Positions 1 to 35,039 of a stretch of 35,039 nt of DNA are shown here, piece by piece (positions within the stretch are counted from its first letter, which is position 1; the number at the start of each line of letters is the position of its first letter). Below the pieces are notes generated by a model. It saw only the letters and a program-made list of their open reading frames with translations, searched no databases and was not told the DNA's origin. A program made the translations under genes and the position numbers. Origin of the DNA: Polyangiaceae bacterium (GTDB lineage: Bacteria > Myxococcota_A > Polyangia > Polyangiales > Polyangiaceae). The stretch is taken from assembly GCA_029261965.1 (NCBI GenBank), contig JAJDAH010000034.1, positions 1-35,039 of the forward strand, written 5' to 3'.

Positions 1-391
1 CGCGCGAGGCCAAACCGGTAGCGCTCTTGTCGGCGTCCATCGGGATCACGCTGACGTCGGGCGGCGCCGGCGGCGCGGCTTTGGGAGCGGGCTGGCCGAC
101 GATGCCGGTGGCGCCGGACTCCTGCATCACCTGCGTATAAGAAGCCACGCGGCCGTCCTGGTGATGGCAGTGGTTGCGATGGCAGCGTATCCACCCGGGC
201 GGTGGATTGTTCGGATCGAACAGCACCTCTTTTTTTGCTGACGCCGCGGGGGCGGCGGCAGCCGTTGGCGCTGCGCTCTTGGCCGGCGCCGACGACTTTT
301 CGGGATTGACTTGGCACGCGCCGAACAAGACCACGGCGAACCCCGCGCCAACCGGGGACACGGCCCCCGCCACGCGCTTTCGCGTTTCCAT
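1..391 (-). CDS. Lipoprotein, probable FKBP-type peptidyl-prolyl isomerase (N-terminal part)
   Basis: The gene runs off the left edge; about 130 N-terminal residues are present. It starts at the ATG at 391, and the frame stays open to base 1. A short N-terminal segment ending in the lipobox VLFGAC predicts a lipoprotein. An Ala/Pro linker follows, then a small His/Cys motif (CHRNHCHH), and the fragment ends in IPMDADKSATGLASR. In secreted FKBP-type isomerases a stretch like this sits just before the catalytic FKBP domain (compare the usual TASGLAYKVL). The isomerase assignment is inferred from that boundary alone, because the domain itself is outside the window. The gene lies 42 bases downstream of the cupin lipoprotein on the same strand, so the two are probably co-transcribed. 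Confidence 0.55.
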   Translation of the reverse strand, partial: METRKRVAGAVSPVGAGFAVVLFGACQVNPEKSSAPAKSAAPTAAAAPAASAKKEVLFDPNNPPPGWIRCHRNHCHHQDGRVASYTQVMQESGATGIVGQPAPKAAPPAPPDVSVIPMDADKSATGLASR

Positions 392-433
392 CGGAATTCT
401 CACGCCCGCATCATAAGCGAACCCGGCCGAGAC

Positions 434-1534
434 TCACGGGCTCTTCGGAGCGGTTTTTCCGGCAGGCGGCGCGGCCGCAGGTTTGGCTGGCTGGTCGGCC
501 TTTGGCGCCGGCGCGTCCTTCTTCTCCGCCTTGGCCTTTTCCTCGGCGGCGATTTTCGCGTAGCGCTGCTCGGGTCCGGACGGCGTGAACACCCGGATGA
601 CCAGGGCCGGGTCATTTCCGCTGGCGACGAACGCGTGCTTCTGGCCCTTGGGGATGTTCATGATCGAGCCGGCTTTGACCGCGTGGTCCTTACCGGCGAG
701 CGTGAAGGTGCCCGCCCCTTGCAGGATGCCGACATGCTCCCACGACTCGTCGTGTGCGTGCTCGGGGATGCGGCCGTTCACACCGAGCTGTCCGACGTCC
801 AGGCTTGCCTCCGGCGCGCCCTCCCCGCCGAAGACGACCCGTGAGTGATAGACTCCGCCGCCCCAGGCGATGTCCTCCACATCAGCGAGCTTCTTGACCT
901 CCACCTTCCCCTTGCGTCGTCGCCAACGCACGGCGAACGGTTTTTCTTCGGCTTGATCGAGTGCGTACTGAATCGAGACTTCGCTGGTCACCAAAATCAG
1001 CGCGATGGTGACGTCTTCGGTGAACGCCCGCAGGGTGATCCCTGCGCCCGGGGCTCGCATCGCCGACCAGACACCGAGCTTGCTGGCCCCACCGCCCTCT
1101 TCACGATTCATCAGAGCTTCCCCTTTGAGCACCACACCCAACACCGTGAAGTCCTTGTTCCGCGGAATGTTGAGCGAGCGCCCCTTCTTGATTGAGTGGG
1201 CCCAAATCGCAGCCGCGGTGACGTCCCCAGTGGGTAGACCCGCGCCGAACTCGTCCTTCGGCAACCACTTCTTCAGCTGACACGAGGTCTCGGGGCATTC
1301 GAAGGTGCGTTGGAGCACCACGGGTGGCGTGTCGGGAAGCGCACCGTCTAGGGGAGTCGCTGGCGGAGGTGGTGGTGGTTTTGCCGGTGCGGGCTTGGCC
1401 GCCGCGGTCGGCGTGGGCGCAGCGGCCGTGGGAGCCGGAGCCTCCGCTGCAGCGGGTGCCGGCGGCGCTCCGCAGCCAAAAGCAAAAAACGTCGCAGCGA
1501 ACGACGCGGTGCCCAGACGCGATATCGAATTCAT
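434..1534 (-). CDS. Bicupin-like lipoprotein
   Basis: A 366-residue protein that begins with a lipoprotein signal (lipobox FAFGC, Cys21). A long Ala/Pro linker covers residues 22-65. Two cupin-like halves follow. The C-terminal half (about 230-320) has the cupin metal motif: His259 and His261 in PEHAHDE, Glu266, and His300 in PKGQKHAF. The N-terminal half (about 70-190) looks like a degenerate cupin without the His pair. A Lys/Ala/Pro-rich tail ends the protein. Cupins bind a metal and do very varied chemistry or sense ligands; no substrate can be assigned. The protein should sit in the periplasm or on the outer membrane. The neighbouring isomerase-like lipoprotein downstream suggests an envelope operon. 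Confidence 0.8.
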   Translation of the reverse strand: MNSISRLGTASFAATFFAFGCGAPPAPAAAEAPAPTAAAPTPTAAAKPAPAKPPPPPPATPLDGALPDTPPVVLQRTFECPETSCQLKKWLPKDEFGAGLPTGDVTAAAIWAHSIKKGRSLNIPRNKDFTVLGVVLKGEALMNREEGGGASKLGVWSAMRAPGAGITLRAFTEDVTIALILVTSEVSIQYALDQAEEKPFAVRWRRRKGKVEVKKLADVEDIAWGGGVYHSRVVFGGEGAPEASLDVGQLGVNGRIPEHAHDESWEHVGILQGAGTFTLAGKDHAVKAGSIMNIPKGQKHAFVASGNDPALVIRVFTPSGPEQRYAKIAAEEKAKAEKKDAPAPKADQPAKPAAAPPAGKTAPKSP

Positions 1535-1850
1535 GCCCTACTCGAAGTCATCCACCGTCCGAGGTCAATAGCGCGAACTAGACGCTTCTTCTGCGCCCGG
1601 ACGCTGAGCCTCGGGGATTTCGAATGGTACGGGCTGGCAGTCCGCGGAGGTTCCGGTCGGTGCGCGCGGGATTCGCCCGTCACGATTGAGTCACGGCTCG
1701 ACGAGTATGGGTGTTGTTGCGGCGCCGGGACTGCAAGCGTCGTAGACTCGATGATCGGGCCTCTCGCAAGCCCGACAGCTCGATGAACGAACGATTCGAC
1801 ATTGTAGATTGCCTGGCGGCGCTTTGCGTTCGTCGCGGTTCGGTGAGCCA
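1535..1850. other. Intergenic region without a recognisable gene
   Basis: This 316-base divergent gap separates the cupin gene (minus) from the RRM gene (plus), so promoters for both must lie here. I could not identify a convincing -35/-10 or sigma-54 pair. The small open frames crossing it have no recognisable motifs. Confidence 0.5.
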
Positions 1851-2132
1851 GTGAGCCATCGACTTTTTGTCGGCGGCATGAGCCGGAACACGAGCCGCAC
1901 GGATCTACGCGGAGCTTTCGAGCAGTTCGGCATCGTGAACGAGGTCCAGATCATCCTTCACGCGGTATCTGGGGAATCCCGGGGCTTTGGTTTCGTCGTT
2001 TTCGCCGAGGCCGACGAGGCGAATGCGGCACGCGCGGCCATGGATGGGATCGAGCTCGACGGAAAAGTACTCCGCGTGGATGAATCGGCTGAGCGCTTGG
2101 AGAACGATGGCGGCCAGAATCGACGATATTGA
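1851..2132 (+). CDS. Single-RRM RNA-binding protein
   Basis: A 93-residue protein made of one RNA recognition motif. RNP2 is LFVGGM (residues 5-10). RNP1 is RGFGFVVF (residues 44-51), with the aromatic residues that stack on RNA bases. The arrangement matches the small Rbp-type proteins known from cyanobacteria and myxobacteria, which bind RNA and often take part in cold or stress responses. The frame is open back to a TTG at 1809, but the GTG at 1851 puts the start two residues before the conserved HRLFVGG strand, which fits the family better. The gene after it begins 34 bases downstream on the same strand. Confidence 0.85.
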   Translation: MSHRLFVGGMSRNTSRTDLRGAFEQFGIVNEVQIILHAVSGESRGFGFVVFAEADEANAARAAMDGIELDGKVLRVDESAERLENDGGQNRRY

Positions 2133-2166
2133 CTCGCACCATCGCTCTCCGAGGAGGGACCCAGTC

Positions 2167-2529
2167 ATGACGAAGCCGAACCCGCAACATCCCGCCAGAA
2201 TTCTGATGCTCGCCTGGAGCACGGTTCGCCTCGACGCCATTCGCGCAGCCGTTCGGGCGGCTGTGGCCGAGCTCGTCGAGCCGCCCCGCGAGGACACGCT
2301 CGTGTGCCCTTCCACGGGAGAAGAGCGATTCGCAAGCGACCCGATCGGCGCAGCGCTCGAGACCTGCTGTCAGGAGCTACGCGAGGAGTGCGGTATGCCC
2401 ACGACGGCGGGAACGATCTCGAAGCACTCCGACGACCCCAAGTGGCTGGAGAGCTACGCCGGTGCCCTCGACCGATACCGCGACGTGGCGGGCGCTGCTC
2501 TCATCCGCTCGTTCGGCACATCGACATGA
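2167..2529 (+). CDS. Hypothetical protein, 120 residues
   Basis: I do not recognise the family. The ATG at 2167 is preceded by a good Shine-Dalgarno sequence (GAGGAGGG), so the gene is probably real. It is soluble, with no signal peptide or membrane segment. The N-terminal half is helical and Ala/Val-rich, and three Cys residues (in LVCPS, ETCCQ) and EECG lie in the middle. It follows the RRM gene by 34 bases and may be co-transcribed with it. Confidence 0.6.
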   Translation: MTKPNPQHPARILMLAWSTVRLDAIRAAVRAAVAELVEPPREDTLVCPSTGEERFASDPIGAALETCCQELREECGMPTTAGTISKHSDDPKWLESYAGALDRYRDVAGAALIRSFGTST

Positions 2530-2583
2530 GCGTCGTTCGGGCCGGCAAAGTCGTGATTGCGCCGGTTCGACTCGGGCGACGTC

Positions 2584-3291
2584 CTACTGTCGTTCGGCGA
2601 GGTCGATGAGCAGGATCTCCGACTCTGCGCGAGCCGTGAATGACGCTGCGTGCTCGGCCGTCACACCGGCGCCGTCACCCTCGACGAGAACGACGTCGGC
2701 GAGGGCCAACTCCCCCTGAACGACGTGGAGCCACGCGGTTCGCCCCTGCGTGAGCTCGTGAACGACATGTGCCCCGGGGCGCAGCATGGCGGAGTACACC
2801 ACGGCGTCCTCGGGCACGAGCAAGGATCCATTTCGGGCGTCTGGCGAGGCGACGACGCAAAGCCCACCCCGGCGGTCCGCGGCGCTGAAGCGCTTTTGCG
2901 CGTGCCTCGGCTCCGAGTCGGACGCCGAGGCGCGCAGCCGGACCTCGAAGATGTGTGCCCAATGGGTGCGCGACACGTTCGTGCGCGTGTGGTGAGCTCC
3001 GCGTCCGACGGTCATGTGCTGGAACTCCCCCGCGTGGATGATCCCCGTGCGGCCCAATGAATCGTCGTACGCGAGCCCACCCTCACGAACGTAGGTCACC
3101 ACCTCGGCGTCGCGACCTGGGTAGCGCGGCGCCTCCGCACCCGGTCCGAGACGACTTTCATCGAGGACCTCGATCGCCCCGAAGCCGTTCGCGCGCGGGC
3201 CCGCTCCGTCCCGCTCGGAGAAGGTGCACCAGACCTCTACCTCGCTGCGTTGGGTGTGACCTCGCTCGGCGGATCGGCAGACCGAGATCAT
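2584..3291 (-). CDS. Pirin family protein with degenerate metal site
   Basis: A 235-residue bicupin of the pirin/YhhW type, complete from the N-terminal AERGH to the C-terminal ILLIDLAE. YhhW and pirins bind iron through His57, His59, His101 and Glu103 and can show quercetin dioxygenase activity. This protein can be aligned to YhhW without gaps from the TYV-EG strand to GAHHTRTN. The four ligand positions read Tyr57, Gly59, His101 and Arg103, so only one ligand remains. It therefore probably cannot hold the metal in the usual way and may be structural or regulatory. It is transcribed divergently from the sigma-54 activator at 3544, and a near-consensus sigma-54 promoter lies about 105 bases upstream of its ATG. 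Confidence 0.88.
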   Translation of the reverse strand: MISVCRSAERGHTQRSEVEVWCTFSERDGAGPRANGFGAIEVLDESRLGPGAEAPRYPGRDAEVVTYVREGGLAYDDSLGRTGIIHAGEFQHMTVGRGAHHTRTNVSRTHWAHIFEVRLRASASDSEPRHAQKRFSAADRRGGLCVVASPDARNGSLLVPEDAVVYSAMLRPGAHVVHELTQGRTAWLHVVQGELALADVVLVEGDGAGVTAEHAASFTARAESEILLIDLAERQ

Positions 3292-3395
3292 GGGTTCATT
3301 TCGGCGGTGAGCATGTCGCCCCCGAGAGCAAGAAGCCTCCTTCGACGTGGGATCTTGTCGTGTGCATCAATCGAGTCGCCTTCGAGACTCGTTGG

Positions 3396-3412
3396 AGCAA
3401 GCATCGAGCCAA
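3396..3412 (-). promoter_or_regulatory. Sigma-54 (-24/-12) promoter for the pirin gene
   Basis: On the minus strand the sequence is TTGGCTCGATGCTTGCT. The consensus is YTGGCACGNNNNTTGCW, so there is a single mismatch, and the essential GG and GC are 12 bases apart. Transcription would start near 3385 and read into the pirin gene (ATG at 3291). The adjacent divergent gene encodes a sigma-54 activator, which makes functional use likely. Confidence 0.7.
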
Positions 3413-3496
3413 GATCCGGTGCAGTGCGAGTTGAAGTAAGCCGCAAATGTGGGTTGCCGGTTCATAGTCGGCGCTCAGCACGGCTGCGCTCCTCGC

Positions 3497-3534
3497 CAAC
3501 CCAATCGAAATGAAGCAGGCTACATCAAAATGAC
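3497..3534. promoter_or_regulatory. Possible upstream activator sites (two copies)
   Basis: On the minus strand two similar elements lie 20 bases apart: TTCATTTCGATT (within 3504-3515) and GTCATTTTGATG (3523-3534). They are about 120-150 bases upstream of the predicted sigma-54 start, the usual place for enhancer sites of XylR-type activators. They also end just before the activator gene's own start codon, so autoregulation is possible. A third copy lies at 6908-6919. Confidence 0.4.
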
Positions 3535-3543
3535 TGAGTAGCC

Positions 3544-5196
3544 GTGCGCGTCGAGGACCTACATCACAAGGAGCTTCTAGAGCTCGACCCAGAGGGAGGG
3601 GTGATCCGTTTTGCTGGGCGGCGGGCGCTCCTTCTCGACGCCGTCGCCATGGGGGTTTTGCGACAGTGCCTCGTCGATAATTTCGGCGTGACGGCCGCCC
3701 GTGCAGTGCTCACGCAGTTCGGATTCGCCCACGGCTGGCGCATGGCGGCCGCCATGCGAGAAGAATTCAAGTGGGCGGACGACGAAGAATGGCGTCGTGC
3801 CGGTTCACGCATCCACACCCTCGAGGGACTGTTCCTCGCCCAGCCCGGAAGCGAGGACCCGCTCACCAAGACGGGGGCGATGCTGCTCGCCTCTTACGAA
3901 GCAGAGCAGCATCTTCTGCAGTTCGGTCGCTCGGATTCGCCGGTGTGCTGGACCATCAGCGGCCTCACGAGCGGTTATGTGAGTCACACCACCGGCAAGG
4001 ATATTTACGTCCTCGAAGATCGCTGCCTCGGACAAGGTCATGCGGCGTGCCACCTCTTGGGTCGTACGCGCGAAGAGTGGGGCGATGAACGCGCCGAGGA
4101 GCTAGCGTTCTTCGACTCTCGGCGCCTCGCGGAATGTCTCGACGTGTCGCTCGGCAATCTCACGAAGGCTTTGAGGGCAGCCGAGGAAAAGGTTCAAGCT
4201 CACCGTCAGGCGCTGGTGCGCGTGGCGCCAGATGTAGAGGAGCCGCTTAGAATCGTCGCAAAGAGCCCCGAGATGCAGGCAATCGTGGATCTGGCACGGC
4301 GTGTGGCGCAGGTAGATGCCACAGTGCTCATCACGGGGGAAAGTGGAGTTGGCAAGGAGCGGATCGCGCGGCTCGTCCACGACGAGTCGACGCGCGCGGC
4401 CGGGCCGTTCATCGCCGTCAACTGCGGCGCCATCGCCGAGACCCTCCTCGAGAGCGAGCTGTTTGGGCACAAGCGAGGCGCGTTCACCGGCGCGGTCTCG
4501 GATCGCCCTGGGCTGTTCGAAGCAGCCAGCCACGGAACACTACTGCTGGACGAGATCGGTGAGGTTTCTGCCGGCATGCAGGTCAAGCTCCTGCGAGCGC
4601 TTCAGGAGCGGGAGATCCGTCGGGTTGGAGAAAACAAGAGTCGCGCGGTGGATGTACGCGTGCTTGCAGCGACCAATCGAGACCTCGCCGACAGCGTGGA
4701 TGGCGGCGCGCTCCGGCGGGATCTGTACTACCGGCTGAAAGTCGTCGAGCTGCACGTTCCGCCGCTGCGCGATCGCAAGGATGACATCCTGCCGCTCGCC
4801 CGCGTATTGCTGGCGGACGCGGCGCTTCGCATGGGTCGCAAGGTCTCGGGTCTTGCCCCGCGCGCTGCCGACCAGCTCGTACGCTACAAGTGGCCAGGCA
4901 ACGTGCGTGAGTTGGAGAACGCCATGGAGCGCGCGGTTGCGCTAACGCGTAGTGCTCGAGTGGACCTCGAAGATCTGCCCGAGGAGATCCGCAGCGCCGC
5001 CGCTAAGCCGGTGCCCAATGGGGGAACGGCGCGACCGCTCAGCGAAGTAGAAAAGGAGCACATCCTCGCGATTTTGGAGCTCAACGGCGGAAACCAGACG
5101 CGCACCGCCGAGCAGCTACAAATCGGCTCCGCCACCCTGTATCGCAAGCTCAAGAGCTACGGATTGATCGCCGATAGGCCGGCGGTTCGGCGTTAA
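3544..5196 (+). CDS. XylR/DmpR-type sigma-54-dependent activator
   Basis: A 550-residue enhancer-binding protein. Residues 1-110 resemble the XylR N-terminal domain and residues 110-175 the V4R ligand-binding domain, with Cys135, Cys161 and Cys169 as likely zinc ligands as in DmpR. Such domains sense small, often aromatic, effectors. Residues 240-470 are the AAA+ ATPase: Walker A GESGVGKE (265-272), the sigma-54 contact loop GAFTGA (312-317), Walker B LLLDEIGE (333-340), RRDLYYRL (391-398) and WPGNVREL (450-457). Residues 505-540 form a Fis-type HTH. It should remodel the sigma-54 holoenzyme at -24/-12 promoters after binding upstream sites. The start is a GTG at 3544 without a clear ribosome site. 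Likely targets are the divergent pirin gene and perhaps the OmpA-like operon. Confidence 0.93.
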   Translation: MRVEDLHHKELLELDPEGGVIRFAGRRALLLDAVAMGVLRQCLVDNFGVTAARAVLTQFGFAHGWRMAAAMREEFKWADDEEWRRAGSRIHTLEGLFLAQPGSEDPLTKTGAMLLASYEAEQHLLQFGRSDSPVCWTISGLTSGYVSHTTGKDIYVLEDRCLGQGHAACHLLGRTREEWGDERAEELAFFDSRRLAECLDVSLGNLTKALRAAEEKVQAHRQALVRVAPDVEEPLRIVAKSPEMQAIVDLARRVAQVDATVLITGESGVGKERIARLVHDESTRAAGPFIAVNCGAIAETLLESELFGHKRGAFTGAVSDRPGLFEAASHGTLLLDEIGEVSAGMQVKLLRALQEREIRRVGENKSRAVDVRVLAATNRDLADSVDGGALRRDLYYRLKVVELHVPPLRDRKDDILPLARVLLADAALRMGRKVSGLAPRAADQLVRYKWPGNVRELENAMERAVALTRSARVDLEDLPEEIRSAAAKPVPNGGTARPLSEVEKEHILAILELNGGNQTRTAEQLQIGSATLYRKLKSYGLIADRPAVRR

Positions 5197-5211
5197 CTCC
5201 CCTACGGGGAG
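5197..5211. terminator. GC hairpin between convergent genes
   Basis: CTCCCC-TAC-GGGGAG forms a perfect six-pair stem with a three-base loop. It lies directly after the activator stop codon and overlaps the stop codon of the convergent DUF3494 gene. There is no T-tract on either side, so termination is only suggested by the position. Confidence 0.35.
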
Positions 5212-6143
5212 GGCTGGACTACGGCGCTGCCGTCGATGCTCACCGCGGTTTGCGCAAACAACCGGCCATTGATCGAGGCGCCGGTATGTAGCGTGGCCGA
5301 TGTCTGCGTCATCACGATGCCTTCGACATGTGCGGTCGTGCCGACATCCACGAGTCCAGCTACCTGCCAGAAAACGTTCTTCGAGCTCGCCCCACCGCTC
5401 AGCTGCACTTTGGCCGCGCTACCGACCGTCAGGTCCTGTGCGATCTGAAAAATCCAGACGTCCGTTGCGCTGCCGGTGAGAGTGACGTCTGTCGGGATCA
5501 ACAGGCCGGTTCCCCACTTGTAAACGTCGGGTGACAGGGTCATGCCGCCGACGTTTCCGGCACCCAGCTCCGTGACGCCGGGTGCGCGCCCGGCCGCATC
5601 GGTGAATGCGAGCTCCATGTCTCCCACGGCGGTCGTCAAATTGGAGGGCGTCGGTGGGGCGTAGTCGGCGGCATACAGCATTCCGCTGACTTGGAGTGAG
5701 GTTGAAAACACGTTGGTGGGATCCGCGCTCAACGAGAATCCCGTGATGAAGGTAGCGGCGGCGGGGCTGACCCCTACGTTCCCTGTGATCGCGGAGGTCG
5801 GTACCGTGGAGACAGCGCTCTTCGCGAGGATTACGAAGTTGCCGGAAGCACCGAGGTTTACGGGTAGCCTAGATCCCGCGCCAGAACCGCCTGCCTGACC
5901 AGCGTTGCCGCTCGTGCCCGCGGTACCACCCGTGCCGGGGTTGCCGCCGGTGGCTGCGTTGCCGCCCGTGCCTGCGTTGCCACCCGTGCCGGCGCTGCCC
6001 GACGCACCTCCAAAACCGGACGTGTCCCCGCTGTCGGAGATACCTCCGCTGCCGGAGCCCGAGTCTGCCTTCGAGGCGTCGACGCCTCCGTTGCTCGAGC
6101 AGCCAACCGCGAGCAAGAGGACGAACGAAAAATGCTTTTGCAT
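5202..6143 (-). CDS. DUF3494 ice-binding-like lipoprotein
   Basis: A 313-residue protein with a lipoprotein signal (lipobox LAVGC, Cys15) and a Gly/Ala/Thr/Ser-rich linker (about 20-92) with repeated GTGG units. The DUF3494 domain follows (about 93-313). Diagnostic segments are NFVILAKSAVSTVPTSAITG, NVGVSPAAATFITGFSLSAD and the end ASINGRLFAQTAVSIDG. DUF3494 domains fold as a beta-solenoid; several bind ice, while others act as adhesins or surface proteins. Ice binding is not certain here. The gene follows the OmpA-like gene by 65 bases on the same strand and is probably in its operon. A surface role anchored by the OmpA-like partner is an inference. Confidence 0.88.
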   Translation of the reverse strand: MQKHFSFVLLLAVGCSSNGGVDASKADSGSGSGGISDSGDTSGFGGASGSAGTGGNAGTGGNAATGGNPGTGGTAGTSGNAGQAGGSGAGSRLPVNLGASGNFVILAKSAVSTVPTSAITGNVGVSPAAATFITGFSLSADPTNVFSTSLQVSGMLYAADYAPPTPSNLTTAVGDMELAFTDAAGRAPGVTELGAGNVGGMTLSPDVYKWGTGLLIPTDVTLTGSATDVWIFQIAQDLTVGSAAKVQLSGGASSKNVFWQVAGLVDVGTTAHVEGIVMTQTSATLHTGASINGRLFAQTAVSIDGSAVVQPSP

Positions 6144-6208
6144 GATGAAAAATTTCTCCTCGCAACGTCGCGCTGCGGGTCTGATGGGGACGGATCCTCG
6201 CTACGGGA

Positions 6209-6751
6209 TCAGCGTTCGCCGAGCCTCACGTCGACCCGGCGGTCCTTCGCCCAACTGCTGATGTCGGTGCCCGTGGCGTCCATTTCGCCCCGCGAGGAGG
6301 AAGACATGCGTTCGCCCATCAAACCCTTCGCGACGAGAAGGCCTTCGATGGCGCTCGCGCGGCGGCCGCCGAGCGCCAGGTTGTACTCGTCGCTCCCACG
6401 TGGGTCGGCGTGCCCGACGAGCAACATTTGCTCTTTCCCGAGCGAGCCAGAGGTGAAGCAGGTAGCCAGCTGACTCAGCACGGTGTCGAACCTGAAATCG
6501 ACTCTCGAGGAGTTGTAGGCGAAAAACGCGTCCGTCTCGGAGATCCCACACGCCTCTCGGATGTTCCTCGAGATCTTCAGGTCGCCTGCCGTCGCTTCTT
6601 CATCGGATTGGGTAGCTACTTTGGTGGCCGAGGCCATGTTGTCCGACGGTTCGGAGGCGGAGGGAGAGGTGGGAGGGGTCCTTGATGGCGAAGCACACGC
6701 CATCGCGAGCACCAGGCAGGTGCCTGTTGCAACAATGCAGGAACGTTTCAT
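6209..6751 (-). CDS. OmpA-family lipoprotein (Pal-like)
   Basis: A 180-residue protein with lipobox LAMAC (Cys19), a Ser/Pro linker, and a C-terminal OmpA-like domain (about 75-180). The peptidoglycan-binding signature is LLVGHADPRGSDEYNLALGGRRA-like (about 111-133), with the Asp and Arg that bind diaminopimelate. It should tether the outer membrane to the cell wall. It is the first gene of a probable two-gene unit with the DUF3494 protein. A weaker sigma-54-type promoter (6818-6834) lies about 70 bases upstream of the ATG. Confidence 0.87.
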   Translation of the reverse strand: MKRSCIVATGTCLVLAMACASPSRTPPTSPSASEPSDNMASATKVATQSDEEATAGDLKISRNIREACGISETDAFFAYNSSRVDFRFDTVLSQLATCFTSGSLGKEQMLLVGHADPRGSDEYNLALGGRRASAIEGLLVAKGLMGERMSSSSRGEMDATGTDISSWAKDRRVDVRLGER

Positions 6752-6817
6752 CTAGCAAGCCTTTCTTCGTTCGATCCGCGCCAGCGGCGGCCGTCGAACG
6801 GCGTTGATTGTGCCCAA

Positions 6818-6834
6818 TGCATGTTGTGTGCCGA
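6818..6834 (-). promoter_or_regulatory. Candidate sigma-54 promoter for the OmpA-DUF3494 unit
   Basis: The minus strand reads TCGGCACACAACATGCA. It keeps GG at -24, GC at -12 and the exact 12-base spacing, with three mismatches to YTGGCACGNNNNTTGCW. It is weaker than the pirin promoter but well placed upstream of the ATG at 6751. Confidence 0.4.
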
Positions 6835-6904
6835 ACGATGCGGGCCCGTAGCAACGCACTTTCGTCTCGAGCCGCGTATGGATTCACTCGAATCGATGTG
6901 GCCG

Positions 6905-6925
6905 TGCTTCATTTTGATTGAGTAG
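6905..6925 (+). promoter_or_regulatory. Copy of the motif seen upstream of the pirin promoter
   Basis: The core TTCATTTTGATTG (6908-6920) matches the element at 3497-3517, with 18 of 21 bases shared over the longer match. It lies about 75-90 bases upstream of the candidate sigma-54 promoter, but in the opposite orientation to the pirin case. It may be an activator site. Confidence 0.35.
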
Positions 6926-6993
6926 AGCGGCTGCTCGAATCGAACGGACAAGCCAAGCATGCGGCGCGGCTCGGGCCCTATCTCGATCGCTGA

Positions 6994-7881
6994 TCATGCC
7001 CCGGGATCACCCGGCGCGGCGAGCTTGGGAGACGGTCGCACGTCCGAGCAGCACCGGAAGCCGATCTGGACCTGGTGGAAATGTTCGTCGTGACCGACCG
7101 TCGTCGCGCGGCAGCGATTTCGTAGCGGACCCCACCATCCTCCCTTGCCCGCCGAACGGAAGGGGACGACACCTCGCGGGTCGTGGGTCCACTCGCCGAC
7201 GTTGCCCGTCATGTTGTGAACCCCGAAGGCGCTGACACATCCGGGGTCTTCGGTAACGGGTCGCCGTTGGTCGATGAGCTTCCCCTTCTCGAGCAGGTCG
7301 TATTGGTCGATGTGGCACAAATCCGACCTGCGCTCGTAGCCATAGGGGTAGGGGAGCCAGTCCGGTCCCTCACACGCAAAAGTCCATTCGTCAGTGCCAC
7401 AAAGCCGCTTGCTCGACTCATTGCAGAGTCTGGTCGCTTCCCGCCAGGACACGTCCGAGCGCGGAATCGTCTGACCCAACCCCGTGTACTCGTCGCGGTC
7501 GATGCAGAACTTCATTCGCCGCTCGGGTACCGCACACTCAGCGTCTTCGCTGTAACGCGCACACCGTCGCGTAACGGCTTGCTCTGGGTCGAGCCACTTC
7601 ATGCAGCGGCGTTCGCCTCCGCGCAGTTGCGGGCAATGGTCGCCCTCGACACGAGCCATGTCCTCGGGGCAGGTGTCTCCATCCCCGACGGACGACACCA
7701 GCGTCGCCGGTAACGTTGCGGGCGCCGATGGCGTTGTTTCCACCGAGATCAGTTCCGTGGCATCCACGATGACAGTGCTCGTGTGGCACTCGGGAGCAGG
7801 AGGTTCCGTCGAGCCGCAAGCAAGGATCGGCCACGCAAGCAGCGCAAGCGCCACGCGGGGGAGCGGTCTTCGCGACCACAT
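6994..7881 (-). CDS. SUMF1/FGE-domain lipoprotein
   Basis: A 295-residue lipoprotein (lipobox PILAC, Cys22) with a formylglycine-generating-enzyme-type domain from about residue 70. Signatures include EATRLCNESSKRLCGTDEWTFAC, FGVHNMTGNVGEWT and the terminal IGFRCC. True FGE enzymes use a pair of Cys residues spaced CX4C. Here the corresponding stretch is GPLRNRC, so one of the pair is missing. Formylglycine formation is therefore unlikely, and the domain may serve as a binding or structural fold, as in many myxobacterial paralogues. The protein is very Cys-rich, which fits disulfide bonding outside the cytoplasm. It lies 91 bases downstream of the Hsp20-like gene on the same strand. Confidence 0.85.
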   Translation of the reverse strand: MWSRRPLPRVALALLAWPILACGSTEPPAPECHTSTVIVDATELISVETTPSAPATLPATLVSSVGDGDTCPEDMARVEGDHCPQLRGGERRCMKWLDPEQAVTRRCARYSEDAECAVPERRMKFCIDRDEYTGLGQTIPRSDVSWREATRLCNESSKRLCGTDEWTFACEGPDWLPYPYGYERRSDLCHIDQYDLLEKGKLIDQRRPVTEDPGCVSAFGVHNMTGNVGEWTHDPRGVVPFRSAGKGGWWGPLRNRCRATTVGHDEHFHQVQIGFRCCSDVRPSPKLAAPGDPGA

Positions 7882-7972
7882 GATCGAATCCTTCCCGGAC
7901 CGACGGTGCCTTTAGGACGCGTCGAGATCCGTCTTCAACGTAACCACGATTGGCGTCTCCGCCGCCGGCGCA

Positions 7973-8521
7973 TCAGCTTCGCCACACCTGAAAAGCACGG
8001 GGAACGCGCCGCGTGCGCCTGGGAAGGCGAACGGTGAGCACGCCGTTTCGTAGAATCACCCGCCCGGCACTCTCGTCGATGCTGGAGTCGAGCACGACCG
8101 CGCGGTCGAAGGAGTCCCCTTTCGTGGCGCCTTCCGAGGCGTACACGCCGCGGATCCGAACGACATGATCATCGTCGATGGTGACCTTGATGGATGCCTC
8201 GTCCACGTCGTGGAGCGTCGCCGTCACCTGCATCTCACCTTCGGTGCGGATGACCGCGACCCGGCGATCCAGAAGGCCGCCGAGCTTCAAGCCCACGTTG
8301 CCATTCGTCCGGAATACTCTGCCCGCCAACCGGTCGATCGCCGTCGCAATCCCGTTGCCTGGCTCCTGCTCTCGCACCGGTTGCTTCTCGTCGGCCGTAT
8401 CGGTCTTCGTTGCCTTCGAAGTTCGTACCTTCGAAGTGTCGACCTTCGACGCATTGATCCTGGGAGTCGCTGGCTTGGCTGTGGAGCTGCCGTTGGTTGC
8501 CGCCGTTTCAGTCGTTGTCAT
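7973..8521 (-). CDS. Hsp20/alpha-crystallin-like protein
   Basis: A 182-residue protein. Residues 1-60 are Thr/Lys/Ser/Ala-rich and look disordered. The C-terminal part (about 85-182) has the small heat-shock pattern: GEMQVTATLHDVDEASIKVTID (strands 2-3), then FDRAVVLDSSIDESAGRVILRNGVLTVRLPRR, which is the family signature of a hydrophobic strand, a negatively charged loop and NGVLTVRLP. Such proteins hold unfolding proteins for refolding. The long N-terminal extension is unusual. The gene is next to a groEL remnant, and two palindromic operator-like sites lie in its upstream region. Confidence 0.75.
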   Translation of the reverse strand: MTTTETAATNGSSTAKPATPRINASKVDTSKVRTSKATKTDTADEKQPVREQEPGNGIATAIDRLAGRVFRTNGNVGLKLGGLLDRRVAVIRTEGEMQVTATLHDVDEASIKVTIDDDHVVRIRGVYASEGATKGDSFDRAVVLDSSIDESAGRVILRNGVLTVRLPRRTRRVPRAFQVWRS

Positions 8522-8827
8522 TTTCGTTCTCTGTTTCGTTCAAACGGTCGCCATAGTGGCGACGAACGACCAGCCTGTGCATGGTTCGTGCCGAAGTGCA
8601 CGGCACGCGGATTGAGCTGAACTGGCCCCAGGCAGTTCTTTCACGACGCTAGGGCGACCCATCGATTTGATGGACGCCTACATCAACTTGATGGATCCGC
8701 CCGCTTCCGCCGGGCGAGAGCAACTTTCCCGCGGCGCAAAGGGGGTATTGGCGCGAAAGGTGCAGGCTCTCGGAAATGCAGCGTGCCTGTCCGAGAGGTG
8801 CGCCCGACAAAGAGAGAGTGGTGAACC
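8522..8827. other. Divergent regulatory region between Hsp20-like gene and small ORF
   Basis: This 306-base gap holds two ATCRA-type palindromes (8661-8671, 8682-8692) and a hairpin CGCCCG-N7-CGGGCG (8698-8716). It contains no recognisable gene. It must carry the promoters for the genes on both sides. Confidence 0.5.
8661..8695. promoter_or_regulatory. Twin palindromic operator-like sites
   Basis: ATCGATTTGATGGA and ATCAACTTGATGGA share 12 of 14 bases and are spaced exactly 21 bases apart, two DNA turns. Each contains a palindromic core (ATCAA-N-TTGAT in the second, nearly so in the first). This is typical of cooperative binding by a dimeric regulator. They do not match CIRCE. Confidence 0.45.
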
Positions 8828-9022
8828 GTGAAGACAACCCTTTTTGAAACCGTGAGCTTCGGTGATCTCGTCGTTGCTGCTTTCGACGAGGCCGCGACCC
8901 ACAGCACTGACCCGCTGGAGGTTGCCCGCCTGGCGACTGCGGTCGTGATCGGAACGGCGCGCAAAGCGCGGACGACCCTGTGCGGAGACCACCGCCTCGT
9001 GTTTCACCGAGTCAGCGCGTGA
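8828..9022 (+). CDS. Small hypothetical protein
   Basis: A 64-residue protein starting at the GTG at 8828 with a purine-rich GAGAGAG upstream. It is helical ([29 protein letters not shown]) with a basic end. I cannot name the family. The groEL remnant begins 11 bases after its stop codon, so its C-terminus could have been changed by the rearrangement there. Confidence 0.5.
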
Positions 9023-9032
9023 AGATCCCGCT

Positions 9033-9337
9033 CTGAAGGAAAAAAAGGCTCGCGTCGAGGATGCTCTGCACGCGACCCGCGCCGCCGTCGAAGAAGGCAT
9101 CGTGCCTGGAGGTGGCGTCGCGCTGCTCCGCACTCTAAAGGCTCGTTCGGCTACAACGCCGCTACCGACGAATACGAGGACTTGGTAGCTGCCGGCGTCA
9201 TCGATCCCACCAAGGTCGTCCGGGTAGCACTGCAGAATGCCGCGTCGGTGGCCTCTCTCATGCTGACTACCGAGGCCCTGGTCGCCGAACGCTCGAAGAG
9301 CGCAGGGGATGCAGATGGCACACTCGGCTCACATTGA
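9033..9337 (+). pseudogene. groEL: groEL (Hsp60) remnant with internal deletion
   Basis: Two pieces of GroEL lie side by side in different frames. Bases 9033 to about 9139 encode [18 protein letters not shown] and [17 protein letters not shown], the conserved segment around residues 385-415 of the chaperonin. Bases 9140-9337 encode [40 protein letters not shown] and [11 protein letters not shown], followed by a stop: the C-terminal 65 residues. About 50-55 residues that normally lie between the pieces are absent and the frame shifts at the junction. Everything N-terminal to residue about 385 is also missing. It is a dead gene fragment, next to an Hsp20-like gene. Confidence 0.88.
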
Positions 9338-9599
9338 CCGCCCTGTGAAATATCGTACCGAGCCTTTTGGTCGTGTCAAACCGGGCGCGCGTCACGCGGT
9401 TCACGTTGAACTAATGCCCGACGTCGTAGCCGATGTCGGGCTGCACTTACTCAACATGTGGAGACCGTGGACACCCACTTGGGCCTCGGGGGCGCGGGGG
9501 GGGGGTGACGTCCGGATATTCGAGTGCCTCTTCGATTCGGCCAAGAGACGGTTGCAGTAGGGCCCGCGGCGGGCGAAGACGTAACCACCAGCCGGGGCG

Positions 9600-10337
9600 G
9601 TGTCGGTTCGGCGAACGACGATGGGCTCAGCCAGTGGAAAGAAGCTCGGCAAGAGCGACTACATTCGTCGACATCCGCACCTGAAATCCACTGAGCTGAT
9701 CGCGCTCGCGAAGACCGAGGGCATTTCCCTCAGCCGACAGTTGATCTTTGCGGCACGCAAGCGGACCGGCGTCCACGCCATGGGCCCCGAGCGAATTGCG
9801 AGGATCATCGGCGTCAGCTCGTCCGCCGTTCGTCGGTGGATTGACCAGGGATTTCTACCCGGTCGACGCACCGACCAGGGCCGGCGACGCGTCGAGCGCT
9901 CCGCTCTTCGTCGATTCCTCCATGAGTATGGTATGCCCATTCCTTCGTCGATCGAGATCCAGCGCGTACTCATCATCGACGACGCCAAATCGGCCCGCCG
10001 GGCCCAGCGGCTCTTGAGCGAGCACACACCGCCGCTTACCGTTCGCACGGTACGAGGCTTGGCCGACGCTTCGCGCATGATCGGAACGTTTCGGCCCGAC
10101 GCGGTCCTCGTCGACGCGACAGTGGCTGGCGCGAATGCGATGGATTTCTGTCGCCACCTTCGGACGAACCTAGAAACAGAGCACATTGCCGTCCTGGCGA
10201 TGTCCGGGCGGACGACGCGAAAGCTCGAGGCTCAGTTGGCGGAAGCCGGATTCGAGGGCGTTCTGTCCAAACCCGTCGACGCGACGCGGCTGTTCGACGC
10301 GTTGGGCCTGTGGAGTGCGCGCGCGGCGCCGACCTGA
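9600..10337 (+). CDS. Excisionase/MerR-like HTH fused to a response-regulator receiver domain
   Basis: A 245-residue two-part protein. Residues about 15-55 are a basic helical segment (KSDYIRRHPHLKSTELIALA). Residues about 60-105 are an excisionase/MerR-type winged HTH (MGPERIARIIGVSSSAVRRW then GFLPGRRTDQGRRRVERSAL). Residues about 120-240 are a receiver domain with the acidic pair in VLIIDD, the phospho-acceptor Asp in DAVLVDA, the Ser in LAMSGRT and the Lys in LSKPVD. All receiver catalytic positions are present, so phosphorylation is plausible. Having the DNA-binding domain N-terminal to the receiver is the reverse of usual response regulators. No histidine kinase is nearby. Alternative start: ATG at 9621. 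Confidence 0.8.
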   Translation: MSVRRTTMGSASGKKLGKSDYIRRHPHLKSTELIALAKTEGISLSRQLIFAARKRTGVHAMGPERIARIIGVSSSAVRRWIDQGFLPGRRTDQGRRRVERSALRRFLHEYGMPIPSSIEIQRVLIIDDAKSARRAQRLLSEHTPPLTVRTVRGLADASRMIGTFRPDAVLVDATVAGANAMDFCRHLRTNLETEHIAVLAMSGRTTRKLEAQLAEAGFEGVLSKPVDATRLFDALGLWSARAAPT

Positions 10338-10451
10338 CGATTGCGGTGATTGTGCTCGCACCCGTTGGACCGATCACGCCATCCGACCGACGCTCACGTC
10401 CGCGGAGCCCGTGGCGCGCGGCGGCGAGAGGCGTGTAATCTGGAGGCAGCG

Positions 10452-10655
10452 ATGGCACCGATGAAAGCCCATGTGATCGACGGGAAGATCGTCGTCGACG
10501 AACCGGTGGAGATGCCGGAAGGCACGGAGCTGTACGTGGTGCAAGTGCCGCTTGAAGACGAGATGACCGATGAAGACCGAGCCGAGCTCAACGCGATGCT
10601 CGAGGAGAGCTTCCAAGAGCTGGCTGAGGGCAAGTGGGAGTGGTTCCATTGCTGA
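10452..10655 (+). CDS. Antitoxin-like small protein, orphan
   Basis: A 67-residue protein starting at the ATG at 10452, with GGAGG at a good distance. The N-terminal KAHVIDGKIVVDEPVEMPEGTEL resembles the beta strands of small AbrB/DUF104-like antitoxins. The rest is an acidic helix (DEDRAELNAMLEESFQELAEG) that would wrap a toxin. No RelE/ParE-type toxin gene follows; the next 180 bases contain no such frame. It may be an orphan antitoxin. Confidence 0.55.
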   Translation: MAPMKAHVIDGKIVVDEPVEMPEGTELYVVQVPLEDEMTDEDRAELNAMLEESFQELAEGKWEWFHC

Positions 10656-10839
10656 GCACGACCACCGGGTTTCTCCAAGCTTGATCGATCACGTGAAGGA
10701 CGCGGCGTGAAGTGATCGAGGTTGCTCGATTCGCGCGCGAGCGCGTCGGAGCAAGCGAGCTAGCGCTAGAGTCGCCAGCTCATGCGCACGCTCCTCGCGT
10801 TCCTCACCGCGATTCTCCGTTCGACGCTCATCTCGCGGC
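10656..10839. other. Gap before the orphan recombinase-partner gene
   Basis: This 184-base gap carries a perfect palindrome CTAGCGCTAG (10760-10769). I find no trace of recombinase coding sequence, although the gene after it normally follows a recombinase. Confidence 0.4.
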
Positions 10840-11298
10840 GTGATCAAGGCGTGGCACCGGTTGGAATCCAGCCGGGCGCTGCGAAGCGAAGCGAAGCACC
10901 CCAGTGCCGACACAAGTGAGAACTTCTGCTCCCGGTTCAGGGTGGAGGCGAGGCGTCGGAGCAAGCCGAAGGTGGTGCCGACTGAGCCACCGTTCGTCAC
11001 GCGGCTGCTCGCGAAGGCGGAACGGTGGCAGGCGGATCTGGACGCCGGGCGAGTGAAGAACCGAGCGGAGCTGGCGCGACGGGAGGAGACCTCGACGGGC
11101 AGAGCGAGCCAGGTGTTGAATCTGCTGCGGCTGGAACCCGAAATCCAGGAGTGGATTCGGGGGCTCCCTCCGGGGACGCCCGCTCGCTACGTGGCCGAGC
11201 GGCAGCTGAGGGAGATAGCGCGGATGCCGCCGGCCGAGCAGATCGAGGCGGTGCGGCGGCGGTGGGGGCCGGGTGCAGTCCCTTGTAGTGGACGTTGA
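10840..11298 (+). CDS. Recombinase-partner HTH protein, orphan copy
   Basis: A 152-residue basic protein. From about residue 30 it reads CSRFRVEARRRSKPK, then a linker and a helical part with RVKNRAELARREETSTGRAS and QVLNLLRLEPEIQEWIRGLP, which looks like a KorB/ParB-type HTH: it pairs with DNA through a helix at AELARREETSTGRASQVL. The first 220 bases match the sequence after the recombinase stop codon at 34818, and the N-terminal frame is conserved as well. Here no recombinase precedes it, so this copy is detached from its element. The start (GTG at 10840) is uncertain; TTG at 10861 is an alternative. Confidence 0.6.
   Translation: MIKAWHRLESSRALRSEAKHPSADTSENFCSRFRVEARRRSKPKVVPTEPPFVTRLLAKAERWQADLDAGRVKNRAELARREETSTGRASQVLNLLRLEPEIQEWIRGLPPGTPARYVAERQLREIARMPPAEQIEAVRRRWGPGAVPCSGR
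10847..11069 (+). repeat. Dispersed repeat, copy 1 (matches 34817-35039)
   Basis: Bases 10847-10899 are identical to 34817-34869 (53 bases). The following 170 bases remain about 80% alike with no length change to the end of the window. The constant offset is 23970. The identical block begins exactly at the recombinase stop codon in copy 2. Confidence 0.9.
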
Positions 11299-11418
11299 GT
11301 CGGTCACCCAGATGCCCCAGCTGCCTGGTGCCGTAGCCGAGCCGGGGATGACGAATTTGTCACTCCCAAGCCGTTCCCCACACTTTTAGGCTTTTTTTCT
11401 GGTTACGTGCAGGCACCC

Positions 11419-12399
11419 ATGACTGTTCAACTTCTCATCGATGCCATCGTTCGACAGACCACAGTTCTCATCGCACAGCTCGCGACGGCGGGGGGGGTCC
11501 GGGCGCCGCTTGCGAACGTTGCCAATCAGGTCTTCGTAGATCTCAGCCGCGAGCTCGAAGCCCACGGCGTGAGCCGAAAGGTGAGCGCTGACATGTTTGG
11601 CATGGCGCTGCGCACATACTTGCGAAAGATCCAGCGCCTCAACGAAAGCTCAACGGACCGCGGCCGGTCGCTTTGGGAAGCGGTGTTCGGGTTCATCCGC
11701 GAGCAGGAGGTGGTCACGCGTGCCGAAGTCGAGCGACGCTTCCACCGAGATGACGAGGTGCAGCTCCGCGGTGTCCTGCGCGATCTGACTGACAGCGGTC
11801 TCGTATTCTCGAGCGGCACGGGACACAGGACGGCCTACAGAGCGACGTCCGAAGACGACGTGGATCGGCTTCGACGGGGAGACTCACCTGACGAGATGAT
11901 CTGGGCTCTGGTCTTCTGTGACGGTCCCATTGGGCGGGACGCCTTGGCCAAGTTGTGCTCGATGAGCCCGGTCGACATGGACGGTGCGCTCGATCGCCTG
12001 ACGGCCACAGGTCGCGTGGCGCGAGATGGCACAGGCGACCAGGCCGTGTTCACGGCCATGGAGCTCTTCGTTCCGCTGGACGCGACCGTCGGCTGGGAAG
12101 CGGCGGTGTACGACCATTTTCACGCCCTCGTTCAGACCCTCTGCCGCAAGACTAACCAGGACCCTGGCGCGTCGAGCGCGGACGTGGTCGGCGCGTCGAC
12201 GTACACCTTCGACCTATGGGACGGACACCCATTCGAGGAGCGCGTGATGAGCTCCTTGCGTAGCTTTCGTGCGGAATACAGTGAGCTTCGCGCGGAGGTC
12301 GAAGAACACAACGCGACGGCCGCGCGAGCGTATAGCAAACGCGTCGTAGTCTATGCGGGACAGTACGTTGCCGAGGAGCATCATGAGACACTGGATTGA
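11419..12399 (+). CDS. Conserved winged-helix-like protein of myxobacterial type
   Basis: A 326-residue soluble protein. Residues 1-85 are helical (TVQLLIDAIVRQTTVLIAQL, then SADMFGMALRTYLRKIQRL, which looks like an HTH). Two winged-helix-like units follow: about 95-155 (LWEAVFGFIREQEVVTRAEV with VLRDLTDSGLVF) and about 170-230 (IWALVFCDGPIGRDALAKLC with ALDRLTATGRVARDG). The C-terminus is a helical hairpin. The pattern suggests DNA binding; no function is established. ATG at 11419 is preferred over the GTG at 11407 because it puts the conserved MTVQLL at the start. Its end overlaps the next lipoprotein gene by 17 bases, so the two are translationally linked. Confidence 0.65.
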   Translation: MTVQLLIDAIVRQTTVLIAQLATAGGVRAPLANVANQVFVDLSRELEAHGVSRKVSADMFGMALRTYLRKIQRLNESSTDRGRSLWEAVFGFIREQEVVTRAEVERRFHRDDEVQLRGVLRDLTDSGLVFSSGTGHRTAYRATSEDDVDRLRRGDSPDEMIWALVFCDGPIGRDALAKLCSMSPVDMDGALDRLTATGRVARDGTGDQAVFTAMELFVPLDATVGWEAAVYDHFHALVQTLCRKTNQDPGASSADVVGASTYTFDLWDGHPFEERVMSSLRSFRAEYSELRAEVEEHNATAARAYSKRVVVYAGQYVAEEHHETLD

Positions 12400-13969
12400 A
12401 GACGCCACTGGGATCATCGTAGCCACAGCCGTGTTGGCCGCGTCCGGCTGCGGAACGTCGACTCAACCATCGCCGGGCGGGGAGACCCACGTTGTCGCGT
12501 GTGACTCGGACGACCGCTGCACGATGCCTGGCCAGGTGTGCGTCGACGGTTGGTGCCGCGATGAATCGAATGGCGACGGCGGAACAATCGACGCCGAACA
12601 CGACGCAGGTCCGCTCGAGGGCGGTCGACCCGACGTCCCGCTCATTCTGGGCGAATGCTACGCGACCGACTGCGACTCGGAGGTGACCGTGGTCCCGTAC
12701 GAGCCGGGCCCAACGACGTCCTGCATGCCGACGCAGCTGGGGAAGGGAACACTGGACTGGACTTGGACTGCCGATGACGTCCAATGCGACCTTCCGCCCT
12801 GTGCCGTCCAGTATGGAAACTCGTTTCGGGTGGAGCCCGGAGGGGCGTTGGACCTTTTCGGGTGGGCGTCCGTGGCGAACGAAGCGGGGTCGGGCCTGTG
12901 GTTCGGACGTCTGAGCGCGAGCGGTGAGATCATCGAGTCGGCGGTCGTTGAAGCCGATGCTCCCTCTCGCTTCGCCACGTCGACCGGCTACTTCCCGCTC
13001 GGTTTCGATGGGCAAGGGAACCGCTTTCTCATGCTGTGGCGGCGCGTCCGCCCTGACGAGGACGGGTTCGAGGCGCAACTCGCGCGTTACGATCAGTCCG
13101 ACGATCGAAGGCGCGTGCTCGCCGACATTGGCCAGGTCCTCAGCACCGATGGTGCGGTCAGCCCCAGTGGGGACGTGGTGGTCGAGCTGGTCTGGAACAA
13201 TCCCAATCGGCAGCACCCTGATTTCGACATCGGAGGGGGGTTGGACGTGGCCCGATTTGACGCCAATGGTCGCCTCTTGTGGAATCAGGTCCAACTGGCT
13301 GACGTCCTGACGGTGACCAACTTGCTGACCGTAGGGTTTGACGTCAACGAGCATGCGATCGTCGTGATGCTCGATCAGACCACGGCAAACGGCCTCCAAC
13401 TGACGAACGGAAGCCTCTTAGGTGGTCACAAACATCGCCTGGCGGCGATCGATCGCCGGGGGCGCGTAACCCGTGCGTGGGACGTAGCGGATCCGCGTGA
13501 GTCCGTGGGTTGGTCATACGCGGTCGTCTCGGACGGCAGCGTCTACGCGACCAGCACCCCGCTGATTCCCGTAGGCGCGCTGTTCGAGTACGGAACGCCG
13601 CAGCTCGAGCGGTTCGACGCGTCAGGTCGTTCGAGTTGGGTGCAGCGCATTCCGTTCACGCATGTAGAGGATGTCCTCCTGCACGTCGATCGAGCGGGGA
13701 ACGCCGTGCTGGTGAGCCACGATCCTCGCGACACGCCGACGGGCCCGGTCGTCGACTGGACGATCATCCAACCCGACGGGCGGACCTGCGTGCGGTTCGA
13801 GGTGCCGTGCGCGAGCGGATCGACGGGCGACGTCATCTGCCCCGGTGCCGACGGTAGGGATGGGCGCGGCGGGAAGGTAGTCGAGGCGCAGGATGGGCGG
13901 TTCTACTTCGCTGCGAACACCGAATCGAGCGAGGTAGCGACGTTCGGGCGCGTGACGAGGCCTCAATGA
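12383..13969 (+). CDS. Beta-propeller-like lipoprotein, cassette A gene 1
   Basis: A 528-residue lipoprotein: ATG at 12383 with GAGGAG upstream, lipobox AASGC (Cys23). A short Cys-rich segment follows (CDSDDRC, GQVCVDGWC). Then comes a conserved block LGECYATDC, PYEPGPTTSC, DWTWTADDVQCDLPPC. The rest (about 150-528) is a series of beta-rich repeats such as GLWFGRLSASGEI, VARFDANGRLLWNQ and LERFDASGRSSWVQ, which look like PQQ/SBBP-type propeller blades. It ends in FGRVTRPQ. It is paralogous to the gene at 30123. Function is unknown; surface binding or sensing is an inference. It overlaps the SGNH gene by four bases (ATGA). Confidence 0.8.
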   Translation: MRHWIEDATGIIVATAVLAASGCGTSTQPSPGGETHVVACDSDDRCTMPGQVCVDGWCRDESNGDGGTIDAEHDAGPLEGGRPDVPLILGECYATDCDSEVTVVPYEPGPTTSCMPTQLGKGTLDWTWTADDVQCDLPPCAVQYGNSFRVEPGGALDLFGWASVANEAGSGLWFGRLSASGEIIESAVVEADAPSRFATSTGYFPLGFDGQGNRFLMLWRRVRPDEDGFEAQLARYDQSDDRRRVLADIGQVLSTDGAVSPSGDVVVELVWNNPNRQHPDFDIGGGLDVARFDANGRLLWNQVQLADVLTVTNLLTVGFDVNEHAIVVMLDQTTANGLQLTNGSLLGGHKHRLAAIDRRGRVTRAWDVADPRESVGWSYAVVSDGSVYATSTPLIPVGALFEYGTPQLERFDASGRSSWVQRIPFTHVEDVLLHVDRAGNAVLVSHDPRDTPTGPVVDWTIIQPDGRTCVRFEVPCASGSTGDVICPGADGRDGRGGKVVEAQDGRFYFAANTESSEVATFGRVTRPQ

Positions 13970-15360
13970 CTGGAGGCGACTGCCCAGGACGTGTCATTGC
14001 ACCGGCAGTCATCGGCGCGGCGATCGCGCTGTCTTGCGGCGGCCGAGTGCTTTTTTCCCCTTCCGGGGAGGATGGTGGCTTGGGAAGCGCCGGCGCCAGC
14101 GGCGACTCCAGCGCTGGTAGCGGTGCCTCGGCTGGCTCCAACGGGGGCAGCCCGAACGTCGCCGGCGCAGGTGGAGCGAGCGCGCCGGGTCTCGGAGGCG
14201 GCGCGGGCCGGGACGCGGCGCTCGATCGGTTGATCGAGGACGGACGTACTCTCGACTCTCTCGCCGAGGACGAACTCCGACTCGTGTGTCTCGAAGACGC
14301 GCGGCTCAGCGACAGCTGCGTCGAGCGAGGAATGGACCAGCCATCTCGAGAGGCTTGCGAGGAGTTCATTGCTGGGTGCCGACCCACCGTCGACGCTGTC
14401 AGCTGCAACGAGCTGCGTCGATTCGACTGCCCCGCGCTCGTCGCCGATCTCTTCTCCTGCCTGGAGGCTTGGTACCCGCTGCTCGGCTGCGACCGGAAGG
14501 GCGACCTCATCGAGACGCCCGAGCCGTGTCGACCGCTCCGTGAGTGCGACGAGTTTCGAAATGAGTTCTTTCAGTTCGGCCTTCCACCGTCGTGTGATCC
14601 GGCCACCGCGCCCGATCGACCACCGGCGGACGACGGCATTTTCGGCCTCGACGGTTGCGCGCCGTTGCCTGAGCGGCTCATCGCGCTCGGCGGCAGCGTG
14701 ATCACCTGCACCGGCGACGAACCCGACGGATACGGGTGCGCTCCCGACATGCTCGCCCATTACATCCGGACCAAATATTCGCCCAATCTCCAGTACGAGA
14801 ACCTCGCTTCTAGCGGCGGCCTGGGGGGCTTTTCGAACCTCCGCCGCCAGGCCGAGCTGGCGGGACCGAGTACCGGTCACGTCGCTGTCTTCATCTTCTC
14901 GTTGCCCGACGACATCGACCCGGCGGCGCTCGAGATCGACCGATGGCGGACCGAGTTCGAGGACTCTATGAGTTACTTCGCCGATCCCGGCGTTGCATCG
15001 GGCGCGACGTTTCTCCTGAACACCCAGTACAGCCCGAGCGATCAGTGTCCCCATCCACTGGTTCCAGTCATCGGCCCCCCACCTCTGAATCAGGAGGAGG
15101 AGGACGCCCTGCTCGCGATCAACCAGGATCTGTTCATCCAGGTCGGTGTGACGCGTGCCGACACGGTCACGGTCGACCAACATTCCGACTGGCTCGGCCA
15201 CGGCTGGCAGCGCGGCGCTCCCGGCTGCCCGCATTGCTACAGCGACAACACGCCGTGGCTGTCCGACGGGATTCACCCGAATCGACTCGGCCAGGTCCAC
15301 ATTTTCGAGAAATGGCGAATCGCAGTGGACAGGATATATGGCGAGGGGTGCGCTGGATGA
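13966..15360 (+). CDS. SGNH/GDSL-hydrolase-like lipoprotein, cassette A gene 2
   Basis: A 464-residue lipoprotein (lipobox ALSC, Cys24) with a Gly/Ser/Ala linker to about residue 82. A Cys-rich domain follows (about 90-210; GRTLDSL, LVCLEDARLSDSC, ECDEFRNEF). Then comes an SGNH hydrolase-like domain (235-460): Ser244 in LGGSV (block I), Gly284 near NLASSGG (block II), Asn352 in LLNTQYSP (block III), and Asp434/His437 in DGIHPN (block V). The catalytic triad is intact although block I reads GGS instead of GDS. It is probably a surface esterase or acylhydrolase of unknown substrate. The start codon overlaps the previous stop (ATGA). It is paralogous to the gene at 31532. Confidence 0.8.
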   Translation: MTGGDCPGRVIAPAVIGAAIALSCGGRVLFSPSGEDGGLGSAGASGDSSAGSGASAGSNGGSPNVAGAGGASAPGLGGGAGRDAALDRLIEDGRTLDSLAEDELRLVCLEDARLSDSCVERGMDQPSREACEEFIAGCRPTVDAVSCNELRRFDCPALVADLFSCLEAWYPLLGCDRKGDLIETPEPCRPLRECDEFRNEFFQFGLPPSCDPATAPDRPPADDGIFGLDGCAPLPERLIALGGSVITCTGDEPDGYGCAPDMLAHYIRTKYSPNLQYENLASSGGLGGFSNLRRQAELAGPSTGHVAVFIFSLPDDIDPAALEIDRWRTEFEDSMSYFADPGVASGATFLLNTQYSPSDQCPHPLVPVIGPPPLNQEEEDALLAINQDLFIQVGVTRADTVTVDQHSDWLGHGWQRGAPGCPHCYSDNTPWLSDGIHPNRLGQVHIFEKWRIAVDRIYGEGCAG

Positions 15361-15396
15361 TGGCTAGCTGACACCGCCTCCCGCGAAGTAAATCAT

Positions 15397-16680
15397 CTAC
15401 TGAATCGCGCTCCCCTCGGCTGGGCAGATCTCTGGATCGTCACAGTCCTCGAAACCGACGGCGCCGATGCCCTCCATAGAGCACTTGTTGGCGGGAAAAG
15501 GCGCAGTCTCACAGCACGTCGCAAAAACCTGAAATTCTGCCGCTCGCCCCCGTTGGGTCGCGCGATCGCGCTCGGCGATGCAGACGCCCACGCAGCCCGG
15601 GTCGTAGAATTGCGTCGGGCAGCTGTCGAACAGGTGCTCACACACGAGACCGCACTCGTCGGCAGGAAATGCCGGGCGTCCCCCGTCGAACGGATCCCCG
15701 GCGTCGAGCGACGGTGGCGGTGTCCCGCCGAGGGCAAATTCCGGGCAGATCTCCGAGTCGTCGCAATCTTCGACGCCAACCGCACCGACTCCTTCCGAGG
15801 CACACTTTGCGAGCGTGAACGGTCGCGAGATGCAGCAGTTGATGAGGTTGGTCCATCGCGAGCCAAGCCCGCTCGCGATAGCGGAGCTCTCGTCGCTCAG
15901 GCAGCGGCTCACGCAACCGACGTCGTAATAATCGGGACAGCTTTCGTAGATGTGACGGCACACGTCACCGCAAAGATCCGGTGGAAACGTAGGAATCGAC
16001 CCGCCACCATCACCTGGAGGCGAACCGCCGTCGAGCGCTGGCGAACCGAGACATGAGTCGTTGAGTTGCCAGCAGTCGTAGGTGAGCTGCCGCTTGGTGA
16101 TCGTTGCGTCCACGGTGATGATGAGCTGGTTCCCTGTCTGTAGATCCCGCACACCAATGCCAGCGGTGGCTCCGAGCGTCGCTCCCAGTTTCGCAAGAAC
16201 GTCGCCGAGGTCCTCGGCGAGCCGCTTTTTCCACTGGGTCGCGCCGTCGTCGCATGCGAAGAGAGCCGCGGCCACGATGGAATCAACGCAGATGCCATCG
16301 AGAGCCTCCCAGCGGTACCAGGGGCCATTCGACTCGAGCCTCACGTCAATCGAACAATCCGCATTGAAGCGCATGCACGCGAAAGGCGACGCGCCGCCCC
16401 CCGAGCAGCCACCAAACGCGGCCGCCATCCGCATTTCGCATTGGAGTCCGCCGTCGAAACTCATCGCCCCCCCCGCGCTGACTGCGCCGGCAGCGCCGCC
16501 CGTACCGAGTCCGCTGACCCCGCCCGAGGCACTGGAGTCAGCCGACCGGGCACCCGCGCCCGCCGATCCGCCCGTCGCCGTCCCAGCGTCCGGGTTGCCG
16601 TCCGACACCGCGGTGCCGCAACTCGCCACAAAGAAGAACCCTGTCAGTGAGAAGGAGGCAACGGTCCGGGTGTAGTTCAT
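15397..16680 (-). CDS. Cys-rich lipoprotein with duplicated C-terminal domain
   Basis: A 427-residue lipoprotein (lipobox FVASC, Cys21). ATG at 16680 with AAAGG upstream is preferred over in-frame codons further out. A Gly/Ala/Ser linker covers 25-75. A Cys-containing middle domain (80-210) includes LQTGNQLIITVDATITKRQL. Two tandem Cys-rich repeats follow at about 237-313 and 343-420. Both follow the pattern CGxVCxHxxxSCP, then DxGCVxxC, CCxxxPF, KCxxEGxGAVGxEDCDD and EICP. Eight or more Cys are conserved between repeats, which suggests disulfide-bonded extracellular modules. No function is known. The gene converges on the SGNH gene, with only 36 bases between them. Confidence 0.8.
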   Translation of the reverse strand: MNYTRTVASFSLTGFFFVASCGTAVSDGNPDAGTATGGSAGAGARSADSSASGGVSGLGTGGAAGAVSAGGAMSFDGGLQCEMRMAAAFGGCSGGGASPFACMRFNADCSIDVRLESNGPWYRWEALDGICVDSIVAAALFACDDGATQWKKRLAEDLGDVLAKLGATLGATAGIGVRDLQTGNQLIITVDATITKRQLTYDCWQLNDSCLGSPALDGGSPPGDGGGSIPTFPPDLCGDVCRHIYESCPDYYDVGCVSRCLSDESSAIASGLGSRWTNLINCCISRPFTLAKCASEGVGAVGVEDCDDSEICPEFALGGTPPPSLDAGDPFDGGRPAFPADECGLVCEHLFDSCPTQFYDPGCVGVCIAERDRATQRGRAAEFQVFATCCETAPFPANKCSMEGIGAVGFEDCDDPEICPAEGSAIQ

Positions 16681-16703
16681 GCGCCTACCTTTGAGACGAT
16701 TGA

Positions 16704-16900
16704 TCATACAGCAAAAGCTACGACGTAGCCTGTCCGGATGGTCCTGACGCACAGCACGGTTTCGTTGCAGCGCCCGGCCGTTACTTCGCAGTTGGCAACC
16801 TGGGCATCTTGGACGTCAAACTCACTCGTGGGATGACCGGCCTCGTAGCAAGCCAAGGCCGGCGAAGCGAAAACCAATACAAGCGTCACGCTCTTGTGGG
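16704..16900 (-). pseudogene. Truncated small secreted protein
   Basis: The minus-strand frame here reads KSVTLVLVFASPALACYEAG and continues with five Cys in all to the end GYVVAFAV. The beginning looks like the hydrophobic core and cleavage site (SPALA-C) of a signal peptide. The N-terminal Met and basic region are missing: upstream of about 16900 the sequence changes to the IS-end-like repeats. It looks like a small secreted protein that lost its first codons. Confidence 0.4.
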
Positions 16901-16940
16901 TTCCGGAAAATCTGGCCGGTTGATTCCGGAAAGCGTGGCC
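16901..16940. repeat. Two direct repeats resembling an IS21-type terminus
   Basis: TTCCGGAAAATCTGGCC (16901-16917) and TTCCGGAAAGCGTGGCC (16924-16940) share 14 of 17 bases, offset 23. Multiple short terminal repeats of this kind are typical of IS21-family ends. No transposase is present, so this would be a solo end. Confidence 0.4.
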
Positions 16941-17225
16941 AGTTTTGGGTCTGAGGATTCGAGGGTCGAGCCCTCGGATCCGGGGGCGTTCTCGGCGCAT
17001 GGCGCGACGGCGTCCTGAGGGGTCGGCGGGCTCGCCTCCGGGCGTGCGCGCAGTCTCACGAGGCTGCACTTCGACGACCAGCGAAGCAGGCCCCCCCTGC
17101 ATCACAGTCAGCCCTTCGGGGACGTGAAAGCGTCTTGTTCCCACTCTCGGCGCCGATTGAGGGTCGCGCGCCGCGTGGTTGTCGAACACTTCGGCAGGCC
17201 ATGTTGCGCGCCGAGAATCTACACC
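16941..17225. other. Gap without recognisable gene
   Basis: Between the IS-end-like repeats and the defence operon I see no supported gene. A long minus-strand frame crosses it but lacks any family motif. Together with 16681-16940 it makes a gap of nearly 600 bases. Confidence 0.4.
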
Positions 17226-17254
17226 TTGACAGCGCATATGCAGTATGAAATAAG
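17226..17254 (+). promoter_or_regulatory. Possible promoter of the four-gene operon
   Basis: A perfect TTGACA (17226-17231) is followed by a markedly AT-rich stretch containing TATGAAATAA. The -10 element is poor at standard spacing. A palindrome TCACGTGA lies at about 17269-17276, just before the first gene, and could be an operator. Confidence 0.3.
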
Positions 17255-17290
17255 GATGTTCACGTAGCTCACGTGAGGGACATGAATATA

Positions 17291-17860
17291 ATGAGGATTC
17301 GGCTTGCGGAGATGAATACGGGCCCCGTCTTGGCTGGGGCGGTGAACGGTCGGGCTCTGCTCACACGCTTGCTGGACGCGACCGCGGATGAGCCGCGAGA
17401 ACCCGAACCGCTCCTTTTGGATTTTGGCGACATCGACGTCGCCACGGCGAGTTTCCTGCGGGAGAGCCTTCTGACATTCCGCGACGTCGTTCGACACCGG
17501 CGCTCGAACTTCTACCCGGTTGTCGCCAATGCGCCCAAGGCTGTCTTGGAGGAACTCGCTGAAGTCTTGGAACCACGAGGTGATGTGATGATGACGTGCA
17601 AGATCCACGGCGACGATTCGGTAGCCGACGCCGAGCTGATTGGTCAACTAGATCCGAAGCAGAAGCTCACCTTCGAACTCGTCCGAGAACACGGCGAAAC
17701 CGACGCACGCGAGCTGATGCGTGACTACGGAGAGCGCGAACAGCTCAAACACCCGACCGCTTGGAACAACCGCCTGGCGTCTCTCGCCGGACTCGGCCTT
17801 ATCGTCGAATTGAGCGAGGGTCGCTCGAAACGGTACCGACGACTCTTCGGGGAACAGTGA
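17291..17860 (+). CDS. STAS-like (DUF4325-type) domain plus winged helix
   Basis: A 189-residue protein. Residues about 10-105 look like the STAS-like DUF4325 fold: a strand-helix pattern with LLLDFGDIDVATASFLRESL, comparable to anti-sigma antagonist-like proteins. Residues about 115-189 look like a winged helix (LTFELVREHGETDARELMRD, then NRLASLAGLGLIVELSEGRSKRYRRL). It could therefore be a DNA-binding regulator whose STAS part pairs with the GHKL ATPase encoded at the end of this operon. Alternative starts are ATG 17282 and GTG 17273; 17291 puts MRIRLAE at the N-terminus. The next gene starts three bases after the stop codon. Confidence 0.7.
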   Translation: MRIRLAEMNTGPVLAGAVNGRALLTRLLDATADEPREPEPLLLDFGDIDVATASFLRESLLTFRDVVRHRRSNFYPVVANAPKAVLEELAEVLEPRGDVMMTCKIHGDDSVADAELIGQLDPKQKLTFELVREHGETDARELMRDYGEREQLKHPTAWNNRLASLAGLGLIVELSEGRSKRYRRLFGEQ

Positions 17861-17863
17861 ATC

Positions 17864-18211
17864 ATGGGAATCGATTTCATTGAAAAGGCCGCGCCGACGT
17901 TCAAGAAGAGCTGGGATCGCGCTCGCGTGACTCTCGGTACGGCGGACTTGTTCACGCTCAGTCCCGACCGCACGGTTCGGATTGCTGCCGCCCACGTCAT
18001 CGGCGATGCGGAGCTTCGCAAGGGCGACCAGCTCACGGTGGAAATCCTAGACGGCGCGATGATCGCTCGTCGAGGCAATCGCAACGTCGCACGCTTCTCG
18101 AATCCGCCCCCCGTTCTTGTGCAAGCGGTTAGAGCGTCCAGCGGAATCGCCAAGGGGACGGTCGAGCAGGTGCATAACGTCGCGAACGTCGCGGAGATCT
18201 CCCTGTGCTAG
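17864..18211 (+). CDS. Small conserved protein of the four-gene operon
   Basis: A 115-residue protein with the N-terminus GIDFIEKAAPTFKKSWDRAR. Residues 45-90 are beta-rich (LRKGDQLTVEILDGAMIARRG) and resemble a small SPOC/AbrB-like barrel. The end is GIAKGTVEQVHNVANVAEIS. No catalytic motif is visible and I do not recognise a named family. It lies three bases after the STAS-like gene and overlaps the following gene by seven bases, so it is an integral member of the operon. Confidence 0.65.
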   Translation: MGIDFIEKAAPTFKKSWDRARVTLGTADLFTLSPDRTVRIAAAHVIGDAELRKGDQLTVEILDGAMIARRGNRNVARFSNPPPVLVQAVRASSGIAKGTVEQVHNVANVAEISLC

Positions 18212-19377
18212 CGCCTCGGTCTGGCTTGGCCGAGCGTGCTCCCGCTCATCGTCCGCATGTGAGATCTGACAAGCGACGCGAGCGGAGGCTCTGGCACGAT
18301 CCAAGCCTTCCGTCCGACTCGCTCGGTTGTACGACGTGCCGCGAACGTCGACTGTGCGGTGGGTTGCGAACACGCGGGGCTTTCTACGATTGCCTTCAAT
18401 ACTGCTGCGGCAGCGCCGCGGACTGTGACCGAGTCTGCCGGCACAACCCGCACTACGCCGACAGAGTACGAGAAGTCGAGACGTTCGACCTGGGCATGGT
18501 GCGGCGTCAAACCCCGGTGCCGCCGCCCTCCCTGCCGCCATTGGTACCAGTGGTCTATCACCGCGGTCGGCGTAGGCTTCCGCTTGCGTCGGACTTCGTC
18601 GCGCTTCCTTTGTATCGGACGTTCGACCGGCGTACGGGAGACCCGCGGTATGCAACGCGCGAGGACCTGCGCCGTGCCTTCGGGATCGAATCGAAGTCGC
18701 AGGTGCTGCTCACTGGAACGGACCGCGACGCGCCTTTGGAGCGGTGGTGGGGTCTTGGAGAAGCGCGGAGACGGAGCATCTTGCGGGCTCTTCGCGCGGC
18801 CGGTGTGTCATTGGTAACCACCCCCAACTACAGCCTCTTCGTCGATCGGCCTCGCTGGGATGACATGCACGCAATGAAGCGGATCGCGATCGTGCATTCT
18901 GAATTTCTGAGTGAGGGTCTCCCGGCCGCGTTGCACGTGAATGGGCGCACCGACCAGGATTTCCATCGTTGGGCCGAGTATGTTGAGGCGAGACCGGAGA
19001 TTACGCATCTGGCGTACGAGTTCTCGACGGGGACGGGTCGTCCGGTTCGGCGCAAACAGCATGCCGCGTGGCTGTCGGAGCTGGCACGGTCTGTCAACCG
19101 TCCATTGCACCTGATCACCCGTGGCGGGTGCGAAGTGCTGCCACTTCTTGGCAGCAGCTTTTCCGGCGTCACGTTGTTCGACACAACCATCTTCATGAAG
19201 ACGATGATGCGTCAGCGCGCATACGTGAGCGCCAAGGGCACGCTGACGTGGACACGGTCGCCGACGTCTACGCGCGAGCCACTCGACGATCTGTTCGCCG
19301 ACAATCAGGCCACGGTGGAGGCATGGCTAGGCGAACACACTGCGTCTACGGCAACGGCGCTTGGTGTGCATGTGTGA
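18205..19377 (+). CDS. DUF4417-like protein with N-terminal Cys cluster
   Basis: A 390-residue protein starting at the GTG at 18205, inside the end of the previous gene. An N-terminal cluster holds eight Cys in 37 residues (42, 45, 51, 63, 67, 68, 74, 78; CX2CX5C and CX3CCX5CX3C), which suggests an iron-sulfur or zinc site. The body (about 170-370) resembles DUF4417: SLVTTPNYSLFVDRPRWDDM, LPAALHVNGRTDQDFHRWAE, THLAYEFSTGTG and VTLFDTTIFMKTMMRQRAYV. A TIM-barrel-like alternation of strands and helices is likely. No reaction is known. The family name is from memory of its pattern, so the assignment is moderate. Confidence 0.6.
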   Translation: MLAPRSGLAERAPAHRPHVRSDKRRERRLWHDPSLPSDSLGCTTCRERRLCGGLRTRGAFYDCLQYCCGSAADCDRVCRHNPHYADRVREVETFDLGMVRRQTPVPPPSLPPLVPVVYHRGRRRLPLASDFVALPLYRTFDRRTGDPRYATREDLRRAFGIESKSQVLLTGTDRDAPLERWWGLGEARRRSILRALRAAGVSLVTTPNYSLFVDRPRWDDMHAMKRIAIVHSEFLSEGLPAALHVNGRTDQDFHRWAEYVEARPEITHLAYEFSTGTGRPVRRKQHAAWLSELARSVNRPLHLITRGGCEVLPLLGSSFSGVTLFDTTIFMKTMMRQRAYVSAKGTLTWTRSPTSTREPLDDLFADNQATVEAWLGEHTASTATALGVHV

Positions 19378-20198
19378 CACGTCACGAAACCACCCCGTTT
19401 ACTTTCGAGACCCTGGACGGACTCGCCTTCGCCGGCGAACGCGGCCTGTTAGAACATGGCGCCGTACCGCCCTATGCGACGCACGACATCGGTCCGATCG
19501 TCGAAATGTACCAGGTCGCTGCTTGCAATGTGCTGCCGCGTCCGCATGCCGCCCCCTGGTTGACCCTTGGAGCGTTGCATCCATTCGTCACGCAGCTCGA
19601 TGCGGGTTGCCGGCAGTGGGTTAGCCGCGGCGGCATCGGTTTCTTGAGAACCGCATCCCAGGGACCACAGGACGAGACGACTTGGACCGCGTTCGGCCTA
19701 GAAGTGCAACGGGCGGCGTCGCGCGCCGGCTTTACGAACCCGATCGCCGCGCAGCTCACGGCGGCTCTTGGAGAGCTGTACAGCAACATCTACGAGCACT
19801 CCCGACGATCGGGCACCGGGTTGATCGCCTTCAAGTCGGGGAAGCACGCATTCGAGATCGTTGTCGCCGACCGCGGCGTTGGCGTGCTCGATAGCCTTCG
19901 GACTCACGGGGAGTACGGAACCCTTGCCGATCACGGCGAGGCACTGCACCTCACGCTGACCGAGGGGGTGTCGCGATACGGTGAAGGCACAGGTCGCGGC
20001 TACGGGTTTCGCCCGCTGTTCATCGGGCTGGCCAACATCCGCGGCGCCCTACGCTTTCGATCGGGCGATCACGCACTCGTGATCGATGGGACAAGCCCGA
20101 CCCTAGTAACCGCGCGGTCGGCGCAGAAGGTGCCTGTCCCCGGCTTCATGGTCGCGGTCAAGTGCGGGACACCGGGGACCTCAACAATGCGATCGTAG
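19374..20198 (+). CDS. GHKL-type ATPase (HATPase domain)
   Basis: A 274-residue protein. GTG at 19374 overlaps the previous stop (GTGA), so it is translated by coupling. The N-terminal 115 residues are of unknown fold. Residues 120-240 form a GHKL ATP-binding domain: N box ELYSNIYEHS (134-143), G1 box DRGVGV (167-172), G2 box GTGRGYG (205-211). It resembles anti-sigma-factor kinases and the ATPase of sensor kinases, but has no dimerisation/phospho-acceptor His domain. With the STAS-like protein encoded first, it may form a partner-switch-like pair. It ends 55 bases before the convergent kwaB gene. Confidence 0.8.
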   Translation: MTRHETTPFTFETLDGLAFAGERGLLEHGAVPPYATHDIGPIVEMYQVAACNVLPRPHAAPWLTLGALHPFVTQLDAGCRQWVSRGGIGFLRTASQGPQDETTWTAFGLEVQRAASRAGFTNPIAAQLTAALGELYSNIYEHSRRSGTGLIAFKSGKHAFEIVVADRGVGVLDSLRTHGEYGTLADHGEALHLTLTEGVSRYGEGTGRGYGFRPLFIGLANIRGALRFRSGDHALVIDGTSPTLVTARSAQKVPVPGFMVAVKCGTPGTSTMRS

Positions 20199-20253
20199 CG
20201 CGTCTCTATGCGCTTCCGACGCCCGGTAGCGTCGTTTTGACCACGAGTTCTTC

Positions 20254-21168
20254 TCAGTCACCATTCTGGTTCGAGCTGGTCAATCGCCGCTTCGACGTGC
20301 TGACATAGACTCTCTCGCTCAACATGCCCTCGACGTAGTCCTCGTCGAGAAGGCGTAGTAGACGCTTGAGTTCTTTCTTCTCGTGGGGCAGGGAAATCAC
20401 TCCGCCGTCCATCGTCAGCTCGATATCGCAACGCTCTGCCACGTCGCGCAAGTGCTTCTCATCGACCCCCTCCATGATCAGGCTCCGGTTGATCGACGCG
20501 ATCTTGCGGCGAACGTAGTCATCAAGCATGCCTTCATGTACAGCCGGATCGAAGTCTGCGAAGTGAGGCCCCTGTAGCAGTTCGGCGACTTCCTCGTCGG
20601 TCGCTTCTTGAAACAGCATGTCTAGACTCAGGAATCGACGGACCATGAACTCGCTCTCAAAGAAGAGGTGGCCGTCCTCCCAGACGGCATGCAGGCGGTT
20701 ATCAATCTCCACGCCCGCTTTCGACTCCAAGCGAAACGCTCCTGCGCTAAGGATGACTGCAAGTCGGTTCCCGACGCCAAGGAAGCGGCGGCGATCGATG
20801 GCCTGAAACACAAAGCGCGCGTTCTGTCGGCGGGTCGAATGGTAGACGCCAACGAGTGCGCGAGGGGCTTCCTCTTGAAGGTCCGCCTTCGAGAGGTGAG
20901 GGATTGCCGCTGGCACCGCGCGCTGCACGGCGGACAAGCCGTCTGGAAGCTCGTATCGGACCTGTATCAGGTCTCCCCCGTCGGGCTTGTACCCGGGTTC
21001 GTAGTCGTGAAACTCAGCGCCATCGACGAAGAACCCCGCTAGTAGCTCGTTGAACTTCCCCTCGACAACCGGTTGGGTTTCACCGTGCAACGGTACCGTT
21101 CGGACCTCCGGTTCACTTCGGCTTCCAGTCAGAGCGATCAGGCTGAACATGCTTCCCCTCTTGGTCAA
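20254..21168 (-). CDS. kwaB: KwaB, Kiwa anti-phage protein (DUF4868)
   Basis: A 304-residue soluble protein of the DUF4868 type. Its central segment IDNRLHAVWEDGHLFFESEF, then MVRRFLSLDMLF, is the pattern that defines the family. The C-terminal half is helical and charged, ending in TSKRRLTSSNQNGD. KwaB is the DNA-binding partner of the membrane protein KwaA in the Kiwa defence system, which acts against phage DNA replication. The length is close to the described about 315 residues. The start (21168, or Met7 at 21150) lies inside the end of kwaA, so the two are translationally coupled. It is convergent with the four-gene operon. Confidence 0.75.
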   Translation of the reverse strand: MTKRGSMFSLIALTGSRSEPEVRTVPLHGETQPVVEGKFNELLAGFFVDGAEFHDYEPGYKPDGGDLIQVRYELPDGLSAVQRAVPAAIPHLSKADLQEEAPRALVGVYHSTRRQNARFVFQAIDRRRFLGVGNRLAVILSAGAFRLESKAGVEIDNRLHAVWEDGHLFFESEFMVRRFLSLDMLFQEATDEEVAELLQGPHFADFDPAVHEGMLDDYVRRKIASINRSLIMEGVDEKHLRDVAERCDIELTMDGGVISLPHEKKELKRLLRLLDEDYVEGMLSERVYVSTSKRRLTSSNQNGD

Positions 21169-21661
21169 TTAATAACCACAAATAGCGCGTTAGCTCCCGA
21201 ACGCGCAAGCGTCCCGGCGACACCACCTCGGCCTTGCTGATCAGGAGGACTTGCGCGCCCGAATCGTCCCTGCATTTGTAGAAACGCCAGCCCATGAGGG
21301 CCATGAGGGGGTTCACGAAGTAAAGGCGCTGCTGCCAGATGACGAGCGCCATGAAAAGAATGAGAACTACGAGCCCAAGTTGATTCGGCGCGGTTTTCCC
21401 CGTCAGGATCGGAAGCGCGTACGCGACCAAGAAAGCTAGGGGCTCCTTGTCGATTGCGTCAGCTTCTTCGATTACTCGGGCCAGCTGGGGCGCTTGTCGA
21501 CGTCCGATGTCCAGAATCAGCCACGCGATCAGCACGAGTACCAATGAAGCCCATCCGACGTAGCGTCCTTCGACCGTTCCGAAGCTCGTGGCCGCGTAGA
21601 CGAAGCCGATCGGAGCAAGCGCCGTCGCGACGAGCAGAAATTGAGCGAATTTCGTGAACAA
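21113..21661 (-). CDS. kwaA: KwaA, Kiwa membrane protein
   Basis: A 182-residue membrane protein with four hydrophobic segments: about 7-29 (LLVATALAPIGFVYAA), 33-52 (VGWASLVLVLIAWLIL), 73-90 (LAFLVAYALPIL) and 93-125 (LGLVVLILFMALVIW). The C-terminal part is cytoplasmic. The start is TTG at 21661, supported by a perfect AGGAGG (21667-21672) five bases upstream. KwaA senses phage attack at the membrane and works with KwaB; here the order kwaA-kwaB with overlapping ends is exactly the Kiwa arrangement. KwaA sequences diverge strongly, so the call rests on topology, size and context. Confidence 0.7.
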   Translation of the reverse strand: MFTKFAQFLLVATALAPIGFVYAATSFGTVEGRYVGWASLVLVLIAWLILDIGRRQAPQLARVIEEADAIDKEPLAFLVAYALPILTGKTAPNQLGLVVLILFMALVIWQQRLYFVNPLMALMGWRFYKCRDDSGAQVLLISKAEVVSPGRLRVRELTRYLWLLIDQEGKHVQPDRSDWKPK

Positions 21662-21890
21662 TGGCCCCTCCTGGAGCCCAAGCGTTAGCTACCGGCAGTC
21701 AGCGAGCAAGGGCACGCCCTGACAGAGAACGACAGCCCTCCAAACAGGCCTATTCCTTGTGTAGCGAACCCTTTGCCAAACCGGGCACCTGTGCCTGTCC
21801 AGGAGACCTGGTCCATTGCGTCCCTCGAAACCTCGGGCTCGCCCCGCCCTACGTACGGCTCCCACCGCGTCGTTGGCGCGGGTCTCCTCA
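21662..21890. other. Gap between Kiwa and the recombinase
   Basis: This 229-base stretch lies upstream of kwaA and downstream of the recombinase, both minus strand. It contains the kwaA ribosome site and presumably its promoter. The recombinase-partner repeat found at 10847 and 34817 is not present here. Confidence 0.4.
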
Positions 21891-23488
21891 TCAGTGCTTG
21901 TCCTCATGCCTTTTTCCTGCTGCAGATTTCGCAGGCTCGCTGGTAACTGCGGCGTGCTTGCCGGCGATCTCGACGGCGCCGCCGGCGCCGACGACGACCT
22001 CCTCGACGCAGCCGCGCACGTAGGTGCGGGCCGTGCTCTCGTCCGCGAGCAGCGCTGTGCGGAGTGCCGCCTGAAATCTAGCGACCGTGTCCTGGTCGTA
22101 CAGCCCCGACGGTGTCGCGTGGATGACGCTCACCGTCGCGAGCTTCTCCTCCACGTCAGTGAGCCTCTCCTCGACCTCGATGACACGGACGTGCAGCGAC
22201 GGGCCAGGAACATCATTGGACTCGATGGCGTCGACCAATCGATCACGTCGGCGAGACAGGTCGCGTTGTTCGTTCTGCCACCGGCGTCGCTCCTCGGCAG
22301 CTCGGTGTCGAAGGATGCCTTGTTCCTCGACGAGGTCGCGCAGGATTTCCCGGCACCGCGTTGTGGAGAACAACCTCGTCGCTAGGAAATCGAGCACCGC
22401 GCCGTCGAGAACATCGACCCGATGGGGTCTCCCCGGGCACGCGTCGATGCTGCTCCGACGAGCGCGACGGCACTGATAGTACCGATACGGTGTGCCGTCG
22501 GGGCGACGTTTGCCGGCGGTCTGCAACTCGTACTTCTCTCCGCAGCGTCCGCAAACCACCAAGCCGGTCAAAAGCAGAGGGCTCGACGAAGCGCGACCAG
22601 GGTTTCGCCCTGGGTCTCGACGTCGGCGCTCCGTTTGCGCTCGCTCGAACGTCTCGCGACTAATGATCGCCGGGCACGCCACGACGACGACCTCATCATC
22701 GGCGCGCCGCTCACCAGTGCGCGAGTTACGGCGACCCCACCGAGCTTCACCGATGACGGCTGGGTTGCTGACGATCTTCAGGACCTTGTCGCGGTCGAAG
22801 AGTTTTCTTCGGTAGCGGTGACCAGCCGCGTTCAACTCCTTCGCGACCTCAACGGCGCCTTTTGAGGATAGGTAGAGCCGGAAGACGAGTCGGACGAGCT
22901 CGGCCTCGGTCGGTTCGACCTCGAGCTTCTTCTTCACTCGGACTCCCCCGGCGAGGGGACCGCGACCATTCGGTAGCCGAAGGGCGCCTTGGAACCATTC
23001 CAGTATCCGGCTCTAGCGTTCTGCTTCATGGCGGCCCTCGTCCTTCGGCCGATCTGTTCGGACTCGAGCTGGTCGATGAGCTCGAACATTCCCTCCACGA
23101 ACCGTCCCGTCGGATCGTCCTCGACCGGCTGCTGGATGGAGACGACTCGAATGCCTCGTTTCGCGAGCGCGGCCTTGTGGATGCGAGCCTTCGTCGCGTC
23201 CCGCATGAAGCGACTCGAATGCACCAGTAGGATCGTGCCGATTCGGTTGTCGGGCGCGTACAGGGCGTCGAGCATCTTCCTGAATGCCGGCCGATTATCG
23301 TCAGTCGCAGTCGCGCCTCGTTCGACATAGTCCCTGACGATAGTCAGCCCTTCACGCGCCGCGTGGTCACGGATATCCGCGAGCTGACCGTCGAGAGACA
23401 TTCCGCGCGCCTGCTCCGGGGTTGAGACCCTCACGTAGACCACGCAGAGCTTGGCGTCGGTGAGCTGAGCAGAACGGCGGCGAGGCAT
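21891..23488 (-). pseudogene. Large serine recombinase, frameshifted
   Basis: The frame is broken into two parts with a GTGA junction at 22934-22937. Part 1 starts at the ATG at 23488 and holds the catalytic domain: Ser22 in YVRVSTPEQ, HSSRFMRD, and AAMKQNARAGYWNGSKAPFG. Part 2 (22937-21891) holds the recombinase domain (KKKLEVEPTEAELVRLVF), a zinc ribbon (VVCGRCGEKYEL, CPG) and a coiled coil (RAAEERRRWQNEQRDLSRRR). One extra G in the G5 run at 22944-22948 would give GGVRVKKKLEV, the usual continuous sequence. A frameshift mutation, a sequencing error or translational coupling of two halves are all possible. It lies between the Kiwa genes and two small accessory genes. Confidence 0.85.
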
Positions 23489-23490
23489 AT

Positions 23491-23700
23491 CTACTCGTTG
23501 TCGTCGCCGACGTCGGCTGGGGCTTGATCGGGAGTGCGGAGGATTTCGTCGAGCGCCGCGACTGCAAATGGCAGGAGTAGCTCGAACTCCCACGGTTGAA
23601 GCTCGTCGGGGACGTGGAGCTCGCCGCTGACGACGAGCCTCTGTCGACGGCGCGGAAATCTCTCTGCGGTCGTGAGCTTGCGGCTATACTCTTTGGTCAT
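23491..23700 (-). CDS. Small recombinase-linked protein
   Basis: A 69-residue acidic protein (ATG at 23700). Its stop codon TAG is followed two bases later by the recombinase ATG at 23488, so translation is almost certainly coupled. It has no known motif; a central hydrophobic helix (WEFELLLPFAVAALDEIL) is visible. It is probably an accessory gene of the recombinase element. Confidence 0.55.
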   Translation of the reverse strand: MTKEYSRKLTTAERFPRRRQRLVVSGELHVPDELQPWEFELLLPFAVAALDEILRTPDQAPADVGDDNE

Positions 23701-23761
23701 GGCGATGCTTTCCGCACGACGCCCGGCCCGCTTCAGTCAGAGCGCGCGCTCGGGCGTGCGC

Positions 23762-23995
23762 TTATCCGTCGTTCTCGGGGCTGATGAATCCGAGCGCCTG
23801 GGCGGCTTCGAGCACACGCGCTTTCGTCGTCGAGTGACACCGGCCCCCAGCCAGGACGTTCACGGCGGTGCGGTCGTCCACAGCGGCTTTGGCGGCGAGG
23901 ACTCGCACTTGGTGGCGGCTCAGGCGGGGCCCCGGGAATTTCTGCGGTTTTGCTGCGGTTTCGGTTGAGGCTTGTTTGATTCGTGCGTCCGTCAT
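23762..23995 (-). CDS. Small HTH DNA-binding protein (LacI-like helix pair)
   Basis: A 77-residue protein, start at the ATG at 23995 (or 24007). The segment RVLAAKAAVDDRTAVNVLAG, then TTKARVLEAAQALGF, has the pattern of a LacI-type HTH (AxxAxVxxxTVxxVL, xxxTRxRVxxAxxxLG) without a ligand-binding domain. It is a likely regulator of the recombinase element downstream on the same strand, 61 bases from the next small gene. Confidence 0.65.
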   Translation of the reverse strand: MTDARIKQASTETAAKPQKFPGPRLSRHQVRVLAAKAAVDDRTAVNVLAGGRCHSTTKARVLEAAQALGFISPENDG

Positions 23996-24015
23996 GCGAC
24001 GGAGCATCTCATCGT

Positions 24016-24738
24016 TCAGCCGGGATATTTCGGGACTGCGAACCCAATCTCAGTCCCGTTTCTTCGGCCTTCCGGGCGCTCGCCTCTCCCCGATAACGCG
24101 CCCGTGGGCCTTGCGTATCGCGTCAGTTTCGGTCTCGTGGACTCGCGCCGGGTTGCGTGGCCCCTGTTCGGCTTGTCTGCGAAATAGGCGAGCGGTTGTA
24201 GAAGGATGAACAGCGCAGCCAGGTCGGGGGAGCGTTTGGCGAACTGGGCCACCAGGCGATCGCGCAAGGGGTCATCGGGGAGTGTGTCCGATGACAGTGG
24301 GCGAACGCTCGTTTGGTTTCTCGGCTCCTTAGGTTCCGGCCATCGTTCGTCATCGACCAAGACCATCAGTGGTCGTTGATCGGCATCTGCCATCATGGAC
24401 GCGACCTCAGCCAAGCCTCGCGGAGCCATCTTGCCGATCATTTTCAGTTCGGGATCTCGTGCTGAGTCACCGCCCCCTACGCGGACTCGAAATACGATCT
24501 CATCGCCCGGGAGGAACCACTTCCCGCGTTCAGCTAGCTGTCGAATCTCCAAGATCACATCTCGAAGACGCGCGAGCGCGCCCGGTTGCCCAGTTGTGAG
24601 CAGGTTCTTGATGAGCGTTCCCAGTTCGTCCGTCCACACCAAGCCGAAGCTCTCTTCGACATGGCCCGAGCAGGCCTCCCGTGTCGCGTCGGCGAGGCCG
24701 GGGGCGTCGGTGTACACGTCCTCGGGCCAATGTTTCAT
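24016..24738 (-). CDS. Hypothetical protein, 240 residues
   Basis: I do not recognise the family. The ATG at 24738 is preferred over an upstream start at 24771: a TACAAT (24748-24753) lies ten bases ahead of it and may be a -10 element of a nearly leaderless message. The N-terminal half is helical (LGTLIKNLLTTGQPGALARL, then RDVILEIRQLAERG). The C-terminal 40 residues are basic and Arg/Gly/Pro-rich and look disordered. It lies upstream of the small HTH gene on the same strand and may belong to the same mobile element. Confidence 0.55.
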   Translation of the reverse strand: MKHWPEDVYTDAPGLADATREACSGHVEESFGLVWTDELGTLIKNLLTTGQPGALARLRDVILEIRQLAERGKWFLPGDEIVFRVRVGGGDSARDPELKMIGKMAPRGLAEVASMMADADQRPLMVLVDDERWPEPKEPRNQTSVRPLSSDTLPDDPLRDRLVAQFAKRSPDLAALFILLQPLAYFADKPNRGHATRRESTRPKLTRYARPTGALSGRGERPEGRRNGTEIGFAVPKYPG

Positions 24739-24873
24739 GATCGCAAGATTGTAGCAGAGACGTAGCGACACCGCGGTTCACTCGCAGCGCGTTCGTCTCC
24801 TTTCGTCCATTCGGGCATTTCTTCTTGCCGGTGTGTGAAACACAGCTCAGGAGAAAGGCGAAGGGAGGTTCGT

Positions 24874-25524
24874 ATGACGAACGGACCGATGAAGAATACC
24901 GAAGATCAGCTCGAGCCCGACAACGACAATGACAATGACGGGCCCGACGATCCAAACGAGGACGAGGCGGAGTGCAGCAGCGTCGTGGTCGTTATCGGCA
25001 CCGACGATGAAGACGACAAGGGTGCGAGCGACGAGATCGAACCCGACGACGATGACGAGTCACCAGAATCTGACGACGAGACCGACGAGACGGATGAGCT
25101 CGACGAGACGGATGAGCTCGACGACACGGATGAGCTCGATGACACGGATGAGACTGATGACACGGACGAGACCGATGAGACCGATGAGATCGATGAGACC
25201 GATGAGACCGATGAGACCGACGACACGGACGAGTTCGACGAGACCGACGAGGTCGATGATCAGGAGTCGGAGGACTCGGAGGAGGACATCGACGAAGATC
25301 CGGAGGAAGACGACCCCGACAGCTGGGAGGGAAGGAGACGATGGTTACTGACGCAGATCGCCCGCCTGCCCACCGAATCGGTTCTTCGGTCGACCGAGCG
25401 GTCCCTTTTCGTGCGTCTTCGGTGCCATCCGCAGACCCGTGTGGTGCGCATCTGGTGCACCGTTTGCGCTACCGCAGTAGCCACCAAACGCACTACCGGA
25501 CGGCCACCAAGGGACGCTCCGTAG
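24874..25524 (+). CDS. Extremely acidic TDE-repeat protein
   Basis: A 216-residue protein starting at ATG 24874 with a strong GGGAGG. Residues 12-150 are almost only Asp, Glu, Thr and Ser. A tandem array of DETDET/DELDDT units covers about 68-132. A basic C-terminal segment follows (WEGRRRWLLTQIARLPTESV, then CHPQTRVVRIWCTVC with Cys and a basic end). The acid tract is surely disordered and could bind cations or basic proteins, or mimic DNA. The C-terminal Cys pattern could hold a metal. No homologue can be named. It is followed six bases later by the winged-helix-like gene. Confidence 0.65.
   Translation: MTNGPMKNTEDQLEPDNDNDNDGPDDPNEDEAECSSVVVVIGTDDEDDKGASDEIEPDDDDESPESDDETDETDELDETDELDDTDELDDTDETDDTDETDETDEIDETDETDETDDTDEFDETDEVDDQESEDSEEDIDEDPEEDDPDSWEGRRRWLLTQIARLPTESVLRSTERSLFVRLRCHPQTRVVRIWCTVCATAVATKRTTGRPPRDAP
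25072..25260 (+). repeat. Tandem repeat array (codons for Asp-Glu-Thr)
   Basis: Degenerate copies of GAGACCGATGA-type units, nine or twelve bases long, make up about 190 bases inside the acidic protein gene. The unit mixes ETD, ELD and DTD codons. Such arrays expand and contract by slippage. Confidence 0.85.
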
Positions 25525-25530
25525 GCGCCA

Positions 25531-26067
25531 ATGCGTGACGAAACCATCCGTGACCTGCTCCGAACCGCAGCGAAGATCGGCGTCGAATTCACTCTCCAGC
25601 AATTTTCGGAGGCCGCTTATGGCTCATCGCCTGCCTGGCAGAAGGTGCCAAAGCGTCGAGGCCGCAATGATCCTCGTCCCGGTGGGCGTGTGCGAAGCGC
25701 TGCTGCCGGGATTTTGGGTCGACTTGGCCGTCGGGGCGTGATCGAGAGAATCGACAAGCATCGTTATCGTGTGACTCCGAGCGGTCGGGCATTTCTGAAT
25801 GGTACGACGGCTCAACCAAACGCAACTCCCGCGTTTGCCTCGCCGGTACCGACGTCTCACGCGCCGCCCGCACCCCACATGCCGTCGCCGATTTCAGCGC
25901 CGCCTCTCGGGCAGCAGGTTCAGCCGGTTCACCGCGTTGCACCGCCCGCTTGGGTGCGCTGTCCCGAGGCACCAGGGGGTGCGGTTTTCTTTGACGGCAT
26001 GGGTGGCTGGTGGTTCGTCGATCCCCACGGCAGGTGGTGGCCCTGGCCACCACCCGCACCCTTCTGA
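25531..26067 (+). CDS. Winged-helix-like protein with Pro-rich and Trp-rich tail
   Basis: A 178-residue protein. Residues 1-92 look like a winged helix: TIRDLLRTAAKIGVEFTLQQ, RVRSAAAGILGRLGRRGVIE and RIDKHRYRVTPSGRAFL (recognition helix and wing). Residues 93-140 are Pro/Ala-rich. The C-terminus is GGAVFFDGMGGWWFVDPHGR, then WWPWPPPAPF, a Trp-rich motif. DNA binding is plausible. The start codon is only six bases after the acidic protein's stop, so the two are probably one operon. No named family. Confidence 0.6.
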   Translation: MRDETIRDLLRTAAKIGVEFTLQQFSEAAYGSSPAWQKVPKRRGRNDPRPGGRVRSAAAGILGRLGRRGVIERIDKHRYRVTPSGRAFLNGTTAQPNATPAFASPVPTSHAPPAPHMPSPISAPPLGQQVQPVHRVAPPAWVRCPEAPGGAVFFDGMGGWWFVDPHGRWWPWPPPAPF

Positions 26068-26118
26068 GGGCTACGGAGCAAGGACATCGGCATCGGCCAC
26101 CGATCTCAGAGAGCGGCG

Positions 26119-26850
26119 TTGTACGCGCGCACGAGCCGTACCGACCAAGACGCGGCGATGCAGATCTCCGAGCTTCGGGCCCTAGCCGAGCACCGTCGGT
26201 GGCAGGTCTGTGGCGAGTTCATCGACCAGACAAGCGGGGCGCGGGCGTCGCGGCCAGCTCTCACGCAGGTGGAAGACCTCGTTCGCCGTGGCCGTGTCGA
26301 CCTGGTTGCAGTCTGGCGCCTCGATCGTCTCGGGCGCTCGTTGAAGAACTTTCTCACCATCGTGGATGAGTTTGAGGCGAACCGGGTTCAGCTCGTAAGT
26401 GTGCGAGAGGGCATCGATATGTCGACCCCGATGGGACGGATGTTTGCCCGGCTTCTCGCGGTCTTCGCCGAGATGGAGCGCGAGTGGATCATCGAACGCA
26501 CTCGTGCCGGCCTCGACGAAGCACGTCGCCGAGGCGTCCGTCTCGGCCGGCGTCCCACGCGGATCGACCTGGATCACGCCCTTCAGCTACGGGCCGAGGG
26601 CTGGACGATCCGATCCGTCGCTCAGGAGCTCGGAGTCGCTCGCTCGGTCGTCCACCGTGCGGTCAAGCGTGCGCCAGGCGGCCTCTGCGCGGTGTGCCGG
26701 GCGCCCGTGCTGCTCGATATGCACGGCCGTGCCCACTGGCATCCAGCTCTCGGTGAAGGCGCCGCGGTCTGCTCGGGCGCCGGCCACGACGTTGATCCCC
26801 TTGAGGCCGTCCCGGAATCCTCGAGCGATGAGGCGCCCGAGAGCCGATAG
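26119..26850 (+). CDS. Small serine recombinase (resolvase/invertase)
   Basis: A 243-residue resolvase-type protein. The catalytic Ser is in LYARTSRTDQ (residue 6). VDLVAVWRLDRLGRS (Arg residues), MGRMFARLLAVFAEMEREWI (E helix) and RTRAGLDEARRRG follow in order. A HTH (WTIRSVAQELGVARSVVHRA) ends the core. A C-terminal extension (about 195-243) has CAVC and then two His and a Cys, like a small zinc-binding module, which ordinary resolvases lack. The start is TTG at 26119; no better start exists in frame upstream. It would recombine specific DNA sites; no inverted repeats of such a site were found. Confidence 0.85.
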   Translation: MYARTSRTDQDAAMQISELRALAEHRRWQVCGEFIDQTSGARASRPALTQVEDLVRRGRVDLVAVWRLDRLGRSLKNFLTIVDEFEANRVQLVSVREGIDMSTPMGRMFARLLAVFAEMEREWIIERTRAGLDEARRRGVRLGRRPTRIDLDHALQLRAEGWTIRSVAQELGVARSVVHRAVKRAPGGLCAVCRAPVLLDMHGRAHWHPALGEGAAVCSGAGHDVDPLEAVPESSSDEAPESR

Positions 26851-27008
26851 AATTTGCGGCGGGATTCGCCCATTCACTGATCTCCGAGACGTTCGTTTTC
26901 GGGACGCAGGTTTGGACGCGCTCTCCCTGACTTCCGGTTCGGCTCAGCTGTGCCTTAGCTTGGGTTCTTCGGGCGAGATTGGGCTTCACCACCTACAGCC
27001 CCACCGCG

Positions 27009-28121
27009 CTACGGTCGGATCGCCAAGCCCACGTAGGCGCCAACGAAGATTTGTTCGATGCCTGACGCGGGGACGTCGTCTACCGAGAAGGTTGTGCCAT
27101 GAAAGGCGTGCCCCAGCTCGATGTTGAGAAGTAGTTCGAGCGGGCCGATCATGTGGGCGCGGGCGGTGCCCGTTGTGGCAACGGCAGCGACGAAGCGGCG
27201 GGTTGTCGAGCCACGAAAAGCGGCTGGTTCGGTTGGCTGCCCCCGTGCCCAACCTCGGCCAAGGTACAGTCGCGGCTCGAGGCCGATGCGCGGCGCAGTG
27301 CGGGTGTGTACGCCGAGACCGACGTATCCTGAGAACCAACGCATCGTCACGGTTCCAGCGTCGACTGACGCCTGACCGAATGCCGCGTGTCCACCTGCCA
27401 CGGCCCTCAGCTGACCGCTGTCGAGGAACACCGTTGCGGTCGGGCCGAGCAGCACCGTGTTTCGGTTCGGAAAGATCCAACCCGCTGCCGCGACCTCGAC
27501 CCCTGTCCGAACCGGTGAGAGGAATGGGCTTTGCTCGGTTGACTGGGCGGTGCTGGTGGGTTGCGAGGGTGCTCCCTCGGACACTGGCGTGGTCGGCGGA
27601 AATGGTGACGGAGTGGGAATGGCTACCTGGTCGCCGTTGGACTCCTCGTTTTGCGTCAACGGTTCCGTCTGATTCGTTGCAACGCCTAGCCAACGGCTCC
27701 TCACAAGCTCGACGATGGCGATCGCGATCGTCCGAGGGCGGAGGGCCGCCGACACGTCATCGAGATGCAGTGTCCGATCCGCAGTCCCGGACGTGCGGGG
27801 ATCGACTAGGCGGATCGCGACGTCCGAGCTCACCGTGCACCGCTCTACGCCAATCACAATGATCGCACTTCGACTCGCGCCATCGGGCGCTGGCTTTGCT
27901 GGGGGAGGGTCGGTGTCCGGTCCTTGAATGCCAAGAGCGTGCAGCTCGATCCGCAGGTGTTCGAGCAGCTGTTTGGCATCGAACGGAAGCAGCTCGCACT
28001 TCGGTAGCTGCACGCGCACGATGGCGGGTTTTGCTGGCGCCGATTGCGCTGCAATCGGCCCGGCCCACGAAGCCGTAGCGAGAGCGGCCACCGTCGCGAG
28101 GATCAGTCGCGCGGTAGCCAA
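27009..28121 (-). CDS. Secreted/outer-membrane protein of an ECF-FecR operon
   Basis: A 370-residue protein with a signal peptide (MATARLILATVAALATASWA, cleavage near AAQS). An N-terminal domain (about 30-145) has a mixed strand-helix pattern. A Pro/Thr/Ser-rich linker follows (about 160-200). The C-terminal 160 residues are rich in alternating hydrophobic residues (GVEVAAAGWIFPNRNTVLLG, YVGLGVHTRTAPRIGLEPRL, FVGAYVGLAIRP), like an outer-membrane beta-barrel. The start overlaps the FecR-like gene's end by 19 bases. It is probably the effector of the sigma/FecR unit. Confidence 0.6.
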   Translation of the reverse strand: MATARLILATVAALATASWAGPIAAQSAPAKPAIVRVQLPKCELLPFDAKQLLEHLRIELHALGIQGPDTDPPPAKPAPDGASRSAIIVIGVERCTVSSDVAIRLVDPRTSGTADRTLHLDDVSAALRPRTIAIAIVELVRSRWLGVATNQTEPLTQNEESNGDQVAIPTPSPFPPTTPVSEGAPSQPTSTAQSTEQSPFLSPVRTGVEVAAAGWIFPNRNTVLLGPTATVFLDSGQLRAVAGGHAAFGQASVDAGTVTMRWFSGYVGLGVHTRTAPRIGLEPRLYLGRGWARGQPTEPAAFRGSTTRRFVAAVATTGTARAHMIGPLELLLNIELGHAFHGTTFSVDDVPASGIEQIFVGAYVGLAIRP

Positions 28122-29263
28122 CGGGCCATCGCCTCGAGCTGCCGCCCGTCGGGGAACTCTCGCTCGTAGCGTGCCATCGCTACCTCGGCTGCTGATCGGT
28201 TTCCAGCTTTCGAGTAAGCTTCGACCAAGCGCGCGTACACCACCTCGCGTAGAGCAGCGGGCGTCGGGAGCACGAGCGCACGTTCCAGGGTATCGGCAGC
28301 GCCAGCGGGACTTCCCAACTGGTCGAGTTGCATGCGACCCAGGGTGACAGCGGCGACTCCCGCTTCCGGATGGCCTGAGTATCTCGCGACGATTCGAGAC
28401 AAAGGCACGACGGCCTCCGCTGGATGGCCGGACAAGCGCGCGACATCAGCCAGAGCCAAGAGCTCATCCAGCCCTTTGGCCTGAAGCGACTCACGGCGCA
28501 CGCCGCCCGTCCCGAGCGCAACGTACGCCGCTCGGTACTCGCCGACGCCAGCATGCGCGCGCCACGAACTCGTTGTGGAGTTCACGCCCTTGCGCGCTTC
28601 AACGTCTTCCGCTCGTTTTGATGGTTCCTTGCCCTGCACGATCGAAACCTCGATGCTCTCCCCAGCCGACAAGCGCTGAACTCCGTCCGGGACGGGCTTC
28701 CCGCGTACGACGACGGCGCCCCGCTCCACCTTCACCTTCACCCGCGCGTCGTCGCGGTAAACCACGAAACGGGTTCCGATGACCTCGACCGTGACGGGGC
28801 CCGCTTCAATCACCCAGCGGCGCGGACCGCCGGGAGCAATCTCGAACGTCGCGGTGCCCCGCCTCAACGAAGAAACGACGAGGGTGGACGACTGCGCTAG
28901 CGGTTCCCAAAGCGTCCGGCCATCGAACGTGAGTGTGGAGCCTTCAGAAAGCGACCAGACCTCGGCCGGCGACCCCGCCGGCAAGTCGACGATTGCGAGT
29001 CGACGACCATCGATCGACCTTAGTGGGCCAGCCCCTACCGCGTTCATTGTGGCGGACCGCACTTCCGGCTCGTACGTTAGCCACTGGAGCAATCCCTGCA
29101 GAGCCACCGCGATAGCGAACCCGAGGGCTGCCATCCTGAGTACCGCGAGCCAGCTGACGGCTTGGGATTCTCGCCCCTCTCGTATCCTATGACACATCCG
29201 AGCAATCGCCTGCTCGTCGATCGGATCGCACAGCACCCCTGACAAATCGACTGGGCTTGTCAT
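28103..29263 (-). CDS. FecR-like membrane protein with TPR-like repeats
   Basis: A 386-residue protein starting at ATG 29263, which overlaps the sigma-factor stop by four bases (ATGA). One membrane helix lies at about 42-66 (VLRMAALGFAIAVALQGLL). The FecR domain follows (about 80-210; LPAGSPAEVWSLSEGSTLTF, then VTVEVIGTRFVVYRDDARVK, VKVERGAVVVRG). The C-terminus (250-386) has TPR-like helical pairs (AEAVVPLSRIVARYSGHPEA, YARLVEAYSKAGNRSAAEVA). FecR-type proteins control the cognate ECF sigma factor. The N-terminal part is a probable anti-sigma segment. Confidence 0.75.
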   Translation of the reverse strand: MTSPVDLSGVLCDPIDEQAIARMCHRIREGRESQAVSWLAVLRMAALGFAIAVALQGLLQWLTYEPEVRSATMNAVGAGPLRSIDGRRLAIVDLPAGSPAEVWSLSEGSTLTFDGRTLWEPLAQSSTLVVSSLRRGTATFEIAPGGPRRWVIEAGPVTVEVIGTRFVVYRDDARVKVKVERGAVVVRGKPVPDGVQRLSAGESIEVSIVQGKEPSKRAEDVEARKGVNSTTSSWRAHAGVGEYRAAYVALGTGGVRRESLQAKGLDELLALADVARLSGHPAEAVVPLSRIVARYSGHPEAGVAAVTLGRMQLDQLGSPAGAADTLERALVLPTPAALREVVYARLVEAYSKAGNRSAAEVAMARYEREFPDGRQLEAMARWLPRD

Positions 29264-29904
29264 TCGCCCACCACGAAGTCGATGCTTAAGTGTGCCAGTA
29301 CCCGTTCCTGTGTCCGCGCGATGCGCCTCTTCACCGTCGCGACCGAGCAGCCGCACGCCTCGGCCACCTCCTCCAGGCGGTACTGCTCAACGTAGCGAAG
29401 CATCCAAGCGATTCGCTCCTGGGTCGGACGCCGGCGCAACAAGTCGTCGAGCTTGCCGATCTCGGCGTGCAGCTCGAGATCGACGCGTGGGTCGAGTTGC
29501 TGGAGCAATGTGGCGTCGTCCTGTTCGCGGTCCAGACCAAGCGAGCGCAGCAAACGCCGCCGGCGGAACCTGCGGTGCACCAAGTTGACCGCGAGCTGCA
29601 GCAGCCAGGACCGAAACGACTCCACTTGGCGGAGCCGGTGCAAATCCCGAAAAGCCGAGATAAAAGCCTCCTGCACCACGTCTTCCGCTTCGTGGGAACG
29701 GCCTGATAGTCGAGTCACGACGCGCGCCACAACGCGGACGTGCCTGCGGTAGAGCATATCTTCAGCCCAGCGATCGCCCCGAAGTGCGCGCCGCACGAGC
29801 TCGCTGTCTTCGGGCAACGACGTGTCGTCCGCGACCGTCGGCAGCTCACGGACCTTGGCAGGCACAGCAAGCAGCGGGCGGAGATCGATGGCGATGGCGT
29901 GCAT
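29260..29904 (-). CDS. ECF-type RNA polymerase sigma factor
   Basis: A 214-residue sigma-70 family protein. Region 2 is at about 40-110: LYRRHVRVVARVVTRLSGRS, EAEDVVQEAFISAFRDLHRL and RSWLLQLAVNLVHRRFRRRR. Region 4 is at about 165-205: AWMLRYVEQYRLEEVAEACG, CSVATVKRRIARTQERVLAH. The start at ATG 29904 is preferred over the one at 29937. It is the first gene of an operon with the FecR-like and secreted-protein genes, and is divergent from the cassette B lipoprotein genes 220 bases away. Confidence 0.85.
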   Translation of the reverse strand: MHAIAIDLRPLLAVPAKVRELPTVADDTSLPEDSELVRRALRGDRWAEDMLYRRHVRVVARVVTRLSGRSHEAEDVVQEAFISAFRDLHRLRQVESFRSWLLQLAVNLVHRRFRRRRLLRSLGLDREQDDATLLQQLDPRVDLELHAEIGKLDDLLRRRPTQERIAWMLRYVEQYRLEEVAEACGCSVATVKRRIARTQERVLAHLSIDFVVGE

Positions 29905-30122
29905 GGGGCTACGAGCGACGGGTGTTCGAGCGCCCAAGCGACATGACCTGATTCCTAGGGAGTATCATGGTGTTGGTGTCCACGTTGGAGCCGGCGCGAC
30001 TCCTGCTTGCGGCTGGGGACCTTGGCGAACCGAAAATGGCTCATTCTGACCACGGGACGGCCCAAACTTCGGATATCTACTTCTTTGTGAGCTATTTTTC
30101 CCCGCTTGCGGTCCCCAGAAGC

Positions 30123-31532
30123 GTGACCATCCGCCTCTGGGCCTCGGGGCTCGGCGTTCTCTTTGGGCTTTTGGGCTGCTCGACCGCGCAGACGAACGTG
30201 ATCGAGAGTCGGCCCGCCGATTGCGGGGCCGCCGAGTGCGATGCGGCAGCTGCGCCGGAGCCCGAGCTGGTGCTCGGCGAATGCTTTCAGACCAACTGCG
30301 AGGGCGACGTCGAGGTCGCGCAATACGAGCCCGGGCCGACCATCGAGTGCGAAGCAACGCATTTGGGCACCGGTACGATCGCTTGGGTCTATCGGACCGA
30401 CGCAATCGATTGCCTGACCCCGCCATGCTCGAGCGACTATCACAGCATTCGCGTCGACGCCGCCGGAAACCTAGACGTCGCCGGCCGGCTCGCATCAAAT
30501 GACTTCACAGATGTAGGCCTCTGGTTCGCGCGGTTCGCGGACGACGGGACGGAGATAGATTTCACCGTCGTCGACGCGGCGTTCCGGACACGGTTCACCC
30601 AACCTTCGTTCAGTCTCGCGGTCGGCGCTGACGCAACAGGCAAGTGGTTCGTCGGCAAAGCTATCGGCGACCCCAATATTAGCCGTGTCACGAACTACGA
30701 GCTTCACCGATTCGACGAACCGAAAGTGTCCACGCTTCTTACAGCCGTTAGCGACGTCATCAACGTCAGAACTGCTGTCAGTCTGGGCAGCGACTTCGCG
30801 CTCCTGACGATCTGGCCCGATATCATCTTCGACGAAGACGACGTTCTCGCGCCATCGAATCCAACTAGGCCACTCGATATTTCTCGGTTCGACGCGTCCG
30901 GCCGTTTGCTGTGGAATCAAACGAAACTGACGCGGGCGCTGCCGCTGACTCACACTAATCTCGTCGGGTTCGATGCTGCCGGGAATCTGACCATCGAGCT
31001 GCAGCAGGAAGGCAATCTCGGTTTCGCCGAGCTGCCGAGGGCTCCTGACGGAACCATTCCCGCCTTGGTAGCCCGCCGGCTCGCCCGTCTCGATCGAGAC
31101 GGCAACCTGCTCTGGGTCTGGGATGTACCTCACTCCGCAGAAGGGAGCTACGCGATCGCGCCCGACGGCGCCATGTACGTCATCCGTCAGCCTTACGATC
31201 AATTCTATGTGAAGCAATCAGCCGTACTGGAGAGACTTGACGCGATGGGCCGCTCGCAGTGGATTTTGGATCTGGGCGACGATTGCGACGAGGTGGCCAT
31301 CGATGCCGAGGGCAACGCGGTCGTTGTGCTTGGAGCCACGTGGGCGGACACGTCGATGCGTTTTCAACAGGTCGGCCCCAACGGCCAACGCTGTGAGTCG
31401 TTTAACGTTCCGTGCCTCGAGCAGGCCAACGGTGAACGTCTGTGCGCCGGAGACGAACTCCAGGTTGCTCCGGACGGCGATATTCTCTTCGCGGTGCGCA
31501 ACGCGATCGGCCGAGTCACGAGACCAGAGTGA
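30123..31532 (+). CDS. Beta-propeller-like lipoprotein, cassette B gene 1
   Basis: A 469-residue lipoprotein; GTG at 30123 puts the lipobox GLLGC at Cys19, which fits, whereas the longer open frame back to 29967 would add an improbable N-terminal tail. The body parallels cassette A gene 1 (12383): LGECFQTNC, YEPGPTIEC, GTIAWVYRTDAIDCLTPPC, GLWFARF, ISRFDASGRLLWNQ and the end IGRVTRPE. Propeller-like blades are visible (LARLDRDGNLLWVW, LERLDAMGRSQW). The stop codon overlaps the next ATG by one base. Its function is unknown; it is probably on the cell surface. Confidence 0.8.
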   Translation: MTIRLWASGLGVLFGLLGCSTAQTNVIESRPADCGAAECDAAAAPEPELVLGECFQTNCEGDVEVAQYEPGPTIECEATHLGTGTIAWVYRTDAIDCLTPPCSSDYHSIRVDAAGNLDVAGRLASNDFTDVGLWFARFADDGTEIDFTVVDAAFRTRFTQPSFSLAVGADATGKWFVGKAIGDPNISRVTNYELHRFDEPKVSTLLTAVSDVINVRTAVSLGSDFALLTIWPDIIFDEDDVLAPSNPTRPLDISRFDASGRLLWNQTKLTRALPLTHTNLVGFDAAGNLTIELQQEGNLGFAELPRAPDGTIPALVARRLARLDRDGNLLWVWDVPHSAEGSYAIAPDGAMYVIRQPYDQFYVKQSAVLERLDAMGRSQWILDLGDDCDEVAIDAEGNAVVVLGATWADTSMRFQQVGPNGQRCESFNVPCLEQANGERLCAGDELQVAPDGDILFAVRNAIGRVTRPE

Positions 31533-32875
31533 TGTGGTTGGCGCCGACCTCATTGATCGAGAAGATCACATCCGTAAGAACAATCGCCGCGCTGATGTTG
31601 CTGCTTTCGGCCTCCGGTTGCGGCGGACGCGTATTCGACGGCTCCGGCGCAGGCAGCGGCGGTGTGGGCGCAGGGGCCGCTGGCCATGCGGGGACCACGG
31701 GTGGCACAGGCGGCTCCAGCGGCCAGGCGGCGGGTCTACCCGCCGAGGGTCGGACTCTCGACTCTCTCAGCCTCAGCGAGATGCGCGCGCTGTGCCTCGA
31801 GGACGCTCGACGTACTGATCCTTGCCTGGCCCTTGGACTGAGCGAATGGGACCGCGCGGACTGCGAGGTCAAGGTCACCGCGTGTAGCGCAGCACCTCCA
31901 CTCGACGAAACCGACGCCAAGTGCGACGAGGTCCGTGTCATCCGCGACTGCCCGGTCACCGTGGCGCAATTCTTCGAGTGCGTCGACGCCTGGAACCCGA
32001 CGCAGACGTGCGAAAACGCCGGAGTGTTCATTCAGACGCCTGCGTCGTGCCTGCCCGTCGCGGAGTGTGATGAATTTAAGTTCGAATTCGAGCAGTTCGG
32101 CAGGCCGCCGCCATGTGCTCTCGATGAGATCACCGAACGGCTCGCCGACACCAACGACGACATCTATGGTCTCGATGGTTGCTCCGCGGTTCCAGATCGG
32201 TTCATCGTTCTGGGGAACAGCGTGGCAACCTGTGACGGGCGCGATCCGGACGGTTGGGGCTGTGCGCCGAGCATGCTCGCCCACCATTTGCGGACTAGCT
32301 ACTCGCCGCAGCTCGAGTATCAGAACCTTGCTGTCCCCGGCAACCTCGGCAGTTTCCAGAATCTCCTAGCTCAGGCGGAACGAGCCGATCCGACGGTGGG
32401 TCGCGTCGTCGTGTGGATCTACTCGCTGCCGGAAGATCCTCGCTCAACCGACCTCGATCTCTGGCGCGCTCAGCTAGACGCGGTGATGCGTCACTTTTTG
32501 GAACCGGCGGTCGCGTCCGAGGGGGCGATCTTCATGCTCAACACCCAGTACAGCCCGAGCGACCAGTGCCCCAACCCGCCGACTCCGTACGACTCCGGCA
32601 GCCTCACGCTCGAGGAGGAAGCGACGCTTCAAGAGCTCAATCGGAACCTGTTCATCGACCTGGCGCTAGAGCGCGCCGACACGGTAACCGTCGATCAGTA
32701 CCCCGACTGGTTGGGGCATGGTTGGAACGCCGGCGTGGCGAGTTGCCCTCACTGCTATGAGGACAACGTGCTCTGGCAGGGCGATCCGATCCACCCGAAC
32801 CAGCTTGGGCAAGTGCACATCTTCGAGAAGTGGCAGATCGCGGTGGACCGGATCTACGGAGCGGGGTGTCCGTAG
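31532..32875 (+). CDS. SGNH/GDSL-hydrolase-like lipoprotein, cassette B gene 2
   Basis: A 447-residue protein paralogous to the gene at 13966. Lipobox SASGC (Cys30), then a Gly/Ser linker. The Cys-rich domain (70-195) shares GRTLDSL, LCLEDARRTDPC and ECDEFKFEF. The SGNH-type domain (220-445) keeps Ser230 in LGNSV, Gly270 near NLAVPGN, Asn337 in MLNTQYSP and Asp418/His421 in DPIHPN. The segments LNTQYSPSDQCP and GQVHIFEKW-IAVDRIYG-GC are nearly unchanged between paralogues, which suggests strong selection. The ATG overlaps the previous stop (TGATG), so translation is coupled. Substrate unknown. Confidence 0.8.
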   Translation: MWLAPTSLIEKITSVRTIAALMLLLSASGCGGRVFDGSGAGSGGVGAGAAGHAGTTGGTGGSSGQAAGLPAEGRTLDSLSLSEMRALCLEDARRTDPCLALGLSEWDRADCEVKVTACSAAPPLDETDAKCDEVRVIRDCPVTVAQFFECVDAWNPTQTCENAGVFIQTPASCLPVAECDEFKFEFEQFGRPPPCALDEITERLADTNDDIYGLDGCSAVPDRFIVLGNSVATCDGRDPDGWGCAPSMLAHHLRTSYSPQLEYQNLAVPGNLGSFQNLLAQAERADPTVGRVVVWIYSLPEDPRSTDLDLWRAQLDAVMRHFLEPAVASEGAIFMLNTQYSPSDQCPNPPTPYDSGSLTLEEEATLQELNRNLFIDLALERADTVTVDQYPDWLGHGWNAGVASCPHCYEDNVLWQGDPIHPNQLGQVHIFEKWQIAVDRIYGAGCP

Positions 32876-33104
32876 CACCCGGTCAAGCGACGGAACCGCC
32901 GGTTCGTTCCCCCCGCTGCATGGACTATCGACCCCAGCCACGTCGCTCAACATCAAGGTTATCGATGGTTCCGCCAGGTTGGAGGGCCTTTCTTCTCCGC
33001 ATCCGGTCGATCGCGTATCCTGATTCGCAGAACCCAAACGAAGTGCCCCCCGCGTGGCTGTCACCACCGGGGAGCGTGGCCAGAACCTAATAGGAGGTCC
33101 TGAC

Positions 33105-33182
33105 GTGCAGACTCGTAGCATCCATCCCTGTCGAAACCGGCAAGCTCGAACGACTTGCCGAGTGACTCATGGCGACCACTAA
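33105..33182 (+). CDS. 25-codon leader peptide overlapping the recombinase start
   Basis: GTG at 33105 follows a perfect AGGAGGT (33092-33098) by six bases. The frame reads 25 codons (with five Arg and two Cys) and ends with TAA at 33180-33182, inside the recombinase gene (ATG 33169). The recombinase ATG has no ribosome site of its own. Translation of the leader would therefore deliver ribosomes to the recombinase. It may be a control element or the remains of a longer upstream gene such as the one at 23491. Confidence 0.5.
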   Translation: MQTRSIHPCRNRQARTTCRVTHGDH

Positions 33183-34818
33183 AGCCGTCGCCTACGCGCG
33201 CGTATCGACCACCGAGCAAGCCCAAGGCATGAGCCTCGACGCTCAGCTCCGGGCCATCAGGGCCTACGCAGCCCAGCGCGGGCTCTCGCTGGTTGGCGAA
33301 TACATTGACCCGGGCTCGACGGGCACGAGCGATGATCGTCCCGAGTTTCGACGGATGGTCGAAAGTCTGCTCAGTCCGTCAAATGATGTGAGTGTACTCG
33401 TCGTGCTGCACACGTCTCGTTTCATGCGCGACGTCGAGCTAGCCCGTCGCTACAAGCGCGCACTTCGCCAACGGGGCGTGCGGGTGCTCGCGGTCCAGCA
33501 GGAAGTAGCCGACGACGCGAACGGCGAGCTCATGGAAGGGATCTACGAGCTGTTCGACCAGCACGAGTCGCGCATTATCGGGATGCGCTGTCGGGCGGGG
33601 ATGAAAGAGAACGTGCGTCGCGGGTTTTTCAACGGGAGCTTCGCGCCGTTCGGTTTCAAGGTGATCAAAGTCGACGGACCCGGCGGTAGGCGCAAGTCGA
33701 AGCTCGCGGCGGACGACGTCGAACGCAGAGTCGTCCGCGACATCTTCGAACGCTACGTCGGCGGCAATGGCGCAGAGACCGTTGCCCGCGAATTGAATCA
33801 ACAAGCGTCGCTCTACCGGGGCAAGCGGTGGACTCGAGATCTAGTTCTCCGGGTCCTCGACGACCGGGCCGTGATGGGTAGATACGAGTGGGGCGGGAAG
33901 TCTGGCGAAGCTCCAGTAAGCACGGTGGTGCCGCCCATCATCTCCGAAGACACCTTCGACGTCGCGCAGCGAATCCGGCGCAGGCGTGACCCCCTCCAGG
34001 GCGCGAGCCGGACGAGGACAAGCACGCAGCTTCTCGGTGGGCTGCTCGTCTGTGGCAAGTGCGGCGCCCGCTATCAGCTCGAGACCAGCGGGAAGCGCGA
34101 CGGCAAGGGCGCTCCGAAATACCGCTACTACAACTGCCGCGCGTTTTGTCGGTCGGGCAGAGAGGTCTGCCCAGGTTACCGTATCCGAACCAGGACGCTG
34201 GACTCGGCCGTGCTCCGACACTTGTCCGACGAGCTATTCACGGAGGGGCGATGTCGGGCGCTGCTCGACGCCACGATTGCAGGCCAGACTGAGCTGAACC
34301 GTGAGCGGGTAGTGCGACGCCACGCTGTGGAGGCAGAGGTGGCCGAGATCGAGGATCGCATCCAGCGGTGGTGTAATGCCTTCGAGACCGGCGGCGAGCT
34401 AGCAGATCTCGGAGTAGACCGACTCCGAGATCTCCGAGAGCAGCAGGCGGCACTGAGGCGCGTCTTGGAGAAGGTCCAGCCGCTCCCCCCGATGCCGCCC
34501 TTCCTCTACAAGCCGGCCGTCGTGAAACGCTTCCAGGAGCGAGTCCGAGCGGCCCTCGACGGAGGAGACCAGAAGCTCGCCCGTGCCTACCTCGGGCGGC
34601 TGGTCGAGAGCATCACAATCACCGATGGCGACGTACTGGTTCAGGGCAAGGTGGGCGGCACGATCGAGCTGATGGCGGAACGAGGGAAATCGTTGGTTAC
34701 CGAGCGTGCTCGAAGCCGGAAGCGAAAAGTTCGTACACACGTCGTACACTGGTACGCCCGGCAGGATTCGAGACGAGTGATGCGGGCGATGCCCGCATCA
34801 GGAGGACCGCGCCTTTAG
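33169..34818 (+). CDS. Large serine recombinase (intact)
   Basis: A 549-residue recombinase. Catalytic domain (1-150): Ser13 in YARVSTTEQ, LHTSRFMRDVEL and the helix with GMRCRAGMKENVRRGFFNGS. Recombinase domain (150-280): APFGFKVIKVDGPGGRRKSK, LAADDVERRVVRDIF and LRVLDDRAVMGRYEW. Zinc ribbon (about 290-340): LLVCGKCGARYQL, NCRAFCRSGREVCPGYRI. Coiled coil (about 365-450): ELNRERVVRRHAVEAEVAEI. It should integrate or excise an element at specific att sites. It is similar to the frameshifted recombinase at 21891. The TAG stop at 34816 is followed in the same frame by the partner gene. Confidence 0.92.
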   Translation: MATTKAVAYARVSTTEQAQGMSLDAQLRAIRAYAAQRGLSLVGEYIDPGSTGTSDDRPEFRRMVESLLSPSNDVSVLVVLHTSRFMRDVELARRYKRALRQRGVRVLAVQQEVADDANGELMEGIYELFDQHESRIIGMRCRAGMKENVRRGFFNGSFAPFGFKVIKVDGPGGRRKSKLAADDVERRVVRDIFERYVGGNGAETVARELNQQASLYRGKRWTRDLVLRVLDDRAVMGRYEWGGKSGEAPVSTVVPPIISEDTFDVAQRIRRRRDPLQGASRTRTSTQLLGGLLVCGKCGARYQLETSGKRDGKGAPKYRYYNCRAFCRSGREVCPGYRIRTRTLDSAVLRHLSDELFTEGRCRALLDATIAGQTELNRERVVRRHAVEAEVAEIEDRIQRWCNAFETGGELADLGVDRLRDLREQQAALRRVLEKVQPLPPMPPFLYKPAVVKRFQERVRAALDGGDQKLARAYLGRLVESITITDGDVLVQGKVGGTIELMAERGKSLVTERARSRKRKVRTHVVHWYARQDSRRVMRAMPASGGPRL

Positions 34819-35039
34819 GCGTGGCACCGGTTGGAATCCAGCCGGGCGCTGCGAAGCGAAGCGAAGCACGCCAAGTGCGACACAGGTACGAACTTTTACT
34901 CCCGGTTCAAGGTCGAGGCGAGGCGGCGGAGCAAGCCGAAGCCGGTTCCAACCGAGCCGCCGCCGATCGTGAGGCTGCTGGAGAACGCGGAACGGTGGCA
35001 GGCGGACCTCGACGCGGGGCGGGTGAAGAATCGCGTCGA
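34817..35039 (+). repeat. Dispersed repeat, copy 2 (matches 10847-11069)
   Basis: The first 53 bases (34817-34869) are identical to 10847-10899, and the rest is about 80% alike to the window edge. The identity begins within the recombinase stop codon. Confidence 0.9.
34819..35039 (+). CDS. Recombinase-partner HTH protein (N-terminal part)
   Basis: The frame of the recombinase continues after its TAG and is open to the end of the window: AWHRLESSRALRSEAKHAKC, then DTGTNFYSRFKVEARRRSKP and RLLENAERWQADLDAGRVKN. It matches the protein at 10840. No ATG or GTG is in frame near the start; TTG at 34831 is the earliest candidate. Either it starts at a rare codon or part of the upstream reading is by stop readthrough of the recombinase. 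The gene is cut by the window edge. Confidence 0.6.

Follow-up and report, generated by a model that had tools for sequence, protein, structure and literature searches.

A four-gene module beside bacterial defense systems combines a CapKS-like kinase-repressor pair with a candidate payload

Four genes at positions 17291 to 20198 of the analyzed stretch of DNA (35,039 nt in total, hereafter "the window"), all on the forward strand, form a real conserved unit and are probably a new switch-plus-payload of bacterial immunity. The gene content of the unit, its conservation, the homology of two of its products to CapS and CapK, a conserved operator, and the exchange of neighboring systems were all computed here. 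We read the module, with middling confidence, as a self-contained, autoregulated CapKS-like stress switch that carries its own payload, genes 2 and 3, among defense systems. The CapKS controller of immunity, a two-gene system described chiefly from Bub and CBASS operons, is here extended to a set of four genes found alongside Kiwa, Gabija, Hachiman, Argonautes, Hma, BREX, and other systems.

Results

The four genes recur together in distantly related bacteria

All four open reading frames were confirmed in the window. Gene 1 (17291 to 17860) encodes a 189–amino acid CapS-like STAS and winged-helix protein, the predicted autorepressor; gene 2 (17864 to 18211), a small protein of 115 amino acids without a known family and with a conserved Met1-Gly2; gene 3 (18205 to 19377), a DUF4417-like protein of 390 amino acids with a Cys-rich N terminus and a predicted TGT-type TIM barrel; and gene 4 (19374 to 20198), a CapK-like GHKL kinase of 274 amino acids with an unrelated-looking N-terminal region. 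An alternative upstream GTG start of gene 1 is located at 17273. A preliminary description of this DNA had the genes fused by a 3-base gap (genes 1 and 2), a 7-base overlap (genes 2 and 3), and a GTGA overlap (genes 3 and 4), and the coordinates agree.

That description also took the genes to act as one unit and proposed a co-occurrence check, which bore it out: All four families were found together at 74 of 83 gene 3 loci. Their arrangement follows three main gene orders, and the set often lies beside defense genes, as seen in many genomes. This recurrence rules out chance adjacency. Loci without the full set are mostly contig ends, degenerate copies, and stand-alone DUF4417 proteins. When 379 genomes of the same phylum were assessed, gene 4 was present in 6 of the 7 genomes bearing gene 3 and in 2 of the 372 genomes free of it (p = 5e-11), and the module as a whole spans distantly related bacteria. 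Genes 2 and 3 come after gene 1 in each main gene order; gene 4 is the mobile member, which directly precedes gene 1 only in gene order III, while the order in the window is 1-2-3-4. No close relative of gene 3 was found in phage records. One IMG/VR contig (putative viral) holds a close gene 3 relative.

Genes 1 and 4 resemble CapS and CapK

CapK and CapS constitute a DNA-damage switch for immune operons, in which CapK phosphorylates CapS at Ser54, so that the CapS dimer comes apart and the genes under its control are derepressed (Chambers et al., EMBO J 2026, PMC13373217). The gene 1 product aligned with the CapS family over its full length (hhalign prob 97.7, E 1.9e-12), and control comparisons were negative. 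The codon of its Ser54 (17450 to 17452) aligns with that of the phosphorylated serine of CapS, the sequence context being IDVATAS54FLRES in gene 1 and IVATDSS54FPRES in CapS, and this column is invariant in 53 sequences. Judged from these alignments, gene 1 is homologous to CapS along its entire length, phospho-serine included. The AF2 model (pLDDT 95.9) contains the STAS domain and winged helix that had been suspected earlier, even though the Pfam match to DUF4325 is weak (E 0.04); fold comparison gave Z of 9.2 to 10.5 to STAS domains (9.3 to SpoIIAA), plus wHTH matches. The top Foldseek rank belonged to the CRISPR-associated Csa3, a relation that we did not accept (TM 0.29).

Gene 4 had been assigned to the GHKL ATPases, and its product indeed matches HATPase_c_2 (5e-7). 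Its invariant columns are N138, H142, D166-x-G168-x-G170, and G209/G211. According to profile alignment with CapK (hhalign prob 96.8, E 2.5e-10), the kinase domain is homologous to that of CapK, with the catalytic Asn invariant. The suggestion that the STAS and GHKL proteins make a partner-switch-type pair is upheld. The N-terminal ~112 residues of gene 4 have no profile similarity to CapK, CapS, or gene 1, and a PDB-sequence profile search with gene 4 gave no convincing match. In CapK, the N-terminal region consists of an HTH and a STAS domain with Trp68 contacting single-stranded DNA, which activates the kinase (PMC13373217). Since nothing of the kind was detectable in gene 4 by profile comparison, the signal may differ.

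A conserved inverted repeat marks the promoter of the module

The promoter region contains a −35-like element, CTTGAC (17225 to 17230, forward strand), followed by a predicted operator (17258 to 17287). This operator consists of two inverted repeats: GTTCACGTAGCTCACGTGAGG at 17258 to 17278 and a second copy at 17267 to 17287, which overlaps the first with a shift of 9 bp, so that three half-sites result. The consensus at the module's own promoter is YTCACGT-N5-ACGTGAR. A TCAY-N8/9-RTGA repeat is located upstream of gene 1 at 71 of 75 loci, against a background of 0.76% per 65-bp window, and a PWM of the operator gave hits in the window. In most measurable upstream regions, TTGAC lies 27 to 28 bp ahead of the repeat; the spacing in the window is 34. 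When copies of the operator were sought at neighboring promoters, none was found in 70 regions, and the promoter region of Kiwa in the window has none either.

Genes 2 and 3 encode a Met-Gly protein and a Cys-rich protein with a predicted TGT fold

Searches of all four proteins against Pfam, NCBIfam, and PADLOC yielded only the HATPase and weak DUF4325 matches worth pursuing. Gene 2 had no match in these collections and no convincing match in the PDB. Its product begins with Met-Gly, and Gly2 is found at 75 of 76 loci, compared to a background of 4.2%.

The preliminary description counted eight Cys in 37 residues of gene 3, which is exact: They occupy positions 42, 45, 51, 63, 67, 68, 74, and 78 (residues 42 to 78, encoded at 18328 to 18438). 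Across 53 relatives, the columns of Cys 42, 45, 51, and 63 show no variation, and each of the other four Cys persists in 90% or more. The cluster is a probable metal-binding module. The AF2 model of gene 3 (pLDDT 88.5) was most similar to an archaeal TGT (VIA Z 16.6), and ranks 1 to 32 were all TGTs. Z ranged from 13.4 to 16.6 for all listed TGTs and was at most 12.6 for other barrels. At the sequence level, there was no Pfam TGT match, hhalign against 28 TGTs gave a prob of 0.2, and a PDB-sequence profile search returned nothing convincing; the relationship to TGT is by predicted fold only. In a hand alignment, the strand that holds the nucleophile Asp of TGT reads FD in gene 3 and has E or S in some relatives, and the cysteines of gene 3 are N-terminal, unlike the C-terminal Zn site of TGT. 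As regards the earlier label "DUF4417-like," the relative L017 matches Pfam DUF4417 (PF14386) above the cut-off (36.4 bits), L016 and L002 score below it, and gene 3 of the window itself has no match.

Neighboring defense systems are exchanged around the module

Downstream of the module and outside it, PADLOC identified Kiwa side by side on the reverse strand (20254 to 21661): kwaB at 20254 to 21168 (1.5e-49) and kwaA at 21113 to 21661 (2.6e-34). Kiwa is convergent with gene 4, and we rejected it as an operon member because it lies on the opposite strand and is replaced by other systems elsewhere. Neighbors across loci include Kiwa, Gabija, Hachiman, Argonautes, Hma, BREX, Mokosh, and R-M systems, and AbiE is frequently upstream. 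Mapping onto the gene 3 tree revealed 3 gene-order changes versus at least 20 swaps of the neighbor system. The proposed defense-island setting is supported, with the set located among defense genes in many genomes; Kiwa is just one of more than 10 exchangeable neighbors.

Discussion

We propose that gene 1 occupies the inverted repeat at its own promoter and thereby keeps genes 1, 2, and 3 repressed, along with gene 4 in the gene order of the window. Upon a signal, gene 4 would phosphorylate Ser54 of gene 1, which would leave the DNA and allow the products of genes 2 and 3 to rise. The small Met-Gly protein and the Cys-rich TGT-fold protein would then be the payload, or effectors, and would most likely work as a pair whose substrate, in the course of phage infection or DNA damage, is a nucleobase, a nucleic acid, or a protein. 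A more specific version, which by analogy with CBASS deazaguanylation would make genes 2 and 3 an inducible nucleobase-protein conjugation pair triggered during infection by the CapKS-type switch, the N-terminal glycine of gene 2 being the site at which gene 3 binds or attaches a modified base, is a long shot. If true, it would represent a new immune effector chemistry and an exchangeable companion of many defense systems.

It is possible, though we consider it rather doubtful, that the module mainly switches on the adjacent defense system after DNA damage or infection, as CapKS does, with genes 2 and 3 tuning the signal. The same kinase-repressor pair controls its neighbor in CapKS (PMC13373217), known defense systems are neighbors at about half of the module loci, and at least 20 exchanges of neighbor have taken place. 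In gene order II, the neighbor is co-directional with gene 1 at 26 of 33 loci (p = 0.001) and often starts 37 to 150 bp from gene 4; this arrangement in one main lineage also fits control of the neighbor and counts against the payload reading. Gabija- and Kiwa-bearing relatives, moreover, share DNA that extends to 39 to 78 bp ahead of the start of the neighbor. However, the operator is lacking at the neighbor promoters, unlike in CapKS, and in gene order I, the two strands are used about equally by the neighbor (opposite strand at 15 of 29 loci, as for Kiwa in the window), so that read-through is no option there.

A toxin-antitoxin arrangement, in which gene 1 (or gene 2) would bind and silence gene 3 until phosphorylation by gene 4 frees a toxic gene 3 product, is unlikely. 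It has a precedent in VapKSC, whose STAS protein VapS inhibits VapC until phosphorylated by VapK (PMC13373217), and the four genes abut or overlap like translationally coupled genes. Yet the winged helix of gene 1 is complete and its operator is conserved, which makes DNA the probable target of gene 1, and no known toxin domain was found in gene 3 in Pfam, NCBIfam, or PADLOC. Defense islands gather cargo of every kind, and an ordinary housekeeping or regulatory operon could have come near defense genes by chance. We regard this as very improbable, given that the module is uncommon and scattered (7 of 379 genomes of the phylum), occurs also on plasmids, and repeatedly has unrelated defense systems as direct neighbors.

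The switch-plus-payload reading offers a predicted operator, serine, and payload that are testable. Should genes 2 and 3 prove to be effectors, a role would emerge for a whole class of defense-island genes whose only annotation is hypothetical or DUF4417, and a second TGT-fold protein besides Cap10 would be added to immunity.

The preliminary description knew of no system of this composition. Indeed, no published four-gene counterpart was found, nor any literature combining DUF4325 with DUF4417 or STAS and GHKL with Gabija; the switch half is nevertheless known, being homologous to CapS/CapK (PMC13373217). Plasmid DUF4417 (PF14386) proteins are homologs of gene 3; the phage and plasmid members occur alone or beside or fused to ParB-like domains, without genes 1, 2, and 4 (PMC12704722). 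The SpoIIAA/SpoIIAB and RsbV/RsbW pairs likewise join a STAS protein to a GHKL kinase, but the module encodes no sigma factor, and gene 1 carries its own DNA-binding domain. VapKSC is similar in placing an HTH-less GHKL kinase, a STAS protein, and a third protein in a single operon (PMC13373217) and differs in that the module lacks a VapC/PIN nuclease and gene 1 has a winged helix in place of the short C-terminal region of VapS.

Cap10 of the type IV CBASS deazaguanylation pair Cap9/Cap10 (PMC11996544) also has the TGT fold (9ntn, Z 12.6 to gene 3). Both Cap9/Cap10 and QatBC (PMC13279940) use a substrate with an N-terminal glycine, which gene 2 would equally expose after Met removal. In contrast to these systems, the module has no QueC-like partner (there was no clear QueC candidate in the genome of the window), and gene 2 has no sign of a CD-NTase.

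The closest comparison is with CapKS, which consists of two genes, capK directly before capS; the module has a different order and two extra genes, 2 and 3, without counterparts there. CapKS also places its operator at the promoter of the adjacent immune operon, compared to 0 of 70 neighbor promoters for the module. Reported CapKS partners are Bub, CBASS, Thoeris IV, Bil, DUF4747, YegP, and R-M (PMC13373217), while Kiwa, Gabija, Hachiman, and Argonautes, which accompany the module, are absent from the main text of that report. Common to both are a STAS-wHTH protein with the same serine, a GHKL kinase, an inverted-repeat operator at their own promoter (its binding being predicted here), and a site beside immune operons.

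Organization and distribution of the four-gene module

The coordinates and overlaps reported for the four genes in the preliminary description are correct: gene 1 (17291–17860), gene 2 (17864–18211), gene 3 (18205–19377), and gene 4 (19374–20198) all lie on the + strand. Downstream of the module and convergent with it are kwaB (20254–21168, −) and kwaA (21113–21661, −). Beyond kwaA, a large serine recombinase (21891–23593, −) is encoded by two ORFs with a 4-base overlap, one carrying a Resolvase N-terminal domain and the other the Recombinase domain and Zn ribbon; a second, single-ORF large serine recombinase lies close to the contig end (33169–34818, +). Both are possibly mobility genes of an island carrying the module and Kiwa. 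Three consecutive overlapping long ORFs (330, 538, and 464 amino acids) upstream of the module (11407–15360, +) had no Pfam or PADLOC match, and two long overlapping ORFs adjoining the second recombinase (29967–32875, +) had no convincing family match.

With each species represented by a single genome, a scan found 68 loci, chiefly in Alphaproteobacteria but also in Armatimonadetes, Nitrospinae, Sulfopaludibacter, Planctomycetota, and Gammaproteobacteria; the same four families occur on plasmids of Aminobacter, Sinorhizobium, Rhizobium, and Planctomyces. As detected with purpose-built HMMs, all four families are present at 74 of 83 gene 3 loci, the remainder being chiefly loci on truncated contigs, degenerate copies, or DUF4417 proteins that stand alone. 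The main gene orders are 1-2-3-4 (order I, that of the window), 1-2-3 with gene 4 convergent (order II), and 4-1-2-3 (order III); in a distant locus, L005, gene 4 seems to be divergent. Within the window’s phylum, gene 3 was found in 7 of 379 genomes, with gene 4 beside it in six of these seven, compared to gene 4 in 2 of the 372 others (Fisher p 5e-11). The window copy has its nearest relatives in Alphaproteobacteria and Armatimonadetes (about 56–62%, versus 25–34% for copies of its own phylum) and was therefore probably acquired horizontally.

In public annotation, an antisense ORF occupies the place of gene 4, the real gene on the opposite strand, at two loci (L010 9108–10007 and L011 9108–9947, −). 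On a Streptomyces plasmid (L016 4262–6696), the protein family of gene 3 occurs in another setting, where a DUF4417 protein adjoins a ParB-N protein without genes 1, 2, and 4. On a contig of the IMG/VR viral collection (L008/L086), the module is accompanied by a kwaB-like gene.

Genes 1 and 4 resemble CapS and CapK

The gene 1 model (pLDDT 95.9) consists of a STAS domain and a winged helix. In VIA, it matched STAS proteins at Z 9–10.5, SpoIIAA of the SpoIIAB complex among them, and its C-terminal half matched winged helices. The gene 1 profile gave weak co-linear matches to the PDB sequences 9z72 (E 0.02) and 9z71 (E 0.08), which appear to be CapS structures of the published CapKS switch (PMC13373217); 9z71 is identical to the Enterobacter sequence that lies upstream of a Bub operon. 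A profile of CapS relatives gathered from plasmids matched gene 1 over its whole length in hhalign (97.7%, E 1.9e-12) and did not match genes 2, 3, or 4. Ser54 of gene 1, which is invariant, aligns with Ser54 of CapS (IDVATAS54FLRES/IVATDSS54FPRES). The gene 4 GHKL domain matched CapK (96.8%, E 2.5e-10), and nothing else compared did; conserved in this domain are N138, H142, the DxGxG box, and a second glycine motif. The ~112 N-terminal residues of gene 4 show no resemblance to CapK.

In CapKS, CapK is activated by ssDNA and phosphorylates Ser54, whereupon the CapS dimer dissociates and the immune operon is derepressed (PMC13373217). Homology suggests that ssDNA activation, Ser54 phosphorylation, dimer loss, and derepression would follow one another in the module as well. 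The 9z72 crystal may contain a serine mutant of CapS, since 9z72_A has TDAAFPRES at a place where a natural relative from Vibrio with 98% identity (L088 3983–4534) has TDASFPRES.

A predicted operator at the module’s own promoter

Upstream of gene 1, CTTGAC is followed by an inverted repeat with the consensus YTCACGT-N5-ACGTGAR. The distance from TTGAC to the repeat is usually 27–28 bp (34 in the window), a spacing at which the repeat covers the −10/+1 region. In the window, the repeat (17258–17278) overlaps a second one (17267–17287), and some relatives have four half-sites. Of 75 loci, 71 have TCAY-N8/9-RTGA upstream of gene 1, against a background of 0.76% per 65-bp search window; of 70 regions preceding the first neighbor gene, none has it. 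Judged from this distribution of sites, the most likely target of the gene 1 winged helix is the module’s own promoter. Genes 2 and 3 are regarded as the payload mainly because all three main orders place them downstream of the operator, whereas gene 4 lies elsewhere in order II.

Defense neighbors and proposed payload

Neighbors directly downstream of the module, or nearly so, were called by PADLOC, Pfam, and clustering, with some cluster members labeled by similarity to a single scanned member. They are Gabija (L011, L041, L044, L047, L065, and L067–L069), Kiwa (the window, L010, L032, L036, L037, L054, and L086), Hachiman (L033, L035, L039, L062, and L071), short Argonaute with SIR2 (L038, L050, L061, and L076), long Argonaute with nuclease (L072 and L078), Hma (L009, L025, and L031), type III R-M (L028, L034, and L077; upstream of the module in L026), type IIG R-M (L022), Mokosh (L012), an OLD-like ATPase (L030), and BrxL (L024). 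AbiE is common upstream. About half of the loci have a defense neighbor, a rate that would be far above chance for rare defense genes. On the gene 3 tree, a quick tree with several open forks, gene order changed 3 times versus at least 20 changes of partner label. The L011 (Gabija) and L036 (Kiwa) loci share 77% DNA identity through the end of gene 4 and diverge 72 and 39 bp short of the neighbor’s start codon; judging by this alignment, they represent a natural partner exchange at the module’s edge.

Such neighbors could mean that the module controls the system beside it, a reading that we rank next and consider rather unlikely; any control of Kiwa in the window would have to act in trans, because Kiwa is convergent. 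The likeliest function, in which we have moderate confidence, is that of an inducible unit, serving immunity or the response to DNA damage, that carries a payload of its own. The gene 3 model has a Cys-rich N-terminal part followed by a TIM barrel (pLDDT 88.5). Its top 32 entries in VIA are all tRNA-guanine transglycosylases (TGT; Z 16.6–13.4), followed by Cap10 of type IV CBASS (Z 12.6) and other barrels (11.5 and less), and its viral matches include phage queuine tRNA-ribosyltransferases. We do not claim TGT chemistry for gene 3, since profile comparison gave no significant sequence relation to TGT and some relatives have E or S in place of the Asp at the TGT nucleophile position. Gene 2 encodes a 115–amino acid protein without a family, with Gly2 at 75 of 76 loci (background 4.2%). 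Deazaguanylation-type modification in type IV CBASS and qatABCD takes place at, or requires, an N-terminal glycine (PMC11996544, PMC13279940). These two observations underlie a proposal that we consider unlikely, nucleobase-protein conjugation at the N-terminal glycine of gene 2, involving gene 3. Counted against it are the absence of a QueC-like gene from the module and the QueC matches in the window’s genome, which are only partial and weak.

Comparison with CapKS

By analogy, the module is best described as working like the CapKS switch. It is not CapKS itself, because it departs from CapKS in the order and number of its genes and in the distribution of the operator.
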